Below, one piece after another: positions 1 to 64,000 of a DNA stretch of 64,000 nucleotides (position 1 is the first letter of the stretch; each line of letters starts with the position of its first letter). The stretch is taken from positions 1 through 64,000 of the forward strand of contig JAAXHJ010000011.1 in the NCBI GenBank assembly GCA_012270965.1, written 5' to 3'. A program made the translations under genes and the position numbers. Source of the stretch: Candidatus Palauibacter poriticola. Its GTDB lineage: Bacteria > Gemmatimonadota > Gemmatimonadetes > Palauibacterales > Palauibacteraceae. The notes under the pieces are model-generated. The model made no database searches, was not told where the DNA came from, and saw nothing but the letters and a program-made list of their open reading frames with translations.

Positions 1-139
1 GGCGGCCGAAGCTCTCCGGGCTTCTCGTGCTCGCTCGCTTCGTCGGGCTTGCTCGTTGCTTCTCTCCACCGCTGGAGGGGATACAAAAGAAACGACATCA
101 CACACCATCAACCCCAAGAACCAACCGTCCGTGAAAACG

Positions 140-985
140 GGGCAGGTCCATTTCGAGTGGGCGATGAACGCGCCGAATACGCGGGTGACTTCGTCGTCCG
201 GGATGCCGCCACCGCCGTGCTTTGCGGGAATCCAATGTTTGCGGGGCCGACAGGGATCACAGTGCCGCGTAGAGGGACAAGTTTGGCGGGCGGAAGTTTG
301 GCGGGTGTGCTGGACGAGCACGTTCGCCTCTCGGCGAGCGGGGAGGTGTTGGATCGGGTTGCCGAACGTGCGGGAGCCTCCGGATTTCGGGGAGTGGACG
401 TGGCCCGCCGTGATCGTGCGGATCCGAGGCCGAGAGTCAACAAACCCAGCACCCTTCCCGCCCCCCTTCGCGGCTCGAGTTCTTGTCGCCCATGCCCCGA
501 ACGCCGGCTTCGCCCAGGTGTTTTCTCCGGTCTACGACATTCGCATTCACTGGCCGGACGGAACGTTGAGGGCCAGAGTGCGCCGGGACGCGCTCGGGCC
601 CGTCGTCACGAACGCGGAAGCGCGGCGAGAGTACGAGAAGCTGACTAGGGCCCGCGACAACCTCATTCGGACTTCGGAGACCTCGGCGGCGGATTTTTCC
701 GAGTACCGGATTCCGGAGAGGAAGCCGGTCATCAACCAAGCGTGGTACGATGATGACGGCCGGCTGTGGGTCTTCTTGTGGCCGGCGGAGTCCGACGCCA
801 TGTACCGTGCGCAGGTATATGATGCGGACGGCGCTCTTCTTCATGTCGCGGAGTGGCCGCGGGGGATCTTGATTTGGTACGGCGGACTGCGAGGCGACGT
901 GGCGCTCGGCGTGCGGGAAGTGGAGTTCGATGTTCAGCAGGTGGTTCGGCTCCGGTTTTCGCCTCTCGACGAGCCGGGGCCATGA
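140..985 (+). pseudogene. Frameshifted remnant of a propeller-like secreted protein
   Basis: The coding signal changes frame in this stretch. One frame reads sensibly from about 150 to 430 (LDEHVRLSASGEVLDRV). A second frame carries it from about 440 to the TGA at 983-985 (YDIRIHWPDGTLRARVRR, then PVINQAWYDDDGRLWVFLW). The phrase style, with short strands ending in 'DGxL', resembles six-bladed beta-propeller or NHL-like lipoproteins, but I do not recognise a specific family. No convincing start or signal peptide is visible, and a frameshift near 400-440 is needed to join the halves. An open frame from 56 to 985 exists, but its first 120 residues look like out-of-frame translation. A degraded gene is the most likely reading; a sequencing indel is the alternative. 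Confidence 0.4.
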
Positions 986-1003
986 AGGGAGCCGCGGTGG
1001 GCC

Positions 1004-1672
1004 GTGGATCGAAGCGAGGCGCCGGGTCCATACGTGGCCTGCCGGGCCGATGATCGAGGGGCCGCGCCTGCGGATGTCGGAGATGGGGCGGCTTTGGGGC
1101 GTGTCCTGATCGCCACCGTCTTCGGTCTGGCGGTGTCGGCAAAACTCCGCGATTGGAGCGGATTCCGCGCGGTACTCCGCTTCGTGGCCCCTCGTGCGCC
1201 GGGCCTGTCGATCCAGGCGCTGGCGGTTGGCGTCGTGGGACTTGAGGCGGTGCTGGCGGGAATGCTCGTCACCGGCATCGGGTTTGCAGCGGGAGCGTGG
1301 GGAGCCTTCGTGTTCCTGTGCGCGGCCACGCTCGTGCTTATCGTTGTCCGCCGCCGGGGCTACGAGGGTGGCTGCGCCTGCTTCGGCGAACGCTCCGCCA
1401 CCGGATCGGTCGGTTGGCTCGACTTCGGTCGAAACGCCGTGCTGCTCGCGGTGGCACTCGAGGTGGCGCGGTCTTCCGCGGCAGCGTCGCCGCTGTGGGA
1501 GTCTTCGGCGGCAATCATCGGTCTCGGCGCCGCGACCACTGCGGGCATACTGCTAACGTACGCCATGATCGACTCGATGGTTGCCGTGCGGACTGCGGTG
1601 GGGGCGACGCGGGCCGAACGCACCTTGGCCGTCGGACGATCGGCAGGTGAAGGCGGAGGCCACGGTCCGTGA
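1004..1672 (+). CDS. MauE/DoxX-like integral membrane protein
   Basis: About 222 residues with four hydrophobic helices, the first starting near GRVLIATVFGLAVSAKL. Between helices it has the sequence GGCACFGERS, the CxCFG motif typical of MauE-type membrane proteins, which are linked to thiol redox maturation of periplasmic proteins. The GTG at 1004 is the upstream-most start; a TTG near 1092, just before the first helix, is also possible. Its TGA overlaps the GTG of the next reading frame (GTGA at 1669-1672), so it is coupled to the MauD-like thioredoxin that follows, the usual MauE-MauD pairing. The family assignment is good; the substrate is unknown. Confidence 0.7.
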   Translation: MDRSEAPGPYVACRADDRGAAPADVGDGAALGRVLIATVFGLAVSAKLRDWSGFRAVLRFVAPRAPGLSIQALAVGVVGLEAVLAGMLVTGIGFAAGAWGAFVFLCAATLVLIVVRRRGYEGGCACFGERSATGSVGWLDFGRNAVLLAVALEVARSSAAASPLWESSAAIIGLGAATTAGILLTYAMIDSMVAVRTAVGATRAERTLAVGRSAGEGGGHGP

Positions 1673-1776
1673 CGTCGCTGTTCTGGACCAGCTACGGGAT
1701 TCTGTGGCTCGTCGTCGTCGTGCTGGGTGCGGGGATGGTCGTAATGCTGAGGGAGCACGCTGATGTCGTGCTGTGA
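1669..1776 (+). pseudogene. N-terminal membrane anchor of a MauD-like protein, cut off by a stop
   Basis: GTG at 1669 opens a 35-codon frame consisting of one transmembrane helix (SYGILWLVVVVLGAGMVVML) and ending in TGA at 1774-1776. MauD-type thioredoxins normally carry exactly such an N-terminal anchor fused to the redox domain. Here the redox domain continues in a different frame starting at 1773, so the ancestral gene seems to have been split by an indel. It may still be made as a small membrane peptide, since the GTGA overlap with the upstream gene is intact. Confidence 0.5.
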
Positions 1777-2243
1777 TCCCGCGAGGGGCGGTCTCGTCTT
1801 CACGGGCCGCCGGAGAGCTCGGCCGTCACGGCGCTCCGGCGCTCGGAGGAGAGAGGGTTCGAGCGGGCGCGGCCCAGCAGGGGCGTCCGAGGATCATCAT
1901 CTTCATAGCCGTCACATGCCAGCCGTGCAGGCGGCGGCGCCCCCACGTCAAACACTTCGCAGCCGACCAAGCGGAATCGGTGGAGACCGTCGTGTGTTGT
2001 TCAGGGTCCGTCGAAGGCGTACGGGAGTTTGCCGAGGAGCTGGGCCGGGAGGTCGCGGTGGTGGCGGATCCCATCGGGGACGCGACGGCGGCCTGGCGCG
2101 TGTTCATGACGCCATTCGCGGTCGGTGTGGATCGGCGGGGGATCGTGCGCGGAAAGGTGGCAAACCCGGCCTACGACAACCTCACGCTCCTGTCGCGCTT
2201 ACTCGTTGCCGAATCGGCGGAGGTCGATGCCCCGACGGCGTGA
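1773..2243 (+). CDS. Thioredoxin-like (MauD/TlpA-type) redox domain protein, detached from its anchor
   Basis: 156 codons from GTG 1773. The core reads IIIFIAVTCQPCRRRRPHVK, a thioredoxin-fold strand followed by a CxxC active site (CQPC), and continues with VVADPIGDATAAWRVFMTPF, the strand and cis-Pro (TPF) region of thioredoxin-like proteins. It lacks a signal peptide of its own. The membrane anchor lies in another frame just upstream (1669-1776), so as written the protein would stay in the cytoplasm. The pair follows a MauE-like gene. Either an indel has inactivated it, or the two halves are produced separately or by frameshifting. Family assignment is fairly sure; functionality is uncertain. 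Confidence 0.6.
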   Translation: MIPRGAVSSSRAAGELGRHGAPALGGERVRAGAAQQGRPRIIIFIAVTCQPCRRRRPHVKHFAADQAESVETVVCCSGSVEGVREFAEELGREVAVVADPIGDATAAWRVFMTPFAVGVDRRGIVRGKVANPAYDNLTLLSRLLVAESAEVDAPTA

Positions 2244-2550
2244 ACCGTCCCCGGCTCGGGCCGGAACTGATGACGATCCCCGGCAGAATCTTCACTCAAG
2301 ACCCCCCATTTCCCTGCGTCGGCGACTGATCGCATCCAGCCCGAGGTCCCGGAGCGCCCGCAGCGCGGACACGCCGTGCCCGTCGGGGGCTTCGTAGATG
2401 AGCGCATCCGACGCGTCCGGCGCAAGGATCATAACGTTCTCGGCCGCCTCCGTGTCCTCTTGGGAGGGAGAAGGATGCACCTGACGCAGACGGAACCCGT
2501 CAGGGAAACGGGCAGGGAACAACGCGGAAAAACAGATAGGGAGGATACCG
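2244..2550. other. Intergenic stretch with no confident gene
   Basis: A 76-codon minus-strand open frame spans 2292-2522 and contains ALIYEAPDGHGVSALRALRD, but it has no recognisable domain and no good ribosome-binding site. A purine-rich run (gggaggat at about 2540-2547) just before 2551 serves as ribosome-binding site for the next gene. Nothing else was seen. Confidence 0.4.
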
Positions 2551-2937
2551 ATGAGAAGGATGATCGGCGCATTCGCGCTCGCAGTGGCCGCGCTCTCCTC
2601 GGCGGCGCCGCTGGAGGCACAGGCTCAGAGGGGCGGCCGTGATTTCGGGATGAACGTCGACGAACAGATGGCCGTCCTCACGGAGCGGCTCGAACTGAAC
2701 GAGGAGCAGGCCGCGAAGGTCCGCGAGATCCTGCAGGCGCAGATCGATACCACCCGCGAGCGCTTTCAGGAGATGCGGAGCGGTTCGGCGAGCCGCGGCG
2801 GCGTGATGCAGATGGTCCAGGAACTCCAGGAGGAGACGGAAACGAAACTCGCCGAGGTGTTGAGCGACGAGCAAATGGAGCAGTACCGGGAGTGGGTGGC
2901 CGAGCAGCGGCAGCGGCGCCGGCCGCCCCCGTTCTGA
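2551..2937 (+). CDS. Spy/CpxP-like periplasmic helical protein
   Basis: 128 residues. A signal peptide (MRRMIGAFALAVAALSSAAP, cleavage near LEAQA) is followed by an all-helical charged domain. The segments LTERLELNEEQAAKVREI and LAEVLSDEQMEQYREW are two copies of the 'LT/LS..Q...' pattern of the LTXXQ family, to which Spy and CpxP belong. Those proteins are periplasmic chaperones or stress sensors. The start has a good Shine-Dalgarno (gggagg) about six bases upstream. It stands alone between the broken MauD gene and a convergent transporter operon. The precise role in this organism is unknown. Confidence 0.65.
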   Translation: MRRMIGAFALAVAALSSAAPLEAQAQRGGRDFGMNVDEQMAVLTERLELNEEQAAKVREILQAQIDTTRERFQEMRSGSASRGGVMQMVQELQEETETKLAEVLSDEQMEQYREWVAEQRQRRRPPPF

Positions 2938-2952
2938 CCGGCGGCCGGGTGG

Positions 2953-3921
2953 CTACCTGGAGGTCGGTGCCCGCACGGTCGCCGGCCTCGGGCCACCCTT
3001 TGGCGTTCGCCCCCGCTGTACCAGCACGACTCCCGCCACGATAATCACGGTGCCCGCCAGCATCGGGAGCGTGAACGGCTCGTCTGCCAGCCGCCACCCG
3101 AGGAACAGCGCCACGACCGGATTGACGTAGGCGTACGTCCCCGCCGCGGCCGGCCGCACCGTGCGCAGCAGCCACATGTAGGCCGAGAACGCCACGATCG
3201 ACCCCATGGCCGTCAGGTAGGCGAGCGACAGCCACGATCTCAGGGACACGTCGCCAGGCGACAGGCGGCCGAACTCTCCCGTCGCCAGCCCGATCAGCAA
3301 GAGGATCAAGCCCCCGGCAGCCATCGTTAGTGCCGTCCCGTAGAGCGGCGGCTGCGGCAGCGCGGCTCGCAGGTTGTACATCGAGCCGATCGCCCAGCTG
3401 ACCGACGCCCCCACCACGACGAGCGCACCGGCCGCGACCTGGCTCGCGCTCGCCCCGCGGATGCCGACCTCCGCCCCGGAGGTTCCCACGAGGAGCGCGA
3501 CCCCGCCGAGGCCCAGCACGAGCCCCGCCATCTCCATTGGACCCGGGGTCTCTCGGTCCGGCCCCAGGCGCGCGATCGCCACCAGCCAAAGCGGCACGGT
3601 GGCGACGAGTAGGGCCGTGAGCCCCGAGGGCACGTACTGCCCGGCCCAGCACACGAGACCATTGCCCCCCACGACCATGAAGACGCCCGAAATCGTGGCC
3701 GACTTCCACTCGGCGAGCTTCGGAACAGGCGCCCCCCCGGCGTGCGAAATGACCGCGAGGATGACGCCTGCGACGAGGAAACGCGTTCCGCCGAGGAGGA
3801 AGGGCGGGATCGTCTCCACGCCGAAGCGGATGGCCAGGTAGGTCGATCCCCAGACCAGATACACCGCCGCGAACGCGAGCAGGAGGGTCTTCCGGGAAGC
3901 CGCTTGCGGGATTGCGTTCAC
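2953..3921 (-). CDS. EamA-family (DMT superfamily) exporter
   Basis: 322 residues with about ten hydrophobic helices in two EamA repeats. The first begins with VYLVWGSTYLAIRFGVETIP, the hallmark N-terminal helix of YedA/RhaT-like drug/metabolite transporters. The second repeat ends LGWRLADEPFTLPMLAGTVI. The GTG at 3921 overlaps the TGA of the upstream permease (GTGA), so translation is coupled. It is the last gene of the operon that starts with the ECF sigma factor near 9593. Substrate is not predictable; amino acids or metabolites are typical for the family. Confidence 0.85.
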   Translation of the reverse strand: MNAIPQAASRKTLLLAFAAVYLVWGSTYLAIRFGVETIPPFLLGGTRFLVAGVILAVISHAGGAPVPKLAEWKSATISGVFMVVGGNGLVCWAGQYVPSGLTALLVATVPLWLVAIARLGPDRETPGPMEMAGLVLGLGGVALLVGTSGAEVGIRGASASQVAAGALVVVGASVSWAIGSMYNLRAALPQPPLYGTALTMAAGGLILLLIGLATGEFGRLSPGDVSLRSWLSLAYLTAMGSIVAFSAYMWLLRTVRPAAAGTYAYVNPVVALFLGWRLADEPFTLPMLAGTVIIVAGVVLVQRGRTPKGGPRPATVRAPTSR

Positions 3922-5345
3922 GCTCGAGTTTGGTCGCGGGTTCGAGTGACGGCGTAGATGACGAGGCCGACCGCGATGAGCCCCAGCCCCAGCCCCGCTT
4001 CCAAGGGCCGGTCCCGCAGGATGTAGGCCAGCGTCCAACCCGTCACCGCCAGGAAGGCCAGCGGCGTCACGGGATAGCCCCATGCCCGGTACGGTTCGTC
4101 CGCCTCTGACCCACCGCCCACTGCCGGCCGCCGACTCGATCCCTGGTCCGAGGCCTGGCCCGAGGTCTGGCCCGAGGCTTGGTCCGAGGCTTGGCCCGAG
4201 GCTTGGTCCGAGGTCTGGCGCGAGGCCTGCCGCTGGCGCAGGAGGAACACCCCGCCCGCCGCCAGGAACGTGTTGAGGCCCATCGTGAAGCCCGAGAAGA
4301 CGAGGATCGTCTCGAACGATTCCGTGAGGATGAACAGCAAGCTGATCGCGGCCTGCGTGAAGATGGCCACCCCGGGCGTCCCCCGCGCGTTGACCGAACT
4401 CAGAATCCGGAAGGTCGGGTAGTCCTCGCCGATCGCGTGGAGGACGCGCGGACCCGCGAGCACCATGGCGCTCACGGTGGAGACGAGGAGGAGCGCGAGG
4501 GTGATCCCCATCAGGTCGGCCCCGACCGGCCCGAAAATATACCTCGCCGCGATGTATCCGACCTCGAGCCGTCCCGCCATTTCCTCCACGGGGGCGGCCC
4601 GCAGGAAGACGTAGTTGAGTCCGACGTAGAGCAGCATCACCAGCAACGTCCCGGCCGCCAGAGCGCGGGGGAGCGTCCGTCGCGGATCGCGGAGTTCCCC
4701 CGTCACGTACGTCGCGGCGTTCCAGCCCGAATACGAATACGACACGAAGATGAGCGACACGGCGAACCCGGCGGAGAACACGCTCGACACGCCGTCCGCC
4801 GAGGGGAGGACGCCGACTTCGCGGGGTTCCGCGACGATGGACAGCCCGGCCGCGACGAAGGCGAGGATCAGGGCCACCTTGGCCGTCGTCGACCAGCGTT
4901 GAAAGCCGCCCGAGGTGCGGTGCGTGCGCCCATGGACGACCGAGAGCAGCAAGACGAGCCCAACGGCGAGCCACCGGTCGGGCAGTACCGGAAAGACGGA
5001 AGAGAGGTACGTCCCGAAGGTGATCGCGGCCAGCGCCGTGGGGGCCGCGAACCCGATCGTGGCCGAGATCCAGCCCGACACGAAGCCGGCGGCGGGATGG
5101 TAGATGTGCGAGAGGAAGGTGTATTCGCCCCCCGAGCGCCGGATCGTCGATCCCAGTTCGGCGTAGGTGAGGGCGCCGCACACGGCCGCGACCCCGCCCA
5201 CGACCCACAGCATGAGGAGGGCGAACCCGGATCTCAGAGACTCGAGCTGAAACCCGAGGCTCGTGAAGACGCCGGTCCCGATCATGTTGGCGACGACGAC
5301 CGCCGCCGCCGTGTGGAGGCCGAACCCGGCCTTGGGAGTCTTCAG
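3918..5345 (-). CDS. APC-family amino acid permease
   Basis: About 475 residues, twelve predicted helices. The first ATG (5285) would start inside transmembrane helix 1 (MIGTGVFTSLGFQ, the glycine-rich substrate motif). An in-frame CTG at 5345, overlapping the stop of the upstream peptidase (CTGA), adds 20 residues and completes the helix (VVVANMIGTG), so I prefer it. FVSYSYSGWNAATYVTGE and VRGTPGVAIF-like segments are typical of LAT/CAT-type permeases. A Ser/Gln/Ala/Asp-rich loop inserted before the last helices is encoded by short tandem repeats. Adjacent peptidase and exporter genes suggest peptide or amino acid turnover. Confidence 0.85.
   Translation of the reverse strand: MKTPKAGFGLHTAAAVVVANMIGTGVFTSLGFQLESLRSGFALLMLWVVGGVAAVCGALTYAELGSTIRRSGGEYTFLSHIYHPAAGFVSGWISATIGFAAPTALAAITFGTYLSSVFPVLPDRWLAVGLVLLLSVVHGRTHRTSGGFQRWSTTAKVALILAFVAAGLSIVAEPREVGVLPSADGVSSVFSAGFAVSLIFVSYSYSGWNAATYVTGELRDPRRTLPRALAAGTLLVMLLYVGLNYVFLRAAPVEEMAGRLEVGYIAARYIFGPVGADLMGITLALLLVSTVSAMVLAGPRVLHAIGEDYPTFRILSSVNARGTPGVAIFTQAAISLLFILTESFETILVFSGFTMGLNTFLAAGGVFLLRQRQASRQTSDQASGQASDQASGQTSGQASDQGSSRRPAVGGGSEADEPYRAWGYPVTPLAFLAVTGWTLAYILRDRPLEAGLGLGLIAVGLVIYAVTRTRDQTRA
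4140..4215. repeat. About 12-bp tandem repeat inside the permease gene
   Basis: About six imperfect copies of a 12-base unit (ggcttggtccga and variants). On the minus strand they encode four-residue units of the type Q-A-S-D/G in a cytoplasmic loop of the APC permease. The length is a multiple of three, so copy-number change would keep the frame. Confidence 0.75.
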
Positions 5346-6682
5346 GGAATGGGCTCGGCCAGGCCCGCCTCGCTCACCAGCAGGAGGAGGTTCGCCTGGA
5401 TCCCACGGTGGCCGTCACGGTTGATCCACCATTCGCCGGGCGAGTGAGCCCCGCTCCCGATGCCCCCGCTCCCGATCGTCACCGCCGGGATGCCCAGGGA
5501 GATCGGGATGTTCGAGTCCGTCGACGAACGGGTCAGCGCGGGCACCGCCCCGAACAGGGGCATGACCGCGATGGCCCGCTCAACAAGGGGATGGTCGTCC
5601 GCGACCTCTCCCGAGGGACGGTCTCCGATCTGGTCCAGTTCGAGTTCGATCTCGGGCCCGGCCCGGCGCAGGACGTTCTCCTCCGCCAGCGCCCGGCGCA
5701 TCGCGTCCCGGAAGGCGGCGTCGATACGCCCGAGGCTCTCCTCGCTCTCGGAGCGCATGTCCACCTCCATCCAAGCCTCGAACGGAATCGCGTTGACCGA
5801 GGTGCCGCCGCCGAGCCGCCCCACGTTGTAGCTCGTGCGCGGCCCCGATCGCGTGAGCGTGTCGGCCACGTCCTGGAAATGACGGATCCCGCGGCCTAGC
5901 GCATGGGCGGGGCTGGCCATCCCGAACGCCCCCCAGGAGTGTCCGCCGGGACCCCGAAAGGTTACGCGGTAACGGTGCGAGCCGAGCCCCTTGTTCACGA
6001 TCCGACCCAGTCCCGTGCCGTCGATGTCGATCCAGGTATGGATGGGGTCCGCCCCCTCGCGAAACAGGTACTTCATCCCGCGCAGGTCGCCGAGCCCCTC
6101 CTCCCCGACGGTTCCGATGAACCGCACGTCCGCCTCCGTCTCGATGCCGGCGGCCTCGAGCGCCCGCAGCACCGTGAGTACGGCCATGAGGCCGCGCGTG
6201 TCGTCGCCGATGCCGGGGGCGAAGAGCGTGTCCCCGCGCTGCGTGACCGTCACGTCGACGTCCGCCGGGAACACCGTGTCCAAGTGTCCCGACAGCGCAA
6301 CGGTCCGCCGCTCGCCCTCCGGCGTCGATCCCCGCGTGCCTCCACGCCCGTACCGGATCCCGACCGCGTTGCCCTCCCCGTCGATGAACACGGAGTCGGC
6401 CCCGGCCCCGCGGAGCCACTCCGCGTAGACCCGGGCACGCTCCGCTTCCATGAACGGGGGTGCCGGAACTTCCGTGAGTTCGATGAGTTCGCGGGTCGTC
6501 CTCGGCTCGAGTTCCTCGATGATTTCGAACGCGTTCCGCACCGCCGGATGTTCGGCGAGGCGTCGCACGTCCTCGCCCGGTGTCTGGGCAGTCGCCGCGG
6601 CCGGGACGCCCCCGGCGATGGCCATGCCAAAGAGGGCGGCGACGATGAGTCCGGTGCCGGTCCGGGCATGTGGTGCGTACAT
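5342..6682 (-). CDS. Secreted M20-family metallopeptidase
   Basis: 446 residues with a signal peptide (LIVAALFGMAIAGGVPAAATAQ). The two-zinc M20 site is complete: SGHLDTVF (metal His and catalytic Asp), GIGDDTRG (bridging Asp), GTVGEEGLGD (catalytic Glu plus metal Glu), an Asp in WIDIDG and a C-terminal His in SGAHSPGEWW. A dimerisation domain follows the GGHSWGAFG segment. It probably cleaves dipeptides or acylated amino acids in the periplasm. It is tightly packed between an alpha/beta hydrolase (18-base gap) and a permease whose start overlaps its stop, suggesting that products are imported. Confidence 0.88.
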   Translation of the reverse strand: MYAPHARTGTGLIVAALFGMAIAGGVPAAATAQTPGEDVRRLAEHPAVRNAFEIIEELEPRTTRELIELTEVPAPPFMEAERARVYAEWLRGAGADSVFIDGEGNAVGIRYGRGGTRGSTPEGERRTVALSGHLDTVFPADVDVTVTQRGDTLFAPGIGDDTRGLMAVLTVLRALEAAGIETEADVRFIGTVGEEGLGDLRGMKYLFREGADPIHTWIDIDGTGLGRIVNKGLGSHRYRVTFRGPGGHSWGAFGMASPAHALGRGIRHFQDVADTLTRSGPRTSYNVGRLGGGTSVNAIPFEAWMEVDMRSESEESLGRIDAAFRDAMRRALAEENVLRRAGPEIELELDQIGDRPSGEVADDHPLVERAIAVMPLFGAVPALTRSSTDSNIPISLGIPAVTIGSGGIGSGAHSPGEWWINRDGHRGIQANLLLLVSEAGLAEPIP

Positions 6683-6700
6683 GATTGGTCTCCCGAAGCA

Positions 6701-8119
6701 CTAGCTGCCGAAGCGGGCGAGGATCCAGTCGGAGATTGTTTCAAGGAAGCCGTCCACGAACCGCTTCTCGAGCAGCGCGTACTCGGCCGGGGATCCGGTC
6801 GTTGCGGCTTGGAAGAGATGATTGGCGCGCGGGAGCACATCGACCGTCACGTCCGGGTTCCCGGCCAGCGCCTCTTCAAGCGGCGGGCGGTTCTGGTCGA
6901 CGAGAACCTGGAGGTCGAGCCCGCCGAAGAGCGCGAGCACCGGCACCCGCGTGTCCCGGAGAGCCTCGACCGGATCGTACGTGAGGAAGAAGCGGAACCA
7001 AGGGGTCTCGACGCGGTTGATCTGCCCGTCGATCTGGGCCTGTACGTAGGAGTTCACGTCGGAGATCGCCGCGCGCTGCCCCTCGGACAGCGTCTCTATG
7101 CCCTCGCGGATCGCGGCCCCAAGCTCCTCGCGATACACCTCGAGGTCTTCTCCCGCCTCAAGGGCCGCGAACAAACGGCGCTGGAAGTCGGTGTTCCATT
7201 CGATGCGATCCTCGGGCACGCCGCTCGCGCGCTGAATGGCGGCGGATTGCTCGTAGAGGATCTCGGTGCCGGGCACGGTCGAACCGGCCAGCAGCACGGC
7301 GAAGCGGACGGCATCCGAACGCGAGGCCGCAAGGGACGCCACGATGGCCCCCTCGCTGTGTCCCACGAAGCCGATGCGCGCGGGGTCGACGTCGGGATGC
7401 TCCGAGAGCCGCGCGAGTCCCGCCAGCGCATCCCCCGCAAAGTCGGAAGTGGTGGAGGAGGAGACGCTGCCGGTCGAACCGCCGACGCCGCGGTCGTCGT
7501 AGCGGAGGACGGCGCTGCCCTGCCGTGTGAGGTGATCGGAAAGGAGGCGGAAGACGGGGAAACCGGCCACGACCTCGTCCCGGTCCTGGGGGCCCGACCC
7601 CGTGATGAGGACGACGCCCGGGAACGGTCCCGTCCCCTCCGGCAGCGTCAGCGTGCCCTCGAGGTGGACGTCGCCGTTCTCGAACGAGACCTCTTCCGCT
7701 CGGTAGGGTACCGGCTCCTCCGCCTCCGCTTCCGGGAGATCGGCCCGCGACGCGGAGAACGTGCCGGTCACGGCTCCTTGGGTGAACTCCCCCTCGATGG
7801 CGTCGCCGCTAAGGGCTCCGTCCCACACCGCGAGACCGATCGGGACATCGAGTTCGAAGTGCACGCGGCCGTCCGCGTAGGACACGGCGGTGAGGGGAAG
7901 CCCCAGCGCGCCCTGCACCGGGATGTCCATGGTGGCGGAGAATCCTCCGTCCACGCGCTCGAAGGTGACCGCGAAGGGCAGCTCACCCGTTGGGAGAACG
8001 ACGGACCCCTCCCACCTGCCCTCGACGCCGCCAGTTCCCTCAAGGCCCGAATCCGGTTCCTGCGCCAGCGCCGGAGAAGCGAGCACACACCCGGCGGCCA
8101 CGAGCATTCTCAGGGCCAC
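6701..8119 (-). CDS. Secreted alpha/beta hydrolase with N-terminal beta domain
   Basis: About 472 residues from GTG 8119; an ATG at 8107 is an alternative. A signal peptide (LVAAGCVLASPALAQ) is followed by a roughly 110-residue beta-rich domain (EGRWEGSVVLPTGELPFAV). The alpha/beta hydrolase domain has an oxyanion segment (LITGSGPQDRDE), the strand VLRYDDRGVGGS, the nucleophile elbow GFVGHSEGA (Ser), an acid in LALFGGLDLQV and the His in PRANHLFQ. This arrangement matches EstA-like and dienelactone-hydrolase-like esterases found with M20 peptidases. It starts three bases after the YbjQ-like gene within one operon. Substrate unknown. Confidence 0.8.
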   Translation of the reverse strand: MALRMLVAAGCVLASPALAQEPDSGLEGTGGVEGRWEGSVVLPTGELPFAVTFERVDGGFSATMDIPVQGALGLPLTAVSYADGRVHFELDVPIGLAVWDGALSGDAIEGEFTQGAVTGTFSASRADLPEAEAEEPVPYRAEEVSFENGDVHLEGTLTLPEGTGPFPGVVLITGSGPQDRDEVVAGFPVFRLLSDHLTRQGSAVLRYDDRGVGGSTGSVSSSTTSDFAGDALAGLARLSEHPDVDPARIGFVGHSEGAIVASLAASRSDAVRFAVLLAGSTVPGTEILYEQSAAIQRASGVPEDRIEWNTDFQRRLFAALEAGEDLEVYREELGAAIREGIETLSEGQRAAISDVNSYVQAQIDGQINRVETPWFRFFLTYDPVEALRDTRVPVLALFGGLDLQVLVDQNRPPLEEALAGNPDVTVDVLPRANHLFQAATTGSPAEYALLEKRFVDGFLETISDWILARFGS

Positions 8120-8121
8120 GA

Positions 8122-8442
8122 TCAGCTCTCCTCGACCTTGACGGCGGAGCCGTAGACCACGATCTCGGCGGTGCCTCCCAGGATGTAGGAGGTGGAGAAG
8201 CGGACACAGAGGATCGCGTTCGCGCCGGCCGCCGCCGCCTCGCCCTCCATCCGATCCACCGCCTGTTCCCGCGCTTCGGCCATCATCTTCGTGTACTCCT
8301 GGATCTCGCCCCCCACGATCGTCTTCAGGCCGGCGAGAATGTCGCGGCCCAGGTGGCGCGCACGGATCGTACTGCCGCGGACGAGGCCGAACTCCTCTAC
8401 GATCCGGTATCCGGCGAGGTCGTTTCGGGAGGTGATGATCAT
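8122..8442 (-). CDS. YbjQ/UPF0145 family protein
   Basis: 106 residues, the full usual length. The sequence runs from LAGYRIVEEFGLVRGSTIRA to GANAILCVRFSTSYI, the conserved core of the UPF0145 (YbjQ) family, which forms small beta-rich pentamers and is sometimes called a heavy-metal-binding domain. Its ATG overlaps the stop of the anti-sigma-like gene (ATGA at 8439-8442). Its place directly after a sigma/anti-sigma pair suggests membrane or envelope stress function, but no biochemical role is established. Confidence 0.85.
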   Translation of the reverse strand: MIITSRNDLAGYRIVEEFGLVRGSTIRARHLGRDILAGLKTIVGGEIQEYTKMMAEAREQAVDRMEGEAAAAGANAILCVRFSTSYILGGTAEIVVYGSAVKVEES

Positions 8443-8909
8443 CGGACGACATCCTTGTAGGGGTCTTTCTTCTGCACGAACAGGCGCTCGCGAACGACGG
8501 AGACGAAGAGGACCACGAAGCCCGCGATGAGGGCGAGCATCCCCCAGCGAATGTACGCGGGCATCGTCGTGTCCCGAATCAGCTCAGCGACGGCGGTCCA
8601 CAGCGCCCACGTCCCCACGATGATCGTTCCCAGCGAGACCAGAACCCAGCCGAGGCCGCGTTCGAGCCGGCGATAGACGTGTTCCCAGTAGCTGTCCCAA
8701 GTTTCCTCCGGCGGTTTCAGCGGACTCATGGTGTCGGTAACCTCCTTCAGGCGCTGGTACGTCGCCAGTTCGTCGCGAAGACCCGGGTTCTCCTCAAGCG
8801 CCGACTCGAGTTCGAGCCGTCCCTTTCCCGTAATCTCCCGATCCAGTTCGGCCATCATCAGATGGCGGACCCGCTCGTCGCCGGGCGGGTTCGCGTTCCT
8901 CTCGCTCAT
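8439..8909 (-). CDS. Putative anti-sigma factor, membrane-bound
   Basis: About 156 residues. The cytoplasmic N-terminus (RVRHLMMAELDREITGKGR, then LESALEENPGLRDELATY) resembles the helical anti-sigma domain of ECF regulators but shows no HxxxCxxC zinc motif. Two helices follow (WVLVSLGTIIVGTWALW and GMLALIAGFVVLFVSVV). The ATG at 8909 is chosen because GGGGAGGTG lies six bases upstream. It directly follows the ECF sigma gene. The assignment rests on position and topology; it could be another kind of membrane regulator. Confidence 0.6.
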   Translation of the reverse strand: MSERNANPPGDERVRHLMMAELDREITGKGRLELESALEENPGLRDELATYQRLKEVTDTMSPLKPPEETWDSYWEHVYRRLERGLGWVLVSLGTIIVGTWALWTAVAELIRDTTMPAYIRWGMLALIAGFVVLFVSVVRERLFVQKKDPYKDVVR

Positions 8910-9023
8910 CGTCCGCACCTCCCCGCTCGCCGGGGCGCGTTCCTCTCGCTCATCGCCCGCACCTCCCCGCTCGCCGCGGGCGCATTCTCCTCACTCATCG
9001 CCCGCACCTCCCCGCTGGCCGGG
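8893..9023. repeat. Three tandem copies of a ribosome-binding-site/start-codon cassette
   Basis: Three roughly 43-47 base copies lie at the sigma/anti-sigma junction. On the minus strand each contains GCGGGGAGGTGCGG, then ATGAG(C/T)GAG. The first copy overlaps the end and stop of the sigma gene; the third is the actual start of the anti-sigma gene. The second could start a 30-residue peptide. Confidence 0.75.
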
Positions 9024-9593
9024 TCCCGCCCCCGCCGTTTCGATCTCGCGCGCGAGAGACCGCCGCGCCCGATAGAGACGCGACATCACGGTGCCGATGG
9101 GAATTCCCAGTAACTCGGCGATCTCCCGGTAACGCAGCTCCTCGAACTCTCGCAGGACGAGCGTCTCGCGCTCCCGCTCGGGCAGACGTTCGATGGCCGA
9201 ACCGACCTGTTCGCGCAACTCGGCGCGCTCCATCGCCTGATCGGGGCCGAGAGGGCGCCTGCCCATCGTCGTATCCGTAAGCCAACTGCCCGCCTTCTCG
9301 AGTTTCAGCCGGCGCGACCGCTGGTCCCGCGTATGGTTGAAGCAGAGCCGTCGGATGATCTGGTACAGCCAGGGGAAGAAGGGACGTTCGGGGTCGATCC
9401 TGGCCCGCGCGCGGAACGCCCTCGCGAAGGCCTCCTGGGAGAGGTCGAGGGCATCGTCGTGGTTCCCGACGAGGCCGAGTGCGGTATAGTAGGCGCGCTG
9501 CATGTATCGTGAGACGAGTTCGCCGAAGGCCGCACGCTCGCCTCGCTGCGCGCGAAGAACGAGCATGCGGTCGGTTGCCTCCGAGCTGTTCAA
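8991..9593 (-). CDS. ECF-type RNA polymerase sigma factor
   Basis: About 200 residues. Region 2 (AAFGELVSRYMQRAYYTAL, then DDALDLSQEAFARAF and FFPWLYQIIRRLCFNHTRD) and region 4 (LPERERETLVLREFEELRYR, then GIPIGTVMSRLYRARRSL) are both complete, as in RpoE-like ECF factors. No ATG fits; TTG at 9593 gives the usual short lead before region 2, while ATG 9566 would cut into it. It heads the operon that runs through the anti-sigma-like protein to transporters and hydrolases, so it probably controls that operon. The inducing signal is not visible. Confidence 0.9.
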   Translation of the reverse strand: MNSSEATDRMLVLRAQRGERAAFGELVSRYMQRAYYTALGLVGNHDDALDLSQEAFARAFRARARIDPERPFFPWLYQIIRRLCFNHTRDQRSRRLKLEKAGSWLTDTTMGRRPLGPDQAMERAELREQVGSAIERLPERERETLVLREFEELRYREIAELLGIPIGTVMSRLYRARRSLAREIETAGAGPGQRGGAGDE

Positions 9594-9706
9594 TGATGGC
9601 TCCCATGGTCGCGGGCACCGGTGTGGACCTGTGGTGATTGTTCGCTACGCGAGGGTTACACGAAGCCGCGAGGTTTATTTCGCGGATCAAGGAATCGAGA
9701 CACAGG

Positions 9707-10141
9707 ATGGACGAGTTCCCCGCCAGAGCAACCCTGCAACCCGAAATCGTTCCCTCGCGCTGGATGCTCATCCGCGACGTGGCCGTGTTTCAGTTGAAGC
9801 TGGTCCTCGATGGGTTGAGAGACGCGTTGCTGGTGCCGATCTCGCTCTTCGTCGCCCTCCTCGACGTACTCGGCGTCGGGCCCCGCGCGGGCTGGCAGTT
9901 CTACGCGCTGCTGGAGTGGGGGCGGCGGACGGAGTACTGGATCAACCTCTTCGGCGCCACCGACCACGTCCGCCCCCTGACGACGCCTCCGCGGCCCGGG
10001 GTCGATGCGCTCGTCGACCGTCTGGAGCGGCTGGCGGTGCAGGAGTACGAGAGGGGCGGGATCACGGCCACAACGAAGGATGCCGTGGACCGTGCCCTCG
10101 AAGGCCTTGGCAAGACCCCGCTTCGGCGCCGAGAGTGGTGA
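9707..10141 (+). CDS. Conserved hypothetical protein with amphipathic/hydrophobic helix
   Basis: 144 residues from ATG 9707; a longer frame opens at 9638. A hydrophobic stretch (LLVPISLFVALLDVLGVG) sits in the N-terminal third. The remainder is soluble (WQFYALLEWGRRTEYWINLF, then VDRLERLAVQEYERG). No family is recognised. It lies alone between the divergent sigma operon and the convergent end of the his operon. Confidence 0.5.
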   Translation: MDEFPARATLQPEIVPSRWMLIRDVAVFQLKLVLDGLRDALLVPISLFVALLDVLGVGPRAGWQFYALLEWGRRTEYWINLFGATDHVRPLTTPPRPGVDALVDRLERLAVQEYERGGITATTKDAVDRALEGLGKTPLRRREW

Positions 10142-10227
10142 AGCGCAGCGTTCAGGCGAGATGCAGCGCCGCTCGAACGCAGCGGGGCTCTCTTCGCGGC
10201 CTACTACCGCCGTACGAGGCGCGGACC

Positions 10228-12873
10228 TTACGAGGCGCGGATCTTCCAAGGGCGATCTGTCGGGTCCGTCGCCGTGAGCCGGAGTTCCGCCGAACGCGCG
10301 TGCGCTTCCAGTCCCTCCAGTCGGGCGAGCGCGGCGCTGTCCCGCAGCAGGTCCTCGTAGGCGTCGTCCGCGCACGACAGCGACAGCCACGTCGGCCGGC
10401 GCAGGAACGAGAACACCGAGAGTCCCGAGTCGAACGCCGCGGCGCCCGATGTGGGAAGGGTGTGGTTCGGTCCCGCTCCGTAGTCGCTGGCCGCCTCGGG
10501 CGTGGCCGCCCCTAGGAAGAGCGATCCGTAGCGGTGGAGGCGGGGAGCCAGCGACTCGGCTAGTTCGCCGTGCAGGTGCAGGTGCTCCGGCGCCACGGCG
10601 TCGGAGATGGCGGCGGCCTCGTCGCGGCTGGACGCGAGGAGGGCGCCGCCGGCCGCCAGGGCGCGGCGCGCGATCGGCGCGGTCGGTAGCGCGGCCAACT
10701 GCCGCTCGGCCTCGTCGCGGACGGCCTCGACGGTCGCTTCGTCGAAGGCGCACAACAGCGGGACGGCGTCGGGGTCGTGCTCGGCCTGGGCGAGCAGATC
10801 GGCCGCGACGCGGGACGGTGCCGCATCCGGCGAGGCGACGACGAGCAGCTCGGAAGGGCCGGCGATGGTGTCGAGGCCGACCCGGCCGTAGAGGAGACGC
10901 TTGGCTGCGGTGACAAACCGGTTGCCCGGCCCCACGATCTTCTCGCAGCGGGAGACGCCGCCGACGCCGAAGGCGAGCGCGCCGATCGCCTGCGCGCCGC
11001 CGGTGGCGAGCAGGCCGTCCGCGCCGCCGATGAACGCCGCGGCCTGGACCGCCGCCGTCGGGCGCGGCGATGCGGCCCACAGCCCGCCCACGCCCGCCAC
11101 CCTCGCGGGGATGGTGGTCATGAGCACCGAGGACGGGAGCGGGAAGCGGCCTCCGGGCGCGTAACATCCGGCCGTCTCGACGGGTACGAGGCGATGCCCG
11201 CCGCGTCCGCCCGCGATCGGCGTCTCGAGGTCGGTCGCGGATGCCCGCTGGGCCTCCGCGAAGGCGCGGATCCGGTCTGCCGCGCGGCGCAGCAGCGCAC
11301 GGTCGCCGGGGGGGAGCGCCTCCGTAGCGCGCCCGAGAGCCGAGCGGTCGAGGAGCAGGTCGTCGTCCGGCTCAAGGTCGCCGAGCCGCTCGGCATGTTC
11401 GCGCAGCGCCGGCTCTCCGCGCCGCTCGACATCGTCGAGGATCGTCCCCGCGACCTCGAGGGTCGCCGGATCGAGGGCCGGCGAGCGCACCGCCCGCACC
11501 GCCTCCTCGACGCCGATCGGCGGCAGGATCCCGCCCGCCGGAGCGGCGGCGGGTGCCCGAGCCGTCCGACCGGTCGGCCCTCCCGGCGGACTCGGAACCC
11601 GCCGGCGCACCTTGAGGGCGCGCCGTTCAAGTTCATGACGTACGTCTTCGAGGGAGCCGCCGGCCTTCACGAGCCGCGTGAGGGCGAAGTAATGCAGGTC
11701 CGCGAACTCCGCCACCGCGTCCGCCTTCGATCCTGCTTCCGCCAGTTCCCGCGCCTCCTCGACGAGCTTCCCCCGCAACAGCTCCGGATCCCCGGCGAGC
11801 CGCGTGGTCAACGAGCCCGGCTGCGGGTCGGCGAGTCGCGCGCGGACGCGCGTCTCGAGGCCGGACAGGCCCATGCCGGACGAGGATGTCGGTTTCGCCG
11901 ACATCCGGGACGGCGCGGCGTCGAAACAGGTCCGGGCGCCCGTGTGACAGAAGCCGGTCCCGTGCTGCCGCACCGTGAAGCGCAGCGTGTCGCGGTCACA
12001 GTCCACGGCCACGCGGACGAGCTCCTGCGTGGCGCCGGACGTCTCGCCTTTCCTCCACAGCCCCCGCGAGCGGCTCTGATAGACGCCGCGCCGTTCCCCG
12101 ACGGCCGCGCGCAGGCTCTCCGCGCTCGACCACGCGAGCCCGAGCGCCCGGCCGGCCGTGTCCTCGACCAGCGTCGCCCACAACCCGTCGGCCCGGTCGG
12201 ACCTCAGCGGAGCCGAGATGGCGTCGGCCAGATCCATGCGCCCGCTGTAGATCGCCATCCCCACCTGCGCGTCCGCACCCATACGGTCCAGTGCCGCAAT
12301 CTCCGAAACCGCGCGGACGCCACCCGCCACCGTCACCCTTGCGGATCCCGCGGCTTCGACGAGGGCGGCGACGCGATCCAGCGGGATCCCGCCCAGCGTG
12401 CCCTCGACCTCTACGAAGGTGATCAGATAGCCGTCCACAAGACCGTCGAGTTCCTCCAGCCGCCCGATGACGTCGCGCCCCGTCCCGCGCCGCCAACCTT
12501 CGACGACGACCTCGCCATCGCGTGCGTCGAGCGCCGCGATGACGCGTTCCGGGGGGAGTCCGCCCAGGATCTCCGGATGCGCCGCCGTGCCCAGGATCAC
12601 CCGCCGCGCCCCCGCGTCGAGCCAGTCGAGCGCCGCCTCGCGGGAGCGAATGCCGCCGCCTACCCGACACGCCGCGAGCGGGAGCAGCTCCCGGATGAGG
12701 GCGGCGTTGTCTCCGCGCCCGAGCGCCGCGTCGAGGTCGATGATCGCGACTTCCCCCGCGACGGCGAACCTCTCGGCCAGCGGCCGTGGGTCGCCGGCAT
12801 CGATTTCAAGCGTGGAGCCCTGCCGGAGCTGGACGGCCCGGCCACCCATCAGGTCGATGGATGGGATGATCAT
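10228..12873 (-). CDS. hisA-hisIE-hisD: HisA-HisI-HisE-HisD fusion, four-domain histidine biosynthesis enzyme
   Basis: 881 residues from ATG 12873, which overlaps the hisF stop (ATGA). Residues 1-222 are HisA ([11 protein letters not shown] with catalytic Asp7, ALDARDG with Asp116, TVAGGVR). Residues 223-320 are HisI ([16 protein letters not shown], metal Asps and Cys in [16 protein letters not shown]). Residues 335-430 are HisE ([20 protein letters not shown]). Residues 448-881 are HisD ([34 protein letters not shown] with Glu763/His764, [10 protein letters not shown], zinc Asp797 and His858). A Pro/Ala-rich linker joins HisE to HisD. No stop or frame change is seen at any junction. It would catalyse steps 2-4 and the last two steps of the pathway. 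HisI-HisE-HisD fusion is known from fungal HIS4; a HisA head on it is not known to me. The usual 'RDGT' loop of HisA is EVEGT here. Confidence 0.93.
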
Positions 12874-13637
12874 CGGCGTACCGCGACCCCGAGCTGCTGC
12901 AGCCGATCCTTGAGTCTGCCGATCGACCAGTCGCCCTGATGGAAGATCGATGCCGCGAGGACCGCGTCGGCTCCGGCCTCGATCGCCGCGCACATGTGAC
13001 CCGCATGGGCTCCCCCGCCGGAAGCCACGATCGGCACCGGCACGGCCTCGCGGATCGTTTCGATCAGCGCCAGATCGTAACCGCTCCGCGTACCGTCGCG
13101 GTCGAAGCTCGTGAGGAGGATCTCACCCGCGCCGAGTTCCGCCGCGCGGCGACTCCAATCCGCGGCGTCGAGACCCGCGAGTCGCTTACCCGAGTGCGTC
13201 AAGACCCCGAAGCCGCTTGGACACGCCTCGTCCGACACCGCGCCGGCGTCCAGCGCCAGGACGGCGCACTGGGCCCCGAACCGGGTCGCGATCTCCGACA
13301 GGAGTTCCGGCCGCTCGACCGCCGCGGTGTTCACGGCGACCCGGTCCGCCCCCGCCTCCAGCAGCGCGCCCGCGTCTTCCGCCGTCCGCACGCCGCCGCC
13401 GACCGTCAGCGGAATCGAGATCTCGTCGCGCACCCGGCCCACCGTTTCGAACCGGGCCACTCTCCCCTCCGCCGTGGCCGAGACATCGAGGATCACGATT
13501 TCGTCCGCCCCCTCGCGCTCGTAGCGCCGAGCGAGCCGGGCGGGGTCGCCCTGGTCCTCGAGGTTGTCGAAGCGGACGCCCTTCACGACCCTGCCGTCCC
13601 TCACGTCCAGGCACGGAATAACCCGAACGTTCAGCAT
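12870..13637 (-). CDS. hisF: Imidazole glycerol phosphate synthase cyclase subunit
   Basis: 255 residues, usual length. It is a (beta/alpha)8 barrel with both catalytic aspartates, Asp11 ([11 protein letters not shown]) and Asp130 (AVLALDAG), and phosphate-binding loops ([19 protein letters not shown]). With HisH-derived ammonia it converts PRFAR to IGP and AICAR. It overlaps hisH by seven bases and the fusion gene by four, so HisH, HisF and the fusion are translated in order. Confidence 0.97.
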
Positions 13638-14314
13638 GCCGCCACGAGCGTGGACCGTGGCGCGCGCCGTTCGAACGCGGCTGCCGCGCCCGGCGATTGT
13701 TCGAGCCAGCGCTTCAAAAGACCCGCGCCGACCTTCCCCGACAACTCCGGGTGGAACTGGCAGGCGAGGACTCCGCCGCGCTCCAGCCCCGCCACGAAGC
13801 GGCTCCCGTGCCGCCCCATCGCGGCGGTCCAGCCCGCGGGACCGGCCTCAAGCCCGTAGGAGTTGGCGAAGTAGACGACGGACGACCTCAGGAACGTGGC
13901 CCCGGCCGGAGCTGCGACGCGGTTCCAGCCCAACTGGGGAAGACGGCGGCTCTCCGCCAGCCGGACCACGCGGCCCGGTACGCACCCAAGCCCGGCGGTG
14001 TCCGGAGCTTCCTCGCTCTCCTCGCACAGGAGTTGAAGTCCGAGACAGATGGCGAGCGTCGGCCGCCCCTCCTCGACGCGCCGGCGGACGGCCGCCCCCC
14101 ATCCACGCCGGCGAAGCTCCGCCATGCCCCCGGCGAACGACCCCACGCCCGGGAGGACGACGTAGGCGGCGCTCGAAATGCCGGCTGCGGAGTCCAGCAG
14201 CCGCGGGGTTTTCCCCAACCGCCGGAAAGCGGCCGCCACCGCCTCGAGGTTTGCCACGCCCGTCGGAACGATCCCCACATCGTCCGGGCCCGTTGCCACC
14301 CGCGCGGCGCTCAT
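13631..14314 (-). CDS. hisH: Imidazole glycerol phosphate synthase glutaminase subunit
   Basis: 227 residues. A class I glutamine amidotransferase with nucleophile Cys90 (TLAICLGLQLL), catalytic His188 and Glu190 (ACQFHPE) and the oxyanion segment VLPGVGSF. It hydrolyses glutamine and channels ammonia to HisF. Its ATG overlaps the hisB stop (ATGA) and its stop overlaps the start of hisF. A C-terminal tail of about 20 residues after the last helix is longer than usual. Confidence 0.95.
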   Translation of the reverse strand: MSAARVATGPDDVGIVPTGVANLEAVAAAFRRLGKTPRLLDSAAGISSAAYVVLPGVGSFAGGMAELRRRGWGAAVRRRVEEGRPTLAICLGLQLLCEESEEAPDTAGLGCVPGRVVRLAESRRLPQLGWNRVAAPAGATFLRSSVVYFANSYGLEAGPAGWTAAMGRHGSRFVAGLERGGVLACQFHPELSGKVGAGLLKRWLEQSPGAAAAFERRAPRSTLVAAC

Positions 14315-15000
14315 CGAGACACCCCCTCGAGTGCCCCGGCCGCCGAGTCCTCCTCCACGTCCGCGGCGGGCAACTCGCTTGCTCCGAGAACCCCCTTCGT
14401 ACTCGGGACTCCCGCGGCTGAGCGCTCCGCCACCGCCTCGGCGAGGGCGAGACCGAACGCCTTGAAGCCGGCCTCCGCGCGATGGTGGTCGTTCTCGCCG
14501 CGGATGACATCCAGGTGAAGCGTCATGCCTCCCGCCGTCGCCAGCGAGGCGAAGAAATGAGTGAGGTTCTCCGTTGCGACGGTCCCCAGCATCTCGCGCC
14601 GGAGGCCGAGATCCACCTTGGCGAAGGGGCGCCCGGAGAGGTCCACGACCGCCCGGGCAAGCGCCTCATCGAGGGGCGCGTAGGCGTGCCCGAAGCGGCG
14701 AATCCCCCGCCGGTCCCCGAGCGCGTCGCGGATGACCGACCCGACGACGAGTCCGCAGTCTTCCACCGTGTGGTGATCGTCGATGTCGATGTCGCCCCGA
14801 GCGCGCAGATCCAGCGTCATGCCGCCGTGAAAGACGGCGGCGCCGAGCATGTGATCGAGAAACGCCAGCCCCGTATCGACGCGACTGCGTCCCCGGCTGT
14901 CCAGCTCCAGCCGAGCTTCGATGCGGGTCTCGAGCGTCCGCCGGGACCGTTCTCCCACCCGCCCGGTGGCGGGACGACTCTCTCCGGAGTTCGCGTTCAT
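14311..15000 (-). CDS. hisB: Imidazoleglycerol-phosphate dehydratase
   Basis: 229 residues from ATG 15000, chosen because AAGGAG lies six bases upstream; an upstream start at 15027 would overlap hisC. Duplicated metal-binding motifs are seen: FLDHMLGAAVFHGG with DDHHTVEDCG, and the C-terminal ENDHHRAEAGFKAFG. This is the monofunctional dehydratase type with no histidinol-phosphatase domain. No separate histidinol phosphatase lies in the operon, so that step must be encoded elsewhere. An acidic tail of about 25 residues follows the normal family end (STKGVL). Confidence 0.96.
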   Translation of the reverse strand: MNANSGESRPATGRVGERSRRTLETRIEARLELDSRGRSRVDTGLAFLDHMLGAAVFHGGMTLDLRARGDIDIDDHHTVEDCGLVVGSVIRDALGDRRGIRRFGHAYAPLDEALARAVVDLSGRPFAKVDLGLRREMLGTVATENLTHFFASLATAGGMTLHLDVIRGENDHHRAEAGFKAFGLALAEAVAERSAAGVPSTKGVLGASELPAADVEEDSAAGALEGVSR

Positions 15001-15010
15001 GGAATCTCCT

Positions 15011-16027
15011 TCACGAGATGTGTCCAAACGTCGTGTCGAGCACGCGGAGGAGGTGGCAGAACGTCGCCTCGTCCCCCGGAAGCGTGATCCGGACCAGGTC
15101 CGGCAGGTTCGGATAGCGTCGGATCGCGATGCCCCGTTGCCGAACGCCGCGGTACAGGGCGGCGGCCCGGTCGGTGGAGGCGAGCACGAAGTTCGCCTGC
15201 GACTCGAAGGGCTCCGCCCCCGACGCGCGCAGTGCCGAGACGAGCCTCTCGCGCTCGCGGCGCACGGCGGCGACGTACGTCGAGGTGACCGGGTCTCCCA
15301 ACGCCAGCGCCTGTTCCGCCAACCAGATGGAGGGGGCCGAGAGAGGGAAGGGCGCCCCGCCGGCCCGGAGGTCCGCGACCGCCGCGCGCGGACCCAGTAC
15401 GAAACCCACGCGAAGCCCGGCGAGACCCCAGGCCTTGGACAGCGTCCGTACGACGAGGACGTTGTCGCGCCGCAGCAGTTCCGGTGTCGGATCGCGGTCG
15501 GCGAACTCGACGTAAGCGAGATCCGCGAGCAACACCGCGTCGTCCGGCAGCCGGTCGGAGATCTCCAACAGCCGGCGGGCCGGGGCGACTTGGCCGCTGG
15601 GGTTGTGTGGCGACACGACGGCGACGAGTCCCGTCCGCTCGCTCAGCAGGTCGAGCGTGCGCGCGAGAGGCGCCGGATCGTCAAGCGTGCGGATGGCCCG
15701 GACGCGACCGCCCGCGAGCGACGCGAAGGCCGGGATCATCTCAAACGTGGGATTCACGGTGATCAGTTCCCGTCCCCCGGTGAGATAGCGGCGACACACG
15801 CGGTCGATCGCGTCATCCGCTCCCGCCGTGGCCAGGACGCGACCGGCGTCCAAGTCCCAGGCGGCGCCGAACGACTCCTCCAGACCGGCCGCCTCCGGAT
15901 ACCGCGCCAGGGCGCTTTCCGGTACGCGCGAGAGGAGACGGACGAGTTCCGGCGCCGGAAACAGGCGCTCGTTGTGATCGAGCCGAAGCCGTTCGCCGGG
16001 CGGTGCGGCCACCGTCAGCCCGCTCAT
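15011..16027 (-). CDS. hisC: Histidinol-phosphate aminotransferase
   Basis: 338 residues, slightly short for the family. A fold-type I PLP enzyme: RLDHNERLF at the N-terminus, SPHNPSGQ binding the cofactor, and PLP-lysine Lys198 in VVRTLSKAWGLAGLRVG. It converts imidazole acetol phosphate plus glutamate to histidinol phosphate. The ATG overlaps the hisG stop (ATGA at 16024-16027); hisB follows after ten bases. Confidence 0.95.
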   Translation of the reverse strand: MSGLTVAAPPGERLRLDHNERLFPAPELVRLLSRVPESALARYPEAAGLEESFGAAWDLDAGRVLATAGADDAIDRVCRRYLTGGRELITVNPTFEMIPAFASLAGGRVRAIRTLDDPAPLARTLDLLSERTGLVAVVSPHNPSGQVAPARRLLEISDRLPDDAVLLADLAYVEFADRDPTPELLRRDNVLVVRTLSKAWGLAGLRVGFVLGPRAAVADLRAGGAPFPLSAPSIWLAEQALALGDPVTSTYVAAVRRERERLVSALRASGAEPFESQANFVLASTDRAAALYRGVRQRGIAIRRYPNLPDLVRITLPGDEATFCHLLRVLDTTFGHIS

Positions 16028-16890
16028 GCGACGATCTGTCCCGGCGTCGTCACGACGAGATCCGTACCACCGCGCGCCTTCACCCGCGGGATCAGGCCCG
16101 GCAGAGCCTCGCGCAGCACGGCGACCCGGATGGCGTAGCCCTCTTCGCCGTGCAGACGCGACACCGTCGGTTTGCGCATGCAGGGGAGCACGGCCACCAG
16201 ATCATCCAGCCGCAAGGCGTCCACGTTGACTTCAAGCATGACCCGCTGCCGGGCTTCCACGACCGACTTCAGCACCACGACCAGGTCCTCGATACGCTCG
16301 CGGTGCCGCGGATCCTCGAGCGCCCGCGGGTTCGCGTAGAGGCGCGTCGATGAGGTCATGAGTTCGTCGACGACCTCGAGCCCGTTGGCGTCGAGCGTCG
16401 CACCCGTCGCGCTGTTGTCGACGATCACGTCGGCGTCCTCCGGCGGGAACACCTCCGTCGCGCCGTACGACCGCACGAGCGTCGCGTCGAGTCCCCGATC
16501 ATCGATCCAGCGCGAGGAGAGCCGCGCGTATTCGGACGCCACCGTGAGGCGGCGGCCGGCGGCGCGCAGTCCCGCCCGGGCGAGTTGCGCGGGGGCGGCG
16601 GCCACGACGCGCACCGGGTCGAGTCCCGTGTCAAGAAGCTCGACCAACGATCCGTTCAGTTCCGCCACCCAGTCGGCCCCCGCGAATCCCAGGTCGCGAG
16701 ATCCCGCATGCAGCATCTCCACGACGTTCTGCGGCTTGAGCAACTTGGCGCCGAGGCCCGGGATCGAGATGACCGGGCGGTAGCGGCGTTCCCCGAGATC
16801 CACGCGCACGCCGGCGGCGGTCAGCAGTTCGAGTACGCCGGACTGCATCCGCCCCTTGGGCAGAGCGAGTCTTGTCGTTTCGTGGGTCAT
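16024..16890 (-). CDS. hisG: ATP phosphoribosyltransferase, long form
   Basis: 288 residues from ATG 16890 (MTHETTRLALPKGRM). The catalytic domain includes RLALPKGRMQSG, FAGADWVAEL and the PRPP-binding loop DVIVDNSATGATLDANGL. A C-terminal ACT-like regulatory domain (about 210-288, ending in DLVVTTPGQIV) makes it the hexameric long form that is inhibited by histidine and needs no HisZ. It catalyses the first committed step. The first gene of the operon, it lies 42 bases downstream of the attenuator terminator. Confidence 0.95.
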   Translation of the reverse strand: MTHETTRLALPKGRMQSGVLELLTAAGVRVDLGERRYRPVISIPGLGAKLLKPQNVVEMLHAGSRDLGFAGADWVAELNGSLVELLDTGLDPVRVVAAAPAQLARAGLRAAGRRLTVASEYARLSSRWIDDRGLDATLVRSYGATEVFPPEDADVIVDNSATGATLDANGLEVVDELMTSSTRLYANPRALEDPRHRERIEDLVVVLKSVVEARQRVMLEVNVDALRLDDLVAVLPCMRKPTVSRLHGEEGYAIRVAVLREALPGLIPRVKARGGTDLVVTTPGQIVA

Positions 16891-16931
16891 GTCCTGGGCT
16901 CGGTAGGCCGACGCCGGGGGGGGGCCGCAAC

Positions 16932-16958
16932 AAAAAAGCCGGCCCACCCCGGGCCGGC
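16932..16958 (-). terminator. Intrinsic terminator of the his attenuator
   Basis: On the minus strand GCCGGCCC, a five-base loop, and GGGCCGGC form an eight-pair GC stem at 16958-16938, followed directly by six T residues (16937-16932). It lies 41 bases after the leader-peptide stop and 42 bases before hisG. This is the expected place for the conditional terminator of a histidine attenuation system. GGCCGG at 17008-17003, inside the leader gene, is complementary to CCGGCC in the first arm and could form an antiterminator. Confidence 0.88.
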
Positions 16959-16999
16959 ATCGATCGTTCGCAACCTCTGTCCTGGATACGGCTAGACGA

Positions 17000-17062
17000 T
17001 CACCGGCCTCCGCGCACGCGGTGGTAATAGTGGTGGCCAAAATACGGATGGGTGTTCGTCAT
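17000..17062 (-). CDS. hisL: Histidine operon leader peptide
   Basis: A 20-codon frame (ATG 17062 to TGA 17000) upstream of hisG. It begins MTNTHPYFGHHYYH, so four of its first fourteen codons are His (CAT, CAC, CAC, CAC), mixed with Tyr. It is followed by a GC-rich terminator hairpin with a T run. By analogy with the enterobacterial hisL system, ribosome stalling at the His codons under histidine limitation should prevent terminator formation. No clear ribosome-binding site precedes the ATG, and the putative promoter would start transcription near it, so the leader may be translated leaderless. Confidence 0.88.
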   Translation of the reverse strand: MTNTHPYFGHHYYHRVRGGR

Positions 17063-17069
17063 GGCGCGG

Positions 17070-17098
17070 AGGATCGCATCGCGCCGTTAGCTTGTCAA
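17070..17098 (-). promoter_or_regulatory. Putative promoter of the his operon
   Basis: TTGACA at 17098-17093 is a perfect -35 box. Seventeen bases on lies GATCCT (17075-17070), a poor -10 match. If used, transcription would start at about the leader ATG (17062). The same TTGACA plus 17 plus GATCC arrangement recurs before the antitoxin-like gene at 48939. Confidence 0.5.
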
Positions 17099-17176
17099 GC
17101 CGGCGACCCGGCGGGGGTCCCGCGGCGTTGACCGGCCCCGTCCCAGGAGCGCCACCACCTCAACCCCGGGGAAACC

Positions 17177-18178
17177 ATGATCGGACCTCCGGCCGCCAGC
17201 CTCCGACCCCCGACGCCGACGCGGAGCCGCGAGACGCGGGCCCGCGTCGCCCCTTGGATCGAACGCACGCCGGTGAGACGCTGGATTCCCGATCGCGGCG
17301 TCGCTTCGCTGCCCGCGGGAGTCGAGCTTTTTCTCAAGTTGGAACTCTTCCAGCGCACCGGTTCCTACAAGGTTCGGGGCGCCCTGAACAACGTCCTCGG
17401 CGCGGACGCGGAGACGCTGCGGCGAGGCGTTACGGCCGTGAGCGCCGGGAACCATGCCATTTCCGTGGCTTACGCGGCCCGAGCCGCCGGCACGACCGCC
17501 AAGGTCGTCATGCTTTCGTCCGCGAACCCGGCCCGCGTCGCGCGCTGCCGGAACTTCGGGGCCGAAATCGAGTTCGCGGAGGACGGGGCGGGCGGTTTTT
17601 CACGCATGGAGGAGATCGCCCGGCAAGAGGGTCGGCTCGGGATCCATCCGTTCGAGGGGGAGGCGACCGTTCTCGGCACTTCGACCGTGGGTCTCGAGGT
17701 CACGGAACAACTCCCCGACCTGGATGCGCTCGTCGTCCCCATCGGCGGCGGAGGTCTCATCTCCGGCACGTCGAGCATCGTCAAGCAGCTTGTGCCCGCG
17801 TGCGCGGTCTACGGGGTGGAACCCGTCGGCGCCGACTCGATGCGACGCAGTCTCGATGCGGGCGAGCCGGTGGTGCTCGATCGCATCGATACGATCGCCG
17901 ACAGCCTCGGCGCCCCCCACGCGGCGCCGTACAGCTTCGGACTCGTGCAGCGCTACGTGGACGATGTCGTGCTCGTCGATGACGACGCGATCCGCGCCGC
18001 CCTGAAGGCGTTGTTCCTGGACGCGAAGCTGGTCGCCGAACCCGCGTCCGCCGCTCCCCTCGCTGCCGTGTGCGGTCCCCTCCGGGAGCGGCTGGAAGGC
18101 CGTCGCGTGGGCCTCATCCTCTCCGGCTCGAACATCGACCTGGACACCTTCGGCGCGCACATGCGAGCTGCCGGGTGA
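17177..18178 (+). CDS. Threonine/serine dehydratase-like PLP enzyme
   Basis: 333 residues, fold-type II PLP family. PLP lysine Lys65 lies in GSYKVRGAL; the substrate loop is SAGNHAISVAYAA; the phosphate-binding loop is IGGGGLISG; and the C-terminal SGSNIDLDTF binds the pyridine ring. It deaminates threonine (to 2-oxobutyrate) or serine (to pyruvate). It lacks the C-terminal ACT domain of biosynthetic IlvA, so it is of the short catabolic or serine-racemase-like type. It is divergent from the his leader across a 114-base promoter region. Confidence 0.85.
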   Translation: MIGPPAASLRPPTPTRSRETRARVAPWIERTPVRRWIPDRGVASLPAGVELFLKLELFQRTGSYKVRGALNNVLGADAETLRRGVTAVSAGNHAISVAYAARAAGTTAKVVMLSSANPARVARCRNFGAEIEFAEDGAGGFSRMEEIARQEGRLGIHPFEGEATVLGTSTVGLEVTEQLPDLDALVVPIGGGGLISGTSSIVKQLVPACAVYGVEPVGADSMRRSLDAGEPVVLDRIDTIADSLGAPHAAPYSFGLVQRYVDDVVLVDDDAIRAALKALFLDAKLVAEPASAAPLAAVCGPLRERLEGRRVGLILSGSNIDLDTFGAHMRAAG

Positions 18179-18217
18179 TACGGGAACCTTTTTCCGACCC
18201 GGAGCGTCCTAGCCCAT

Positions 18218-20527
18218 GTGAAAGGCAAGAGAGGCGGGAGAAGAATCCGGCGATGGCTGGGGATCCTGGCCGGCGTCGTCGTGGCGGGTTGGCTCGCGTA
18301 TCTCAGCTTCGAGACGAAGGTTGCGCGGGACTTCGAAGCGATCGACGCCGTCTCCCCGACCCGCGTCGTCGCTCGACCGCTGGTCCTGCGTCCGGGCGAC
18401 CGCGTGGAACCCCGGCAGGTCGCGAACCATCTGACGCGCGTCGGTTATCGGTCCGTCTCGAAACGCACGCCCGAGCGCGGAGAGTTCGCGTGGCGCGGTG
18501 GAGAACTGAGACTCGGTCGGCGGGCGTTGCGCCTGGGAGGCTACACGGATCCCGGCGGCACCGTGCGCGTCCGCTTCCGAGGAACCTCCGGCGCGGGTCG
18601 CATAACGTCGATTCGGAACGCGGACGGGCAGAGCCTCGCCACGCTCATCCTGGATCCCGAGGTCATCGGGGCCGTGCCCGGCGAGCGCGGCCGGGACCGC
18701 ATCCCGGTAAGGCTCGAAGAAGTACCCGCCCACCTGATCGACGCTCTCCTGACCGTGGAGGATCGCCGCTTCTACGAACACGGTGCGCTGGATCCCCGCC
18801 GCATCGCGGGCGCCGTGCTCTCGAACCTGCGCCAGGGGCGGCTCGCTGAAGGCGGCAGCACGATCACCCAACAACTCGCGCGCACCCTCTTCCTCTCGAC
18901 TGATCGCACGCTGGTGCGAAAGGTTCGCGAGGCGGCCATCGCCGTGGCTCTGGAGAGGCGGTTCTCCAAGCGGCGCCTCCTCGAAGCGTATGTGAACCAC
19001 ATCTACCTCGGCCAGGATCGGGGCGTGGCGATTCACGGCTTCGGTCGAGCGGCACCGTTCTTCTTCGACCGAGATGTCTCGGAACTGACGCTGGGACAGT
19101 CCGCCATGCTCGTGGGAATCATCCGAGGGCCCAACATGTATGCGCCGCACCGGCACCCGGAGCGCGCCCGGGCCCGGCGGGACATGGTGCTGCGGCAGAT
19201 GCACGCGCTCGGACACATCGACGCGAACCGGCTAAGGGCCGAGTTTGAAACGAGTCCGACCCTCCGCTCGCCGCGGGAGCGTAGCGCCGAAGCCCGCTGG
19301 TATCTGGACTACCTGCGGAGAGAACTAGGGTCCGGAGAACGGCCGCTGAGTTTGGACGGCGCGGGTTTGACGGTCGTGTCGTCTCTGGACCCGCAGGTAC
19401 AGCGGGCGGCGGAGCGGGCCGTGTCGGACGGAATCCAACGGCTCGAGCGCATCCGTCCCCGCCTCGCGAAGCAGACGGGGCCTCTGCAGGCGGCGCTCGT
19501 GGCCCTCGATCCGCGCAGCGGCGATATCCTGGCGATGGTCGGCGGACGGTCATACGGCACGTCGCAGTTCAACCGCGCCGCGGACGCGCTGCGTCAGCCG
19601 GGGAGTGCGTTCAAGCCGATTGTGGCGCTGGCCGCGTTGGATCCGCGAGCTGACGTCCCCTTCACCCTGGCCTCCACGCTCCGAGATGAGCCGCTGGCGC
19701 TCGAGACGCCGGCAGGAATGTGGCGACCCTCCAACGCGGATCGCGAGTTCTTGGGGCCCGTCAGGCTACGCGACGCGCTGGAGGGGTCGCGCAACGTGCC
19801 GTTCGCCCGTCTGGGACTCGCCGTGGGCCCCGAACGGATCGTGGAGACCGCGCGGCGGCTGGGCGTCGAGAGCCCCCTGGCACCCTATCCGAGTCTCGCG
19901 CTCGGTGCCTCGGAGGTCACGCTCCTCGAGCTGACGGCGGCCTACGCGGTGCTGGCGGCGGAGGGGAGACGGGCGCCTCCGCGCGCCGTGCGGGCCGTTC
20001 TGGGTCGGGAGGGCGAGGCCATCCGGCCGGCCGAGCTTCGCCGCGAGACCGTCGTCAGCCCGGCGGAGGCGTACGTCGTGACCTCCGCCCTGCGCGGAGT
20101 GGTGGAGCGCGGCACGGGGATCGGCGTGCGCGCGGCCGGGTACAGGGGGCCCATCGCGGCGAAGTCCGGGACCACGAACGGCTCGCGTGATGCTTGGTTC
20201 GTAGGTTACACGCCGGAGGTGGCCGTCGGCGTCTGGGTCGGCTTCGATGACGGGACGCGTCTGGGCTTGTCCGGGTCGGGGGCCGCCCAGCCGATCTTCA
20301 CGGATTTCCTCATCCGAGTCCTCGGACCCGACGGCGGAAGCGACTTCCGCTTTCCCGAAGGCGTGGAATGGGTCGAGGTCGAGCCCCGAACGGGTCTGCG
20401 CGCCGGGTGGGGATGTCGGGGCCAGCCCGAACTCTTCCTCGCCGGCACGGCGCCCGAGGCTTCTTGCGGCTACCCGCTCCGAGGGTGGCGATACGGAAGG
20501 CCGTTGCGTACGTCGCCGCGGCGGTGA
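18218..20527 (+). CDS. mrcB: Bifunctional penicillin-binding protein, PBP1b type
   Basis: 769 residues. One N-terminal transmembrane helix (about 12-30) and a UB2H-like domain (about 45-125; LVLRPGDRVEPRQVANHL) are followed by a GT51 glycosyltransferase with catalytic Glu181 (LTVEDRRFYEHG, EGGSTITQQLART). The transpeptidase domain has SAFK with nucleophile Ser463, SRN at 524 and KSGTT at 649. It polymerises lipid II and cross-links peptidoglycan in the periplasm. The UB2H region marks it as PBP1b rather than 1a or 1c. The start is GTG 18218; the ATG two bases earlier is out of frame. Confidence 0.92.
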   Translation: MKGKRGGRRIRRWLGILAGVVVAGWLAYLSFETKVARDFEAIDAVSPTRVVARPLVLRPGDRVEPRQVANHLTRVGYRSVSKRTPERGEFAWRGGELRLGRRALRLGGYTDPGGTVRVRFRGTSGAGRITSIRNADGQSLATLILDPEVIGAVPGERGRDRIPVRLEEVPAHLIDALLTVEDRRFYEHGALDPRRIAGAVLSNLRQGRLAEGGSTITQQLARTLFLSTDRTLVRKVREAAIAVALERRFSKRRLLEAYVNHIYLGQDRGVAIHGFGRAAPFFFDRDVSELTLGQSAMLVGIIRGPNMYAPHRHPERARARRDMVLRQMHALGHIDANRLRAEFETSPTLRSPRERSAEARWYLDYLRRELGSGERPLSLDGAGLTVVSSLDPQVQRAAERAVSDGIQRLERIRPRLAKQTGPLQAALVALDPRSGDILAMVGGRSYGTSQFNRAADALRQPGSAFKPIVALAALDPRADVPFTLASTLRDEPLALETPAGMWRPSNADREFLGPVRLRDALEGSRNVPFARLGLAVGPERIVETARRLGVESPLAPYPSLALGASEVTLLELTAAYAVLAAEGRRAPPRAVRAVLGREGEAIRPAELRRETVVSPAEAYVVTSALRGVVERGTGIGVRAAGYRGPIAAKSGTTNGSRDAWFVGYTPEVAVGVWVGFDDGTRLGLSGSGAAQPIFTDFLIRVLGPDGGSDFRFPEGVEWVEVEPRTGLRAGWGCRGQPELFLAGTAPEASCGYPLRGWRYGRPLRTSPRR

Positions 20528-20557
20528 GCCGGCCCCGGGGGGCGGCCCGGGACGCGC

Positions 20558-21157
20558 TCAGTCGTGCTGGTGGTCGCGGCGCCCCTGATGAAACACGACG
20601 TGAAGCAGCGACCCCGCGACGAAGGCCTGGTAGAGTTCGATGGCCGCGTGCCCATCCGGGAGGATCTCCGTACCCGCCGCGAACCCGATCGTCGTCGCCA
20701 CGAGGATCGCTCCGACTCCCGCCATGGCGACGGCCACGCCGTGCCGAGGCTCGAGCAGCCACCAGACCAGTAGCCCGACGGCGACCCGATGCAGGATGAC
20801 GGCGAAGGTGAACGGAGCACTCGCCGTGGCCGGCATCAGCGCCCCGCCCTCCAGCAGCGCGTGCACCGCCATCGAGAACACGCCCAGGAGGATGGCGAGG
20901 TTGTCCGTATGCCGCGCCATCGAACGGGAGATCCTCTCTACGAGATAGAGGACGCCTCCTCCCAGCAGAACCGCGATGAGGGGTGCGATCCGGCGCTCCG
21001 TCCAGGCGTGTGGGAGTACCTGAACGGCGACCAGCACGGGAAGGGCCACGAGGACGACCGTGTCGATGGCACGCATCGTGTTCGGGCGGCCGTGCAGCCA
21101 GACGTAGAGCAGGACGCCGGCAACCGGCGCCAGCAGCGCAGCTATGAACGGAGTCAT
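20558..21157 (-). CDS. ZIP-like multi-spanning membrane protein
   Basis: 199 residues with about seven helices. MAVHALLEGGAL and VILHRVAVGLLVWWLLE recall the His-xxx-Glu-Gly and His-bearing helices 4 and 5 of ZIP metal transporters, though several usual metal ligands are not obvious. The His-rich end (HVVFHQGRRDHQHD) also suggests metal binding. It lies 74 bases downstream of a DUF411 protein on the same strand and converges on the PBP gene. A divalent-metal role is plausible but unproven. Confidence 0.5.
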   Translation of the reverse strand: MTPFIAALLAPVAGVLLYVWLHGRPNTMRAIDTVVLVALPVLVAVQVLPHAWTERRIAPLIAVLLGGGVLYLVERISRSMARHTDNLAILLGVFSMAVHALLEGGALMPATASAPFTFAVILHRVAVGLLVWWLLEPRHGVAVAMAGVGAILVATTIGFAAGTEILPDGHAAIELYQAFVAGSLLHVVFHQGRRDHQHD

Positions 21158-21231
21158 TCAGAACCGGTCGAAGCTCTTGGTGCCGCGTTTCGCGACGGAG
21201 ATGGGGGAACAGTCTCCGCGGCCGGAGCGAG

Positions 21232-21807
21232 TCAGCGGCTCTCGTAGACCGACATGTTGCCTGCGGCGTCGAACTGGATCACGTCGTACGGGTCGACGCG
21301 GTCCCCGAACTCCATCCCCGGGGACCCCAACGGCATCCCGGGCACCGCGAGCCCGCTCGCGGAGGGCTTCTCGGCGAGGAACCGGGCGATGACCTCGGCG
21401 GGGATGTGGCCCTCGAACACGTAGTCGCCCACGAGCGCCGTGTGGCACGATTGCAACTGAAGCGGCAGGCCGGCGTCGACCTTCACCTCGATCATGCGAT
21501 CGGTGTCCTCGACCTCGAGTTCGAACCCGGCCGCGCGCATGTGGTCCACCCAGAGGGCGCAGCAACCGCAGGTCGGAGACTTGTAGACCTTGATGGTCGG
21601 GGTCTCGGCGATGGTCGCGGCCAACGTCGCGTCGACCATCGGCGCCGAGGGGCTCGTTGCCGTCGAGGAAGTCGTTGCCGTAGAGGGGGTCGCCGTCGCC
21701 GTGCGTCCGCTCTCCCCGGCGGCTTCCGGCGCGCACGCGTGGACGAGCAGCGCCAGCCCGAGCGAGGCCACTCCGGCCCCCATCCTTCTGCACGTTCCGT
21801 CGAACAT
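21232..21807 (-). CDS. DUF411 family lipoprotein, putative metal-binding
   Basis: About 191 residues from ATG 21807. A lipoprotein signal ends in LLVHAC, followed by a Thr/Ser/Ala-rich spacer and the DUF411 domain: IKVYKSPTCGCCALWVDHM with a CxCC cluster, then LQSCHTALVGDYVFEGHIP and GLAVPGMPLGSPGME. DUF411 proteins are often found with copper-handling genes, and the thiols probably bind or move metal at the outer envelope. The adjacent ZIP-like gene fits that idea. Confidence 0.8.
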   Translation of the reverse strand: MFDGTCRRMGAGVASLGLALLVHACAPEAAGESGRTATATPSTATTSSTATSPSAPMVDATLAATIAETPTIKVYKSPTCGCCALWVDHMRAAGFELEVEDTDRMIEVKVDAGLPLQLQSCHTALVGDYVFEGHIPAEVIARFLAEKPSASGLAVPGMPLGSPGMEFGDRVDPYDVIQFDAAGNMSVYESR

Positions 21808-21917
21808 CTTCACTCCCGGTTCGATTCCCACCGCTCCATCCCCCAAGTTACTGACGAGCGGGCCACACCGATACCATTATGCGGCGCATCAACCGCGTAT
21901 CATCCACGAGAGGCACG

Positions 21918-23033
21918 ATGGAGAACCTTGGCTTCGATCTGAGTTCGCTGGACCTCGCGGAGTTGTGGGCGGCGGTCGTCGCCTTCCTGGCTCCGCGCTG
22001 GCTGCCCAGCCTCATCGTGGTTGGAGTCGCCGTCATCGTGTACCTCCTCGCGAGGGCGGTGCTGGGCCGCGCCCAGAGGCAGTGGGTGACCCGAACCGCG
22101 ACGCAACTCGACGATCTGGCCGTGCGGCTGGTGCGCCAGGCGTTGCTGCTGTCGAGCGGAGCGTGGGCGGTCTGGCGCCTGCTGGACATCTGGGCCCTGC
22201 CCACGGTGGCCCAATGGGTCTATGCGATTTGGATCGGCGTCCTCTTCTTCCCGTTGAGCCGGTTCGTCGGCGACGCCTTGACCGCGCTCGAGACCGAGGT
22301 CGTCTCCCGCACCTCCACGCCGCTCGACAAGACGGCGCTCCCGATGGTGAACAAGGCGATCCGCTTCGTGATCATCGCGCTTGGCGTCGTCGTCGCGCTC
22401 GCGGAACTCGGCATCAACATCGCCCCTCTCCTCGCCGGTGCCGGCGTCATGGGTCTCGCCCTCTCGCTCGCCGCCAAGGACACGCTCTCGAACGTGATCG
22501 CGGGCGTGCTCCTCATCGTCGATCGCCCCTTCCAGGTCGGGGACCGGATCGAACTGTGGACGACACCCAACGAGACGGGTTCCTGGGGCGACGTGATCGA
22601 GATCGGGCTCCGCGCCACGAAGATCCGCAATCCCGACAATCTCGTCGTCGTCGTCCCGAACAATCAGATCATGCAGCGCGACATCATCAACTACACGATG
22701 TCCGGCCAGGACATCCGGCTTCGAATCCCCTTCTCGGTTGCGTACGAATCGGACATCGAGCGGGCGAAGTCGCTGTTGGTGGACATCGCCCTGGGCGTCG
22801 AGGGGATCAAGTCCGATCCCGCGCCGATCGTCATCGCCCGGAGCTTCGGCCCGTCGGAGGTGAACCTCGAATTGCGCGTCTGGATTCTGGAGGCGCGGGC
22901 GAGACGGCGCATCGCGGACGACATCAGCGAGATGGCGCTCCCCGCCTTCGAGGAAGCCGGAGTGGAGATCCCCTATCCGAAGCGAGAACTCTACATCCGG
23001 TCCGCGGATGCCCCGCGCGCTGAGGGGGTCTGA
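21918..23033 (+). CDS. mscS: MscS-family small-conductance mechanosensitive channel
   Basis: 371 residues from ATG 21918 (MENLGFD; GAGAGG upstream); an ATG at 21879 is also open. Four hydrophobic segments precede the pore helix, which reads LLAGAGVMGLALSLAAKDTLSN, the Gly/Ala-patterned TM3 of MscS. The beta domain (VDRPFQVGDRIEL, VVVVPNNQIM) and a C-terminal alpha/beta domain follow. It releases solutes on hypo-osmotic shock. The next gene begins one base after its stop. Confidence 0.92.
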   Translation: MENLGFDLSSLDLAELWAAVVAFLAPRWLPSLIVVGVAVIVYLLARAVLGRAQRQWVTRTATQLDDLAVRLVRQALLLSSGAWAVWRLLDIWALPTVAQWVYAIWIGVLFFPLSRFVGDALTALETEVVSRTSTPLDKTALPMVNKAIRFVIIALGVVVALAELGINIAPLLAGAGVMGLALSLAAKDTLSNVIAGVLLIVDRPFQVGDRIELWTTPNETGSWGDVIEIGLRATKIRNPDNLVVVVPNNQIMQRDIINYTMSGQDIRLRIPFSVAYESDIERAKSLLVDIALGVEGIKSDPAPIVIARSFGPSEVNLELRVWILEARARRRIADDISEMALPAFEEAGVEIPYPKRELYIRSADAPRAEGV

Positions 23034-23034
23034 A

Positions 23035-24378
23035 TTGCCACGCGCCGGGTCGCCGCGACGCCCGCCGCTCCTCGCGGTCTGCGCGATCTTGACGGGCGCG
23101 CTCGACCCCGCTGGAGTGGTGGGTGCGGGCCAGGACGCGTTCATCACGCCTCAGTCGGAGTTGTTCACCAATGTGACCGTGATCGACGGCCGCGGCGGGC
23201 CGCCCAGACCTTCGTCGGCCGTCCTCGTGTGGGGCGGCCGGATTCGAGACATCGGCGCCCAGGGCTCGGTGGCCGCCCCGGAGGGAACCGTCGTCGTGGA
23301 CCTCTCGGGCTCCTACCTCATCCCCGGGTTCATCGATGCGCACGCCTCGCCCCAAACCACGGAGGAATTGCGCGCGCTGCTCGCCGCCGGGATCACCGGA
23401 GTGCGCGACGGAGCCACCTCGCCGGCCGCCTTCGAGCAGCGGGGCCGCGGAGGCTTTGGCGAAGATCCCGTTCCCGCGGTCTACGTCGGCGGACCCATCC
23501 TCGATGCCGGGAGCGCGCCGCGCGGCGTGGCTCTGGAATCGGAAACCGCCGCCGTCGCGGAGGTGGAGCGGCAGGCCGCGGATGGGGCGGGCTTCGTCTC
23601 CGTCGCTTCCGGTGTGCCTCCGTCCTGGCTGGTCGGGATCGCGCGAGCCGCGCGCCGCGCGGAGGTGCCCCTGTGGGCCGACCGCCGCGATGGCGGGTGG
23701 CTGCTGGCCCTCCGTGCCGGCTCCACCGTCGCGAGTCCACTGATCTCCGGCGACTCCGAGCTGCTTCCGGAGAGCGCGCGCGCATCCCTCGAGGCGCTTG
23801 CGGAGGCGGGGCAGGTCCCGATCCAGATCGCTTGGCTGGAGCGGCTGGAGCCGCAGGGGCCCGATGTCGACCGCGCCGTCACCGCGCTCCTTTCGAATGA
23901 CTCGGCCCTCCTGCCGTTGCTCGCCAGCGCGTCCGCCTCTCGCGATTGTCCAGCCGACGCCGCCACGTGCGCGCCGCTGTCAAACGACGAGCGGAGCGCG
24001 CTTCAGGCGATCTGGCCCAAGGCCGAGGCGCTCGTCCAGACCTTCCACGGCCACGGGGTCCGCCTGCTCGTGGGATCCGATGCTCCGCGGACGACTCCGT
24101 GGGGAGAGGGCTTCCACAGTGAGATGCGGTTGCTCGTGGAGGCCGGCATCCCCCCTCTCGAAGTCCTCGGCATGGCGACGAGGAACGGCGCCATCGCGCT
24201 CGGCCAACTGCACGAGCGGGGGACGATCGAGATCGGGAAGCGCGCCGACTTCCTCGTCCTGGAGGCGAACCCCGCCGCGGACATCCGGAACGCGCGCCGC
24301 ATCTCGTTCGTCGTCATCGACGGGGATGCGTGGGCCTTCGACCGGGAGGGGCACTGGAGGCGCGTCCGCTTCAACTGA
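23035..24378 (+). CDS. Secreted amidohydrolase-like protein with a degenerate metal site
   Basis: About 447 residues from TTG 23035 (GAGGGG upstream; ATG 23008 would overlap mscS). A signal peptide precedes the amidohydrolase frame: NVTVIDGRGG, then YLIPGFIDAHAS, a central barrel and a C-terminal RADFLVLEANPAADI. Most metal ligands are lost. The HxH motif is HAS; the positions usually occupied by His in the middle of the barrel read PLWADRR and VASPLIS; only the late Asp (LLVGSDAP) is kept. It is either an inactive member or has changed chemistry. Compare the better-conserved paralogue at 51939. Confidence 0.75.
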   Translation: MPRAGSPRRPPLLAVCAILTGALDPAGVVGAGQDAFITPQSELFTNVTVIDGRGGPPRPSSAVLVWGGRIRDIGAQGSVAAPEGTVVVDLSGSYLIPGFIDAHASPQTTEELRALLAAGITGVRDGATSPAAFEQRGRGGFGEDPVPAVYVGGPILDAGSAPRGVALESETAAVAEVERQAADGAGFVSVASGVPPSWLVGIARAARRAEVPLWADRRDGGWLLALRAGSTVASPLISGDSELLPESARASLEALAEAGQVPIQIAWLERLEPQGPDVDRAVTALLSNDSALLPLLASASASRDCPADAATCAPLSNDERSALQAIWPKAEALVQTFHGHGVRLLVGSDAPRTTPWGEGFHSEMRLLVEAGIPPLEVLGMATRNGAIALGQLHERGTIEIGKRADFLVLEANPAADIRNARRISFVVIDGDAWAFDREGHWRRVRFN

Positions 24379-24395
24379 CGGGACGCCCGTCCGGC

Positions 24396-25085
24396 TCATC
24401 CGGCGCGGTAACGGTACGCGTCGCGGCGTCGCGTGAGGTCCTCAATGACCCCGGCCTTGAAGCCATCGGCGCCGTGTGCCCGCGTGAGTCGGTCGCGGTA
24501 TCGCGGAATGTCCAGCACTTCGGCTCCCAACCAGACGCTCCGGAAGGGTCGCGGAAAGCGTTCTCCGGGGGCTTGAATGTGATGAAGCCCGCCGCTGTAG
24601 CCTATGAACAGCCGGCCATCCGGTATCACCTCCAGGATGTCCGCGATCCCCCCCCGGATCGTCATCGGGTTTCCCTGAAGATCCAGCCCCGTGCGACGCA
24701 TCATCCGCCCCTCCGGCAAGATGATGAGCACGGCCTCCGGATCCCGGACCTGCCGGAGCACCTCCTCCCACGTGTCATCCTTCTCGCGCGTCACCGGCAC
24801 CACGTGTTTGGCGATGAGCAGGAAGAGCCGCCCCAGTACGGGTCGAGCCGCGGTCTTGTCCGCGATCGGCACGACACCGTGCGTCGCGAGTTGCCAGAGT
24901 ACGCGGCTGGGCACCGCGGCGAGGAAGACGGGTTCGAAGAGACTCGTGTGGTTGAGCAGGGCGAGCACGCGCAGGCGCGCCCAAGGATCGTCGGCTTCGC
25001 GGAGCCACTCCAGCCGGACCCGGCAGAAGACCTTCCCCGCAACCTTGATCGAGAAGAGAAGAAGAAAGACGATATAGATGCGCAT
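24396..25085 (-). CDS. PlsC-like 1-acylglycerol-phosphate acyltransferase domain protein
   Basis: 229 residues beginning with a membrane helix (RIYIVFLLLFSIKVAGKVF). The acyltransferase motifs are NHTSLFEPVF (motif I, NHxSxxE in place of the common NHxSxxD) and LIILPEGRMMRRTG (motif III, PEG). This family transfers acyl groups to lysophospholipid or related acceptors at the inner membrane. It converges with the amidohydrolase gene and is divergent from the MBL gene. Acceptor specificity is not predictable. Confidence 0.75.
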   Translation of the reverse strand: MRIYIVFLLLFSIKVAGKVFCRVRLEWLREADDPWARLRVLALLNHTSLFEPVFLAAVPSRVLWQLATHGVVPIADKTAARPVLGRLFLLIAKHVVPVTREKDDTWEEVLRQVRDPEAVLIILPEGRMMRRTGLDLQGNPMTIRGGIADILEVIPDGRLFIGYSGGLHHIQAPGERFPRPFRSVWLGAEVLDIPRYRDRLTRAHGADGFKAGVIEDLTRRRDAYRYRAG

Positions 25086-25246
25086 CTCGCGCAGTGTGCC
25101 TCCGGAATCGTCGGGTGGTCAAGAGTTGCGGCGCCTCGGCCCGGCCGAGACGAAAGGTGGCATTGGCCCGGGCCCTGCCCCATCTTCGGGCGCCCGGCGG
25201 TACGCGACCGGCGCCACACGGCGCCCGTATTCAGGAGTTTCGTTCC

Positions 25247-26167
25247 ATGAAAGCTCGATCGTTGTTCCTCGCGGCCCTTTGCATCGGTCTCCTCTCCACC
25301 CCCGTCTTCGCGCAGCGTGACTTCTCGGCCGTCGAGATCGAAGCGACGCACGTCGCCGGCAGCGTTTGGATGCTGGTTGGGAGCGGTGGCAACATCGGCG
25401 TGTCCTCGGGTCCCGACGGCGTCGTGATGGTGGACGACCAGTTCGCGCCGCTGGCGGACAAGATCCGTGCCGCGCTTCGGGAAGTGGGGCAATCGGAGGA
25501 GGCCGCGGAGCCGCAGTTCCTCATCAACACGCATTTCCACGGCGACCACACGGGCGGCAACGTCGAGTTCGGGGACGCCTCCACGATCGTCGCGCACACC
25601 AACGTGCGCACGCGGCTGGCCGCGGGTGGATCTCCCGACGTGGCCCTGCCCGTCGTCACCTTCGACGACGCCGTCTCCATCCACTTCAACGGCGAGGAGA
25701 TCCGGGCGTTCCACATCCCGCACGGACACACGGACGGCGACGCGCTCATCTACTTCACCGGCTCGAACGTCCTCCACATGGGCGACGATTTCTTCTCCGG
25801 CCGCTTCCCCTTCGTCGACATCGACAACGGCGGGAGCGTGGAGGGACTCGCGAACGGGATCGCGCAAGTGCTGGACAACGTGCCGGACGACATCAGCATC
25901 ATCCCCGGACACGGCCCGCTCTCCTCCGTGGACGACCTGCGGACGTATTACCGCATGATCACCGAGACGATCGCGATGGTTCGCGGCAAGATCGATGAGG
26001 GGCTGAGCAGCGAGCAGGTTCAAGGCGAGGGCGTCGCCGAGGAGTGGGCGGACTGGGGGGCCGGGTTCATCTCGGCGGAACGCTGGCTCGACACCGTGCA
26101 CCGCAGTCTTTCCGGCGCCGCGGGCGGCGAGGATGTCGAACACGGCCACGGCCACGGCCACCACTAG
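25247..26167 (+). CDS. Secreted MBL-fold metallo-hydrolase
   Basis: 306 residues from ATG 25247 (AGGAG nine bases upstream). A signal peptide (LFLAALCIGLLSTPVFAQ) precedes a metallo-beta-lactamase fold with the full zinc motif HFHGDH (His96, His98, Asp100, His101), a later His in IPHGHTDGDA, Asp in HMGDDFFSG and His in IIPGHGPLS. The C-terminus ends in alternating Gly/His residues (HGHGHGHH), a possible metal-scavenging tail. Cyclase- or glyoxalase-II-like periplasmic hydrolases of this type are common; substrate unknown. Confidence 0.85.
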   Translation: MKARSLFLAALCIGLLSTPVFAQRDFSAVEIEATHVAGSVWMLVGSGGNIGVSSGPDGVVMVDDQFAPLADKIRAALREVGQSEEAAEPQFLINTHFHGDHTGGNVEFGDASTIVAHTNVRTRLAAGGSPDVALPVVTFDDAVSIHFNGEEIRAFHIPHGHTDGDALIYFTGSNVLHMGDDFFSGRFPFVDIDNGGSVEGLANGIAQVLDNVPDDISIIPGHGPLSSVDDLRTYYRMITETIAMVRGKIDEGLSSEQVQGEGVAEEWADWGAGFISAERWLDTVHRSLSGAAGGEDVEHGHGHGHH

Positions 26168-26181
26168 CCACGGGCTGCTGG

Positions 26182-26275
26182 GTGAGCGACGCCCGGGTGA
26201 GCGACGACCGGTGAGCGAGGAGCGACGACCGGTGAGCGAGGAGCGACGACCGGTGAGCGACGCCCGGTGAGCGAG
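26182..26275. repeat. Six tandem GTGAGCGA-containing units before sucA
   Basis: Copies of GTGAGCGA begin at 26182, 26197, 26211, 26232, 26253 and 26267, in units of 14, 15 or 21 bases. The last copy is the start codon context of the sucA gene. The earlier GTG codons lie in other frames relative to the gene. Confidence 0.8.
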
Positions 26276-29062
26276 GACGGAAGCCGCTCGGCCGAGGGCC
26301 GCGGCTGGGTCGCGGACGGCTACAACGCGGGGTACGCCGAGGGGCTGGTCGAACGGACGCTCCGCGACCAGGGTGTGATCCCACCCCCGCTGGCGGGTTG
26401 GGACCCATCGGCGGAAGCGGTCATCGAGGTGCCGCTTGCGCCCACGCCCGCCGAGGCGCCGCCCGCCCGCACGCCCGCCGAGGCGGAGGTGGTGGCGACG
26501 GAGGACCTGCGGCTCGCCGCGATCGCCGGGGCCCTCGTCGAGGCGTACCGCGCGTACGGACACTTGGGGGCGCGCATCGACCCGCTCGGCTCCGAGCCTC
26601 CGAGGCACCCGCTCCTGCAACCCGAATACCACGGCATCCGCCACGACGAACTCGCGCGCGTGCCCGCCTCCGCCGTCTGGCTCAAGCACCTGGGCGACAA
26701 CGCCGCCGAAGTCGTCAACCGCCTCGAGGAGATCTACTGCGGCCCGATCGGCTACGAACTCGACCAGATGGAGAACCCGACCCAGCGCGACTGGCTCGTG
26801 GACTACATCGAGTCGCACCGCCACCGGCTGCTCATGAGCCGCGTGCGCGCGAAGGCGTGCCTCGAGTGGCTGACCCGCGTGGAGGGGCTGGAGAGCTTCC
26901 TGCACCGCACCTACCTCGGGAAGAAGCGGTTCTCCGTCGAGGGACTCGACATGCTGGTGCCCATGATGCGGGGGATCATCGGGAGCGCGGGCCGGCGCGG
27001 GGCGCGGCAAGTGTTCGTGGGAATGGCGCACCGCGGACGCCTGAACGTGCTGGCGCACGTCATGGGACTGTCCTACGAGTCGATCGTGGCCGAGTTCGAG
27101 GAGCAGGCCGCGCGCGGCATCATGACCGCGCTCCCGGAGCACGGATCCGGCGACGTCAAGTACCACGTGGGCGGCAGATCCCAAGTCGCGGAGGACGAGG
27201 TCGAGCTGGACGTGCGGCTCGCACCCAACCCGAGCCACCTCGAGCACGTGAACCCCGTCGTCCTCGGCATGGCCCGGGCCGCGCGCTTCACCGGCGAAGC
27301 CTCCGACTCGTCGGCCATCCTCCCCATCCTCATCCACGGCGACGCCTCCTTCGCGGGGCAGGGCGTCGTGGCGGAGACGCTGAACCTGTGTCGGCTGCGG
27401 GCCTACGAGACGGGCGGCACGCTTCACATCATCACGAACAACCAGCTCGGCTTCACCACCCTGCCCGGCGACAGCCGCTCGACGCGGTATGCGAGCGACC
27501 TCGCGCTCGGTTTCCGGCTACCGGTCGTGCATGTGAACGCGGACGACCCCGAGGCGTGCATGGCCGCGGTGCGGCTCGCCGTCGACTACCGGTTCGAGTT
27601 CGGAGAGGACTTGGTCATCGACCTCGTGGGCTACCGGCGCTACGGGCACAACGAAGGGGATGAACCCTCGTACACCCAGCCCATGATGTACGAGCGGATC
27701 GCCTCGCACCCGCGGGTGCGCGCGCGGTTTGCGGCCGTCGTCGTCGAGCGGGGGCTTCTCTCCCGCGACGAGGTCGACGCCATGGCGGCGGATGTGGACG
27801 CGGAACTCGAGGCGGCCAGGGGGGCGATCGCCGCGCACAAGGAAGCGGACGCACAGACGGGGGTGGCGCCGGACCCGAAACGGCTAATGGACCCCGCGGA
27901 ACCGCCGCGGCCGACCGGCCTTCCGGAGGCGAGGCTGCGCGAACTCAACGAGGCGATCCACTGTTGGCCCGACGATTTCGAGCCCTTCCACAAGCTCGGA
28001 CGGCAGTTGAAACGGCGTCGCGCGGCGTTGGACGGGGGGATCGACTGGGGGCATGCCGAGTCGCTCGCGCTGGCGGGCCTCCTCACGGAGGGCGTCCCGG
28101 TGCGGCTCACCGGCGAGGACACCGAACGCGGCACGTTCAGCCACCGCCACCTCGTGCTGCACGACGCCGGGGACGGCCGTCCGCACACGCCCATGGCGCA
28201 CCTCGAAGAGGGACAGGCCGCGTTCCGGATCGCGAACAGCCCGCTGTCCGAGGTCGCCACTCTCGGCTTCGAGTACGGCTTCTCCACGATCGCGGCCAAC
28301 GCGCTCGTCATGTGGGAGGCGCAGTTCGGCGACTTCGCCAACGTGGGGCAGGCGATCATCGACCAGTTCATCGTCTCGGGGCGCTCTAAGTGGGGTCTGG
28401 AGTCGCGGCTCGTCCTGCTCCTTCCGCACGGCTACGAGGGGCAGGGACCGGAACACTCGAGCGCCCGGCTGGAGCGTTTCCTGCAGCTCGCGGCGGAAGG
28501 CAACATCCGCATCGTGAACTGCACGACGCCCGCTCAGTACTTCCACGCACTGCGCTGGCAGGCGCTGCGCGCAACCTGCCGTCCCCTGATCGTGATGACG
28601 CCGAAGAGCCTGCTGCGCCACCCGCGCGCCCGCTCGACGATCGGCGATCTCACCGGCGGCGGCTTCCGCCCCGTGCTCCCCGACCCCGACTTCCGGGCCG
28701 ATCCGTCAAGCGTGGGCCGGGTCATCGTGTGCAGCGGGAAGGTCTACTTCGATCTCCTCGCTGAGGCCTCCCCCGCGCACGAGATTCCGATCCTGCGCGT
28801 CGAGCAGCCCTATTCCTTCCCGGCCGTGGAACTCGGAGCGGCCCTTGCGCCGTATCCTGAGACGGCGGAAGTCTGTTGGGTCCAGGAGGAACCGGAGAAC
28901 ATGGGGGCATGGACGTTCATGCGACCGCACATGCGAGAACTCATCGGCCGCGAGCCGGTCTACATCGGCCGCCCCGAACGTGCCAGCCCGGCCGAGGGCT
29001 ACTTCGGCAAACACGTCCGCCGCCAACGGCACTTGCTCCGCGCGGCCCTGAGGTTAGACTGA
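26267..29062 (+). CDS. sucA: 2-oxoglutarate dehydrogenase E1 component
   Basis: 931 residues, full length. Thiamine-diphosphate-dependent E1o: GMAHRGRLNVLAHVMG (about residue 250), GDASFAGQGVVAETLNL (about 358), HIITNNQLGFTT (about 388) and HNEGDEPSYTQPMMY are diagnostic, followed by the C-terminal transketolase-like half (LLLPHGYEGQGPEHSSARLE). It decarboxylates 2-oxoglutarate and passes succinyl to the E2 lipoyl group in the TCA cycle. The E2 and E3 genes are not adjacent. It starts with GTG within a tandem repeat. An Ala/Pro-rich linker lies at about residues 50-75. Confidence 0.96.
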   Translation: MSEDGSRSAEGRGWVADGYNAGYAEGLVERTLRDQGVIPPPLAGWDPSAEAVIEVPLAPTPAEAPPARTPAEAEVVATEDLRLAAIAGALVEAYRAYGHLGARIDPLGSEPPRHPLLQPEYHGIRHDELARVPASAVWLKHLGDNAAEVVNRLEEIYCGPIGYELDQMENPTQRDWLVDYIESHRHRLLMSRVRAKACLEWLTRVEGLESFLHRTYLGKKRFSVEGLDMLVPMMRGIIGSAGRRGARQVFVGMAHRGRLNVLAHVMGLSYESIVAEFEEQAARGIMTALPEHGSGDVKYHVGGRSQVAEDEVELDVRLAPNPSHLEHVNPVVLGMARAARFTGEASDSSAILPILIHGDASFAGQGVVAETLNLCRLRAYETGGTLHIITNNQLGFTTLPGDSRSTRYASDLALGFRLPVVHVNADDPEACMAAVRLAVDYRFEFGEDLVIDLVGYRRYGHNEGDEPSYTQPMMYERIASHPRVRARFAAVVVERGLLSRDEVDAMAADVDAELEAARGAIAAHKEADAQTGVAPDPKRLMDPAEPPRPTGLPEARLRELNEAIHCWPDDFEPFHKLGRQLKRRRAALDGGIDWGHAESLALAGLLTEGVPVRLTGEDTERGTFSHRHLVLHDAGDGRPHTPMAHLEEGQAAFRIANSPLSEVATLGFEYGFSTIAANALVMWEAQFGDFANVGQAIIDQFIVSGRSKWGLESRLVLLLPHGYEGQGPEHSSARLERFLQLAAEGNIRIVNCTTPAQYFHALRWQALRATCRPLIVMTPKSLLRHPRARSTIGDLTGGGFRPVLPDPDFRADPSSVGRVIVCSGKVYFDLLAEASPAHEIPILRVEQPYSFPAVELGAALAPYPETAEVCWVQEEPENMGAWTFMRPHMRELIGREPVYIGRPERASPAEGYFGKHVRRQRHLLRAALRLD

Positions 29063-29102
29063 ACACGCGTTCCCTGCCCGCACCCCGTAGCCGGAGAGTG
29101 AC

Positions 29103-30518
29103 ATGCTTGGCTCCCAGCCCTTTCCGACGCTGGACCACCTCAGAGAGAGGTGCCAAATTGAAGACCGGGGCCACGACCGTGGCAACGACGGCGAACCTCC
29201 GGCGACCCAGTCGGGTCTCGATCCGGTCGAGACGGAGATCTTCGGGCACTGCAATAGCTATTACTCGGAACTACTGGACGAGTACCGGCGGAAGCAATTG
29301 GCATTCGATGAGGTCCGTAAAGGCAGCCGCGTCACGCCGAGCCAGCTTGATGCGGACGTGGACCAAGCCTGTACCGAGATCCGGAATACCTACGGCAGGC
29401 ACCGAGAAGACCTTCGCACCCAAGCGAAGGAGGCGAGAGGCGCGATCGAGGAGTTGAACCGCTTCAAAGAGGAAAACGAGATCTCCCGCCCACCGGAGAT
29501 TCCGGACAGCACCAAGCTTTCGTGGGGCATTCTCGGCGTCATCGTGCTGTTGGAAACGCTGATCAACGGGTTTTTCTTCGGAGAGCAGCTTCCAGGGGGA
29601 ACCTTCGCCGGAGTTAGCCAAGCCGTGCTCATCAGCCTCGGTAACGTGCTGGTGATCGGTCTGCTTGGGAAACTGCTGATCGGGCGGATTGTACATCGTC
29701 TCTCGCTGCACAGATTCGCCGGCTGGGTCGGCTTGCTCGCCGCCGTTGTGCCCCTCGCGCTCGCCTTCAACCTCGGCGTGGCCCACTATCGCGACGCGCT
29801 CCCCGAGGATTATCCCGGTTACGAGGCGGAATGCTACCGGATCGACGACGACGGCGTGAGTGGTCCCACCGAGGCCGATCAGGAGGCCTTGTGCCTGCTC
29901 CGCACTTCTACCTTTCTTCTGTCCGGCTTCAAGTCCTACCTGCTTCTTCTTGTAGGGTTGGCCATGTGCGTGGTCGCCATTTGGGATTGGACCTTCCACA
30001 TGAACGATCCCTATCCGGGGTACGGCAAGAGAGAGCGAGAGCGCCGGAAGAAGGAGAATTGGCTCGATGTGGCGAAGGATGACGCTACGGCCGAGTTGGA
30101 GGCCGTGCATCGAGACAGCGTTGCGCACCAGAACGCGGCTTTCGAAGATCCGGTAGCGCGCCGTCAGCGCCTGATCGCCGCGTATAGGGATGTCTGTACC
30201 TTCGCGGACCAAGTCCGCAACCGGCGAGACGATCTTGAGGTGAGCTGTACCGGGGCGATCCAGTTGTATCGCGGGGCCAACATCGCGGCGAGGCCGGAGG
30301 AATTCAGAACGGCGACTCCGGATCATTGGGAGGAACCTTGGACGGCACCTTGGGATGTTCCGGAACGGCCGCCGAAGCCCGACTGGGGGACGGCGGCGGA
30401 CGCCGAAGAGGCGAAGGAGAGCGCCACGCAAGCCAAGCGCGCGCGGACCGCCCGTCTCGATGCATGCCACAAGGAGATGATGACCGACATGAGGCGCACC
30501 ACCAAGCTCCATGGCTAA
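29103..30518 (+). CDS. Four-TM protein with cytoplasmic helical domains (system gene 1)
   Basis: 471 residues; GGAGAG lies four bases before the ATG. The N-terminal 50-125 region is charged and helical (probable coiled coil). Four hydrophobic helices sit at about 139-158 (WGILGVIVLLETLINGFFFG), 168-195, 205-227 and 275-295. The C-terminal 170 residues are charged helix with a Trp/Pro-rich insert (WEEPWTAPWDVPERPPKPDW). No known family is recognised. It overlaps the next gene by eight bases and begins a four-gene coupled set in a lower-GC stretch. It may be the scaffold or effector of that set; function unknown. Confidence 0.75.
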   Translation: MLGSQPFPTLDHLRERCQIEDRGHDRGNDGEPPATQSGLDPVETEIFGHCNSYYSELLDEYRRKQLAFDEVRKGSRVTPSQLDADVDQACTEIRNTYGRHREDLRTQAKEARGAIEELNRFKEENEISRPPEIPDSTKLSWGILGVIVLLETLINGFFFGEQLPGGTFAGVSQAVLISLGNVLVIGLLGKLLIGRIVHRLSLHRFAGWVGLLAAVVPLALAFNLGVAHYRDALPEDYPGYEAECYRIDDDGVSGPTEADQEALCLLRTSTFLLSGFKSYLLLLVGLAMCVVAIWDWTFHMNDPYPGYGKRERERRKKENWLDVAKDDATAELEAVHRDSVAHQNAAFEDPVARRQRLIAAYRDVCTFADQVRNRRDDLEVSCTGAIQLYRGANIAARPEEFRTATPDHWEEPWTAPWDVPERPPKPDWGTAADAEEAKESATQAKRARTARLDACHKEMMTDMRRTTKLHG

Positions 30519-31338
30519 ACCGAGAGGCAGGTCCAAGCGGGAGGAGATGGCTCGGCAGAATCGGATCGCATACATTTTGTTCGGCTTGCTCGTTGTCGTC
30601 GCGGCGATCTTTGCGTCGCAGATCCTGAACGGCGAGCCAGCACTCGATGGGGAAGGCTGCCCCGTGCACCGAAACTATCCGACTCAGGCTGCGGTCCTCC
30701 TCGACCCTTCCGATCCTCTGAATACGCCTCAGAGTTTCGTCGCGCGCCGGATCGTGGGCGCAGTGGACCGCAACGCGCCGGCGATGACCGAAGTCAAAAC
30801 GTTCTCCGTCGCGCAGGCCGGCCGCCAGGACACGATACCGCACCATCGCATGTGTAAACCTGTGCACTTCGACAGTATCCCACCGATCCGACGGTGGACG
30901 GTGAATCGCCGCATGATGGAGGAGGCGTATGACAAATACCAAGAGACGTTTCGCCAGAGCTTGAGCGGGGTGCTCCAGCAACCCGGCGATACCGTATCGC
31001 CGATCCTCGAGGCGATCCAGACCTCCGTGCTCAGCGCCTTTCCTCCCCGCGATGCAGAGACGCCGCGGTGGCTAGTGGTTGTGTCCGATATGGCGCAGAA
31101 CTCCGATTGCTGGACGGTTTACGGCAACCCAGCGAACACGAGCTTTCTCGACCTCTCGCGACGGCCGTGTTTCCGTTCTCTCCGTGTGAATCTGAGCAAC
31201 GTGCGCGTGACCATCTACCAGCTTGCTCGCCGTGGCCGCACCGGTCGCATTCAGCGGCGGAACCTGAGACAGTTCTGGGACGATTACTTCCTCGACATGG
31301 GTGCTGATACCCCGAACTGGGTGGACGTCGAAGGATGA
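30511..31338 (+). CDS. Membrane-anchored vWA-like protein (system gene 2)
   Basis: 275 residues. A basic N-terminus, then one helix (RIAYILFGLLVVVAAIFASQ, about 19-38) and an exported or membrane-proximal domain. The strand AAVLLDPSDPLN (about 60-71), helix SPILEAIQTSVLSAF, strand RWLVVVSDMAQNSD and strand VRVTIYQLARRG follow the order of a von Willebrand A fold. The DPSDP sequence stands where the metal-site DxSxS would be, so the site is degenerate. It overlaps gene 1 by eight bases and gene 3 by four (ATGA). A partner-binding role is a guess. Confidence 0.7.
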   Translation: MAKPRGRSKREEMARQNRIAYILFGLLVVVAAIFASQILNGEPALDGEGCPVHRNYPTQAAVLLDPSDPLNTPQSFVARRIVGAVDRNAPAMTEVKTFSVAQAGRQDTIPHHRMCKPVHFDSIPPIRRWTVNRRMMEEAYDKYQETFRQSLSGVLQQPGDTVSPILEAIQTSVLSAFPPRDAETPRWLVVVSDMAQNSDCWTVYGNPANTSFLDLSRRPCFRSLRVNLSNVRVTIYQLARRGRTGRIQRRNLRQFWDDYFLDMGADTPNWVDVEG

Positions 31339-32618
31339 AGAGCGAGGCAGAACGGCTGGCCGAGGGCCGACACGATCACCGCAGGACTTGGATGGCGTCG
31401 CTGATCGCGGGGGGCATCACGATTGCGGTGTGCCACTTTCTGAACAGCGGCCCTTGGTGGCCGGCCAGCATTCTCTCCGTGACGATGCTGCTTCATGGCA
31501 TTGCCGCTCACAGAAACCGACATGTGTCTGCCGACACCAAGGGAGACGGCATCTACTATTTGGGCTTTCTCTTCACATTCGGCGCCATGCTCTCCGCTTT
31601 GCTTGGTCTGGTGCCTACCGAGAACGACAACGTCGGCATCATTCGCAACTTTGGCGTCGCATTGACCACGACGATCTTAGGACTTGCGGGACGTGTGTGG
31701 TTCGCGATGTCGAAGGAAGCGTCTGGCGATGAGGCCAAAACAGAAATCGATCTGTTAGTGAATGAAATCGGCAAGATCAGGACCCAGGTGGGATCCCTAC
31801 GCCAGCAACTGGAGGCGCATGTAGATCTCCTCACTGGGTTCGCCGGGGGTTTTCAGGAGGCCACGCGGTCGATCATCGCGACGTTCAAGCAAACGACAGA
31901 CGATGCAGCGGGGGTTGCCGACGATCTGACGGAGGTGGCCGGACGAACACGGGAATTAGCTTCTAATGCGACATCCGATATGGAAGTCGGTACGACCGCC
32001 ATGGCGGACGCTTCTAGGCGCGTCACGGATTCCTTTGCGCAGCTTTCGGGGGCGCTGGACAGGTTCGGAGGCGGGTTTCCGGATGTCGGTGCCAACGCTA
32101 GGAAGGCGGTCCGAGCGTTGAGTGAAGTCGTCGAGGCTACACAGTCGATGGCCCGAGACATGCGTCGCGGGGCGGCGGAGGCAGAGGAGGGAGTCAGGCA
32201 TATCGCGACCACCGGCCCGTTGATAGCCGGACTTCAGGCAGAAATCGAACGTGCCACGGTATCCCTCCGGGAAGCGATCAACGGACTCACGAGGCACCTC
32301 TCCGTCCTCGGCAACGACGCGACGGGAGCGGGTGTGACGCTACAGTTGCTGTCGACCGTTGGCGAGGACATCCGCAGTACTGCGGAGCTAGCCGCGGGGT
32401 TGAAAAACGAAGTACACCTGCTAAGTGTGGCTACGATCGAGGCCAGAAAGTCACTGACTGCGGTTTCCACTGCGGGACGCGGGATGGCCGACCGGCTTGA
32501 CGGGGACTTGTCCTCACTGCTGCGTGGTGTCGGGGTCGACGGTCGATCGAATCACGGTACCAAAGGAGCCATTTCCATGCTGGGAAGGTTCTTCCGCCGC
32601 CGCCCTCGACACTCCTAA
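31335..32618 (+). CDS. MotA/ExbB-like 4-TM protein with long coiled-coil tail (system gene 3)
   Basis: 427 residues. Helices lie at about 18-36, 40-58, 72-93 (YYLGFLFTFGAMLSALLGL) and 101-125 (FGVALTTTILGLAGRVWF). The last two resemble TM3/TM4 of MotA/TolQ/ExbB stators, with Thr residues and a GLA pattern facing the pore. Residues about 135-410 form a heptad-rich tail reminiscent of ZorA and of chemoreceptor-like coiled coils. It has no significant similarity that I can name, so the ion-channel idea is inference. Codon third positions are much less GC-rich than in flanking genes. It is coupled to gene 2 by ATGA, and gene 4 follows after nine bases. Confidence 0.7.
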   Translation: MKSEAERLAEGRHDHRRTWMASLIAGGITIAVCHFLNSGPWWPASILSVTMLLHGIAAHRNRHVSADTKGDGIYYLGFLFTFGAMLSALLGLVPTENDNVGIIRNFGVALTTTILGLAGRVWFAMSKEASGDEAKTEIDLLVNEIGKIRTQVGSLRQQLEAHVDLLTGFAGGFQEATRSIIATFKQTTDDAAGVADDLTEVAGRTRELASNATSDMEVGTTAMADASRRVTDSFAQLSGALDRFGGGFPDVGANARKAVRALSEVVEATQSMARDMRRGAAEAEEGVRHIATTGPLIAGLQAEIERATVSLREAINGLTRHLSVLGNDATGAGVTLQLLSTVGEDIRSTAELAAGLKNEVHLLSVATIEARKSLTAVSTAGRGMADRLDGDLSSLLRGVGVDGRSNHGTKGAISMLGRFFRRRPRHS

Positions 32619-32627
32619 GGCGGAACC

Positions 32628-33890
32628 ATGCTGCCGGCTGAACAAACGCATTATCGACGAGGACTCGCACTCGGTATGACGCTGGCGGAGCTGTTCAGCG
32701 TCATTGTCTTCATCCTGCTCTTGATGGCCGCGTTCTTCCTGACCGTGGCTAGGGCCGGACAAAATGAGGCCGAGGCGGAACGAGATAAAGCTCTTGTGGA
32801 TCTTGAGATCATACGCGCTCTGGTTGCCGAAAGCGGAAGCGAGTCGTTTGCCGACGCGGATGTTTGGATCGCCCAAACGCTTCGTCTTCGCGAGGATACG
32901 CTGCGATTAAGGCGTGAGTTGGATTCCGCTCGGCGGCGCGAGGAGCTGGCGATGGAGCAACTGAGCGCCGTTCGCCGTAGCGCAAACCCGAACGGCAGCG
33001 CTGGGGACTCGGACGATGAACGCGACTTGGGCAGGGAGGTAGCCGAGCTGCGGGTGGAACACGCTGCGGTGAGCGCCGAACGTGACGCGGCTCAAGAGCG
33101 GGCCGACGAGGCCGAAGCGCGGGCCCGTGAAAACAAGGCAACAATTGAGAACGAGCGCAGGCTGTCCGATGCCGCACGTCAGCTGATGGGTCGTGACGGG
33201 CGGCTGTCGCCCCAGGAGGCCGATTCGATCATGGAGGGTGCGGCACGTGTAGGGGTTCTGCAGGACAGTCTCCGGGCTGCGCGCCGCGCCGTGGCCGAAC
33301 GATTGGGTGAACTTCGCGAACTGCGACGCGAGTATTCGGGAGGCACGACCATAGATTCGCTGCGCCAGGAACTACGCCGCTGGAATGCGGACGTGAGCTT
33401 GCTCAACGACCTCCGAGAAAACGTCGCCTCGGCTGAGCGGGGTCGGGAGCGAGCGGAACGAGATCGAGATCAGGCGATCGAGCGGGCCGAGTACCGGGAG
33501 CAGGAGATCGAGCGACTGAAAGCTGGTGGGGGCATCGATCCGCCTCCGTGTTGGTCCACAGACGGGCGCCCCGAATACATCTTCCGAGTGACACTCACCG
33601 ATGTAGGTTTTCGAATGACTACGGTTGCCACCCCACAGCGGTGGGCACAAGATCCCGACGCGAGGGCCGTCGCAGGGGCGGTTGAAGAGGACTCCGAGCT
33701 CACCTCGACCGATTTCGCGAGGGTGGCCCTCCCGTTGTATCGTCTGGGGGCGAGCAGTACCGAAACTTGGGGTGCCCGAGGATGCCGGTACTACGTAGAA
33801 GTCAAGGACAATACGGGAACGGACAAGGATGTATACAAGAATCGAATGCAGCTGCTCGAAAGGTATTTCTTCTATCGCCGCGTTGACTGA
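32628..33890 (+). CDS. Single-TM coiled-coil protein, MotB/ZorB-like topology (system gene 4)
   Basis: 420 residues. The N-terminus has one helix (LALGMTLAELFSVIVFILLL, about 14-41) with Glu21 near its start, like the proton-carrying acidic residue in MotB/ExbD/TolR/ZorB helices. A long charged coiled coil follows (about 45-300). The C-terminal 115 residues form a separate globular domain (PPPCWSTDGRPEYIFRVTL to GCRYYVEVKDNTG and LERYFFYRR). No OmpA-type peptidoglycan-binding domain is visible. Paired with gene 3, it suggests an ion-driven or signalling membrane complex. I recognise the domain layout but no characterised family. Confidence 0.7.
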   Translation: MLPAEQTHYRRGLALGMTLAELFSVIVFILLLMAAFFLTVARAGQNEAEAERDKALVDLEIIRALVAESGSESFADADVWIAQTLRLREDTLRLRRELDSARRREELAMEQLSAVRRSANPNGSAGDSDDERDLGREVAELRVEHAAVSAERDAAQERADEAEARARENKATIENERRLSDAARQLMGRDGRLSPQEADSIMEGAARVGVLQDSLRAARRAVAERLGELRELRREYSGGTTIDSLRQELRRWNADVSLLNDLRENVASAERGRERAERDRDQAIERAEYREQEIERLKAGGGIDPPPCWSTDGRPEYIFRVTLTDVGFRMTTVATPQRWAQDPDARAVAGAVEEDSELTSTDFARVALPLYRLGASSTETWGARGCRYYVEVKDNTGTDKDVYKNRMQLLERYFFYRRVD

Positions 33891-33954
33891 TTCGTCGTAT
33901 TCCACTCTACTTCATAGGCGATGTCGCCGCGGAGATCGCGTTTCCCCAAGGCGA

Positions 33955-34187
33955 TCAAGCTTTCATCTCGGGTCCTCCAGCTGGAGTTGCCAGAGTTTCG
34001 GGCGCGATGGCGACGACGTCCCAGTTCGGCCGCCTGCCCGCCGACAGCGCGACGCAGACAACGTCGCCCTCGGCGGCGGCGCGGGGGAGCCGGGAGCGAG
34101 GCACGTTCTAGTCGGGGACATCCGTCACGTTTTGCATCAGCACGGCCGCGTAGCCCTTCGAGGCGGTCGATGACGTAGCTATAATAG
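33955..34187 (-). pseudogene. Decayed DUF3006-like gene
   Basis: Just downstream of the ComEC-like gene. One frame gives YVIDRLEG. The continuation is in another frame (YAAVLMQNVTDVPD), interrupted by a TAG and resuming with NVPRSRLPRAAAEGDVVCVA to a TGA at 33957-33955. The pattern VIDRxEGxYAVV...VPRSxLPxxAxEGDV is that of DUF3006 proteins, small partners usually encoded next to ComEC-like MBL hydrolases. At least one frameshift and one in-frame stop are present, so it is unlikely to be functional. Confidence 0.65.
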
Positions 34188-35180
34188 ATCCTTTCTGGGC
34201 CGCTCACCTTCCCTGGCGGTCGGTGGGTTCGGAGGCAATGACCTCGTAGCGGCTGTCTGGATATCCGAGGACCGTGACGGTGCCGTGGCGGTCCGATACA
34301 CGTCGGCGAACGCGCCGTACAGCTCCAACGCCTCGGGATGCGGGTGGCCGTATACGTTACCGTCGCCAACGGAGATCACCACCACCTCCGGGCGTGCCAC
34401 CTCTAGGTACTCCAAGGTGACGCCGTTGCGGCTCCCATGGTGTGGCGCCTTAAGGAGCGTGATGTCGGGTACGGCATCCTTCCGCAGCAGCCACGTCAGC
34501 TGCTCGACCTCGGAGTCGCCGCTGAAAAAGGCCGCAAACGAGCCGAGACGCAGGATGAGGCCGATGGACCGGTTGTTCTGGTCGTCGGCCGCGATCCAAG
34601 GAGCGGTATCGGCAGGAGCATCTGGTAGGGAATCAGTCGCAGTTTCCACAGCGAGCTCGGCGATGGCCGAACTTGGCGGAAAGGGGGCGGCGGAGAGCAC
34701 TTCGAGCGTGGCATCGCCAAGCGTGATCGTGCGGGAGTCGGCGTTCAGGTACTTGATCTCCGGCCTCGGTTGGAGCGCCTCCAACAACCGCCGGTAGATT
34801 ATGGACGTGTGCGGGATGCCGTTGTCCATGTAGAAGCGGATCGGGAAGGCCTCTAGGACGGCCGTCATGCCGCCGATGTGGTCGGCATGGGCGTGGCTCG
34901 CGACGAGGAGGTCGATCGCCGTGACTCCCCGCTCCCGGAGTGCGGCCGTCGGGGAAGGCAAGCCCGCGTCCAAGAGGGCCGTCTGACCCGCCGGTGCCTG
35001 GATGAGCACCGCGTCGGCCTGCCCGACATCTAGGAACGTGATCCGGACGGGTGTCCCGGCGACGGTCGCTGTTCCGAGTTCGGCATCAGCCCCCGCTTCC
35101 TGAGCGGCAAAACCGGCATCGCACGCGAGCGTGAACCCAAGCGTGGCCCCGAGCACCAAAACGGTCGTCAGCTGGCCCAT
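34179..35180 (-). CDS. ComEC/Rec2-like MBL-fold lipoprotein with frameshifted C-terminus
   Basis: 333 residues from ATG 35180. A lipoprotein signal ends in GFTLAC. The MBL domain matches the soluble C-terminal domain of ComEC: ITFLDVGQADAVLIQAP, SHAHADHIGGM (zinc motif), FFSGDSEVEQL and LLKAPHHGSRNG. Up to ADVYRT (about 34295) it follows the family; after that the reading frame shown is non-homologous. The other frame continues DRHGTVTVLGYPDSRYEVIA to a TGA at 34206-34204, the expected family end. Loss of one GACC unit (four bases) would explain it. Residual activity is possible, since the metal site is intact. Confidence 0.8.
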   Translation of the reverse strand: MGQLTTVLVLGATLGFTLACDAGFAAQEAGADAELGTATVAGTPVRITFLDVGQADAVLIQAPAGQTALLDAGLPSPTAALRERGVTAIDLLVASHAHADHIGGMTAVLEAFPIRFYMDNGIPHTSIIYRRLLEALQPRPEIKYLNADSRTITLGDATLEVLSAAPFPPSSAIAELAVETATDSLPDAPADTAPWIAADDQNNRSIGLILRLGSFAAFFSGDSEVEQLTWLLRKDAVPDITLLKAPHHGSRNGVTLEYLEVARPEVVVISVGDGNVYGHPHPEALELYGAFADVYRTATAPSRSSDIQTAATRSLPPNPPTAREGERPRKDLL

Positions 35181-35429
35181 GCGGGCGCGAAATACAAGCC
35201 GACGAACTCCCCGTGCGAATGCTACGGGCGTTGTGCGAACGACCGGCCGCGCCCGCCGCGTTCCAGACCCGGTAAGGGGAAAGCCAACGATAGCCATACC
35301 GACTTTCACGGCAGCGACATCGGCCCTCCGGCCCGCTCCGCGACTCGCAGCCGCGAGACCCGAAGCTCGTTCCGTACCGCAGGCGACCCAATGGGCTATC
35401 GACTTCGGCAGCACCCGTCGTCCGGTCCA

Positions 35430-36533
35430 TTACGGCCGTCCGCACGCCGCGCGTTCGGCTCGGCCCGCCGCGTCGGCGGGCACGAGCCGAACGCTCAGTT
35501 CCTCGGCCAGTGAGATGTCCTCGGGCGTCATGAACGCCCGCAGATGCTGTCTGCGTTGGTAAGCCCCTTCGTGTCCCTGTTCTGCGGCCAAATGCAGCCA
35601 CGCATAGGCGTAATCCGGTCGGCCGACAGCTCCGTTCAGGATGTAGTCGGTGGCGAGGGAGAATTGCGCGTCCGCGTAGCCCCGCTCGGCGGCAGTTCGC
35701 ATCCATCGCACAGCCTCGGCCGTATTGCCGTACGCGCCGCGGTAGAGAGAGCTCACGTTGTATTGCGCGACGGAGTCGCCCTGTTCCGCCGCCGCCAGGG
35801 ACCACTCCAAGGCCTCTGCGTCGCTCTGAAGCACGCCAAAGCCCAAAGCATACGCTTGGCCGAGGTGGTTCTGTGCCCCCGCATGGCCCTGCTGCGCTGC
35901 GGCCCGGAACCAGCGCACGGCTTGGGCGTCGTCCTGCGCGACGCCGTCCCCGTTGAGGTACCGTAGACCGAGCGCGTTCCGGGCCCCGGGGTGTCCTTGG
36001 CGCGCCGCCGCTTTGAGCCGGATCACGGCACCCAAGACGCTTGTCGGGACGCCCCGGCCGCCGGCATATGCGAGCGCGAGGTTGTACTGGCCGTCCCCAT
36101 GCCCTTGGTTCGCGGCGGCCTTGAACCATCTCACCGCCATCTCCGTGCTCCGCGCCACGCCGTAACCGTGTACGTGCATGAGGCCGAGCACGCTTTGAAT
36201 GTCGGCGTCGCCCGCCTCCGCCTCTGCGGCGATTCGCCCCAGCGCCGCTCGGTCGCCTTGCCCAGCGGCCGCACATAGCCAATACGCCGCTGCTTCCTTG
36301 TCCTCCGGTACTCCCCCGCCATCTAGGTACAGGAGGCCAAGGCTCCGCTGGGCACCGGCGTGACCCCGCTCAGCGGCCGTCCGCAGCCAAGCCACGGCTT
36401 CTCCGTCGCCGTCTCGCGCTCTCGCGTGCAACGTCTCGTGAATCGGTGGCGGTGACCGATCGCACGCGCCGGCGACCGCGACGGTCCACAGCGCTGCGGC
36501 CGCGACGCGGCGTCGCGATGTGACTCCCCTCAC
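35430..36533 (-). CDS. SEL1-repeat (tetratricopeptide-like) lipoprotein
   Basis: About 367 residues from GTG 36533. A lipoprotein-type signal ends in AVAGACDRS. The rest is eight to nine SEL1 units of about 36 residues, each with the pattern AxxWxxxAAxQGHxxAQxxLGxxYxxGxGV (e.g. AVRWFRAAAQQGHAGAQNHL). SEL1 solenoids act as protein-binding scaffolds, often in envelope or secretion contexts. It lies between the ComEC-like hydrolase and an M48 protease on the same strand, with gaps of about 250 and 130 bases. Partner unknown. Confidence 0.85.
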   Translation of the reverse strand: MRGVTSRRRVAAAALWTVAVAGACDRSPPPIHETLHARARDGDGEAVAWLRTAAERGHAGAQRSLGLLYLDGGGVPEDKEAAAYWLCAAAGQGDRAALGRIAAEAEAGDADIQSVLGLMHVHGYGVARSTEMAVRWFKAAANQGHGDGQYNLALAYAGGRGVPTSVLGAVIRLKAAARQGHPGARNALGLRYLNGDGVAQDDAQAVRWFRAAAQQGHAGAQNHLGQAYALGFGVLQSDAEALEWSLAAAEQGDSVAQYNVSSLYRGAYGNTAEAVRWMRTAAERGYADAQFSLATDYILNGAVGRPDYAYAWLHLAAEQGHEGAYQRRQHLRAFMTPEDISLAEELSVRLVPADAAGRAERAACGRP

Positions 36534-36664
36534 TCGCAACTCACGAACCTCCCCTCCGCCAGGCTTGGCGAAACTCGAAAGGCGACCCCCTTCCCCGACC
36601 GGATCCTGCCGGCCACCGAGCGCCGTAGCCGACCAGCGGCGGGGCGTGTCGACCAAGAAGGCGT

Positions 36665-37741
36665 TTAGTAGCGGCAGGCCACGGAATCGGCGGGGAACAG
36701 GAGGTCGCCGGCCTCCAGCTTCCGCACGATTTCGTCGTGCACGGCTTCCAGATGCAGGAACCGGTCGGGGTACGACGGGTGCGTTGCGTTGCTGCGGCGC
36801 GGGATCCCGTCGGGGTTCTCTGCCGCCATGCGACGCCACAAGCCGGCCACGCCGTGCGTGTCGATGCCTGCCCGGGCGAGGTAGTACATGCCGACGTAAT
36901 CGGCCTCGCACTCTTGGTCTTGACTGAACTTGCCAAGCGGCTTAACTCCGCCCGCCGCCTCCTCCACCGCATCGCGCACGTAGCCGCGCATTTCGTCGAG
37001 CTTGGTTCGCTCGATCATCTGATCAAGGTGGCGCATCGTGTTGTGCGCCATCTCGTGGGCGATGACGAACTGCAGCCACCGGTCCGATTCAATAAAGCGC
37101 ATCAGGCCCGTGTTCACCGTGATCGTGCGCCCCCAGGCGGCGGCGTTGATCTCGCCGCTCGACGACAGTTCCAAGGGGAAATCACACGCGGGCTCCGGGG
37201 TGATCTCCAGTGGCACATCGGCTTCGCCTCGCCGCACGAGCACCGACCGGCCCGCCATTCCAAACCTGAGGCGGCGGAAAATCTCGTCGAGGCCCGCCCC
37301 GGCGGGCGAGACCCTCCTCCCGTCCAATGCAACGATCGCGTCGCCGGGCCTGAGGCCAGCCCGCTCGGCGGCGCCGCCCCGGGTGACGCCGATGACGGTG
37401 GGTTGCCGCAGCACGCCGAACAGCTTGCTGTACGCGTCGCGCTCCGCAGCATCCTCGTACTCATCCAGCGACGCGTACCGAAATCCGTAATGCGGCACTT
37501 CGTCGCCGCACAACGCCGTCCCGTGCCGCAGTAGCGGCAGGGCGGCATCTTCCAGCCGCTGCATGCGGCCCTCGCGGGTCACGGCGGCCTCCGCCCGAAA
37601 GTCCTGCTCGATGGCGACCGGATCTGCGGCTGGGCTGGGGTTCGGCGAAAGATCCGACGGCATGGTGGACGGCTTGGCGCAGGCAAACAGAGCTGCTACC
37701 AGCAGGAGGAAGCTGCGCCGCGGGACCAGCGAGTCTCTCAT
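36665..37741 (-). CDS. M48-like metalloprotease lipoprotein with PDZ domain
   Basis: 358 residues from ATG 37741 (AAGAAGGGG upstream). The signal ends in a lipobox (LVAALFAC). A PDZ domain spans about residues 100-190 (GVTRGGAAERAGLRPGDAIV). The protease domain has the zinc motif FVIAHEMAHNTMRH (HExxH) and the third-ligand motif QECEADYVGMYYLARAG (ExxxD), both intact. Such proteases degrade or process envelope proteins. It heads the minus-strand group that continues with the SEL1 lipoprotein and ComEC-like hydrolase. Confidence 0.87.
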   Translation of the reverse strand: MRDSLVPRRSFLLLVAALFACAKPSTMPSDLSPNPSPAADPVAIEQDFRAEAAVTREGRMQRLEDAALPLLRHGTALCGDEVPHYGFRYASLDEYEDAAERDAYSKLFGVLRQPTVIGVTRGGAAERAGLRPGDAIVALDGRRVSPAGAGLDEIFRRLRFGMAGRSVLVRRGEADVPLEITPEPACDFPLELSSSGEINAAAWGRTITVNTGLMRFIESDRWLQFVIAHEMAHNTMRHLDQMIERTKLDEMRGYVRDAVEEAAGGVKPLGKFSQDQECEADYVGMYYLARAGIDTHGVAGLWRRMAAENPDGIPRRSNATHPSYPDRFLHLEAVHDEIVRKLEAGDLLFPADSVACRY

Positions 37742-37764
37742 GAACCCCTTCTTTCCGCCGGGCC

Positions 37765-37871
37765 TCACCGAGGCCGCTTCAGTTCCAAGGACTTGACGAT
37801 CCGCATGAGCGGCGCGCTGGCGAACGAGACCGGAACGGCCGCGTACCGGCGCATCAACCGCTCCGGTCATG
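37765..37871 (-). pseudogene. PIN-domain (VapC-like) fragment
   Basis: The minus strand reads RLMRRYAAVPVSFASAPLMR then IV before running out at a TGA (37767-37765). This aligns closely with RLMRRYADVPMAFADACLVR then IV in the intact VapC at 38753-39181. An ATG at 37871 directly precedes it, and a degenerate copy of the vapB operator lies just upstream (37880-37909). The antitoxin gene and both ends of the toxin are missing. The fragment ends 24 bases before the M48 start codon. Confidence 0.75.
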
Positions 37872-37879
37872 GCAAGATC

Positions 37880-37909
37880 GTAGTACGAATCCGCGACCGG
37901 TCGCAATAC
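37880..37909. promoter_or_regulatory. Degenerate copy of the vapBC operator
   Basis: The sequence from GTAGTACGA to TCGCAATAC matches the intact operator at 39447-39475 at most positions, with one extra base in the left half. It sits ahead of the PIN fragment in the same orientation. The rest of the 37742-38125 stretch, apart from this and the fragment, holds no gene that I can support. Confidence 0.6.
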
Positions 37910-38125
37910 GACGGGCGATCAACATCATGCACACGCTCGAGGCGCACTCCGGCGAAGACATCGCGGACGTCACCATCGCCACGCCAAGCGGCTGCTGGCG
38001 TGCCGACCCCGGCTTGAAGCGCCCGCCGTTTGATAGCACCTTGATAGGAATGTGGAGGTTTGTGGGAGCAAGGTGCCGGTTTCGGGCCGGATGCCGAACG
38101 GAACCTCCAACGGGAGTCTTCGCAG

Positions 38126-38737
38126 ATGGGGCTGGACGTGATCATCGGACTCGCCACAATACTCGTGGCCATCGTCGGCGTGGGCGCGACGTTGTACAAG
38201 CTCACGCGAAAGCTTGGCAACGATATCAAGGGCGTGCGCGACGAGCTTCGGGCCGACATGACCGGTTTTCGCGATGAGCTTCGGGGCGACATCGCGGGCG
38301 TACGCGACGAGCTTCGGGCCGACATGACGGGTTTTCGCGACGAACTTCGGGGCGAGGTCGCGGGTGTGCGCGACAAACTTCGGGCCGACGTCGCGGGTCT
38401 TCGGGAAGGAATGACGAGCCTTCGCGACGAGCTTCGGGCCGACATCGCGGGCGTGCGCGACGAACTTCGGGGCGACATCGCGGGCGTGCGCGACGAACTT
38501 CGGGCCGACGTCGCGGGTCTTCGGGAAGGAATGACGAGCCTTCGCGACGAGCTTCGGGGTGACATCAAGGATTGTCGCGTTGAGCTTCGTGGCGAGATCG
38601 CCGGTGTACGAATCGAACTCGGCGACCGGATCGACGCGGTCGCGGCGGAGCTGACCAAGACCCGCCTCGCCGTGGCCAGGCTCGAGGGACATGTGCTGGG
38701 AGTCCCGCTGCCCGACACCGCCAGCGACGCCGCCTGA
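38126..38737 (+). CDS. TM-anchored coiled-coil repeat protein
   Basis: 203 residues from ATG 38126. One N-terminal helix (GLDVIIGLATILVAIVGVGA) is followed by about eleven 11-residue units of the type V-R-D-E-L-R-A/G-D-I/M-A/T-G, forming a long charged coiled coil, then a non-repeated end (RIDAVAAELTKTRLAVARLE). The DNA units are 33 bases; a larger 120-base duplication is also visible (38361 onward repeated from 38481). Proteins like this are common and uncharacterised. It converges with vapC. Strongly repetitive DNA makes assembly errors and copy-number change likely. Confidence 0.75.
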   Translation: MGLDVIIGLATILVAIVGVGATLYKLTRKLGNDIKGVRDELRADMTGFRDELRGDIAGVRDELRADMTGFRDELRGEVAGVRDKLRADVAGLREGMTSLRDELRADIAGVRDELRGDIAGVRDELRADVAGLREGMTSLRDELRGDIKDCRVELRGEIAGVRIELGDRIDAVAAELTKTRLAVARLEGHVLGVPLPDTASDAA

Positions 38738-38752
38738 CCGGCACTCCGTTCC

Positions 38753-39181
38753 TCACGGCTCGGCGGGCATGAGTAACGGGATGACCCGCCGCCCGCGCTG
38801 CCGGTAGATGCGGAAGTCGGAATCGAGCGTCATGACCGACGCGTGCTCCCGTGACTCGACGATCCTCACGAGGCACGCGTCGGCAAACGCCATCGGAACG
38901 TCCGCATAGCGTCGCATCAACCGGCCTACGGCCAGCGTATCGGCGGTCAAATCGAAGAGCGGTGCAACGCGCAGGACGCCCTGCCCGACGAGTTGCACGG
39001 GCAAGCTTGGGTCGGCACCGAGGCGGCGGAGGATGTACGAAGTCTCGGACAGGACCGCGTCGCAGGTAATCAGCGGCGCCTTCAGAGTATCGAACTGACG
39101 TCGCGCCCAAGCGTGACGTGCCTCGCCGCGGTCGAACAGGGCGACGAGGGGGCCTGTGTCAACGACGACGGTCGGCGGCAA
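38753..39181 (-). CDS. vapC: VapC-type PIN-domain toxin
   Basis: About 142 residues from TTG 39181, overlapping the end of vapB by 23 bases. The PIN-domain acidic residues are all present: Asp in TVVVDTGPLVALF, Glu in LSETSYIL, Asp in AFADACLVR and Asp in MTLDSDFRIYR. PIN toxins are Mg-dependent ribonucleases that cut tRNA or rRNA. No ATG is available before the first strand, so TTG is chosen; ATT at 39187 is a less usual alternative. Partner antitoxin and operator are intact, so the module is probably active. Confidence 0.88.
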   Translation of the reverse strand: MPPTVVVDTGPLVALFDRGEARHAWARRQFDTLKAPLITCDAVLSETSYILRRLGADPSLPVQLVGQGVLRVAPLFDLTADTLAVGRLMRRYADVPMAFADACLVRIVESREHASVMTLDSDFRIYRQRGRRVIPLLMPAEP

Positions 39182-39437
39182 CGTAATCGGCGTCGATGAG
39201 CGCGGCCTCTTCGAACAAGAGCCGGTCCGTCGCCGCATCGGAACGACCGCTATCGAAGCACCCGGTGAGATCCCCGGCAAGTTCGAGGCAACTCGGCGGC
39301 TCCGAGACCGATTCGCGACCGAGTGCTTCCCCAAGAATCTCGCGCACCAAGGCGGAGCGGCTGACGTTGCGTCGCCGAGCCTCTCTGGTAAGCGCCGCAT
39401 CCATGGCGGCCGGGAGCTTCACGGAGAGCAGCTTCAT
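39159..39437 (-). CDS. vapB: Ribbon-helix-helix antitoxin of the vapBC module
   Basis: 92 residues. The N-terminal ribbon-helix-helix is MKLLSVKLPAAMDAALTREA followed by RRRNVSRSALVREILGEAL, a CopG/Arc-type DNA-binding fold. The acidic C-terminal half (about 45-92) should wrap the toxin. Its ATG (39437) lies ten bases from a near-perfect palindrome, the expected autoregulatory operator. The gene overlaps vapC. Confidence 0.85.
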   Translation of the reverse strand: MKLLSVKLPAAMDAALTREARRRNVSRSALVREILGEALGRESVSEPPSCLELAGDLTGCFDSGRSDAATDRLLFEEAALIDADYVAADRRR

Positions 39438-39446
39438 GCGCGGATC

Positions 39447-39475
39447 GTATTACGATCTGCAACAGATCGCAATAC
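39447..39475. promoter_or_regulatory. Palindromic operator of vapBC
   Basis: GTATTACGATCTG, three bases (CAA), CAGATCGCAATAC: a 13-base inverted repeat with 12 of 13 positions matching. It lies immediately upstream of vapB and is the likely site for VapB/VapBC autorepression. Confidence 0.8.
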
Positions 39476-39545
39476 CACAGGGAGAGCACCCGATCCTCGG
39501 GCGCAAAACTCGTCGAATTGCAGGGGCGAGCCTGGAAGCGCGGGG

Positions 39546-39845
39546 TCAGCGGATCCGGGTCTGGATCGTGCGCTTCATGTCCGAGAGTTCGGAGACCACC
39601 TTCTGGTGGAGGACGCCGAGCGCTTGGCTGTTGCCACCCTCCTCGGAGTTCGAAAGCTCCTCGAGGCGCGTCTTTGCCCCGTCGTATTTGCGCTCCAGCC
39701 GGTCGATCATGGCCATGATCTGAACCTTTCGGCCGGCGCGGGCCTCGCGGAGCTTCACCCTTAGCTCCTCGGCCCCCTCACGGTACTTCTCGACCGTCGC
39801 GGTCGTTCGCTGCAGCAGCTGCTCGTAGTTGTCGGAAAGCTCCAT
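39546..39845 (-). CDS. Small coiled-coil hypothetical protein
   Basis: 99 residues from ATG 39845 (GAGGCGG upstream; an ATG at 39905 would add 20 residues). Almost entirely charged helix (YEQLLQRTTATVEKYREGAE, then MAMIDRLERKYDGAKTRLEE). No family recognised. It lies between vapBC and the 3' end of the act operon, at the edge of the accessory region. Confidence 0.55.
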   Translation of the reverse strand: MELSDNYEQLLQRTTATVEKYREGAEELRVKLREARAGRKVQIMAMIDRLERKYDGAKTRLEELSNSEEGGNSQALGVLHQKVVSELSDMKRTIQTRIR

Positions 39846-39995
39846 CCAAACCGCCTCGGTCAAGAACTTCGCGGCACGAGGCCACGCCACGTCGGCATGG
39901 TCCACGCCGTCACATCATACGGCCAACGTTGAAAGTAGACGCCGGAGGCCGGTCGGGGCACCCCTCTCGTCCGTCGGGCGGGAATCGGCGGTCGC

Positions 39996-41276
39996 CTACG
40001 GGCCGCGCCCGGGACTGCCCAGCGCGATCGTCTCGCGCATCGGAACCTTCGGGAAGGTCGTCGCAAAGGTGCCGTACGCGAGGGCGAACAGGCCCACGAA
40101 ACCAACCGAGATCATCGCTTCCGGCACGCCGAGCGGCAGCCCTTCCCCGTGCCAGATCGACGGCGCCACCATGTTCCAGCGCTCGACCCAGAAGCCGATA
40201 AGGATCAGCAGACCCACGAACGCCAGCCAGCGCGAACTCATCTTCGGACTCCGCCCCAGGAGGAAGGGGAACGGGAGGGCGAAGATGAGCACCATCTGGA
40301 GCCAGAACATGCGTCCGAAGCCGCCGGTCGAACGCGGCATGAAGAAGTTCGTCTCGCGCGGGATATTGCCGTACCAGATCACGAGATACTGGGCGAACCA
40401 GAGGTAGGTCCAGAACGCCACGAAGGCGAAAGTCAGCTTGCCGAGATCGTGGAAATCGTACTTCCCCCACAGCCGGATCCCGTCGGCCCGTCCGTTGTAG
40501 CGGTGGGCCATGATCGCGACGAGCGCGAGCATGCCGAGCCAACCGCCGATGAAGTAGTACGGCCCCCACACCATGCTCATGAAGCCCGGCGTCAGCGACA
40601 TCCCGAAGTCGAACGCCAGGAGCGAGAAGATGACGGCCCAACTCAGGATCAGCACGGCGGACAGCCGCCCGATGCGGCTCCGGCAGCGCTCGACCTCCAC
40701 CTCGTCTCCGCGCCAGCCTCGCGCGAATAGCGAAACGACCGTTTTTCGCCAGCCCCGGCTCTCGGCGGCGACCAGCGGCGCGTCGGCGCGGATCGAGTAG
40801 AAGAGCCACGCGAAGCCGAGCAGATAGAGCACCGCGAGCAGAACCCCGTTCCGCAGGAATACGCCCTCGAGCGTCAGCCAGTCGAAGTTCAGGTGTTCCG
40901 TCTCCACGGGTCCGAGCCACGGGAAGACGTGTTCGGCGCCCAGCCGGAGCGCGAAGAAGAGGGCGAATGAGATGGGAAGGAAGGCGCCCGCCGCCTCGGC
41001 CAGCCGGCGGAAACTCTTGCCCCAGTGCCCCTTCGCGACTTGGAGAACGGCCCCGAAGACGACCCCCGCCATCGAGATCGCCGTCCAGAAGAGGAAGTTC
41101 GACCACACGCTCATCCAGGCGCGCTGCGCGTCACCGCCGACCGTAGTCGCAAATCCCACGGCCCCGATCGCGACCGCCGCCAGCCATACGGCAAGCCATG
41201 CCATCGGAATACGGCCGCTGATCGTCTTCAGCGCCTCTCCCGTGGCGAGCGTCGGACGGTCGCCGCCGCCGCTCAC
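39996..41276 (-). CDS. actF: Alternative complex III subunit ActF (membrane subunit)
   Basis: 426 residues from GTG 41276, overlapping the actE stop (GTGA). About ten helices. Conserved ActF segments include WSNFLFWTAISMAGVVFGAV and VWGPYYFIGGWLGMLALVAI, and AFWTYLWFAQYLVIWYGNIP, a sequence shared with the ActC/NrfD-like helix bundle. It forms part of the membrane arm of the quinol:cytochrome c oxidoreductase. It is the last gene of the operon; no terminal oxidase genes follow. Confidence 0.92.
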   Translation of the reverse strand: MSGGGDRPTLATGEALKTISGRIPMAWLAVWLAAVAIGAVGFATTVGGDAQRAWMSVWSNFLFWTAISMAGVVFGAVLQVAKGHWGKSFRRLAEAAGAFLPISFALFFALRLGAEHVFPWLGPVETEHLNFDWLTLEGVFLRNGVLLAVLYLLGFAWLFYSIRADAPLVAAESRGWRKTVVSLFARGWRGDEVEVERCRSRIGRLSAVLILSWAVIFSLLAFDFGMSLTPGFMSMVWGPYYFIGGWLGMLALVAIMAHRYNGRADGIRLWGKYDFHDLGKLTFAFVAFWTYLWFAQYLVIWYGNIPRETNFFMPRSTGGFGRMFWLQMVLIFALPFPFLLGRSPKMSSRWLAFVGLLILIGFWVERWNMVAPSIWHGEGLPLGVPEAMISVGFVGLFALAYGTFATTFPKVPMRETIALGSPGRGP

Positions 41277-41899
41277 GGGGCTCCTCCCGTCCCGGGCGTC
41301 TCGTTCCCCTCGGACTCCGCCGCCGCCGCTTCCGCCGCTTCCGCTTCCGCCGCTTCCGCTTCCGCCGCTTCCTCGGCCAGCGCCTCGGCCTGCAGTTGCC
41401 GCACGTACGCGACCAGATACCAGCGATCCATGGCCGGGATGCGCCGGTAGGGCGGCATCAGCCCGCGCCCGTTCGCGATCATGCCCCAGATGTAACCGTC
41501 CGTGTATCCGCGCGTGAGTTCGCCGCGGATGTTGAGGAGCGGGATGTCCGGAATCCGGTTCTGTCCCACTACGGAGCCGTCGCCCGTCCCCGTCACGCCG
41601 TGGCACGGGGTGCAGAACTGGCTGTACAGCTCCGCCCCCCGCTCCAAGTCGGCCTCCGTGCCGGAGATCGGGCTGACCAGCATGGAGTCGGCCGCCATCA
41701 AGTCGTACGTGCGCTCGCCGTCGATCGGCATTGTGCCGGGCACCGGCAGCGGCGCCCGCTCCTCGAAGGTCTCGACCGAGGGCTGCCACGACATCGTGTT
41801 GAAGAACGGCGTCCGCTGCTCCAGATGCTTGATCTGGTCGTCGCAGCCGCCCAGCGCGAGGGCGGCGAGGAGCACGGTGGCCGCGGCCCGGGCGGTCAT
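41273..41899 (-). CDS. actE: Alternative complex III subunit ActE (mono-heme cytochrome c lipoprotein)
   Basis: 208 residues from ATG 41899. A lipoprotein signal ends in LALGGCDD. One c-type heme site (ELYSQFCTPCHGVTG, CxxCH) and a distal Met candidate (GRGLMPPYRRIPAMDRW) are seen. The C-terminus carries a low-complexity Ala/Glu tail (about 175-200) encoded by short repeats. It passes electrons from the complex to the oxidase or to soluble cytochrome c. The start overlaps the actD stop. Confidence 0.92.
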   Translation of the reverse strand: MTARAAATVLLAALALGGCDDQIKHLEQRTPFFNTMSWQPSVETFEERAPLPVPGTMPIDGERTYDLMAADSMLVSPISGTEADLERGAELYSQFCTPCHGVTGTGDGSVVGQNRIPDIPLLNIRGELTRGYTDGYIWGMIANGRGLMPPYRRIPAMDRWYLVAYVRQLQAEALAEEAAEAEAAEAEAAEAAAAESEGNETPGTGGAP

Positions 41900-42405
41900 C
41901 CCTGCACCTCCACTTCCACCGCGGCGGTCTCCCGCACCAGTGCCTCGGCCGTGGCGCGCCCCTCGCCGTTGGCCGGGACGAAGATGCCCCAGCGGTCGAC
42001 CGAAAAGGAGGTCCGATACGCCAGGTCGAGGTTGATCACGGGCCGCTTCGTGTGCACGAGCAGCGCCACCAACCCGAAGATTCCGGTGAGCAGCACCGTG
42101 AGTTCGAACATGAACACGACGAACGGAGGCAGCGACACGAGCGGCTTGCCCTGCGTGACGAGCGGGTAGGCCAGCGACGTGCCCGCCGTGAGCAGCACCC
42201 CGAGCGTACACCCGGTGATCGCGCCCGTCAGCGCCCACACGCGCACCGGCGAGGAATGAATGTCCATCGCCTCCTCGATCTCCGGCGACGGAATCGGCGA
42301 GAAGACCTCGATGTCGCGGTGCCCCGCCTCCCGCAGCCGCGCGATCGCGTCGAGCGTGCCGTGCAGCGAGTCGTACTGCCCGAGGATGCCGCTACTCATG
42401 GTCAT
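41896..42405 (-). CDS. actD: Alternative complex III subunit ActD (DUF3341)
   Basis: 169 residues. LGQYDSLHGTLDAIARLREA and FSPIPSPEIEEAM are typical of DUF3341/ActD. Two helices follow (WALTGAITGCTLGVLLTAGT and FELTVLLTGIFGLVALLVHT), then a soluble C-terminus. It is a small structural membrane subunit of the complex. ATG 42405 overlaps the end of actC; ATG 42399 is an alternative. Confidence 0.9.
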   Translation of the reverse strand: MTMSSGILGQYDSLHGTLDAIARLREAGHRDIEVFSPIPSPEIEEAMDIHSSPVRVWALTGAITGCTLGVLLTAGTSLAYPLVTQGKPLVSLPPFVVFMFELTVLLTGIFGLVALLVHTKRPVINLDLAYRTSFSVDRWGIFVPANGEGRATAEALVRETAAVEVEVQG

Positions 42406-43750
42406 CCCCGTTGCCGCCGTGTGAGTGCTCGTGCGCGAGATGTTCCTTCACTTCGGCGATCGAGATCACCGGCAGGCTGCGCGAGAAGAGCAGGAACCAG
42501 AAAAAGAACCAGCAGAAGCTGCCGACGAGAATCGACATCTCCACCCAACTCGGCGTGTACAGGCCCCATCCGCCCGGCTCGTACTCGTGGGCGAGCGATG
42601 TGACGATGATGACGAAGCGCTCGTACCACATCCCGATGTTGACGAAGATCGTGAGCGCGAACAGAGCCGGCAGGCTGGTGCGGACCTTCTTGAACCACAG
42701 CGCCTGCGGCACGATCACGTTGCAGAACACCATGACCCAGAAGGGAAGCGCGTAGGCCCCCAGCGCCCGCCAGCGGAAACTCTCGATCTCGATCGGGTCC
42801 GCCGAGTAGTAGGCGAGGAAGAACTCCGTCCCGTACGAGAAGCCGACGATCAGCGACGTGAGGAGCACCAGCTTCGCCATGTTCTCGAAGTGGTTCTCCG
42901 TGATGTACGCTTCGAGCCCGAACGCCCACCGCAGCGGGATCATGATCGTGATCACGAGGGCGACCCCGCTGAAGATCGCCCCGGCCACGAAGTACGGAGC
43001 GAAGATCGTCGAGTGCCACCCCGGCACGATCGAGAGGGCGAAGTCCCACGAAACCACGGAGTGCACCGACAGCACCAGCGGCGTCGCGATCCCCGCCATG
43101 TAGAGGTAGATCCGACGGTAGTGCCGCCACTCGCTCACCGTCCCCTGCCACCCGAGCGAGAACGCGCCGTAGATCTTGTACATCCAGCCCTTGGCCCGGT
43201 CGCGCAGGATCGCGAAATCGGGGATGAGGCCGGTATACCAGAACAGCGCGGAGATCGTGAGGTAGGTCGACACCGCGAACACGTCCATCACGAGCGGAGA
43301 CCGGAAGTCCGGCCAGATCTGCCGCTGCGACGGGTACGGCATGAGGTAGTAGAAGTACCAGACGCGACCCAGGTGGATGAGGGGGAAGAGCCCCGCCGTC
43401 ATCACCGCGAAGATCGTCATCGCCTCTGCGGTGCGGTTGATCGTCGTGCGCCAGCCGGAACGGAAGAGGTAGAGGATCGCCGAAATCAGCGTCCCGGAGT
43501 GGGCGATCCCGACCCAGAAGACGAAGGTCGTGATGTAGACGCCCCAGAACACCGGGTGCGTGATGCCCGCGACGCCGATGCCGGCCCCGATCTGGTAGAA
43601 CCAGGCCCCGAACATGAGGGCGAGACCCGCGCCCGCGACCCCGAGCACGAGAAAGAAGCGCTTCTCGGGCATCGCGATGGGCCGCGTGATGTCGCGGTTC
43701 GCGTCTGCCAGCGTCGGGGGGGCGGGCACGTTCGCCTCCGCGGTCGCCAT
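42392..43750 (-). CDS. actC: Alternative complex III subunit ActC (NrfD/PsrC-like, quinol-binding)
   Basis: 452 residues, about ten helices. Conserved segments include FWVGIAHSGTLISAILYLFR, FFLAYYSADPIEIESFRWRA and SVHSVVSWDFALSIVPGWHS. This is the NrfD-like subunit carrying the quinol-oxidising site facing ActB. A His/Gly/Asp-rich tail ends the protein. Start and stop overlap neighbours (TGATG with actB). Confidence 0.93.
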   Translation of the reverse strand: MATAEANVPAPPTLADANRDITRPIAMPEKRFFLVLGVAGAGLALMFGAWFYQIGAGIGVAGITHPVFWGVYITTFVFWVGIAHSGTLISAILYLFRSGWRTTINRTAEAMTIFAVMTAGLFPLIHLGRVWYFYYLMPYPSQRQIWPDFRSPLVMDVFAVSTYLTISALFWYTGLIPDFAILRDRAKGWMYKIYGAFSLGWQGTVSEWRHYRRIYLYMAGIATPLVLSVHSVVSWDFALSIVPGWHSTIFAPYFVAGAIFSGVALVITIMIPLRWAFGLEAYITENHFENMAKLVLLTSLIVGFSYGTEFFLAYYSADPIEIESFRWRALGAYALPFWVMVFCNVIVPQALWFKKVRTSLPALFALTIFVNIGMWYERFVIIVTSLAHEYEPGGWGLYTPSWVEMSILVGSFCWFFFWFLLFSRSLPVISIAEVKEHLAHEHSHGGNGDDHE

Positions 43751-46700
43751 CAGTGCGCCTCTTCGCCTTCCCCGGCCGCGGCCGGTTCGCCGTGTCCGCC
43801 GGCCGCCATGTGCCGGTGCGTGACGTCTTCGAGGTAGGTGATCGCGGGACGCACTCCGAGTTCTCCGAACGCGTGGTAGCCGCGGGCACTCTTGGCCTTG
43901 AGGGAGACCTCGCTCTCGGGATCCTTGAGGTTGCCAAAGGTGATCGCGTTCGTCGGACAACTGGACTGGCAGGCGGTCATCACCTCGCCGTCCATTACCG
44001 TCCGCCCCTCCTCCTTGGCGTCGATCTTGGCCTTGTTGATCCGGTGCACGCACATCGTGCACTTCTCCATCACCCCTACTTCGCGAACGGTGATGTCCGG
44101 GTTGAGCTGGAGATTCAGCGGCCAGGCGAAGGCCCCCCCGTCGCCGCGGCCTCGCGCGTCGTGGTTGAACCAGTTGAAGCGCCGGACCTTGTAGGGGCAG
44201 TTGTTGGCGCAATACCGCGTGCCGACGCAGCGGTTGTAGACCTGAACGTTCAGCCCCTCGGGGCTGTGGTACGTCGCGTAGACCGGACACACGGGCTCGC
44301 AGGGCGCGTCGCCGCAGTGCTGGCAGAGCATCGGCTGCTGCACGGTCTGGAACCCGCCGTCGTCCGTCTCCTCCTCGAAGCGGTGGATCCGCATCCACGA
44401 CATCTCCCGCCCCAGCGCGGCCTGATCCTCGCCCACGGTGGGGATGTTGTTCTCCGAGTAGCAGGAGGTCACGCAGGCGCCGCAGCCCGTACAGGCGTTG
44501 AGGTCGATGACCATGCCCCAGCGGTACGGGCTGTTCGGATCGGAGTCCCAAGCGGCCTCGACCATCTCGATGAGGTCGATCTCGTGTTCCTCGATCTCGT
44601 GCAGCGCGTCCTCCACGTTCATGGCGTGGACGATTTCGCGGCCGAGGTCGTCGGTGGAGCCCTGCGTGACGACGAGCCGGGCCGTCTCCCCGGTGGCCGT
44701 GACGGTGACCTCCGTTCCGGCGTACGCCAGTGCGCCGGAGCCTGAGTCCGCGTTCGGCGCGAGGAGGTCGAGCGGGTTCACGCCGCGGCTCCGCGCGTAC
44801 CGGCCGTATTCCGTGTGCCCCTGTCCGAGCGGGATCGCCACCGTATCGGGACGGATGCCGCGGTAGACGTAGACCGGCGCCTCGATGGCGCCTCGGTCGG
44901 ACTCGACGCGGACGAGATCGCCGCGTTCAACGCCGAGTTCGTCCGCCATGTCGGGGTGCATCTCCACCCATGAGTTCCACACGACCTTGGTGATCGCGTC
45001 GGGTTGCTCCTGCATCCAGGAGCGGTTCGCGCCCCGGCCATCGTAGAACTGGGCCGTCGAGTAGACGACGAGTTGCGTCCGGGAGGGTGGCCGCGGGAGC
45101 GCGAAGCCGCCGACGGCGTCGCCCATGGGAGCCTCGTCCCCACCGTCCCCACCGGTCCCCGCACCATCGTCGCCCGCCCATGCCGCCGCCGAGGCGCCGC
45201 CGCGCCGGAGCGCGTCGAGCCATGCGTCGTGGCCGCCGAGCCGCTCGGTCCAGGCGTTCCGCAGCACGGTCGCGTAGTCCGTCCCGCCGAACCCGCCGCT
45301 CTGTCCCGCCGCGTTGGCGACGTCGAGCAGCAGATCCTCGCGCTGGCGCGTGTCGAACACCGGGTGCATGAGGGGCTGTCCGAGCGCCATCGCGCCGCCC
45401 GCCAGTTCGGCGTCGCACCACGACTCGAGCGCGTGGTGGCACGGGAGCACCCAGCCGCAGGCCGCCGCCGTCTCGTCGAGGTGTGGGGTGATCGCGACGG
45501 TGTTCGCCACGTTGGCCAGCGCCTCGCGGAAGCCGGCGGCGGCGGGGAGCGCGTAGGCGGGATTGCACCCGGATACGATGAGCGTCCGCAGCTGGCCGGC
45601 CCGCATGCGCCCGATCAACGCCTGCACGTCCGCGAAGCTTGCCGTCGTACCCTCGGGTGCGCCGTCTCCTGGAAAGACCGAGCGGCCTACCGCGCCCAAT
45701 ACCTCGTTGAGCGCCGCAACCGCCTGGTGCGCCTGCCGGGCATCGGCTCCCTGCGACTCGAGCCCGGGCGGGATCGCGACCGCGTTCTCCGCAGCGGCAA
45801 GTTCCTCACCGAGCGCCCGGATCGCCTCGGCGGAAACCCCCGCGGCGTCCGCCACGGACTCCGGCGTCACGCCGGACATTCCGGCCGGAAGCGCGACACC
45901 CCTCGCAGCCGCAACGACGCTGGCGACCGCCAGCGCCACGGTGCCTTCGGTCCCGGCCCGCGCTTCGATCCATTCGTCGGCGTTGGCACCCGTCAGCGAA
46001 AGGCGGGGTCCGACGAATGTGAACTTGGCGTGGTGGTGGGCCTCGATGTCCCGCGCCGCCGCGAAACCCGCCGACATCTGCGTCGGGGAGAGCCACGTGC
46101 CGAGGAAGTCGGCCCCGAAGCAGGTGATCCGATCAGCCGACGAAAGATCGAACCGCGGCGTGCCGGTGCCGCCGCTCACGTCCGCGGTTCCGGTCGCCAA
46201 CGCGTGGTTCGAGAACGGCTCCCACGCGATGTGTTCGACCCCCATCACGCGGGCCCAGTCGGCGATGAAGCGGCCCGTCGTGCCCGTGACCCGGCCCGTC
46301 AGGAGCACCCCGCCGCCGACGCGAACCGCATCCGTGAGCGCGGCCGTCGCATCCTCCCAACTCGTGAACCGGAAGGGAGGGGCCCCTTCCTCCTCCGCCG
46401 GATTCCGCTGGAGCGGCTGACTCACGCGATCGGGATCGTAAAGGTCCTGCAGCGTCGAGTGCGTGAGCGACGAAAGGCCGCTCGTACCTCCCCCGAACCG
46501 ATCGTTGGGGCTCAGGCCGAGGACGCGGCCGTCCCGCACCTGCGCATGGACGGCGACCGGCTCCGGCCCCGCGTCCGGCAGCAGCGTCGCGTACGTCTCC
46601 GAAACGCCCGGCGTGATCCCCTCTTCCTCGACGAGGCGGGGGATGAGCTTGTCCCCGAAGTCCGGCGGGCCGCACGCCGCCAGCGTCGCGGCACCAGCCC

Positions 46701-46842
46701 CGGAAGTCCCCAGCACCTTCAGGAAGCGGCGGCGGGAAGTGCCCGTCCCGTTCGCTGCGGCGCCGTCGGGGGCGCCGGCTTCGGAGACGGCGCCCCCCGA
46801 GCAGCTTCCGCCGCAGCCGCAGCCGTCGTTTAGTAGTGACAT
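43750..46842 (-). CDS. actB: Alternative complex III subunit ActB (molybdopterin-like plus ferredoxin-like)
   Basis: 1030 residues from ATG 46842. A Cys/Gly-rich start (CGCGGSCSGG) precedes a Tat signal (SRRRFLKVLGTSGAGAATL). The large domain resembles molybdopterin oxidoreductases but, as in ActB generally, is expected to lack the cofactor. The C-terminal third is a four-cluster ferredoxin-like domain: ACTGCGACVTSCYSENN, CQHCGDAPCEPVCPVYA, RCVGTRYCANNCPYKVRRF and EKCTMCVHRINKAK. It moves electrons from quinol to ActA. It overlaps actA by 13 bases. Confidence 0.95.
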   Translation of the reverse strand: MSLLNDGCGCGGSCSGGAVSEAGAPDGAAANGTGTSRRRFLKVLGTSGAGAATLAACGPPDFGDKLIPRLVEEEGITPGVSETYATLLPDAGPEPVAVHAQVRDGRVLGLSPNDRFGGGTSGLSSLTHSTLQDLYDPDRVSQPLQRNPAEEEGAPPFRFTSWEDATAALTDAVRVGGGVLLTGRVTGTTGRFIADWARVMGVEHIAWEPFSNHALATGTADVSGGTGTPRFDLSSADRITCFGADFLGTWLSPTQMSAGFAAARDIEAHHHAKFTFVGPRLSLTGANADEWIEARAGTEGTVALAVASVVAAARGVALPAGMSGVTPESVADAAGVSAEAIRALGEELAAAENAVAIPPGLESQGADARQAHQAVAALNEVLGAVGRSVFPGDGAPEGTTASFADVQALIGRMRAGQLRTLIVSGCNPAYALPAAAGFREALANVANTVAITPHLDETAAACGWVLPCHHALESWCDAELAGGAMALGQPLMHPVFDTRQREDLLLDVANAAGQSGGFGGTDYATVLRNAWTERLGGHDAWLDALRRGGASAAAWAGDDGAGTGGDGGDEAPMGDAVGGFALPRPPSRTQLVVYSTAQFYDGRGANRSWMQEQPDAITKVVWNSWVEMHPDMADELGVERGDLVRVESDRGAIEAPVYVYRGIRPDTVAIPLGQGHTEYGRYARSRGVNPLDLLAPNADSGSGALAYAGTEVTVTATGETARLVVTQGSTDDLGREIVHAMNVEDALHEIEEHEIDLIEMVEAAWDSDPNSPYRWGMVIDLNACTGCGACVTSCYSENNIPTVGEDQAALGREMSWMRIHRFEEETDDGGFQTVQQPMLCQHCGDAPCEPVCPVYATYHSPEGLNVQVYNRCVGTRYCANNCPYKVRRFNWFNHDARGRGDGGAFAWPLNLQLNPDITVREVGVMEKCTMCVHRINKAKIDAKEEGRTVMDGEVMTACQSSCPTNAITFGNLKDPESEVSLKAKSARGYHAFGELGVRPAITYLEDVTHRHMAAGGHGEPAAAGEGEEAH

Positions 46843-47633
46843 GCCGCGCAATCCGTGGGAGCCCGGGTCCGGCCGTAGTCCGTGTCGATGTCTCTCGGGT
46901 AGAACCCCTCCGGTTGACGGGGCGCCGGCGCCCGAGGCGGCGGGTTGTCCCGCGCCAACGTGTGGTCGGTCGCGAGATCGCCCTCGGAGGGAGCCTGCCG
47001 GTGACACTCAAGGCACCAGCCCATCGTGAGCGGCGCCCACTGGTAGACCCGGTCCATCTCCTCGACCGGGCCGTGGCAGTCCTGGCACTCGAGGTTCCGC
47101 ACGTGGGCCTTGTGACTGAACTGCACGAACTCCGGCAGCTTGTACACCCACTCCCATTCGATGGGCTCGCCTCGCGATTCGTACCCTCGCAACTCCTCAA
47201 CCGGAGGCAGCCCCGTGCCGGCGATGCGGTGGCACCCCATGCAGACATCGAGCGATGGAACGACGCCCGACACCGACCGCTCCGTCCCCACATGGCAGTA
47301 CATGCAGTCGATCTGGAGGTCCGTGACGTGGAAGCGGTGGTTGAACGGGATGGGCTGCTCGGGTCCGCGACTCGCGTTCTCGTGATCGTAGATCGCGCGC
47401 CACTGGGCGGGCATCGTCGCGAGACCCTGCTCGTCGGCGTACTGGGCGGACGCGGCGGCCGTCTCGCCCTCGCCCTGCGGATCCGCGTTTTCCTGCCCGT
47501 GAAGGAAGGAGGACGGATCGAGGCTCGCGGCCGCGAGCTCGAGTTCGCCGGTGGAAGGGCGGTACAGCGCCAAGGCGGTGGCGCCGAGGGCCGCAGCGAT
47601 GACGCCCGCGGCCGCGCGAGAGCTTATCTTCAT
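46830..47633 (-). CDS. actA: Alternative complex III subunit ActA (pentaheme cytochrome c)
   Basis: 267 residues from ATG 47633. N-terminal hydrophobic anchor or signal (GVIAAALGATALALY). Five CxxCH sites (CMYCH, CMGCH, CQDCH, CLECH, CAACH) match the five hemes of ActA, with the usual FNHRFH and FSHKAH distal-His segments. First gene of the act operon; it receives electrons from ActB on the periplasmic face. An intergenic region of about 220 bases separates it from the divergent tRNA cluster. Confidence 0.94.
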   Translation of the reverse strand: MKISSRAAAGVIAAALGATALALYRPSTGELELAAASLDPSSFLHGQENADPQGEGETAAASAQYADEQGLATMPAQWRAIYDHENASRGPEQPIPFNHRFHVTDLQIDCMYCHVGTERSVSGVVPSLDVCMGCHRIAGTGLPPVEELRGYESRGEPIEWEWVYKLPEFVQFSHKAHVRNLECQDCHGPVEEMDRVYQWAPLTMGWCLECHRQAPSEGDLATDHTLARDNPPPRAPAPRQPEGFYPRDIDTDYGRTRAPTDCAACHY

Positions 47634-47771
47634 CCGCCTCTCTGAGGGGGAATCGACGATGTGGGTCGCCCGCCCGCCTCCGCCGTCGGAGGCGCGGGTC
47701 GCGAACAAGGTAAAGCCCGTTCCGGTGGATGCAACCTTCGTCGGGGACCGTCGATCCGGTGCCCGTGGAGG

Positions 47772-47800
47772 TTGACCGATCCAGGTCGTCCCCTTAGCAT
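47772..47800 (+). promoter_or_regulatory. Promoter of the tRNA cluster
   Basis: TTGACC (47772-47777), 17-base spacer, TAGCAT (47795-47800). A perfect seven-base inverted repeat (CGAGCGG ... CCGCTCG, 47809-47837) lies between it and the first tRNA, in the future leader of the transcript. Confidence 0.6.
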
Positions 47801-47850
47801 GTGTCGTCCGAGCGGGCTCCCACCCGGGGTCCGCTCGTCGTGTCTTCGGG

Positions 47851-47924
<74 letters not shown>

Positions 47925-47941
47925 TCGAACCGCCGCTGCAG

Positions 47942-48016
47942 GGGGCTGTAGCTCAGTCTGGTTAGAGTGCCGGTCTGTCACACCGGAGGTCGCGGGTTCA
48001 AATCCCGTCAGCCCCG
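47942..48016 (+). tRNA. tRNA-Asp(GTC)
   Basis: Acceptor GGGGCTG/CAGCCCC, anticodon stem CCGGT/ACCGG with loop CTGTCAC (anticodon GTC), discriminator G as expected for Asp. CCA not encoded. Confidence 0.95.
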
Positions 48017-48038
48017 TTCCGAAGGGAGCACCGAGCGA

Positions 48039-48112
48039 GGGGCCGTAGCTCAGTTTGGGAGAGCGCTTGAATCGCACTCAAGAGGTCGCGGGTTCAAATC
48101 CCGCCGGCTCCA
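48039..48112 (+). tRNA. tRNA-Ala(CGC)
   Basis: Acceptor GGGGCCG/CGGCTCC contains a G-U wobble at the third pair, the alanine identity element. Anticodon stem CTTGA/TCAAG with loop ATCGCAC (anticodon CGC). Confidence 0.93.
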
Positions 48113-48187
48113 CTTCCGTCGCGTCGACTCGCGGCAGCCCCGGCGAGACTCCCGCCAAGGGCGGCACGGGGTAGCGGCCGGCGGCTC

Positions 48188-48259
48188 GCCACCGTAGCTC
48201 AGGGGTAGAGCACCGCATTCGTAATGCGGCGGTCGTCGGTTCAAATCCGACCGGTGGCT
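48188..48259 (+). tRNA. tRNA-Thr(CGT)
   Basis: Acceptor GCCACCG/CGGTGGC, anticodon stem CCGCA/TGCGG with loop TTCGTAA (anticodon CGT). Confidence 0.93.
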
Positions 48260-48309
48260 CTGGCGGGACCCCCCGGCCCCGCGGAGGCAGGCTGGAGGGA
48301 GCAGGACAC

Positions 48310-48382
48310 GCGGGTGTAGCTCAGTCGGTAGAGCGCAACCTTGCCAAGGTTGAGGTCGCCGGTTCGAATCCGGTCACCCGCT
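48310..48382 (+). tRNA. tRNA-Gly(GCC)
   Basis: Acceptor GCGGGTG/CACCCGC, anticodon stem CAACC/GGTTG with loop TTGCCAA (anticodon GCC), discriminator T. Confidence 0.95.
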
Positions 48383-48454
48383 TTTCGTCGCCGGCTCGCC
48401 GACCGCTTCGGCGAGCCCGGCGCCGCGCCTCGCGCGCGACCTCCACACCACCCT

Positions 48455-48528
48455 CGGGGCGTGGCTCAGTCCGGTAGAGCGCTGCGTTCGGGACGCAGAG
48501 GTCCCCGGTTCAAATCCGGGCGCCCCGA
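48455..48528 (+). tRNA. tRNA-Pro(CGG)
   Basis: Acceptor CGGGGCG/CGCCCCG, anticodon stem CTGCG/CGCAG with loop TTCGGGA (anticodon CGG). Its 3' end is the start of a direct repeat that recurs 116 bases downstream. Confidence 0.94.
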
Positions 48529-48685
48529 TTCGGAAGCCTGGTCATGTTGGCCGGGCGTACTGTTCCGCCCGCCCGGTCCGCCAGGCCGCCCCCCGGATTA
48601 CGCGGGCCGCCGGAGGCGGTCGTAGCGAACTCCGGGCGCCCCGATTCGGAAGCCTGGTCATGTTGGCCGGGCGTACTGTTCCGCC
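48515..48685. repeat. 55-bp direct repeat covering the 3' end of tRNA-Pro
   Basis: Copies at 48515-48569 and 48631-48685 are identical in the part checked, beginning tccgggcgccccga (tRNA T-arm and acceptor end) and running through tgttccgcc. The 61 bases between them hold nothing recognisable. No integrase gene is nearby. Confidence 0.85.
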
Positions 48686-48888
48686 GCCTCGTCAGCTTCG
48701 AGCGAAGTGCGCCTTCCGTGCGTAGCGCCTCGCTCGCCGCACGAACTGCGCACCGTTCACGCTCCCAATCCTCGTACTCTGCCGTCCAAGGGCGTTGGCG
48801 GGATTGCCCCTGAACATGCCAAGCAACGTCATCCCGCGATCAAAGCCGTCCGACGCAATCAGTGACCCGAGAGGGATGGCCGGTGGTG

Positions 48889-48917
48889 TTGACAAAACGC
48901 ACACAATGTGTGATCCC
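48889..48917 (+). promoter_or_regulatory. Promoter with embedded palindromic operator
   Basis: TTGACA (48889-48894), 17-base spacer, GATCCC (weak -10). The spacer contains most of a perfect 13-base palindrome, CACACA-A-TGTGTG (48900-48912), a likely site for autorepression by the following antitoxin-like gene. Confidence 0.55.
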
Positions 48918-48938
48918 GTCCCCGGCGTTGACGGCGAA

Positions 48939-49124
48939 ATGATGACCGCGCGTCAGGCGGCTCGCAGCACGTTCAAGAAGACCCGTCGCGTCAACCTCAG
49001 GGTCACGGAACGCGACTTCGATCTTGCCCACGCCCGGGCGCGCGAGGAGGGGATCCCGTACCAGACCCTGCTGTCGAGCGTGATCCACAAGTACCTGTCC
49101 GGCCGTCTGATCGAACAGAGATAG
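48939..49124 (+). CDS. Orphan CopG/BrnA-like antitoxin
   Basis: 61 residues from ATG 48939 (a longer frame from 48795 would span the promoter). Core: RVNLRVTERDFDLAHARARE then EGIPYQTLLSSVIHKYLSGRL, which matches the C-terminal ribbon-helix-helix of BrnA/CopG-type antitoxins. The toxin partner normally encoded upstream is absent; only noncoding sequence and a tRNA-derived repeat lie there. The promoter palindrome suggests continued self-regulation. It ends two bases before the convergent ahcY gene. Confidence 0.65.
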   Translation: MMTARQAARSTFKKTRRVNLRVTERDFDLAHARAREEGIPYQTLLSSVIHKYLSGRLIEQR

Positions 49125-49126
49125 CG

Positions 49127-50617
<1,491 letters not shown>

Positions 50618-50630
50618 GGTCTATCTCCTT

Positions 50631-50703
50631 CGGTGTTCAGGCAGCTCTCGGTTGCTCAGGCGCCTCTCGGTGTTCAGGCACCTCTTGGTGTTCAGGCAGC
50701 CTT
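50631..50703. repeat. Four 18-19 bp tandem units between sahR and ahcY
   Basis: Units cggtgttcaggcagctct, cggttgctcaggcgcctct, cggtgttcaggcacctct and tggtgttcaggcagcctt. The last unit contains the end of the sahR gene; the array fills the sahR-ahcY junction up to 14 bases before the ahcY start. Confidence 0.8.
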
Positions 50704-51657
50704 CCCGGCGGTGGCCGCGAAGAGCGCCGGCCCGGAAGCCTCCGGCTCGGGGGCGAGCGGAATGTGACGATACGCTTCGAGGCCGGCGAGACGCGTCCAG
50801 TCCCGCATCTGATCTTCCGTGAACCCGAGCCACAGGTGGCCCATGGTTTCGCGGTACTGCTCCCTCTCGTGCGCCCGCATGTCGAGAACGACGAGCCTCC
50901 CGCCCGGAGCCAGGGCCCGCGCGGCCTCCGCCAGGACTCGGTGGGGTTCCACGGTGAAGTGGAGAACGAGCATCAGCACGGCGAGGTCGAGTTCCCCGTC
51001 GTCGACTGGGAGCGACTCCAGTTCCCCCTCTCGAACATCGACATTGTCGCGCTCGCCCAGCCGAACGGCGGCCGCGGCCAACATCTCCGGCGACCGGTCG
51101 ACCGCGATGACCCGCCTCACGAAGGGCGCGACTAGGTTCGCGAGCGTCCCGGTGCCCGTGCCGAGGTCTCCGACGACCCACTCCGGATCGAGCAGACCGA
51201 ACAGCGCCGCGAACCGCGCGTCCGTCCCGTACAGATCATCCCGCACGGCATCCCATTCCGCCGCCGACTCCGAGAAGAAGGCAACGGCGCGCTCTCGCCG
51301 TTCGGCCAGCACGCTCCGCGCCCGCTCCGCGTCGTCCACGATCCAGCGGGCGCCCGCGAGCGTCCCGACCGTGACCTGCCACAACTCCCGGGCCGCGGGG
51401 TCGAGCGCGCTCTCCATGCGGTAGAACCGGGTCTTTCCCTCCTGTCGCCGGCGCACCCAGCCGTCGTCGGCGAGCACCCGGAGGTGCCGCGAAGCCGTGG
51501 ACTGCGGCAGTTGCAGCACGCTGACCAGTTCCGACACGGTGAACTCGTTCCGATCCAGCAGAGTGAGAATCCGGAGTCGGCTCTCGTCCCCGAGAGAGTC
51601 GAAGCGGGAGAGCAGATCCCGCGTCGGAGCGGTGCCGGCCCCCGTCATCGTATCCAC
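50692..51657 (-). CDS. sahR: SahR-type ArsR regulator with SAM-methyltransferase-fold domain
   Basis: 321 residues from GTG 51657 (ATG 51648 is an alternative). An N-terminal ArsR winged helix (DESRLRILTLLDRNEFTVSE, LQLPQSTASRHLRVLADDGW) is fused to a class I methyltransferase fold (VVGDLGTGTGTLANLVAPF, then VIAVDRSPEML and LAVLMLVLHF). This is the domain layout of SahR, the SAH-responsive repressor of the methionine cycle in Proteobacteria. Its place directly upstream of ahcY supports the same role. An ArsR-methyltransferase of other function (e.g. arsenic-related) is less likely; no ars genes are seen. Confidence 0.82.
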   Translation of the reverse strand: MDTMTGAGTAPTRDLLSRFDSLGDESRLRILTLLDRNEFTVSELVSVLQLPQSTASRHLRVLADDGWVRRRQEGKTRFYRMESALDPAARELWQVTVGTLAGARWIVDDAERARSVLAERRERAVAFFSESAAEWDAVRDDLYGTDARFAALFGLLDPEWVVGDLGTGTGTLANLVAPFVRRVIAVDRSPEMLAAAAVRLGERDNVDVREGELESLPVDDGELDLAVLMLVLHFTVEPHRVLAEAARALAPGGRLVVLDMRAHEREQYRETMGHLWLGFTEDQMRDWTRLAGLEAYRHIPLAPEPEASGPALFAATAGKAA

Positions 51658-51659
51658 AA

Positions 51660-51675
51660 ATCCAAATATATGGAT
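51660..51675. promoter_or_regulatory. Candidate operator of sahR
   Basis: ATCCA-AATATA-TGGAT, a five-base inverted repeat around an AT-only centre, three bases before the sahR GTG. In this GC-rich region an AT-rich palindrome stands out and is a likely autoregulatory site. Confidence 0.5.
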
Positions 51676-51811
51676 GTGATAACGTGAACGCCAGAAACCT
51701 ATACCGCCGGCGAACGCAAAGCATGGATCCCGATGCCCCTCAGGTGATCCGGCAGGTGAGCGCCCACGCGCTTGACCGGATCGCGGGATGGGCTAGCTTC
51801 ACCGTCCACAT

Positions 51812-51885
51812 CGGGGCGTGGCGCAGCCCGGTAGCGCGCCTGAATGGGGTTCAGGAGGTCGCGAGTTCGAATCTCGCCGCCCCGA
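51812..51885 (+). tRNA. tRNA-Pro(GGG)
   Basis: Acceptor CGGGGCG/CGCCCCG, anticodon stem CCTGA/TCAGG with loop ATGGGGT (anticodon GGG). CCA not encoded. It stands alone 54 bases upstream of an amidohydrolase gene. Confidence 0.95.
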
Positions 51886-51938
51886 TTTCTTCACATCGCA
51901 GCACATGGGTTTCGTTGTCCTTCTCCGGAGTCGGGACC

Positions 51939-53504
51939 ATGGCCTCACGATCGGTTGTCGCGACGGTCGCTTTTCTCTCCCTCCTCTCCCGGCCGGGTCC
52001 GGCAACCGCGCAGGAAGCTCCCGCGCCGCTCGCCATCGTCGGGGCGACGATCATCGATGGACACGGCGGTGCCCCCATCGTCGATGGGACGATCGTCATC
52101 GAGGGTGGTCGGATCGCCGCCGCGGGTCCGAGGGGCGGCGTCTCCCTCCCTGCGGGCGTCGAGGTCATCGATGGAAGGGGCAAGTTCGTCACGCCGGGCT
52201 TCGTGGACACCAACGTCCACATGTCGCTCGCCTTCGGCCGCGGCGCGCGGGTGGAGGAGCACGCGGCCTACTGGGCGCACCACGAGCAGCTCATCCTCCA
52301 AGGGCTCCAGCTCCACCTCAAGCACGGCGTGACGACCGTGAGGGACAGCTACGGCGTCCTGCGTCCGATGCAGCGGGTCAAGGACAAGATCGACTCCGGC
52401 GAGACGGTCGGCCCGCGCACCTATCTCGCCGGCAACATCGTGGGTTGGGGCGGCCCCGCCTCCGAGACGTTCGCCGGCCTCCCCGAGTCGGAGATCAGCT
52501 TCTTCGCCGAGCGGATGAACGATGAGATCACGCTCGGAAGCGGCGAGGAAATGATGCATATGACGCCCGACGAGCTGCGGGTCGCGATCAACGCCTACCT
52601 CGATCACGGGCCGGACTTCATCAAATACGGCGCCACACACCACTTCAACTATCCGGCGGGGATCTCGTTCTCGCCGCGCGCCCAGCGGGTGATCGTGGAG
52701 GAGACGCACAAGCGCGGCCTCGTGGTCGAGACGCATGCCACGAGCCTTGAGGGCCTTCGCCTCTCCATCCTCGCCGGCATCGACCTCATCCAGCACCCGG
52801 ACAACGTCGGGAACCGCACGATCACCGATGAACTCGTCGACATGATCGTGGAGCGCGGGATCGTGTGCTCGATGCTCGTCAACCAGTTCACCGGCCCGAG
52901 CTGGCAGTTCCACATCCGCAACATGGAGCGCGCGCGCGAGGCACTCGCCGAAGCCGATGCCCGGGAGCGCCGGCGGCGCATCCCCCCGACGAGCGCCGAG
53001 ATCCGACGCCGCGTGCAGGACACCGGCCTTCCGCAGCCGGGGTCCGTGATGGAGGGACGGTGGACAACGAAGCGCACGAACGCGAAGAAGCTGATCGAGG
53101 CGGGCTGCATCGTCACCGTCGGCACGGACAACACGCTGTTCGGTCGCGGCGGCGTGGCGGCGGACTTCCTGCGCGAGGAACCCGAGAACATGGAGCACCA
53201 GTTGCCCGGCCTAGGGACGATCTTCGCGATCGAGGGACTGGTTGAGCTTGGGATGACGCCCTTGGAGGCGATCACCGCGGCCACCAAAAACGGCGCCATC
53301 GCGAGCAAGGCGCTCGACGAGTACGGTACGCTGGAGGCGGGGAAGGCGGCCGACATCGTCGTCCTCGACGCGGATCCGCTCGACGATATCGCGAACATCC
53401 GCCGCCTCTCGATGGTCATCAAGGGCGGCCGGATCGTCGACGCCGAGGCGCTCCCCACGAACCCGATCGCCCTCGACTGGGCCGCCCAAACGCCGAGCCG
53501 GTAG
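51939..53504 (+). CDS. Secreted amidohydrolase
   Basis: 521 residues from ATG 51939; the longer open frame upstream is read through the tRNA and is not coding. A signal peptide (SVVATVAFLSLLSRPGPATA) precedes an imidazolonepropionase/prolidase-like amidohydrolase: VGATIIDGHGG, GFVDTNVHMSL (HxH as NxH), FIKYGATHH (Lys that would be carboxylated), VVETHATSLEG (His), LIQHPDNVG (His), TVGTDNTLF (Asp) and the C-terminal KAADIVVLDADPLDDI. One first-shell His is Asn, but the rest of the binuclear site is intact, so activity is likely. Substrate unknown. Confidence 0.85.
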   Translation: MASRSVVATVAFLSLLSRPGPATAQEAPAPLAIVGATIIDGHGGAPIVDGTIVIEGGRIAAAGPRGGVSLPAGVEVIDGRGKFVTPGFVDTNVHMSLAFGRGARVEEHAAYWAHHEQLILQGLQLHLKHGVTTVRDSYGVLRPMQRVKDKIDSGETVGPRTYLAGNIVGWGGPASETFAGLPESEISFFAERMNDEITLGSGEEMMHMTPDELRVAINAYLDHGPDFIKYGATHHFNYPAGISFSPRAQRVIVEETHKRGLVVETHATSLEGLRLSILAGIDLIQHPDNVGNRTITDELVDMIVERGIVCSMLVNQFTGPSWQFHIRNMERAREALAEADARERRRRIPPTSAEIRRRVQDTGLPQPGSVMEGRWTTKRTNAKKLIEAGCIVTVGTDNTLFGRGGVAADFLREEPENMEHQLPGLGTIFAIEGLVELGMTPLEAITAATKNGAIASKALDEYGTLEAGKAADIVVLDADPLDDIANIRRLSMVIKGGRIVDAEALPTNPIALDWAAQTPSR

Positions 53505-53577
53505 TACCGCCGGGTCCGGAGCTGGCCAATCGGACGCGACGCCTCGGATCCGGGGTGTTCAGTTGTGGTTTTGGCCG

Positions 53578-53633
53578 GCGTCGGGGCAGCAGCGTCGGGG
53601 CAGCAGCGTCGGGGCAGCAGCGTCAGGGCAGCA
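53578..53633. repeat. Four 14-bp tandem units at the end of the CocE-like gene
   Basis: Units gcgtcggggcagca (three times) and gcgtcagggcagca. The TGA of the minus-strand hydrolase gene lies in the last unit; the other units carry CGA at that place. Fourteen is not a multiple of three, so changes would shift frame beyond the stop only. Confidence 0.8.
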
Positions 53634-55569
53634 GTGGCAGCGTCAGGTGGGAGGCGCGAGGCGCCTCGTGGTACACCGTGTTGTTCGCCACCCGCCACCT
53701 CCGGTCGCGCGGATTCCCCGTGTTCCGGTTGATGTCGAAGTTGGGGAAGCTGCTGCTGTAGACGTCGACCCGGATGCGGTGTCCCGCCTTGAAGCGGTTC
53801 GCCGAGGGTTCGAGCGGGAACCGGAGGCGGTAGACCTCTCCCTCCTCCATGAGCACCGGCTGCTCGAAACCGTCGCGGTAGCGGGCGCGGAGGATCCCCT
53901 CGGAGACCGGGAAGGCGTAACCGCTCGGATAGTCCGGGCTCGTCGGGTGGACATCGAGCAGCTTCACGTAGAAGTCCGTGTCCGGCGCGTCGGATGAAAT
54001 GAAGAGAACCGCCGTGATGTCTCCGGCAATCGTCAGGTCGTCGGGGAGCGGGTCGGTCTGGAACACAAGAACGTCCGGGCGGGACGCGATCGGCATGCCC
54101 GGGATCCCGTGGCCCGGCAACGTCTCCATCTCGATCTGATCGCGCGGGCCCATCCCCTGGAATCCGAACTCGAGCGCGGGCCCGTACGCCACGATGCAGC
54201 GGCCATTGCTCGAGACCGTATCCCGCGGGTCGTACGTGTAGGTCGTTGAAGATTCTCGGGCGGTGGGCGCCTCGGGGGCGAGCGCGCCTCCCTCGTGGAG
54301 ATGGAATGCGGTGGGCCGAGCCGCAACCGGAGGCCAGCTCTCCTCGTAGCGCCACTCGCCGCCTTGGTTGATGCTGCCGTTCTCGGCCTTCCGGCCGTCC
54401 CCCCCGCCCATGATGAAGTACTTCGCGTGCGCCCACACGTCGGCGCTCTCGTCGCCCTTTAGCCAGCGGTCGAACCAGCGCAGCTCGAGGTTCAGGTAGT
54501 CGTCGTAGGTGACGATCCGGGCACCCGCGGTCCCGAAGTTCACCTCCCCGATCGACGACGCGAAGTTGTTGTGCGTCCACGGGCCGATGAGGATGTGCTG
54601 GTTCTCCCGCCCCATGCGCACCATCGCCTGGTAGCCGTCGCTGATCGTGCGAGGATACCAGTCGAACCAGCCCACGACCCACAGGATCGGCATGTCCGGG
54701 AACGACTCGAAGTGCTCGTCCATGCCCAGACCCCGTTGCCGCCAGAAGTCGCCGTAGTCGTAGTTGTTGAAATAGAGCTGGTGTGCCGCCTCCTCGTAGG
54801 TGGGCGCAAGGCTGAGGGGCGTCTCCCCGCGGCGCCACGGGATGCGCGACGCCCAGTCGAGGAACTTCTGGCCCGTGCGCATCTCGTCGATGGCTTCGGT
54901 GATCTGCGCATTCGCCCGCGCCTCGTTCCCGTTCGACGCGACCGACAGGATCCACTGTAGGAGTCCCAGGTGGAGCGCCCCGCCGCCCTTCATGCTGTAG
55001 GTGTAGGCGTTCGTCGGTCCCTGATACGGGATCATCGTCTTGAGGCTGGGCGGGTTCAGCGTCGCGGTCTCGAACTGGACCCACGCTTGGTACGAGACGC
55101 CGTACGTGCCCACCTGGCCGTCGCAGGAGGGGTGCCGCGCGACCCATTCGACCGTGTCGTAGCCGTCCTCCGGCTCTTGAACGAACGGGAAGAAATCCCC
55201 CGGTGAGTTGAACCTCCCGCGGCAGTCTTGGACGACGGAGACATACCCGTTCCGCGCAAAGAACATCGCGTGCTCGATCGAGATCGGGCGCATCTTGTCG
55301 TATGGAGTCCGCGCGAGGACGGCGGGGAGCCGTTCCTCCAGCGGGAGGCCGTCCTCCGCCGGCAGATAGAAATCCGTCATGAGTTCGAGGCCGTCGCGCA
55401 TGGGGACCGGCACGTCCTTCACGATGACGACGTCCCCATCGTTCTCTGCCGAGCGCCCGCCCGCCGACGCTTCGGCGCTTGCGGCCAGCCTCTCCGGCTC
55501 GAACGCGGCGCCGAGTCCGGCCATCCCCGCTCCCGCCAGCCCGGCTCGAACGAACGATCTGCGGTCCAT
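53623..55569 (-). CDS. CocE/NonD-family (S15-like) hydrolase, Tat-exported
   Basis: 648 residues from ATG 55569, with GGAGGAGG five bases upstream. The N-terminus has a Tat-type signal (DRRSFVRAGLAGAGMAGLGA). The alpha/beta hydrolase domain shows VPMRDGLELMTDFYLP, VVQDCRGRFNSPGDF and the nucleophile elbow VGTYGVSYQAW (Ser); a Xaa-Pro peptidase-type C-terminal jelly-roll domain follows (FYVKLLDVHP, GHRIRVDVYSSSFPNFD). Relatives are alpha-amino-acid ester hydrolases, cocaine esterase and X-Pro dipeptidyl peptidases. It probably acts in the periplasm on amides or esters of amino acids. Confidence 0.87.
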   Translation of the reverse strand: MDRRSFVRAGLAGAGMAGLGAAFEPERLAASAEASAGGRSAENDGDVVIVKDVPVPMRDGLELMTDFYLPAEDGLPLEERLPAVLARTPYDKMRPISIEHAMFFARNGYVSVVQDCRGRFNSPGDFFPFVQEPEDGYDTVEWVARHPSCDGQVGTYGVSYQAWVQFETATLNPPSLKTMIPYQGPTNAYTYSMKGGGALHLGLLQWILSVASNGNEARANAQITEAIDEMRTGQKFLDWASRIPWRRGETPLSLAPTYEEAAHQLYFNNYDYGDFWRQRGLGMDEHFESFPDMPILWVVGWFDWYPRTISDGYQAMVRMGRENQHILIGPWTHNNFASSIGEVNFGTAGARIVTYDDYLNLELRWFDRWLKGDESADVWAHAKYFIMGGGDGRKAENGSINQGGEWRYEESWPPVAARPTAFHLHEGGALAPEAPTARESSTTYTYDPRDTVSSNGRCIVAYGPALEFGFQGMGPRDQIEMETLPGHGIPGMPIASRPDVLVFQTDPLPDDLTIAGDITAVLFISSDAPDTDFYVKLLDVHPTSPDYPSGYAFPVSEGILRARYRDGFEQPVLMEEGEVYRLRFPLEPSANRFKAGHRIRVDVYSSSFPNFDINRNTGNPRDRRWRVANNTVYHEAPRASHLTLPLLP

Positions 55570-55738
55570 GTGGCCTCCTCCGGTGGGAGTGAGAGAGGGC
55601 GATCCGCGACATCGCCCCGCAATTCCCAACCTACGCACGGCAACCGCAACGTCCAGACGCGGTGGGGCGGCGGCGCACCCGGTCGCGGCCGGCGGTGCCT
55701 TGTCACGGGAAACGCCCGCGTCGAACGTTGGAGGCGCG

Positions 55739-57862
55739 ATGACGGGCAACCAGTTCCACCTCGGAATAGATGTGGGCGGCACCTTCACGGACGCGGTGCT
55801 GATCTGTGAGGAGACGGGGCGCATCGATACGGCGAAAGTTCCTTCCACGCCCGCGGATCCCTCCATCGGGTTCATGGCGGCGGTGGAGCGTGTCCTCGAG
55901 GGGAGGGCGGTCGATCCCGGTACCATCTCGCGCCTGGTCCACGGCACGACTGTCGCCACCAACTCGCTCATCGAGGGGAAAACGCCGAAGACGGCCTTCG
56001 TGACCACCGAGGGCTTCGGAGACATGCTCGAAATCGCCCGCCAGGTGAGGCCTTCCCTCTACGACGTCCACTTCGAGAAGTCCCGCCCGCTCGTCCCGCG
56101 CGACCTGTGCTACGAGGTTCCGGAGCGGCTGGACGCGGAGGGTGGCGTGCTCAAGCCCCTCGATGAGGACGCCGTCCGGGAGATCGCCGCGGCGCTGCGG
56201 GCGCGAGCTGTCCGGTCCGTCGCCGTATGTCTCCTGCACGGCTACGCGAACCCGGTCCACGAGGCACGCGTGGCGGAGATCCTGCGGGAAGAGGACTCCG
56301 ACCTCCTCATCTCGCTCTCATCCACCGTCTGCCCGGAGTTCCGGGAGTATTTCCGGGCCAGCACGTGCGTGATCAACGCCTGCATCGTCCCGGTGGTGGC
56401 TCGGTATCTCGCCGGAATCGAGGCGGGGCTGAAGCGGGCCGGTCTCCAAGCGGAGCTTCTCGTCATGCAGTCGAACGGCGGGGTGCTGACCGCGGCACAG
56501 GCGGCCAGCAAGCCGGTGTTCATGGTCGAGTCGGGTCCGGCGGCCGGCGTCGTCTCCGCCAACTTTATCGCGGGCCAACTCGGCCACACAGACCTGATTT
56601 CGTTTGACATGGGAGGAACGACGGCCAAGGCCGGCGCGGTCCTCGACGGCCGACCGCGAGTCACGAAGGAATACGAGGTTGGCGCCCAGGCCCAGCCAGG
56701 GCAGGGGATGACACGCGCCTCCGGCTACCCGATCCGCACGCCGGTCATCGACCTCGTGGAAGTAGGGGCCGGTGGGGGAAGCCGCGCCTGGGTGGACCCC
56801 GGAGGGGGGCTTCGCGTGGGCCCCCGGAGCGCGGGCGCCGACCCGGGACCCATCTGCTACGGACGGGGCGGGACCGAGCCCACGATCACGGACGCCAACC
56901 TCGTGCTCGGTCGGCTCAACCCCGACTACTTTCTGGGCGGCGAGATGGAACTCGACGTGGACGCGGCTACGGCGGGGATCCGTGAGCGCTGCGCCGAACC
57001 GCTCGGGCTGGCCCCGATCGAGGCGGCGAACGGGATCATCGAGATCGCGAACGCGACGATGGTCAACGCACTGCGGCTTGTGACCGTGCGCCGGGGCAAC
57101 GACCCGCGGGAGTTGACCATGGTCGCCTTCGGCGGGGCCGGGCCGCTGCACGCGAACCGGCTGTGCATGGAGATGCAGATTCCGGTCCTTGTGATCCCGC
57201 CGAGTCCCGGGACGGCGTCCGCCCTGGGCCTCCTCGTCACGGACCTCCGGCACGAGTTCTCGCGCACGCGCGTCACGGCCGCCGGTGCCGCGGACCCCGG
57301 GCAAATCCGGTCGCTCTTCGAAGTGATGGAGAATGAGGGTCGGCGTACGCTCCGGCGCGAGGGAGTGGCCGCGGCGGACATGGCGTTCCGGCGCGGGATC
57401 GAAATGCGGTACGCCGGGCAGTCGTCGGAAGTGCCCGTCGCGTTGCCCCGTGAAGGAGCGGACGATGGGACGGACGCCCGCGCGCTTGTCGGCGCGGTGT
57501 GCCGCTTCCACGGAGAGCACGAGAGGATCTACGGACGCGGATACCCCGAGGAACCGGTCGAACTCGTGAACTTCACCGTCACGGCGATCGGCCGGATCGC
57601 TCGGCCTCGGCTCTCGAAGATCGGCGCGAACGGAGAGGGCGTCTCGGACGCTCTGCGGGGGACGAGACGGGTGTTCTTCGCCGACGCCGCCGGCTTCGTC
57701 GAGACCGCGATCTATGATCGGGCGCGGCTGCGGGCGGGCCACCATGTCGCGGGCCCCGCGATCATCGAAGAGGTCGACTCCACGACTCTCCTCCACGAAG
57801 GATATCGCGCCGGAGTGGACGAGTCCGGGAACCTCCTGATCTCCCCGGGACGCGCCCCGTGA
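55739..57862 (+). CDS. hyuA: Hydantoinase/oxoprolinase subunit A (HyuA-like)
   Basis: 707 residues from ATG 55739 (GGAGG upstream). The ASKHA-type ATPase domain is clear: HLGIDVGGTFTDAVLICEE, VHGTTVATNSLIEGK, LISFDMGGTTAKAG and VAFGGAGPLHANRLC. It works with subunit B in ATP-dependent opening of 5-oxoproline, hydantoin or N-methylhydantoin rings, or in acetone/acetophenone carboxylases. Its stop overlaps the start of a small membrane protein gene. Subunit B is separated from it by the symporter gene, an unusual order. Confidence 0.9.
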   Translation: MTGNQFHLGIDVGGTFTDAVLICEETGRIDTAKVPSTPADPSIGFMAAVERVLEGRAVDPGTISRLVHGTTVATNSLIEGKTPKTAFVTTEGFGDMLEIARQVRPSLYDVHFEKSRPLVPRDLCYEVPERLDAEGGVLKPLDEDAVREIAAALRARAVRSVAVCLLHGYANPVHEARVAEILREEDSDLLISLSSTVCPEFREYFRASTCVINACIVPVVARYLAGIEAGLKRAGLQAELLVMQSNGGVLTAAQAASKPVFMVESGPAAGVVSANFIAGQLGHTDLISFDMGGTTAKAGAVLDGRPRVTKEYEVGAQAQPGQGMTRASGYPIRTPVIDLVEVGAGGGSRAWVDPGGGLRVGPRSAGADPGPICYGRGGTEPTITDANLVLGRLNPDYFLGGEMELDVDAATAGIRERCAEPLGLAPIEAANGIIEIANATMVNALRLVTVRRGNDPRELTMVAFGGAGPLHANRLCMEMQIPVLVIPPSPGTASALGLLVTDLRHEFSRTRVTAAGAADPGQIRSLFEVMENEGRRTLRREGVAAADMAFRRGIEMRYAGQSSEVPVALPREGADDGTDARALVGAVCRFHGEHERIYGRGYPEEPVELVNFTVTAIGRIARPRLSKIGANGEGVSDALRGTRRVFFADAAGFVETAIYDRARLRAGHHVAGPAIIEEVDSTTLLHEGYRAGVDESGNLLISPGRAP

Positions 57863-58029
57863 GCGGGCGAGACCGACTCCCCGCCGATCGCGCGACTGCG
57901 GATCGTCCCGATCCGGCCCGGATGGATCGGATCGCGCTCCCGCGCCTCAACCCGTGGCTCGCACTGCTCCTCCTCGTGCTCCTGGGCTTCGGCTACATCG
58001 GGCTCTGGGGCTGGCTGCTGGGGGGATAG
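57859..58029 (+). CDS. Small single-TM protein, probable symporter companion
   Basis: 56 residues from GTG 57859, overlapping the hyuA stop (GTGA) and ending six bases before the symporter ATG. A hydrophilic start (about 1-35) is followed by one helix (LALLLLVLLGFGYIGLWGWL) ending in Gly-Gly. Small membrane subunits next to sodium:solute symporters are known (e.g. YhdT with PanF), and position and spacing fit that role. No family is recognised; the reading frame has good coupling at both ends. Confidence 0.65.
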   Translation: MSGRDRLPADRATADRPDPARMDRIALPRLNPWLALLLLVLLGFGYIGLWGWLLGG

Positions 58030-58035
58030 CCGGGG

Positions 58036-59460
58036 ATGGAGGGGATAGAGGAGATCCGGCTTTCGTGGTGGCTCATCGGGGTCTACCTCGCCCTCATGCT
58101 GGGCGTCGGCGCGTGGTTCCGGCGGCGGGTGCGCTCCGCCGAGGACATGGCGGTGGCGGGGCGCCATTCCGGCGTGTGGCTCATCGCGTTTTCGGTCGCC
58201 GCCACCTGGATCAACGGGACCACCCTGATTGGGATTTCGGCGCTCGGCGCGGACTTCGGCCTCGACGCGTACTGGAGCGGCGGCTCCTTCATGCTGGGGA
58301 CGATCTGGATCGCGTACTTCATCATCCCGCGCCTCTGGGAGACAGGCGTCATCACGATCCCGGAACTGTTCGGCTGCTGCTTCGGTCCGCGCCACCGGAT
58401 CGTCTCTCTACTTCTCGTCATCCTGCGGGACATGGGGGTGACGGCGGGGACGATCGGCGCGCTGACGCTCGTCACCACGGCGGTCCTCGGCATCTCGGTG
58501 GCCGAGTCGCTCGTCCTGTGGGTTGGCGTCACATCCGTCTATGTGTTCTTGGGCGGCATGTGGGCGGTGATGGCCACGGACGCGATCCAGTTCTTCATCA
58601 TCTTGGCTGGTTCGATCGCGGTGCTGGCGGCGGGGCTGGCCGCGGCTGGAGGACTCGGCGAGCTGAGCGCGAGCCTCGATCCGGTGCTGATCGACATCTT
58701 CGGGCGGGCGGGCGTCACGCAGGTGCTGGCGTGGGTCGTCATCGGCCTCGCGATCACGGGCGCCTACCAGGGGCTCATCCAACGGGGCTTCGCGGCGAAG
58801 AGCGCGGATGTGGCGCGGCGGGGGTTCCTGTACGGCGGGGTCATCGCTTCGATCTGGTACATGACGCCGCCCCTCATCGGGATCGTCGCCCGAACGATCC
58901 ACGGCCCCGGCCTCGCGGCGGAGGACGCCTTCGTCACACTCGCCTTCGGGGCGGCGGGGAACGAACTCGCGAGCCTCGTCGTCGTGTGCGTGCTCGCGGC
59001 GAGCATGTCGACGCTTTCCAGCACGATCAACACGATCGCCTCCAACTTCACGCTGGACCTGTACACCCGCTTCATCGACCCCACGGCGAGCGCGGTCCGA
59101 CAGCTGCGGGCGTATCGTCTGAACGTCCTCCTCGTGGGGGCGCTCGCGGCGGTCCTCTACCTGGCGCTGCCGCTCCTCATCGAACTGTTCTGGATCGGGG
59201 GACGGATCATGGGAGCCTCGGTCGCTCCCGCGCTCGTCGGACTCGTCCTCTTCCCCTCGCTCCGGCAGGCGCCGCGGACGGTGATGGCGGCCATGCTCAT
59301 CGGTGCCTCCGTGCAGGCCGCGTGGCAGACGTTCGGCGCGATCCGCGAAGTGGGGGCCGTCGTCATCATCTGGGAGCTGGATCCGATCCTGATCGGACTG
59401 CCGCTTACGATCCTGATTCTGTGGATCGGCGCACGCCTCGAGACTCGAACGGATTGCTGA
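58036..59460 (+). CDS. Sodium:solute symporter (SSS family)
   Basis: 474 residues, about thirteen helices. Diagnostic SSS segments: VAGRHSGVWLIAFSVAATWI, ITGAYQGLIQRGFAAKSADV and VLAASMSTLSSTINTIASNF (Na-site Ser/Thr in the eighth helix). It imports an organic solute with sodium. Embedded between hyuA and hyuB, it very likely brings in the ring substrate or a degradation product. Confidence 0.9.
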   Translation: MEGIEEIRLSWWLIGVYLALMLGVGAWFRRRVRSAEDMAVAGRHSGVWLIAFSVAATWINGTTLIGISALGADFGLDAYWSGGSFMLGTIWIAYFIIPRLWETGVITIPELFGCCFGPRHRIVSLLLVILRDMGVTAGTIGALTLVTTAVLGISVAESLVLWVGVTSVYVFLGGMWAVMATDAIQFFIILAGSIAVLAAGLAAAGGLGELSASLDPVLIDIFGRAGVTQVLAWVVIGLAITGAYQGLIQRGFAAKSADVARRGFLYGGVIASIWYMTPPLIGIVARTIHGPGLAAEDAFVTLAFGAAGNELASLVVVCVLAASMSTLSSTINTIASNFTLDLYTRFIDPTASAVRQLRAYRLNVLLVGALAAVLYLALPLLIELFWIGGRIMGASVAPALVGLVLFPSLRQAPRTVMAAMLIGASVQAAWQTFGAIREVGAVVIIWELDPILIGLPLTILILWIGARLETRTDC

Positions 59461-61239
59461 ATGCCGCAGCCTGAAAGCCGGACCGTGACTACCGCGAGTG
59501 CCGTGAGTGCCATGGATCCGGTTCTCTTCGAGGTCATACGGAACGCGCTCGTCGAGGCGACGGAGGAGATGTCGGTCACGCTTCAGCGGACGGCCTATTC
59601 GACCAACATCAAGACGCGGCTCGACTATTCGTGCGCCTTCGTGGACGCGGAGGGGCGGATGATCGCGCAGGCGTTCTGCCAGCCGGCCCACCTCGTGACG
59701 ATCGGGCGGCTCGTCCCGCGGGCGGTGGCCGAATACGCGGACGAACACCGTGGCGCGACCCTCGGCCCCGGCGACGCGCTGCTGGTCAACGATCCGCACC
59801 GGCAGGCGAGCCATCTCAACGACGTCTTCCTCATCTCTCCCTTCTTCCACGACGGCGACTTGGTCGGCTACGTGGCGAACTGCTGCCATCACGTCGACGT
59901 GGGAGGCGGGGCGCCGGCGAGCATCGGGGCGTTCCGCGAGATCTACCAGGAGGGGATCATCCTCCCCGTCGTGAAGCTCTTCGACGACGGCGATTTGGTG
60001 GACGACGTTCTGAAGCTCATGCTCGCCAACGTGCGCGCCAAGAAGGAGGTGGCGGGCGACCTGCGCGCGCAGCACGCGGCGAACGAGATCGGGCTGCGTC
60101 GGCTTTCGACGCTGTGGGAACGCTACGGCACGGAGATGCTGGGTTCCTACATGGATCGCATGATCGAGTACAGCGAGCGGCGGCTGCGCGCGGAGTTGGC
60201 GGAGCTTCCGCGGGGAGAGTTCGCGGCGGAGGGCTGTCTCGACGACGACGGGATCACCGGGGAGCCGGTCCGGCTGAAGGTCCGGATCCGGTTCGACGGT
60301 TCGACGGCGCGCTTCGACTTCACTGGGACCGACGCACAGCGCGCGGCGCCGATGAACTGCAACCTGACGCAGTGCTTCACGGCCTGCGTATACGTGCTCA
60401 AGTGCCTCGTCGACCCGGACATCCCGTTGAACGAAGGGTTCTACCGTCCCATCGAGGTGATCGCGCCGGAGGGGTCCGCGGTGAACGTCCGGCCCCCGGC
60501 CGGAGTCGTCGGCGGGTGGGAAGTCGCGATGCGGCTGTGCGACATCATGTTCCGCGCGCTCGCCGATCCCCTGCCGAAACGCGTTCCCGCGGGGACGAAG
60601 GGGATGATCTGCCACGTGGGCTTCGGCGGCGAGGATCCGGCGACGGGGGAGTACTACTGCTTCCTCGAAACGCTCGCGGGCGGGTACGGCGGGCGGCACG
60701 ACGCCGACGGTCCGGACGCGGTCCAGACCCACATCCAGAACACGCAGAACGCGCCGGTCGAGGAGACCGAACTCAACTATCCGGTGCGGATCCACGAGTA
60801 CAGCTTGGTTCCCGACTCCGAGGGGGCGGGCCGGTGGCGGGGTGGCTTGGCGCTGTGCCGCGAGTACGAGTTCGTGGGTCACGAGCCGATGTTCACGACA
60901 CTGGCGGACCGTGCGCGGTTCCCGGCCCGCGGTCTGTACGGGGGAGACGCCGGGAAGGTCGCGAGCTACATGCTGATTTCGGGCGGCGCGGCGCGCGATC
61001 TGGGCTCGAAGGCGACGGTGCAGCTCACGGCGGGGGATCGCGTGCGGATCGAGACCGCGGGTGGGGGCGGGTTCGGGCCGGCGCGCGAACGGGATCCGGA
61101 GGCGGTGCTGCGGGACGTGCGGGAAGGCAAGGTCTCCCGGGCCCGGGCGCGCGAGGCCTATGGCGTGGCCATCGAGCCGGGGGAGTGGGCAGTCGACCTC
61201 GCGGAGACGGGCAGGTTGCGCCGGTCAGCGGGACGATGA
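59461..61239 (+). CDS. hyuB: Hydantoinase/oxoprolinase subunit B (HyuB-like)
   Basis: 592 residues. ATG 59461 follows the symporter stop directly; ATG 59512 (MDPVLFEVIRNALVEATEEM) is the start of the conserved domain and a possible alternative. Conserved HyuB features: DYSCAFVDAEGRMIAQAFCQ, LLVNDPHRQASHLNDVF, CCHHVDVGG and the C-terminal TAGGGGFGPARERDPE. Together with HyuA it forms the ATP-dependent cyclic amidohydrolase. It overlaps the flavoprotein gene by four bases (ATGA). Confidence 0.92.
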   Translation: MPQPESRTVTTASAVSAMDPVLFEVIRNALVEATEEMSVTLQRTAYSTNIKTRLDYSCAFVDAEGRMIAQAFCQPAHLVTIGRLVPRAVAEYADEHRGATLGPGDALLVNDPHRQASHLNDVFLISPFFHDGDLVGYVANCCHHVDVGGGAPASIGAFREIYQEGIILPVVKLFDDGDLVDDVLKLMLANVRAKKEVAGDLRAQHAANEIGLRRLSTLWERYGTEMLGSYMDRMIEYSERRLRAELAELPRGEFAAEGCLDDDGITGEPVRLKVRIRFDGSTARFDFTGTDAQRAAPMNCNLTQCFTACVYVLKCLVDPDIPLNEGFYRPIEVIAPEGSAVNVRPPAGVVGGWEVAMRLCDIMFRALADPLPKRVPAGTKGMICHVGFGGEDPATGEYYCFLETLAGGYGGRHDADGPDAVQTHIQNTQNAPVEETELNYPVRIHEYSLVPDSEGAGRWRGGLALCREYEFVGHEPMFTTLADRARFPARGLYGGDAGKVASYMLISGGAARDLGSKATVQLTAGDRVRIETAGGGGFGPARERDPEAVLRDVREGKVSRARAREAYGVAIEPGEWAVDLAETGRLRRSAGR

Positions 61240-62414
61240 CTGCGGGAGCGAAGACCGCCGATGCCGTGGTCATCGGTGGCGGGATCATGGGCGCCAGCGT
61301 CGCGCACTTTCTCGCCAAGAGAGGGTTCGGACGCGTCGTGCTGCTCGAGAAGGGACGCCTGGCGAGCGTAAGCACGGGACATTCCGCCGCGATCGTCCGC
61401 ACGTACTACTCGAACCCGATCACGCTCGAACTCGCGAAGCGGGCCCTTCACATGTTCGAAAACGACCGGGAGCTGCTCGGTGGCGACTGCGGGTTCCGCC
61501 CCATCGGCTTCCTCCTCTTGATCGGCGAGCGCCTGCGCGCCGCCGGGGAGCACATCCTCGAGTCGGAGCGACGGTACGGGCTCCGCGTCGAACGCCTCAC
61601 CGTGGAGGATGTCGCCGATCTGGCGCCTCCGCTCTCCTCGGACGGCGTGTCCCATGGCATCCTTGAGCCCCGCTCGGGCTACGCCGATCCGATCCGCACG
61701 ACGAAGAACCTCGTGGCGGCGGCTCGCCCGTGGGGACTCGAGCCCCGCGTCGGCGTGGCCGCCACGGGTGTCCGGCTTCATGGGGACCGGGTGGTCGCGG
61801 TGGAGACTGCGGACGGGACGATCGCGACAAACGTCGTCGTGAACGCCGCGGGCCCGTGGGCAGGTCGGGTAGGCTTGTGGCTCGGCCTCGGGTACTCGCT
61901 CCGCTGGAGCCGAGAGAGCGACCTGTTCGTGGAGAGGCCGGCCGACGTCGGCGCTCTCCCGGTGGTCTCCGATCCGGGTCTGCGAGTCTACCTGCGGCCC
62001 TACGGCGAAGACCGGATCGTCGCCGGGTTGGGGGCGCCCAAGGATATCGAGCCGGTGGATCCGGACGACTGCGATCCGACCCTCGATCCAGGAATGCGCG
62101 AACGCATCGAGCGCCCGCTCTTCCAGAGGATCCCGGCGCTCGCCCGCGCGCGGCACCTGGGCGGCTACGCCTCGCTCTACACGATCACGGACGACTGGCA
62201 TCCCATCGTAGGGCCGGAGCCCGGCCTCGATGGCTACTACGCCTGCTTCGGCGGCAGCGGCCACGGGTTCAAGCTGGGACCGCCGATCGGCGAGGCGCTC
62301 GCCGACATCATCTGCGGCGAGACGCCGGAGATCGACCTCACACCCTTCCGCCCAAGCCGCTTCATCGACGGAGAGCCGCTCACCTCCGCATGGGGCGATG
62401 GCAACCGCGGCTGA
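61236..62414 (+). CDS. FAD-dependent oxidoreductase (DAO family, sarcosine-oxidase-like)
   Basis: 392 residues. The N-terminal Rossmann motif is AVVIGGGIMGASVAHFLAKR (GxGxxG), with the Glu at VVLLEKG binding ribose, and the DAO-family end GYYACFGGSGHGFKLGPPIG. Its length and pattern are closest to sarcosine oxidase beta subunit and dimethylglycine/proline dehydrogenase-like proteins, which oxidise N-methyl or secondary amines. ATGA overlap with hyuB suggests it oxidises the amino acid released from the opened ring; this is inference. Confidence 0.85.
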   Translation: MTAGAKTADAVVIGGGIMGASVAHFLAKRGFGRVVLLEKGRLASVSTGHSAAIVRTYYSNPITLELAKRALHMFENDRELLGGDCGFRPIGFLLLIGERLRAAGEHILESERRYGLRVERLTVEDVADLAPPLSSDGVSHGILEPRSGYADPIRTTKNLVAAARPWGLEPRVGVAATGVRLHGDRVVAVETADGTIATNVVVNAAGPWAGRVGLWLGLGYSLRWSRESDLFVERPADVGALPVVSDPGLRVYLRPYGEDRIVAGLGAPKDIEPVDPDDCDPTLDPGMRERIERPLFQRIPALARARHLGGYASLYTITDDWHPIVGPEPGLDGYYACFGGSGHGFKLGPPIGEALADIICGETPEIDLTPFRPSRFIDGEPLTSAWGDGNRG

Positions 62415-62461
62415 ACCGTTGATTCCCCCTTGACGAAACCGCGTATCTTGGATGCGAAGCA

Positions 62462-63091
62462 GTGATCTCGACCTCAACTCCGATGCGCCGTTGCGGTGAC
62501 AAGATCCTCACTGCGGCGTCGCTTCGAGAATGCGGGGTGCCGCAGCCCGAGGCAAGGGTCGCGTTCACCGAGGAATCCGCGCTCGAGGCGATTGAGGAAC
62601 TGGGCTACCCCGTGGTCCTCAAGCCCGCGGTCGGCTCCTGGGGCCGCCTGCTGTCGAGGATCAACGACCGGCACGCGGCGGAGACGGTCCTCGAACACAA
62701 GGCGATCCTGGGCAGCTATCATCACTCGATCTTCTTCATGCAGAAGTACGTCGAGAAGGGGGGGCGCGACATCCGCGCGTTCGTCGTCGGCGAGGATTGC
62801 GTGGCGGCCATCCACCGGTCGTCCGAGCATTGGATCACGAACACGGCCCGCGGCGGAACGGCCTCGAACTGTCCCGTGACGAGCGAGATCGGGGAGCTGT
62901 GCCTGCGGGCGGCGGAGGCCGTGGGCGGGGGCGTGGTGGCCGTGGATCTGTTCGAGAGCGACGGCGGACTGCTCGTGAACGAAGTGAACTACACGATGGA
63001 GTTCAGGAACAGCATCGACGTCACCGGCGTGAACATTCCGGAGAGGATCGTGTCGTACCTGGTCTCGCCGGACCGTCTTTCGGACCGATGA
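62462..63091 (+). CDS. lysX: LysX-like ATP-grasp ligase lacking the N-terminal domain
   Basis: 209 residues from GTG 62462 (ATG 62483 is an alternative). The ATP-grasp region is closely LysX/ArgX-like: [56 protein letters not shown] and [20 protein letters not shown]. Full-length LysX has about 280 residues with an N-terminal pre-ATP-grasp domain of about 80 residues; here it is absent, and the flavoprotein gene ends only 47 bases upstream. LysX ligates alpha-aminoadipate (or glutamate) to the carrier LysW. lysW is not seen in the window. It is coupled to the next gene by ATGA. Confidence 0.85.
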
Positions 63092-64000
63092 TCGGGGCGT
63101 CGATCGCGGGCGGATCCGGCTACGCCGGGGGCGAGCTGCTGAGGCTCCTGCTCGGCCATCCCGACGTCGAGGTGCGGCAGATCACATCGGAGCGCTTCGC
63201 GGGACGGTTCGCGCACCGGGTTCACCCCAACCTGCGCGGCGTCACGCGACTGCGCTTCTGCGCGCTCGCTGAGCTTTCCGAGTGCGACGTGCTCTTCCTC
63301 TGTCTCCCGCACGGGGAGTCGTCCCGCCGTATCGACGAGTTTCGGTCCCTGGCAGGGCGGATTGTCGATCTGGGGGCGGATTTCCGGCTTCGGGACGGCG
63401 CGGACTATGAACGCTTCTACGGCCGTCCGCACCCCCGGCCGGAGCTTCTGGAGTCCTTCGTGTACGGGATCGCCGAACTGAACCGCGAAGCGCTGGCGCG
63501 CGCCGACCTCGTCGCGTGCGCGGGTTGCAACGCGACGGCCTCCATCCTCGGGCTGCTTCCTCTCTATCGGGCCGGAGTCGCGGACTCGGCCGTGATCGAG
63601 GTGAAGGTGGGATCGAGCGAGGCCGGCAACCGCGCCAGCGAGGGCAGCCACCACCCGGAGCGCAGCGGCGCGATGCGGTCGTATCGGCCGACCGGCCACC
63701 GCCACGCGGCCGAGATCCGGACGGTCCTCGGCGGCGATGTCCATTTCTCCGCGACGGCGGTCGAGATGGTGCGTGGCGTCCTCGCCACCTGTCACGTATT
63801 CCTGAACCGGGAGCTGGACGAGAAGGCTTTGTGGAAGATCTACCGAGGCGCGTACGCCGACGAACCGTTCGTGCGCATCGTCAAGGAGCGGAGCGGCATC
63901 CACCGCTACCCCGACCCCAACCTCCTGGCGGGCGCGAACCACTGCGACGTGGGGTTCGAGCGCGACCCGCTCTCGAACCGGGTGGTGGTACTGAGCGCGA
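63088..64000 (+). CDS. lysY: LysY/ArgC-type N-acetyl-gamma-glutamyl-phosphate (LysW-aminoadipyl-phosphate) reductase, partial
   Basis: At least 304 codons; the gene runs off the right edge. A Rossmann start ([20 protein letters not shown]), [17 protein letters not shown], the catalytic cysteine in [17 protein letters not shown], and [13 protein letters not shown] mark the ArgC/LysY family; the last motif is typical of the LysY branch. It reduces the LysW-bound acyl phosphate to the semialdehyde. Its start overlaps the lysX stop, so the pair belongs to an amino-group-carrier-protein route to lysine and/or arginine. Confidence 0.92.

What the first reader, a model, noticed from the sequence alone, without database searches (positions are those of the whole stretch)
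10228..12873. HisA-HisI-HisE-HisD four-domain fusion
One uninterrupted 881-residue frame carries four enzyme domains with their key catalytic residues. HisIE-HisD fusion is known in fungi (HIS4), and HisIE is common in bacteria; adding HisA at the N-terminus would put steps 2, 3, 4 and the last two steps on one chain. Only HisG, HisH/HisF, HisB, HisC and the phosphatase remain separate. The gene follows hisF by an ATGA overlap, so HisH-HisF and the fusion could form a channelled unit.
Basis: partly seen in the sequence, partly recalled or inferred. Interest (0 to 1): 0.8.

Follow-up and report, generated by a model that had tools for sequence, protein, structure and literature searches.

The report
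Four-in-one histidine enzyme in bacteria
One long bacterial protein appears to carry out five of the ten chemical steps that make histidine, built by adding a fourth enzyme to a three-enzyme chain found in many bacterial groups.

Summary
The fusion is real. One minus-strand gene (12873 down to 10228, 881 residues) carries HisA, HisI, HisE and HisD in that order. It holds the only match to these families in the held genome, apart from the HisA paralogue HisF. It is no assembly error: 13 of 17 genomes of the genus have it whole. Catalytic residues are kept, each domain is under purifying selection, and AlphaFold gives four confident domains with two loose linkers.

Relatives change the picture. 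The core is a HisA-HisI-HisE chain (steps 4, 3, 2) in 77 of 80 related loci, from records labelled as ten bacterial phyla; hisF lies directly upstream in 74 of 77. Attached HisD is an extra in seven loci outside the genus. A careful tree rejects one clade of four-domain forms (AU p 0.006); an earlier, poorer tree did not (p 0.57).

Prior art: fungal HIS4 (I-E-D), four archaeal HisA/F-HisIE fusions, and an Acanthamoeba protein with H/F, A, I, E, D and G. My searches found no report of A-I-E or A-I-E-D chains in bacteria. Channelling is untested. New variant of a known kind.

The parts
10228..12873 (-). hisAIED, the four-domain gene (881 aa, ATG start, TAA stop)
12211..12873 (-). HisA domain, residues 1-221 (step 4, ProFAR isomerase); passes into HisI with no low-confidence linker
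   Evidence: Pfam PF00977 1-213; D7, D116, T152 kept in 48 of 48 rows; pLDDT about 95 through the A-I join
11914..12210 (-). HisI domain, residues 222-320 (step 3, PRA-CH)
   Evidence: Pfam PF01502 246-317; DCDRD, CH and C residues kept in 48 of 48 rows
11869..11913 (-). I-E linker, residues 321-335, disordered, no purifying selection seen
   Evidence: pLDDT under 50 at 322-330; ratio of mean dN to mean dS 1.06 for residues 321-338
11614..11868 (-). HisE domain, residues 336-420 (step 2, PRA-PH)
   Evidence: Pfam PF01503 339-418; acidic residues kept in 48 of 48 rows
11479..11613 (-). E-D linker, residues 421-465, Pro/Ala/Gly-rich, partly disordered
   Evidence: pLDDT under 50 at 427-445; variable among relatives
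10264..11478 (-). HisD domain, residues 466-870 (steps 9-10, histidinol dehydrogenase)
   Evidence: Pfam PF00815 473-866; catalytic and zinc-ligand positions kept in all 11 fused rows
12870..13637 (-). hisF; its TGA shares ATGA with the start of hisAIED
13631..14314 (-). hisH
   Evidence: TIGR01855 over cut-off
14311..14994 (-). hisB dehydratase (start codon uncertain)
   Evidence: PF00475, NF002111
15011..16027 (-). hisC aminotransferase (best NCBIfam hit is hisC, but under its cut-off)
16024..16890 (-). hisG, long form with C-terminal domain (start codon uncertain)
   Evidence: PF01634, PF08029 in ORF 16024-17040

Best explanation
hisAIED is a working multifunctional histidine enzyme: HisE hydrolyses PR-ATP, HisI opens the ring, HisA isomerises ProFAR to PRFAR (for HisH-HisF, encoded just upstream), and HisD makes the last two oxidations. 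It grew in two stages. First HisA, HisI and HisE were joined into one chain, which spread with a G-C-B-H-F-[AIE]-D operon. Then, in this genus and in a few other lineages, the adjacent hisD, which usually lies in an overlapping or neighbouring frame just after AIE, was joined in frame through a loose linker. The likely benefit is equal dosage and co-assembly of enzymes, with possible hand-over between the E, I and A steps. Shown: sequence, distribution, residues, selection, predicted fold. Inferred: activity, one uncleaved chain, benefit, hand-over.
For: Four domains over cut-off. Sole copies in the held genome of 3.56 Mb, 94.3% complete. Whole in 13 of 17 genus genomes. Ratio of mean dN to mean dS 0.11 (A), 0.14 (I), 0.16 (E), 0.21 (D) among 11 close genomes. 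Catalytic positions kept. Mean pLDDT 91.6; the fold matches solved HisD and HisA structures. AIE in 77 of 80 related loci, hisF directly upstream in 74 of 77. Of 51 split loci hisD lies within 160 bases in 47. Careful tree: 6 changes between split and four-domain forms, 5-6 over bootstraps, AU p 0.006 against one clade.
Against: No biochemistry, proteomics or reads. The quick tree did not reject one clade (p 0.57; its log-likelihood is 94 lower than the careful tree's), and the careful bootstrap had not settled. In-frame GTG codons near the HisD start occur in 10-11 of 12 genus genes, so a second, HisD-only product is not strictly excluded, though they are missing in the most distant copy. pTM 0.56 predicts no fixed arrangement of the domains.
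Confidence: 0.88

Rival explanations
1. The open frame is one, but the cell makes separate products: HisD from an internal start, or the chain is cut in the E-D linker.
For: In-frame GTG codons at residues 459 and 462 in 11 and 10 of 12 genus genes, with GAGGAGG just before them in the window gene; a disordered linker.
Against: The distant copy L014 has neither codon, and no ATG is conserved at the join. GTG is a plain valine codon in a GC-rich gene. The fused frame is kept in 13 genomes.
Confidence: 0.07
2. The E-D fusion arose once and spread by transfer; the seven loci outside the genus are its descendants.
For: The quick tree does not reject one clade (AU p 0.57). Operon transfer across phyla is likely.
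Against: The careful tree, with a log-likelihood 94 better, rejects it (p 0.006); 0% of 200 bootstrap trees have one change; linkers differ in length and sequence (35-71 residues as measured).
Confidence: 0.15
3. Assembly or frameshift artefact.
For: Most related loci, and the window genome's relatives, are metagenome bins; four of the seven outside loci (L039, L044, L046, L047, L048 less the supported pair L044/L046, i.e. L039, L047, L048) stand alone on the tree.
Against: 13 of 17 genus genomes agree; L045/L049 and L044/L046 are supported pairs.
Confidence: 0.01

Closest known systems
Fungal HIS4 (HisI-HisE-HisD), as described in PMC1963479 (passages read)
   Same: I-E-D order with a variable linker before HisD; same activities for steps 2, 3, 9, 10.
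   Different: HIS4 has an N-terminal region of unknown function and no HisA; that paper found no HIS4-like protein in prokaryotes in 2007. Here HisA is the N-terminal domain and the host is a bacterium.
Acanthamoeba heptafunctional protein (1,682 aa; PMC6029752, section 19 and passages read)
   Same: Carries IGP synthase/cyclase, ProFAR isomerase, PRA-CH, PRA-PH, histidinol dehydrogenase and HisG; the listing has A, I, E, D in the order seen here, after H/F as in the bacterial operon.
   Different: Eukaryotic, also holds H/F and G on the chain. I saw the text listing, not the figure or the sequence, so order along the chain and relatedness are not tested.
Archaeal HisA/F-HisIE fusions (PMC11237513, passages read)
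   Same: A HisA/F-family domain fused to HisIE.
   Different: Four metagenomic assemblies only; no HisD; relation to the bacterial A-I-E family not tested.
Bacterial HisIE
   Same: Same I-E order.
   Different: No HisA or HisD; NCBIfam HisIE model scores 110.8 bits against a cut-off of 187 here.

Membership tests
HIS4 (I-E-D fusion) | HisI, HisE, HisD in this order on one chain | tested here: met
HIS4 (I-E-D fusion) | Fungal N-terminal region of unknown function | tested here: not met
   The N-terminus is HisA; so it works like HIS4 in part but is not filed as HIS4
HIS4 (I-E-D fusion) | Common descent with fungal HIS4 | not testable with these tools
   No eukaryotic sequence collection on hand
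HisIE bifunctional enzyme (NF002747) | Whole-protein score over the curated cut-off | tested here: not met
   110.8 bits against 187; both separate Pfam domains pass
HisA-HisI-HisE chain of H-F-[AIE]-D operons | Three domains in one frame at high identity | tested here: met
   77 of 80 related loci; 58 of 395 sampled genomes of the phylum (13 of 138 genera) have the A-I match
HisA-HisI-HisE chain of H-F-[AIE]-D operons | hisF directly upstream | tested here: met
   window; 74 of 77 loci
Acanthamoeba heptafunctional protein | H/F and G on the same chain | tested here: not met
   hisH, hisF and hisG are separate genes
PriA (HisA that also serves as TrpF) | Genome without its own trpF | tested here: not met
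   One PRAI-family gene beside the IGPS gene on contig C81; Foldseek did list PriA among HisA matches
Active histidine enzymes | Enzyme activity of each domain | not testable with these tools
   residues, selection and fold only

The most novel reading that the evidence does not exclude
Bacterial H-F-[A-I-E]-D operons are a fusing series that leads towards the amoeba's seven-activity protein: AIE in many phyla, AIED in several, HisH-HisF in one frame in eight loci, and one Planctomycetaceae locus (L048) with just two chains, [HF] and [AIED]. The Acanthamoeba gene would then be a transferred bacterial operon of this family whose pieces fused, with HisG added.
Probability: 0.3. Interest if true: 0.65.

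Novelty: new variant of a known kind. Interest (0 to 1): 0.45.

Why it matters
Reviews seen here list five his fusions and a HIS4-like chain as absent from prokaryotes (PMC1963479) and leave hisA out of the genes that were fused to others (PMC7284861, PMC10138114; passages). A three-enzyme chain for consecutive steps, common across bacteria, with repeated capture of HisD, makes a natural test of why genes fuse: intermediate hand-over for E-I-A against dosage or neutral joining for D. It also gives annotators a family that single-domain names hide.

Tried and rejected
Rejected: assembly artefact; reading on the + strand; HisA also serving as TrpF. Plasmids: no record holds 80% of the four-domain protein (0 of 99 matching records); four records cover 80% of the A-I-E part at 32-34% identity, three of them annotated as separate hisA and hisI/hisE or hisIE genes and one without listed genes. 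The first tree is discarded: a naming slip put split and four-domain rows in one group, so its group counts mean nothing. The first test of one clade (quick tree) gave p 0.57 and is reported; the careful tree gave 0.006. In one search the tree of HisD alone did not finish. The gene replacement reading was weakened: window HisD and HisG sit with the A-I-E operons apart from the ordinary operons of the class (99*), but the concatenated tree puts the genus beside other Gemmatimonadota A-I-E rows (98*), so which operon was the older in the family is open. Paper search for strings such as hisAIE with match 'anywhere' gave 1,319 papers; the 25 listed were off topic and the rest were not seen.

Rows dropped: the 65-row tree left out 33 of 98 rows: 18 duplicates, near copies of the genus and the remote L107, and 15 without a HisD of over 300 residues.

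Full report
Observation. The 881-residue frame at 10228-12873 is real and lies on the minus strand. It holds HisA, HisI, HisE and HisD, all over Pfam cut-offs. hisF overlaps its start by ATGA, and hisH, hisB, hisC and hisG follow upstream, giving the operon G-C-B-H-F-[AIED].

It is the sole source in the held genome. Family searches of the 3.56 Mb genome (94.3% complete) give one match for HisD, one for HisI, one for HisE, and two for HisA/HisF, of which the other is hisF. One inositol-monophosphatase-family gene could be the phosphatase; that link is recalled, not tested.

It is conserved. 13 of 17 genomes of the genus (own included) have it whole at 64-90% identity; G005 has it on two contigs; G006, G013 and G014 have none, nor a HisD nor a HisB, so the operon seems absent there as a unit, by loss or incomplete bins.

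It looks functional. Chosen catalytic or metal-ligand positions (choice of positions recalled) are kept in all 11 fused rows; over the alignment the A, I and E positions are kept in 48 of 48, and HisD positions in all but two letters at one position and one at another. The ratio of mean dN to mean dS is 0.11, 0.14, 0.16 and 0.21 for A, I, E, D among 11 close genomes, against 1.06 in the I-E linker and 0.46 in the E-D linker. AlphaFold: mean pLDDT 91.6, low only at 322-330, 427-445 and the C-terminus; pTM 0.56, so relative placement is unsure. The A-I join has no low-confidence stretch. Foldseek's first 50 rows are HisD-family and HisA-family structures; HisI and HisE matches were found by sequence.

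Relatives. The other three are a HisD-only contig (L050) and two where HisE was not detected (L107, L111). Record titles place the 77 in ten bacterial phyla plus one bin called Halobacteriales, with ten unassigned; bin labels can be wrong. Two are named isolates, Marinimicrococcus flavescens (L077) and Geminicoccus flavidas (L100), both A-I-E. hisF is directly upstream in 74 of 77, hisH-hisF in 72. These frames are stop-to-stop, by BLAST against window domains.

In the phylum, 58 of 395 sampled genomes (13 of 138 genera) have the A-I match at E up to 1e-40. Thirteen are the genus. Of the other 43, I read 19: none shows HisD in the A-I-E frame, though two contigs end before HisD. The 24 unread have open frames of 398-623 aa, too short for four domains.

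How HisD was joined. Of 51 split loci, HisD is in the -1 frame in 38, +1 in 6, the same frame in 6 and on the other strand in 1; in 47 the aligned part of HisD begins within 160 bases of the A-I-E stop. So a small insertion or deletion, or loss of a stop, is enough. On the careful 65-row tree the label changes 6 times (5-6 over bootstraps; at least 3 forced by starred branches), and one clade is rejected (p 0.006). Against this, the quick tree did not reject it (p 0.57), and the bootstrap had not settled. Label changes cannot tell gain from loss.

History of the operon. Three same-family genomes (G017, G018, G022) carry ordinary separate genes; their HisD is 38-39% and HisG 27-31% identical to the window's, while A-I-E operons of other phyla give 49-59% and 56-67%. 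HisD and HisG trees set the A-I-E operons apart (99*; long branches warned in both). Two his operons therefore alternate in the family; direction is open.

Known work. Passages of PMC1963479 list hisA/hisF, hisIE, hisHF, hisNB and hisIED and say no HIS4-like protein was retrieved from prokaryotes. PMC7284861 and PMC10138114 (passages) name seven fused genes without hisA. PMC8305728 (passages) shows no HisA fusion in Bacteroidota and allies. PMC11237513 (passages) reports HisA/F-HisIE in four archaeal assemblies, and has a sentence that calls the HisIE-HisD fusion present in Bacteria and Eukarya, against PMC1963479. PMC6029752 (section 19 and passages) reports the Acanthamoeba protein. PMC10469786 (passages) calls histidine auxotrophy common in Palauibacterales. 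PMC3901274 (passages) adds nothing on this. Six of my seven paper searches bear on the fusion (one search was for Palauibacter); among the listings and passages seen, none described A-I-E or A-I-E-D in bacteria. Most subscription papers are not held.

Mechanism. HisE, HisI and HisA are steps 2, 3 and 4 (established pathway knowledge), so one chain handles PR-ATP to PRFAR and hands over to HisH-HisF, translated just before. HisD is four steps later; dosage, co-assembly or neutral joining explains it better than channelling. All of this paragraph beyond domain identity is inference.

Verdict: a sound fusion, a new variant of known multifunctional his enzymes. The broader find is the A-I-E family and its repeated gain of HisD.

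Noticed in passing
L048, L059, L064, L069, L071, L080, L098, L017: HisH and HisF lie in one open frame in these eight loci with A-I-E; L048 has both [HF] and [AIED], leaving two chains for six domains.
   Followed up: partly
G006, G013, G014 (same genus): No match to the fusion, to HisD or to HisB; probably lost the his operon or it is missing from the bins.
   Followed up: partly
L107 (Treponemataceae), 7989-10673: A HisA-HisI frame at only 38% identity followed in the same frame, after a stop, by HisD; may be a separate fusion event.
   Followed up: no
L095 (record titled Halobacteriales archaeon): A bacterial-type A-I-E operon on a short contig of an archaeal bin; possibly a binning error.
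   Followed up: no
L061, L066, L075-L077, L079, L084, L087, L089, L096, L100, L109 (Alphaproteobacteria by title): A-I-E without HisD in the fetched stretch, in Geminicoccales and relatives, including two isolate genomes; hisC is also not beside hisG in most.
   Followed up: no
window 17177-18178 (+) and 18218-20527 (+): Flanking genes that look like a threonine-dehydratase-type PLP enzyme and a penicillin-binding protein (read by eye, no family search).
   Followed up: no
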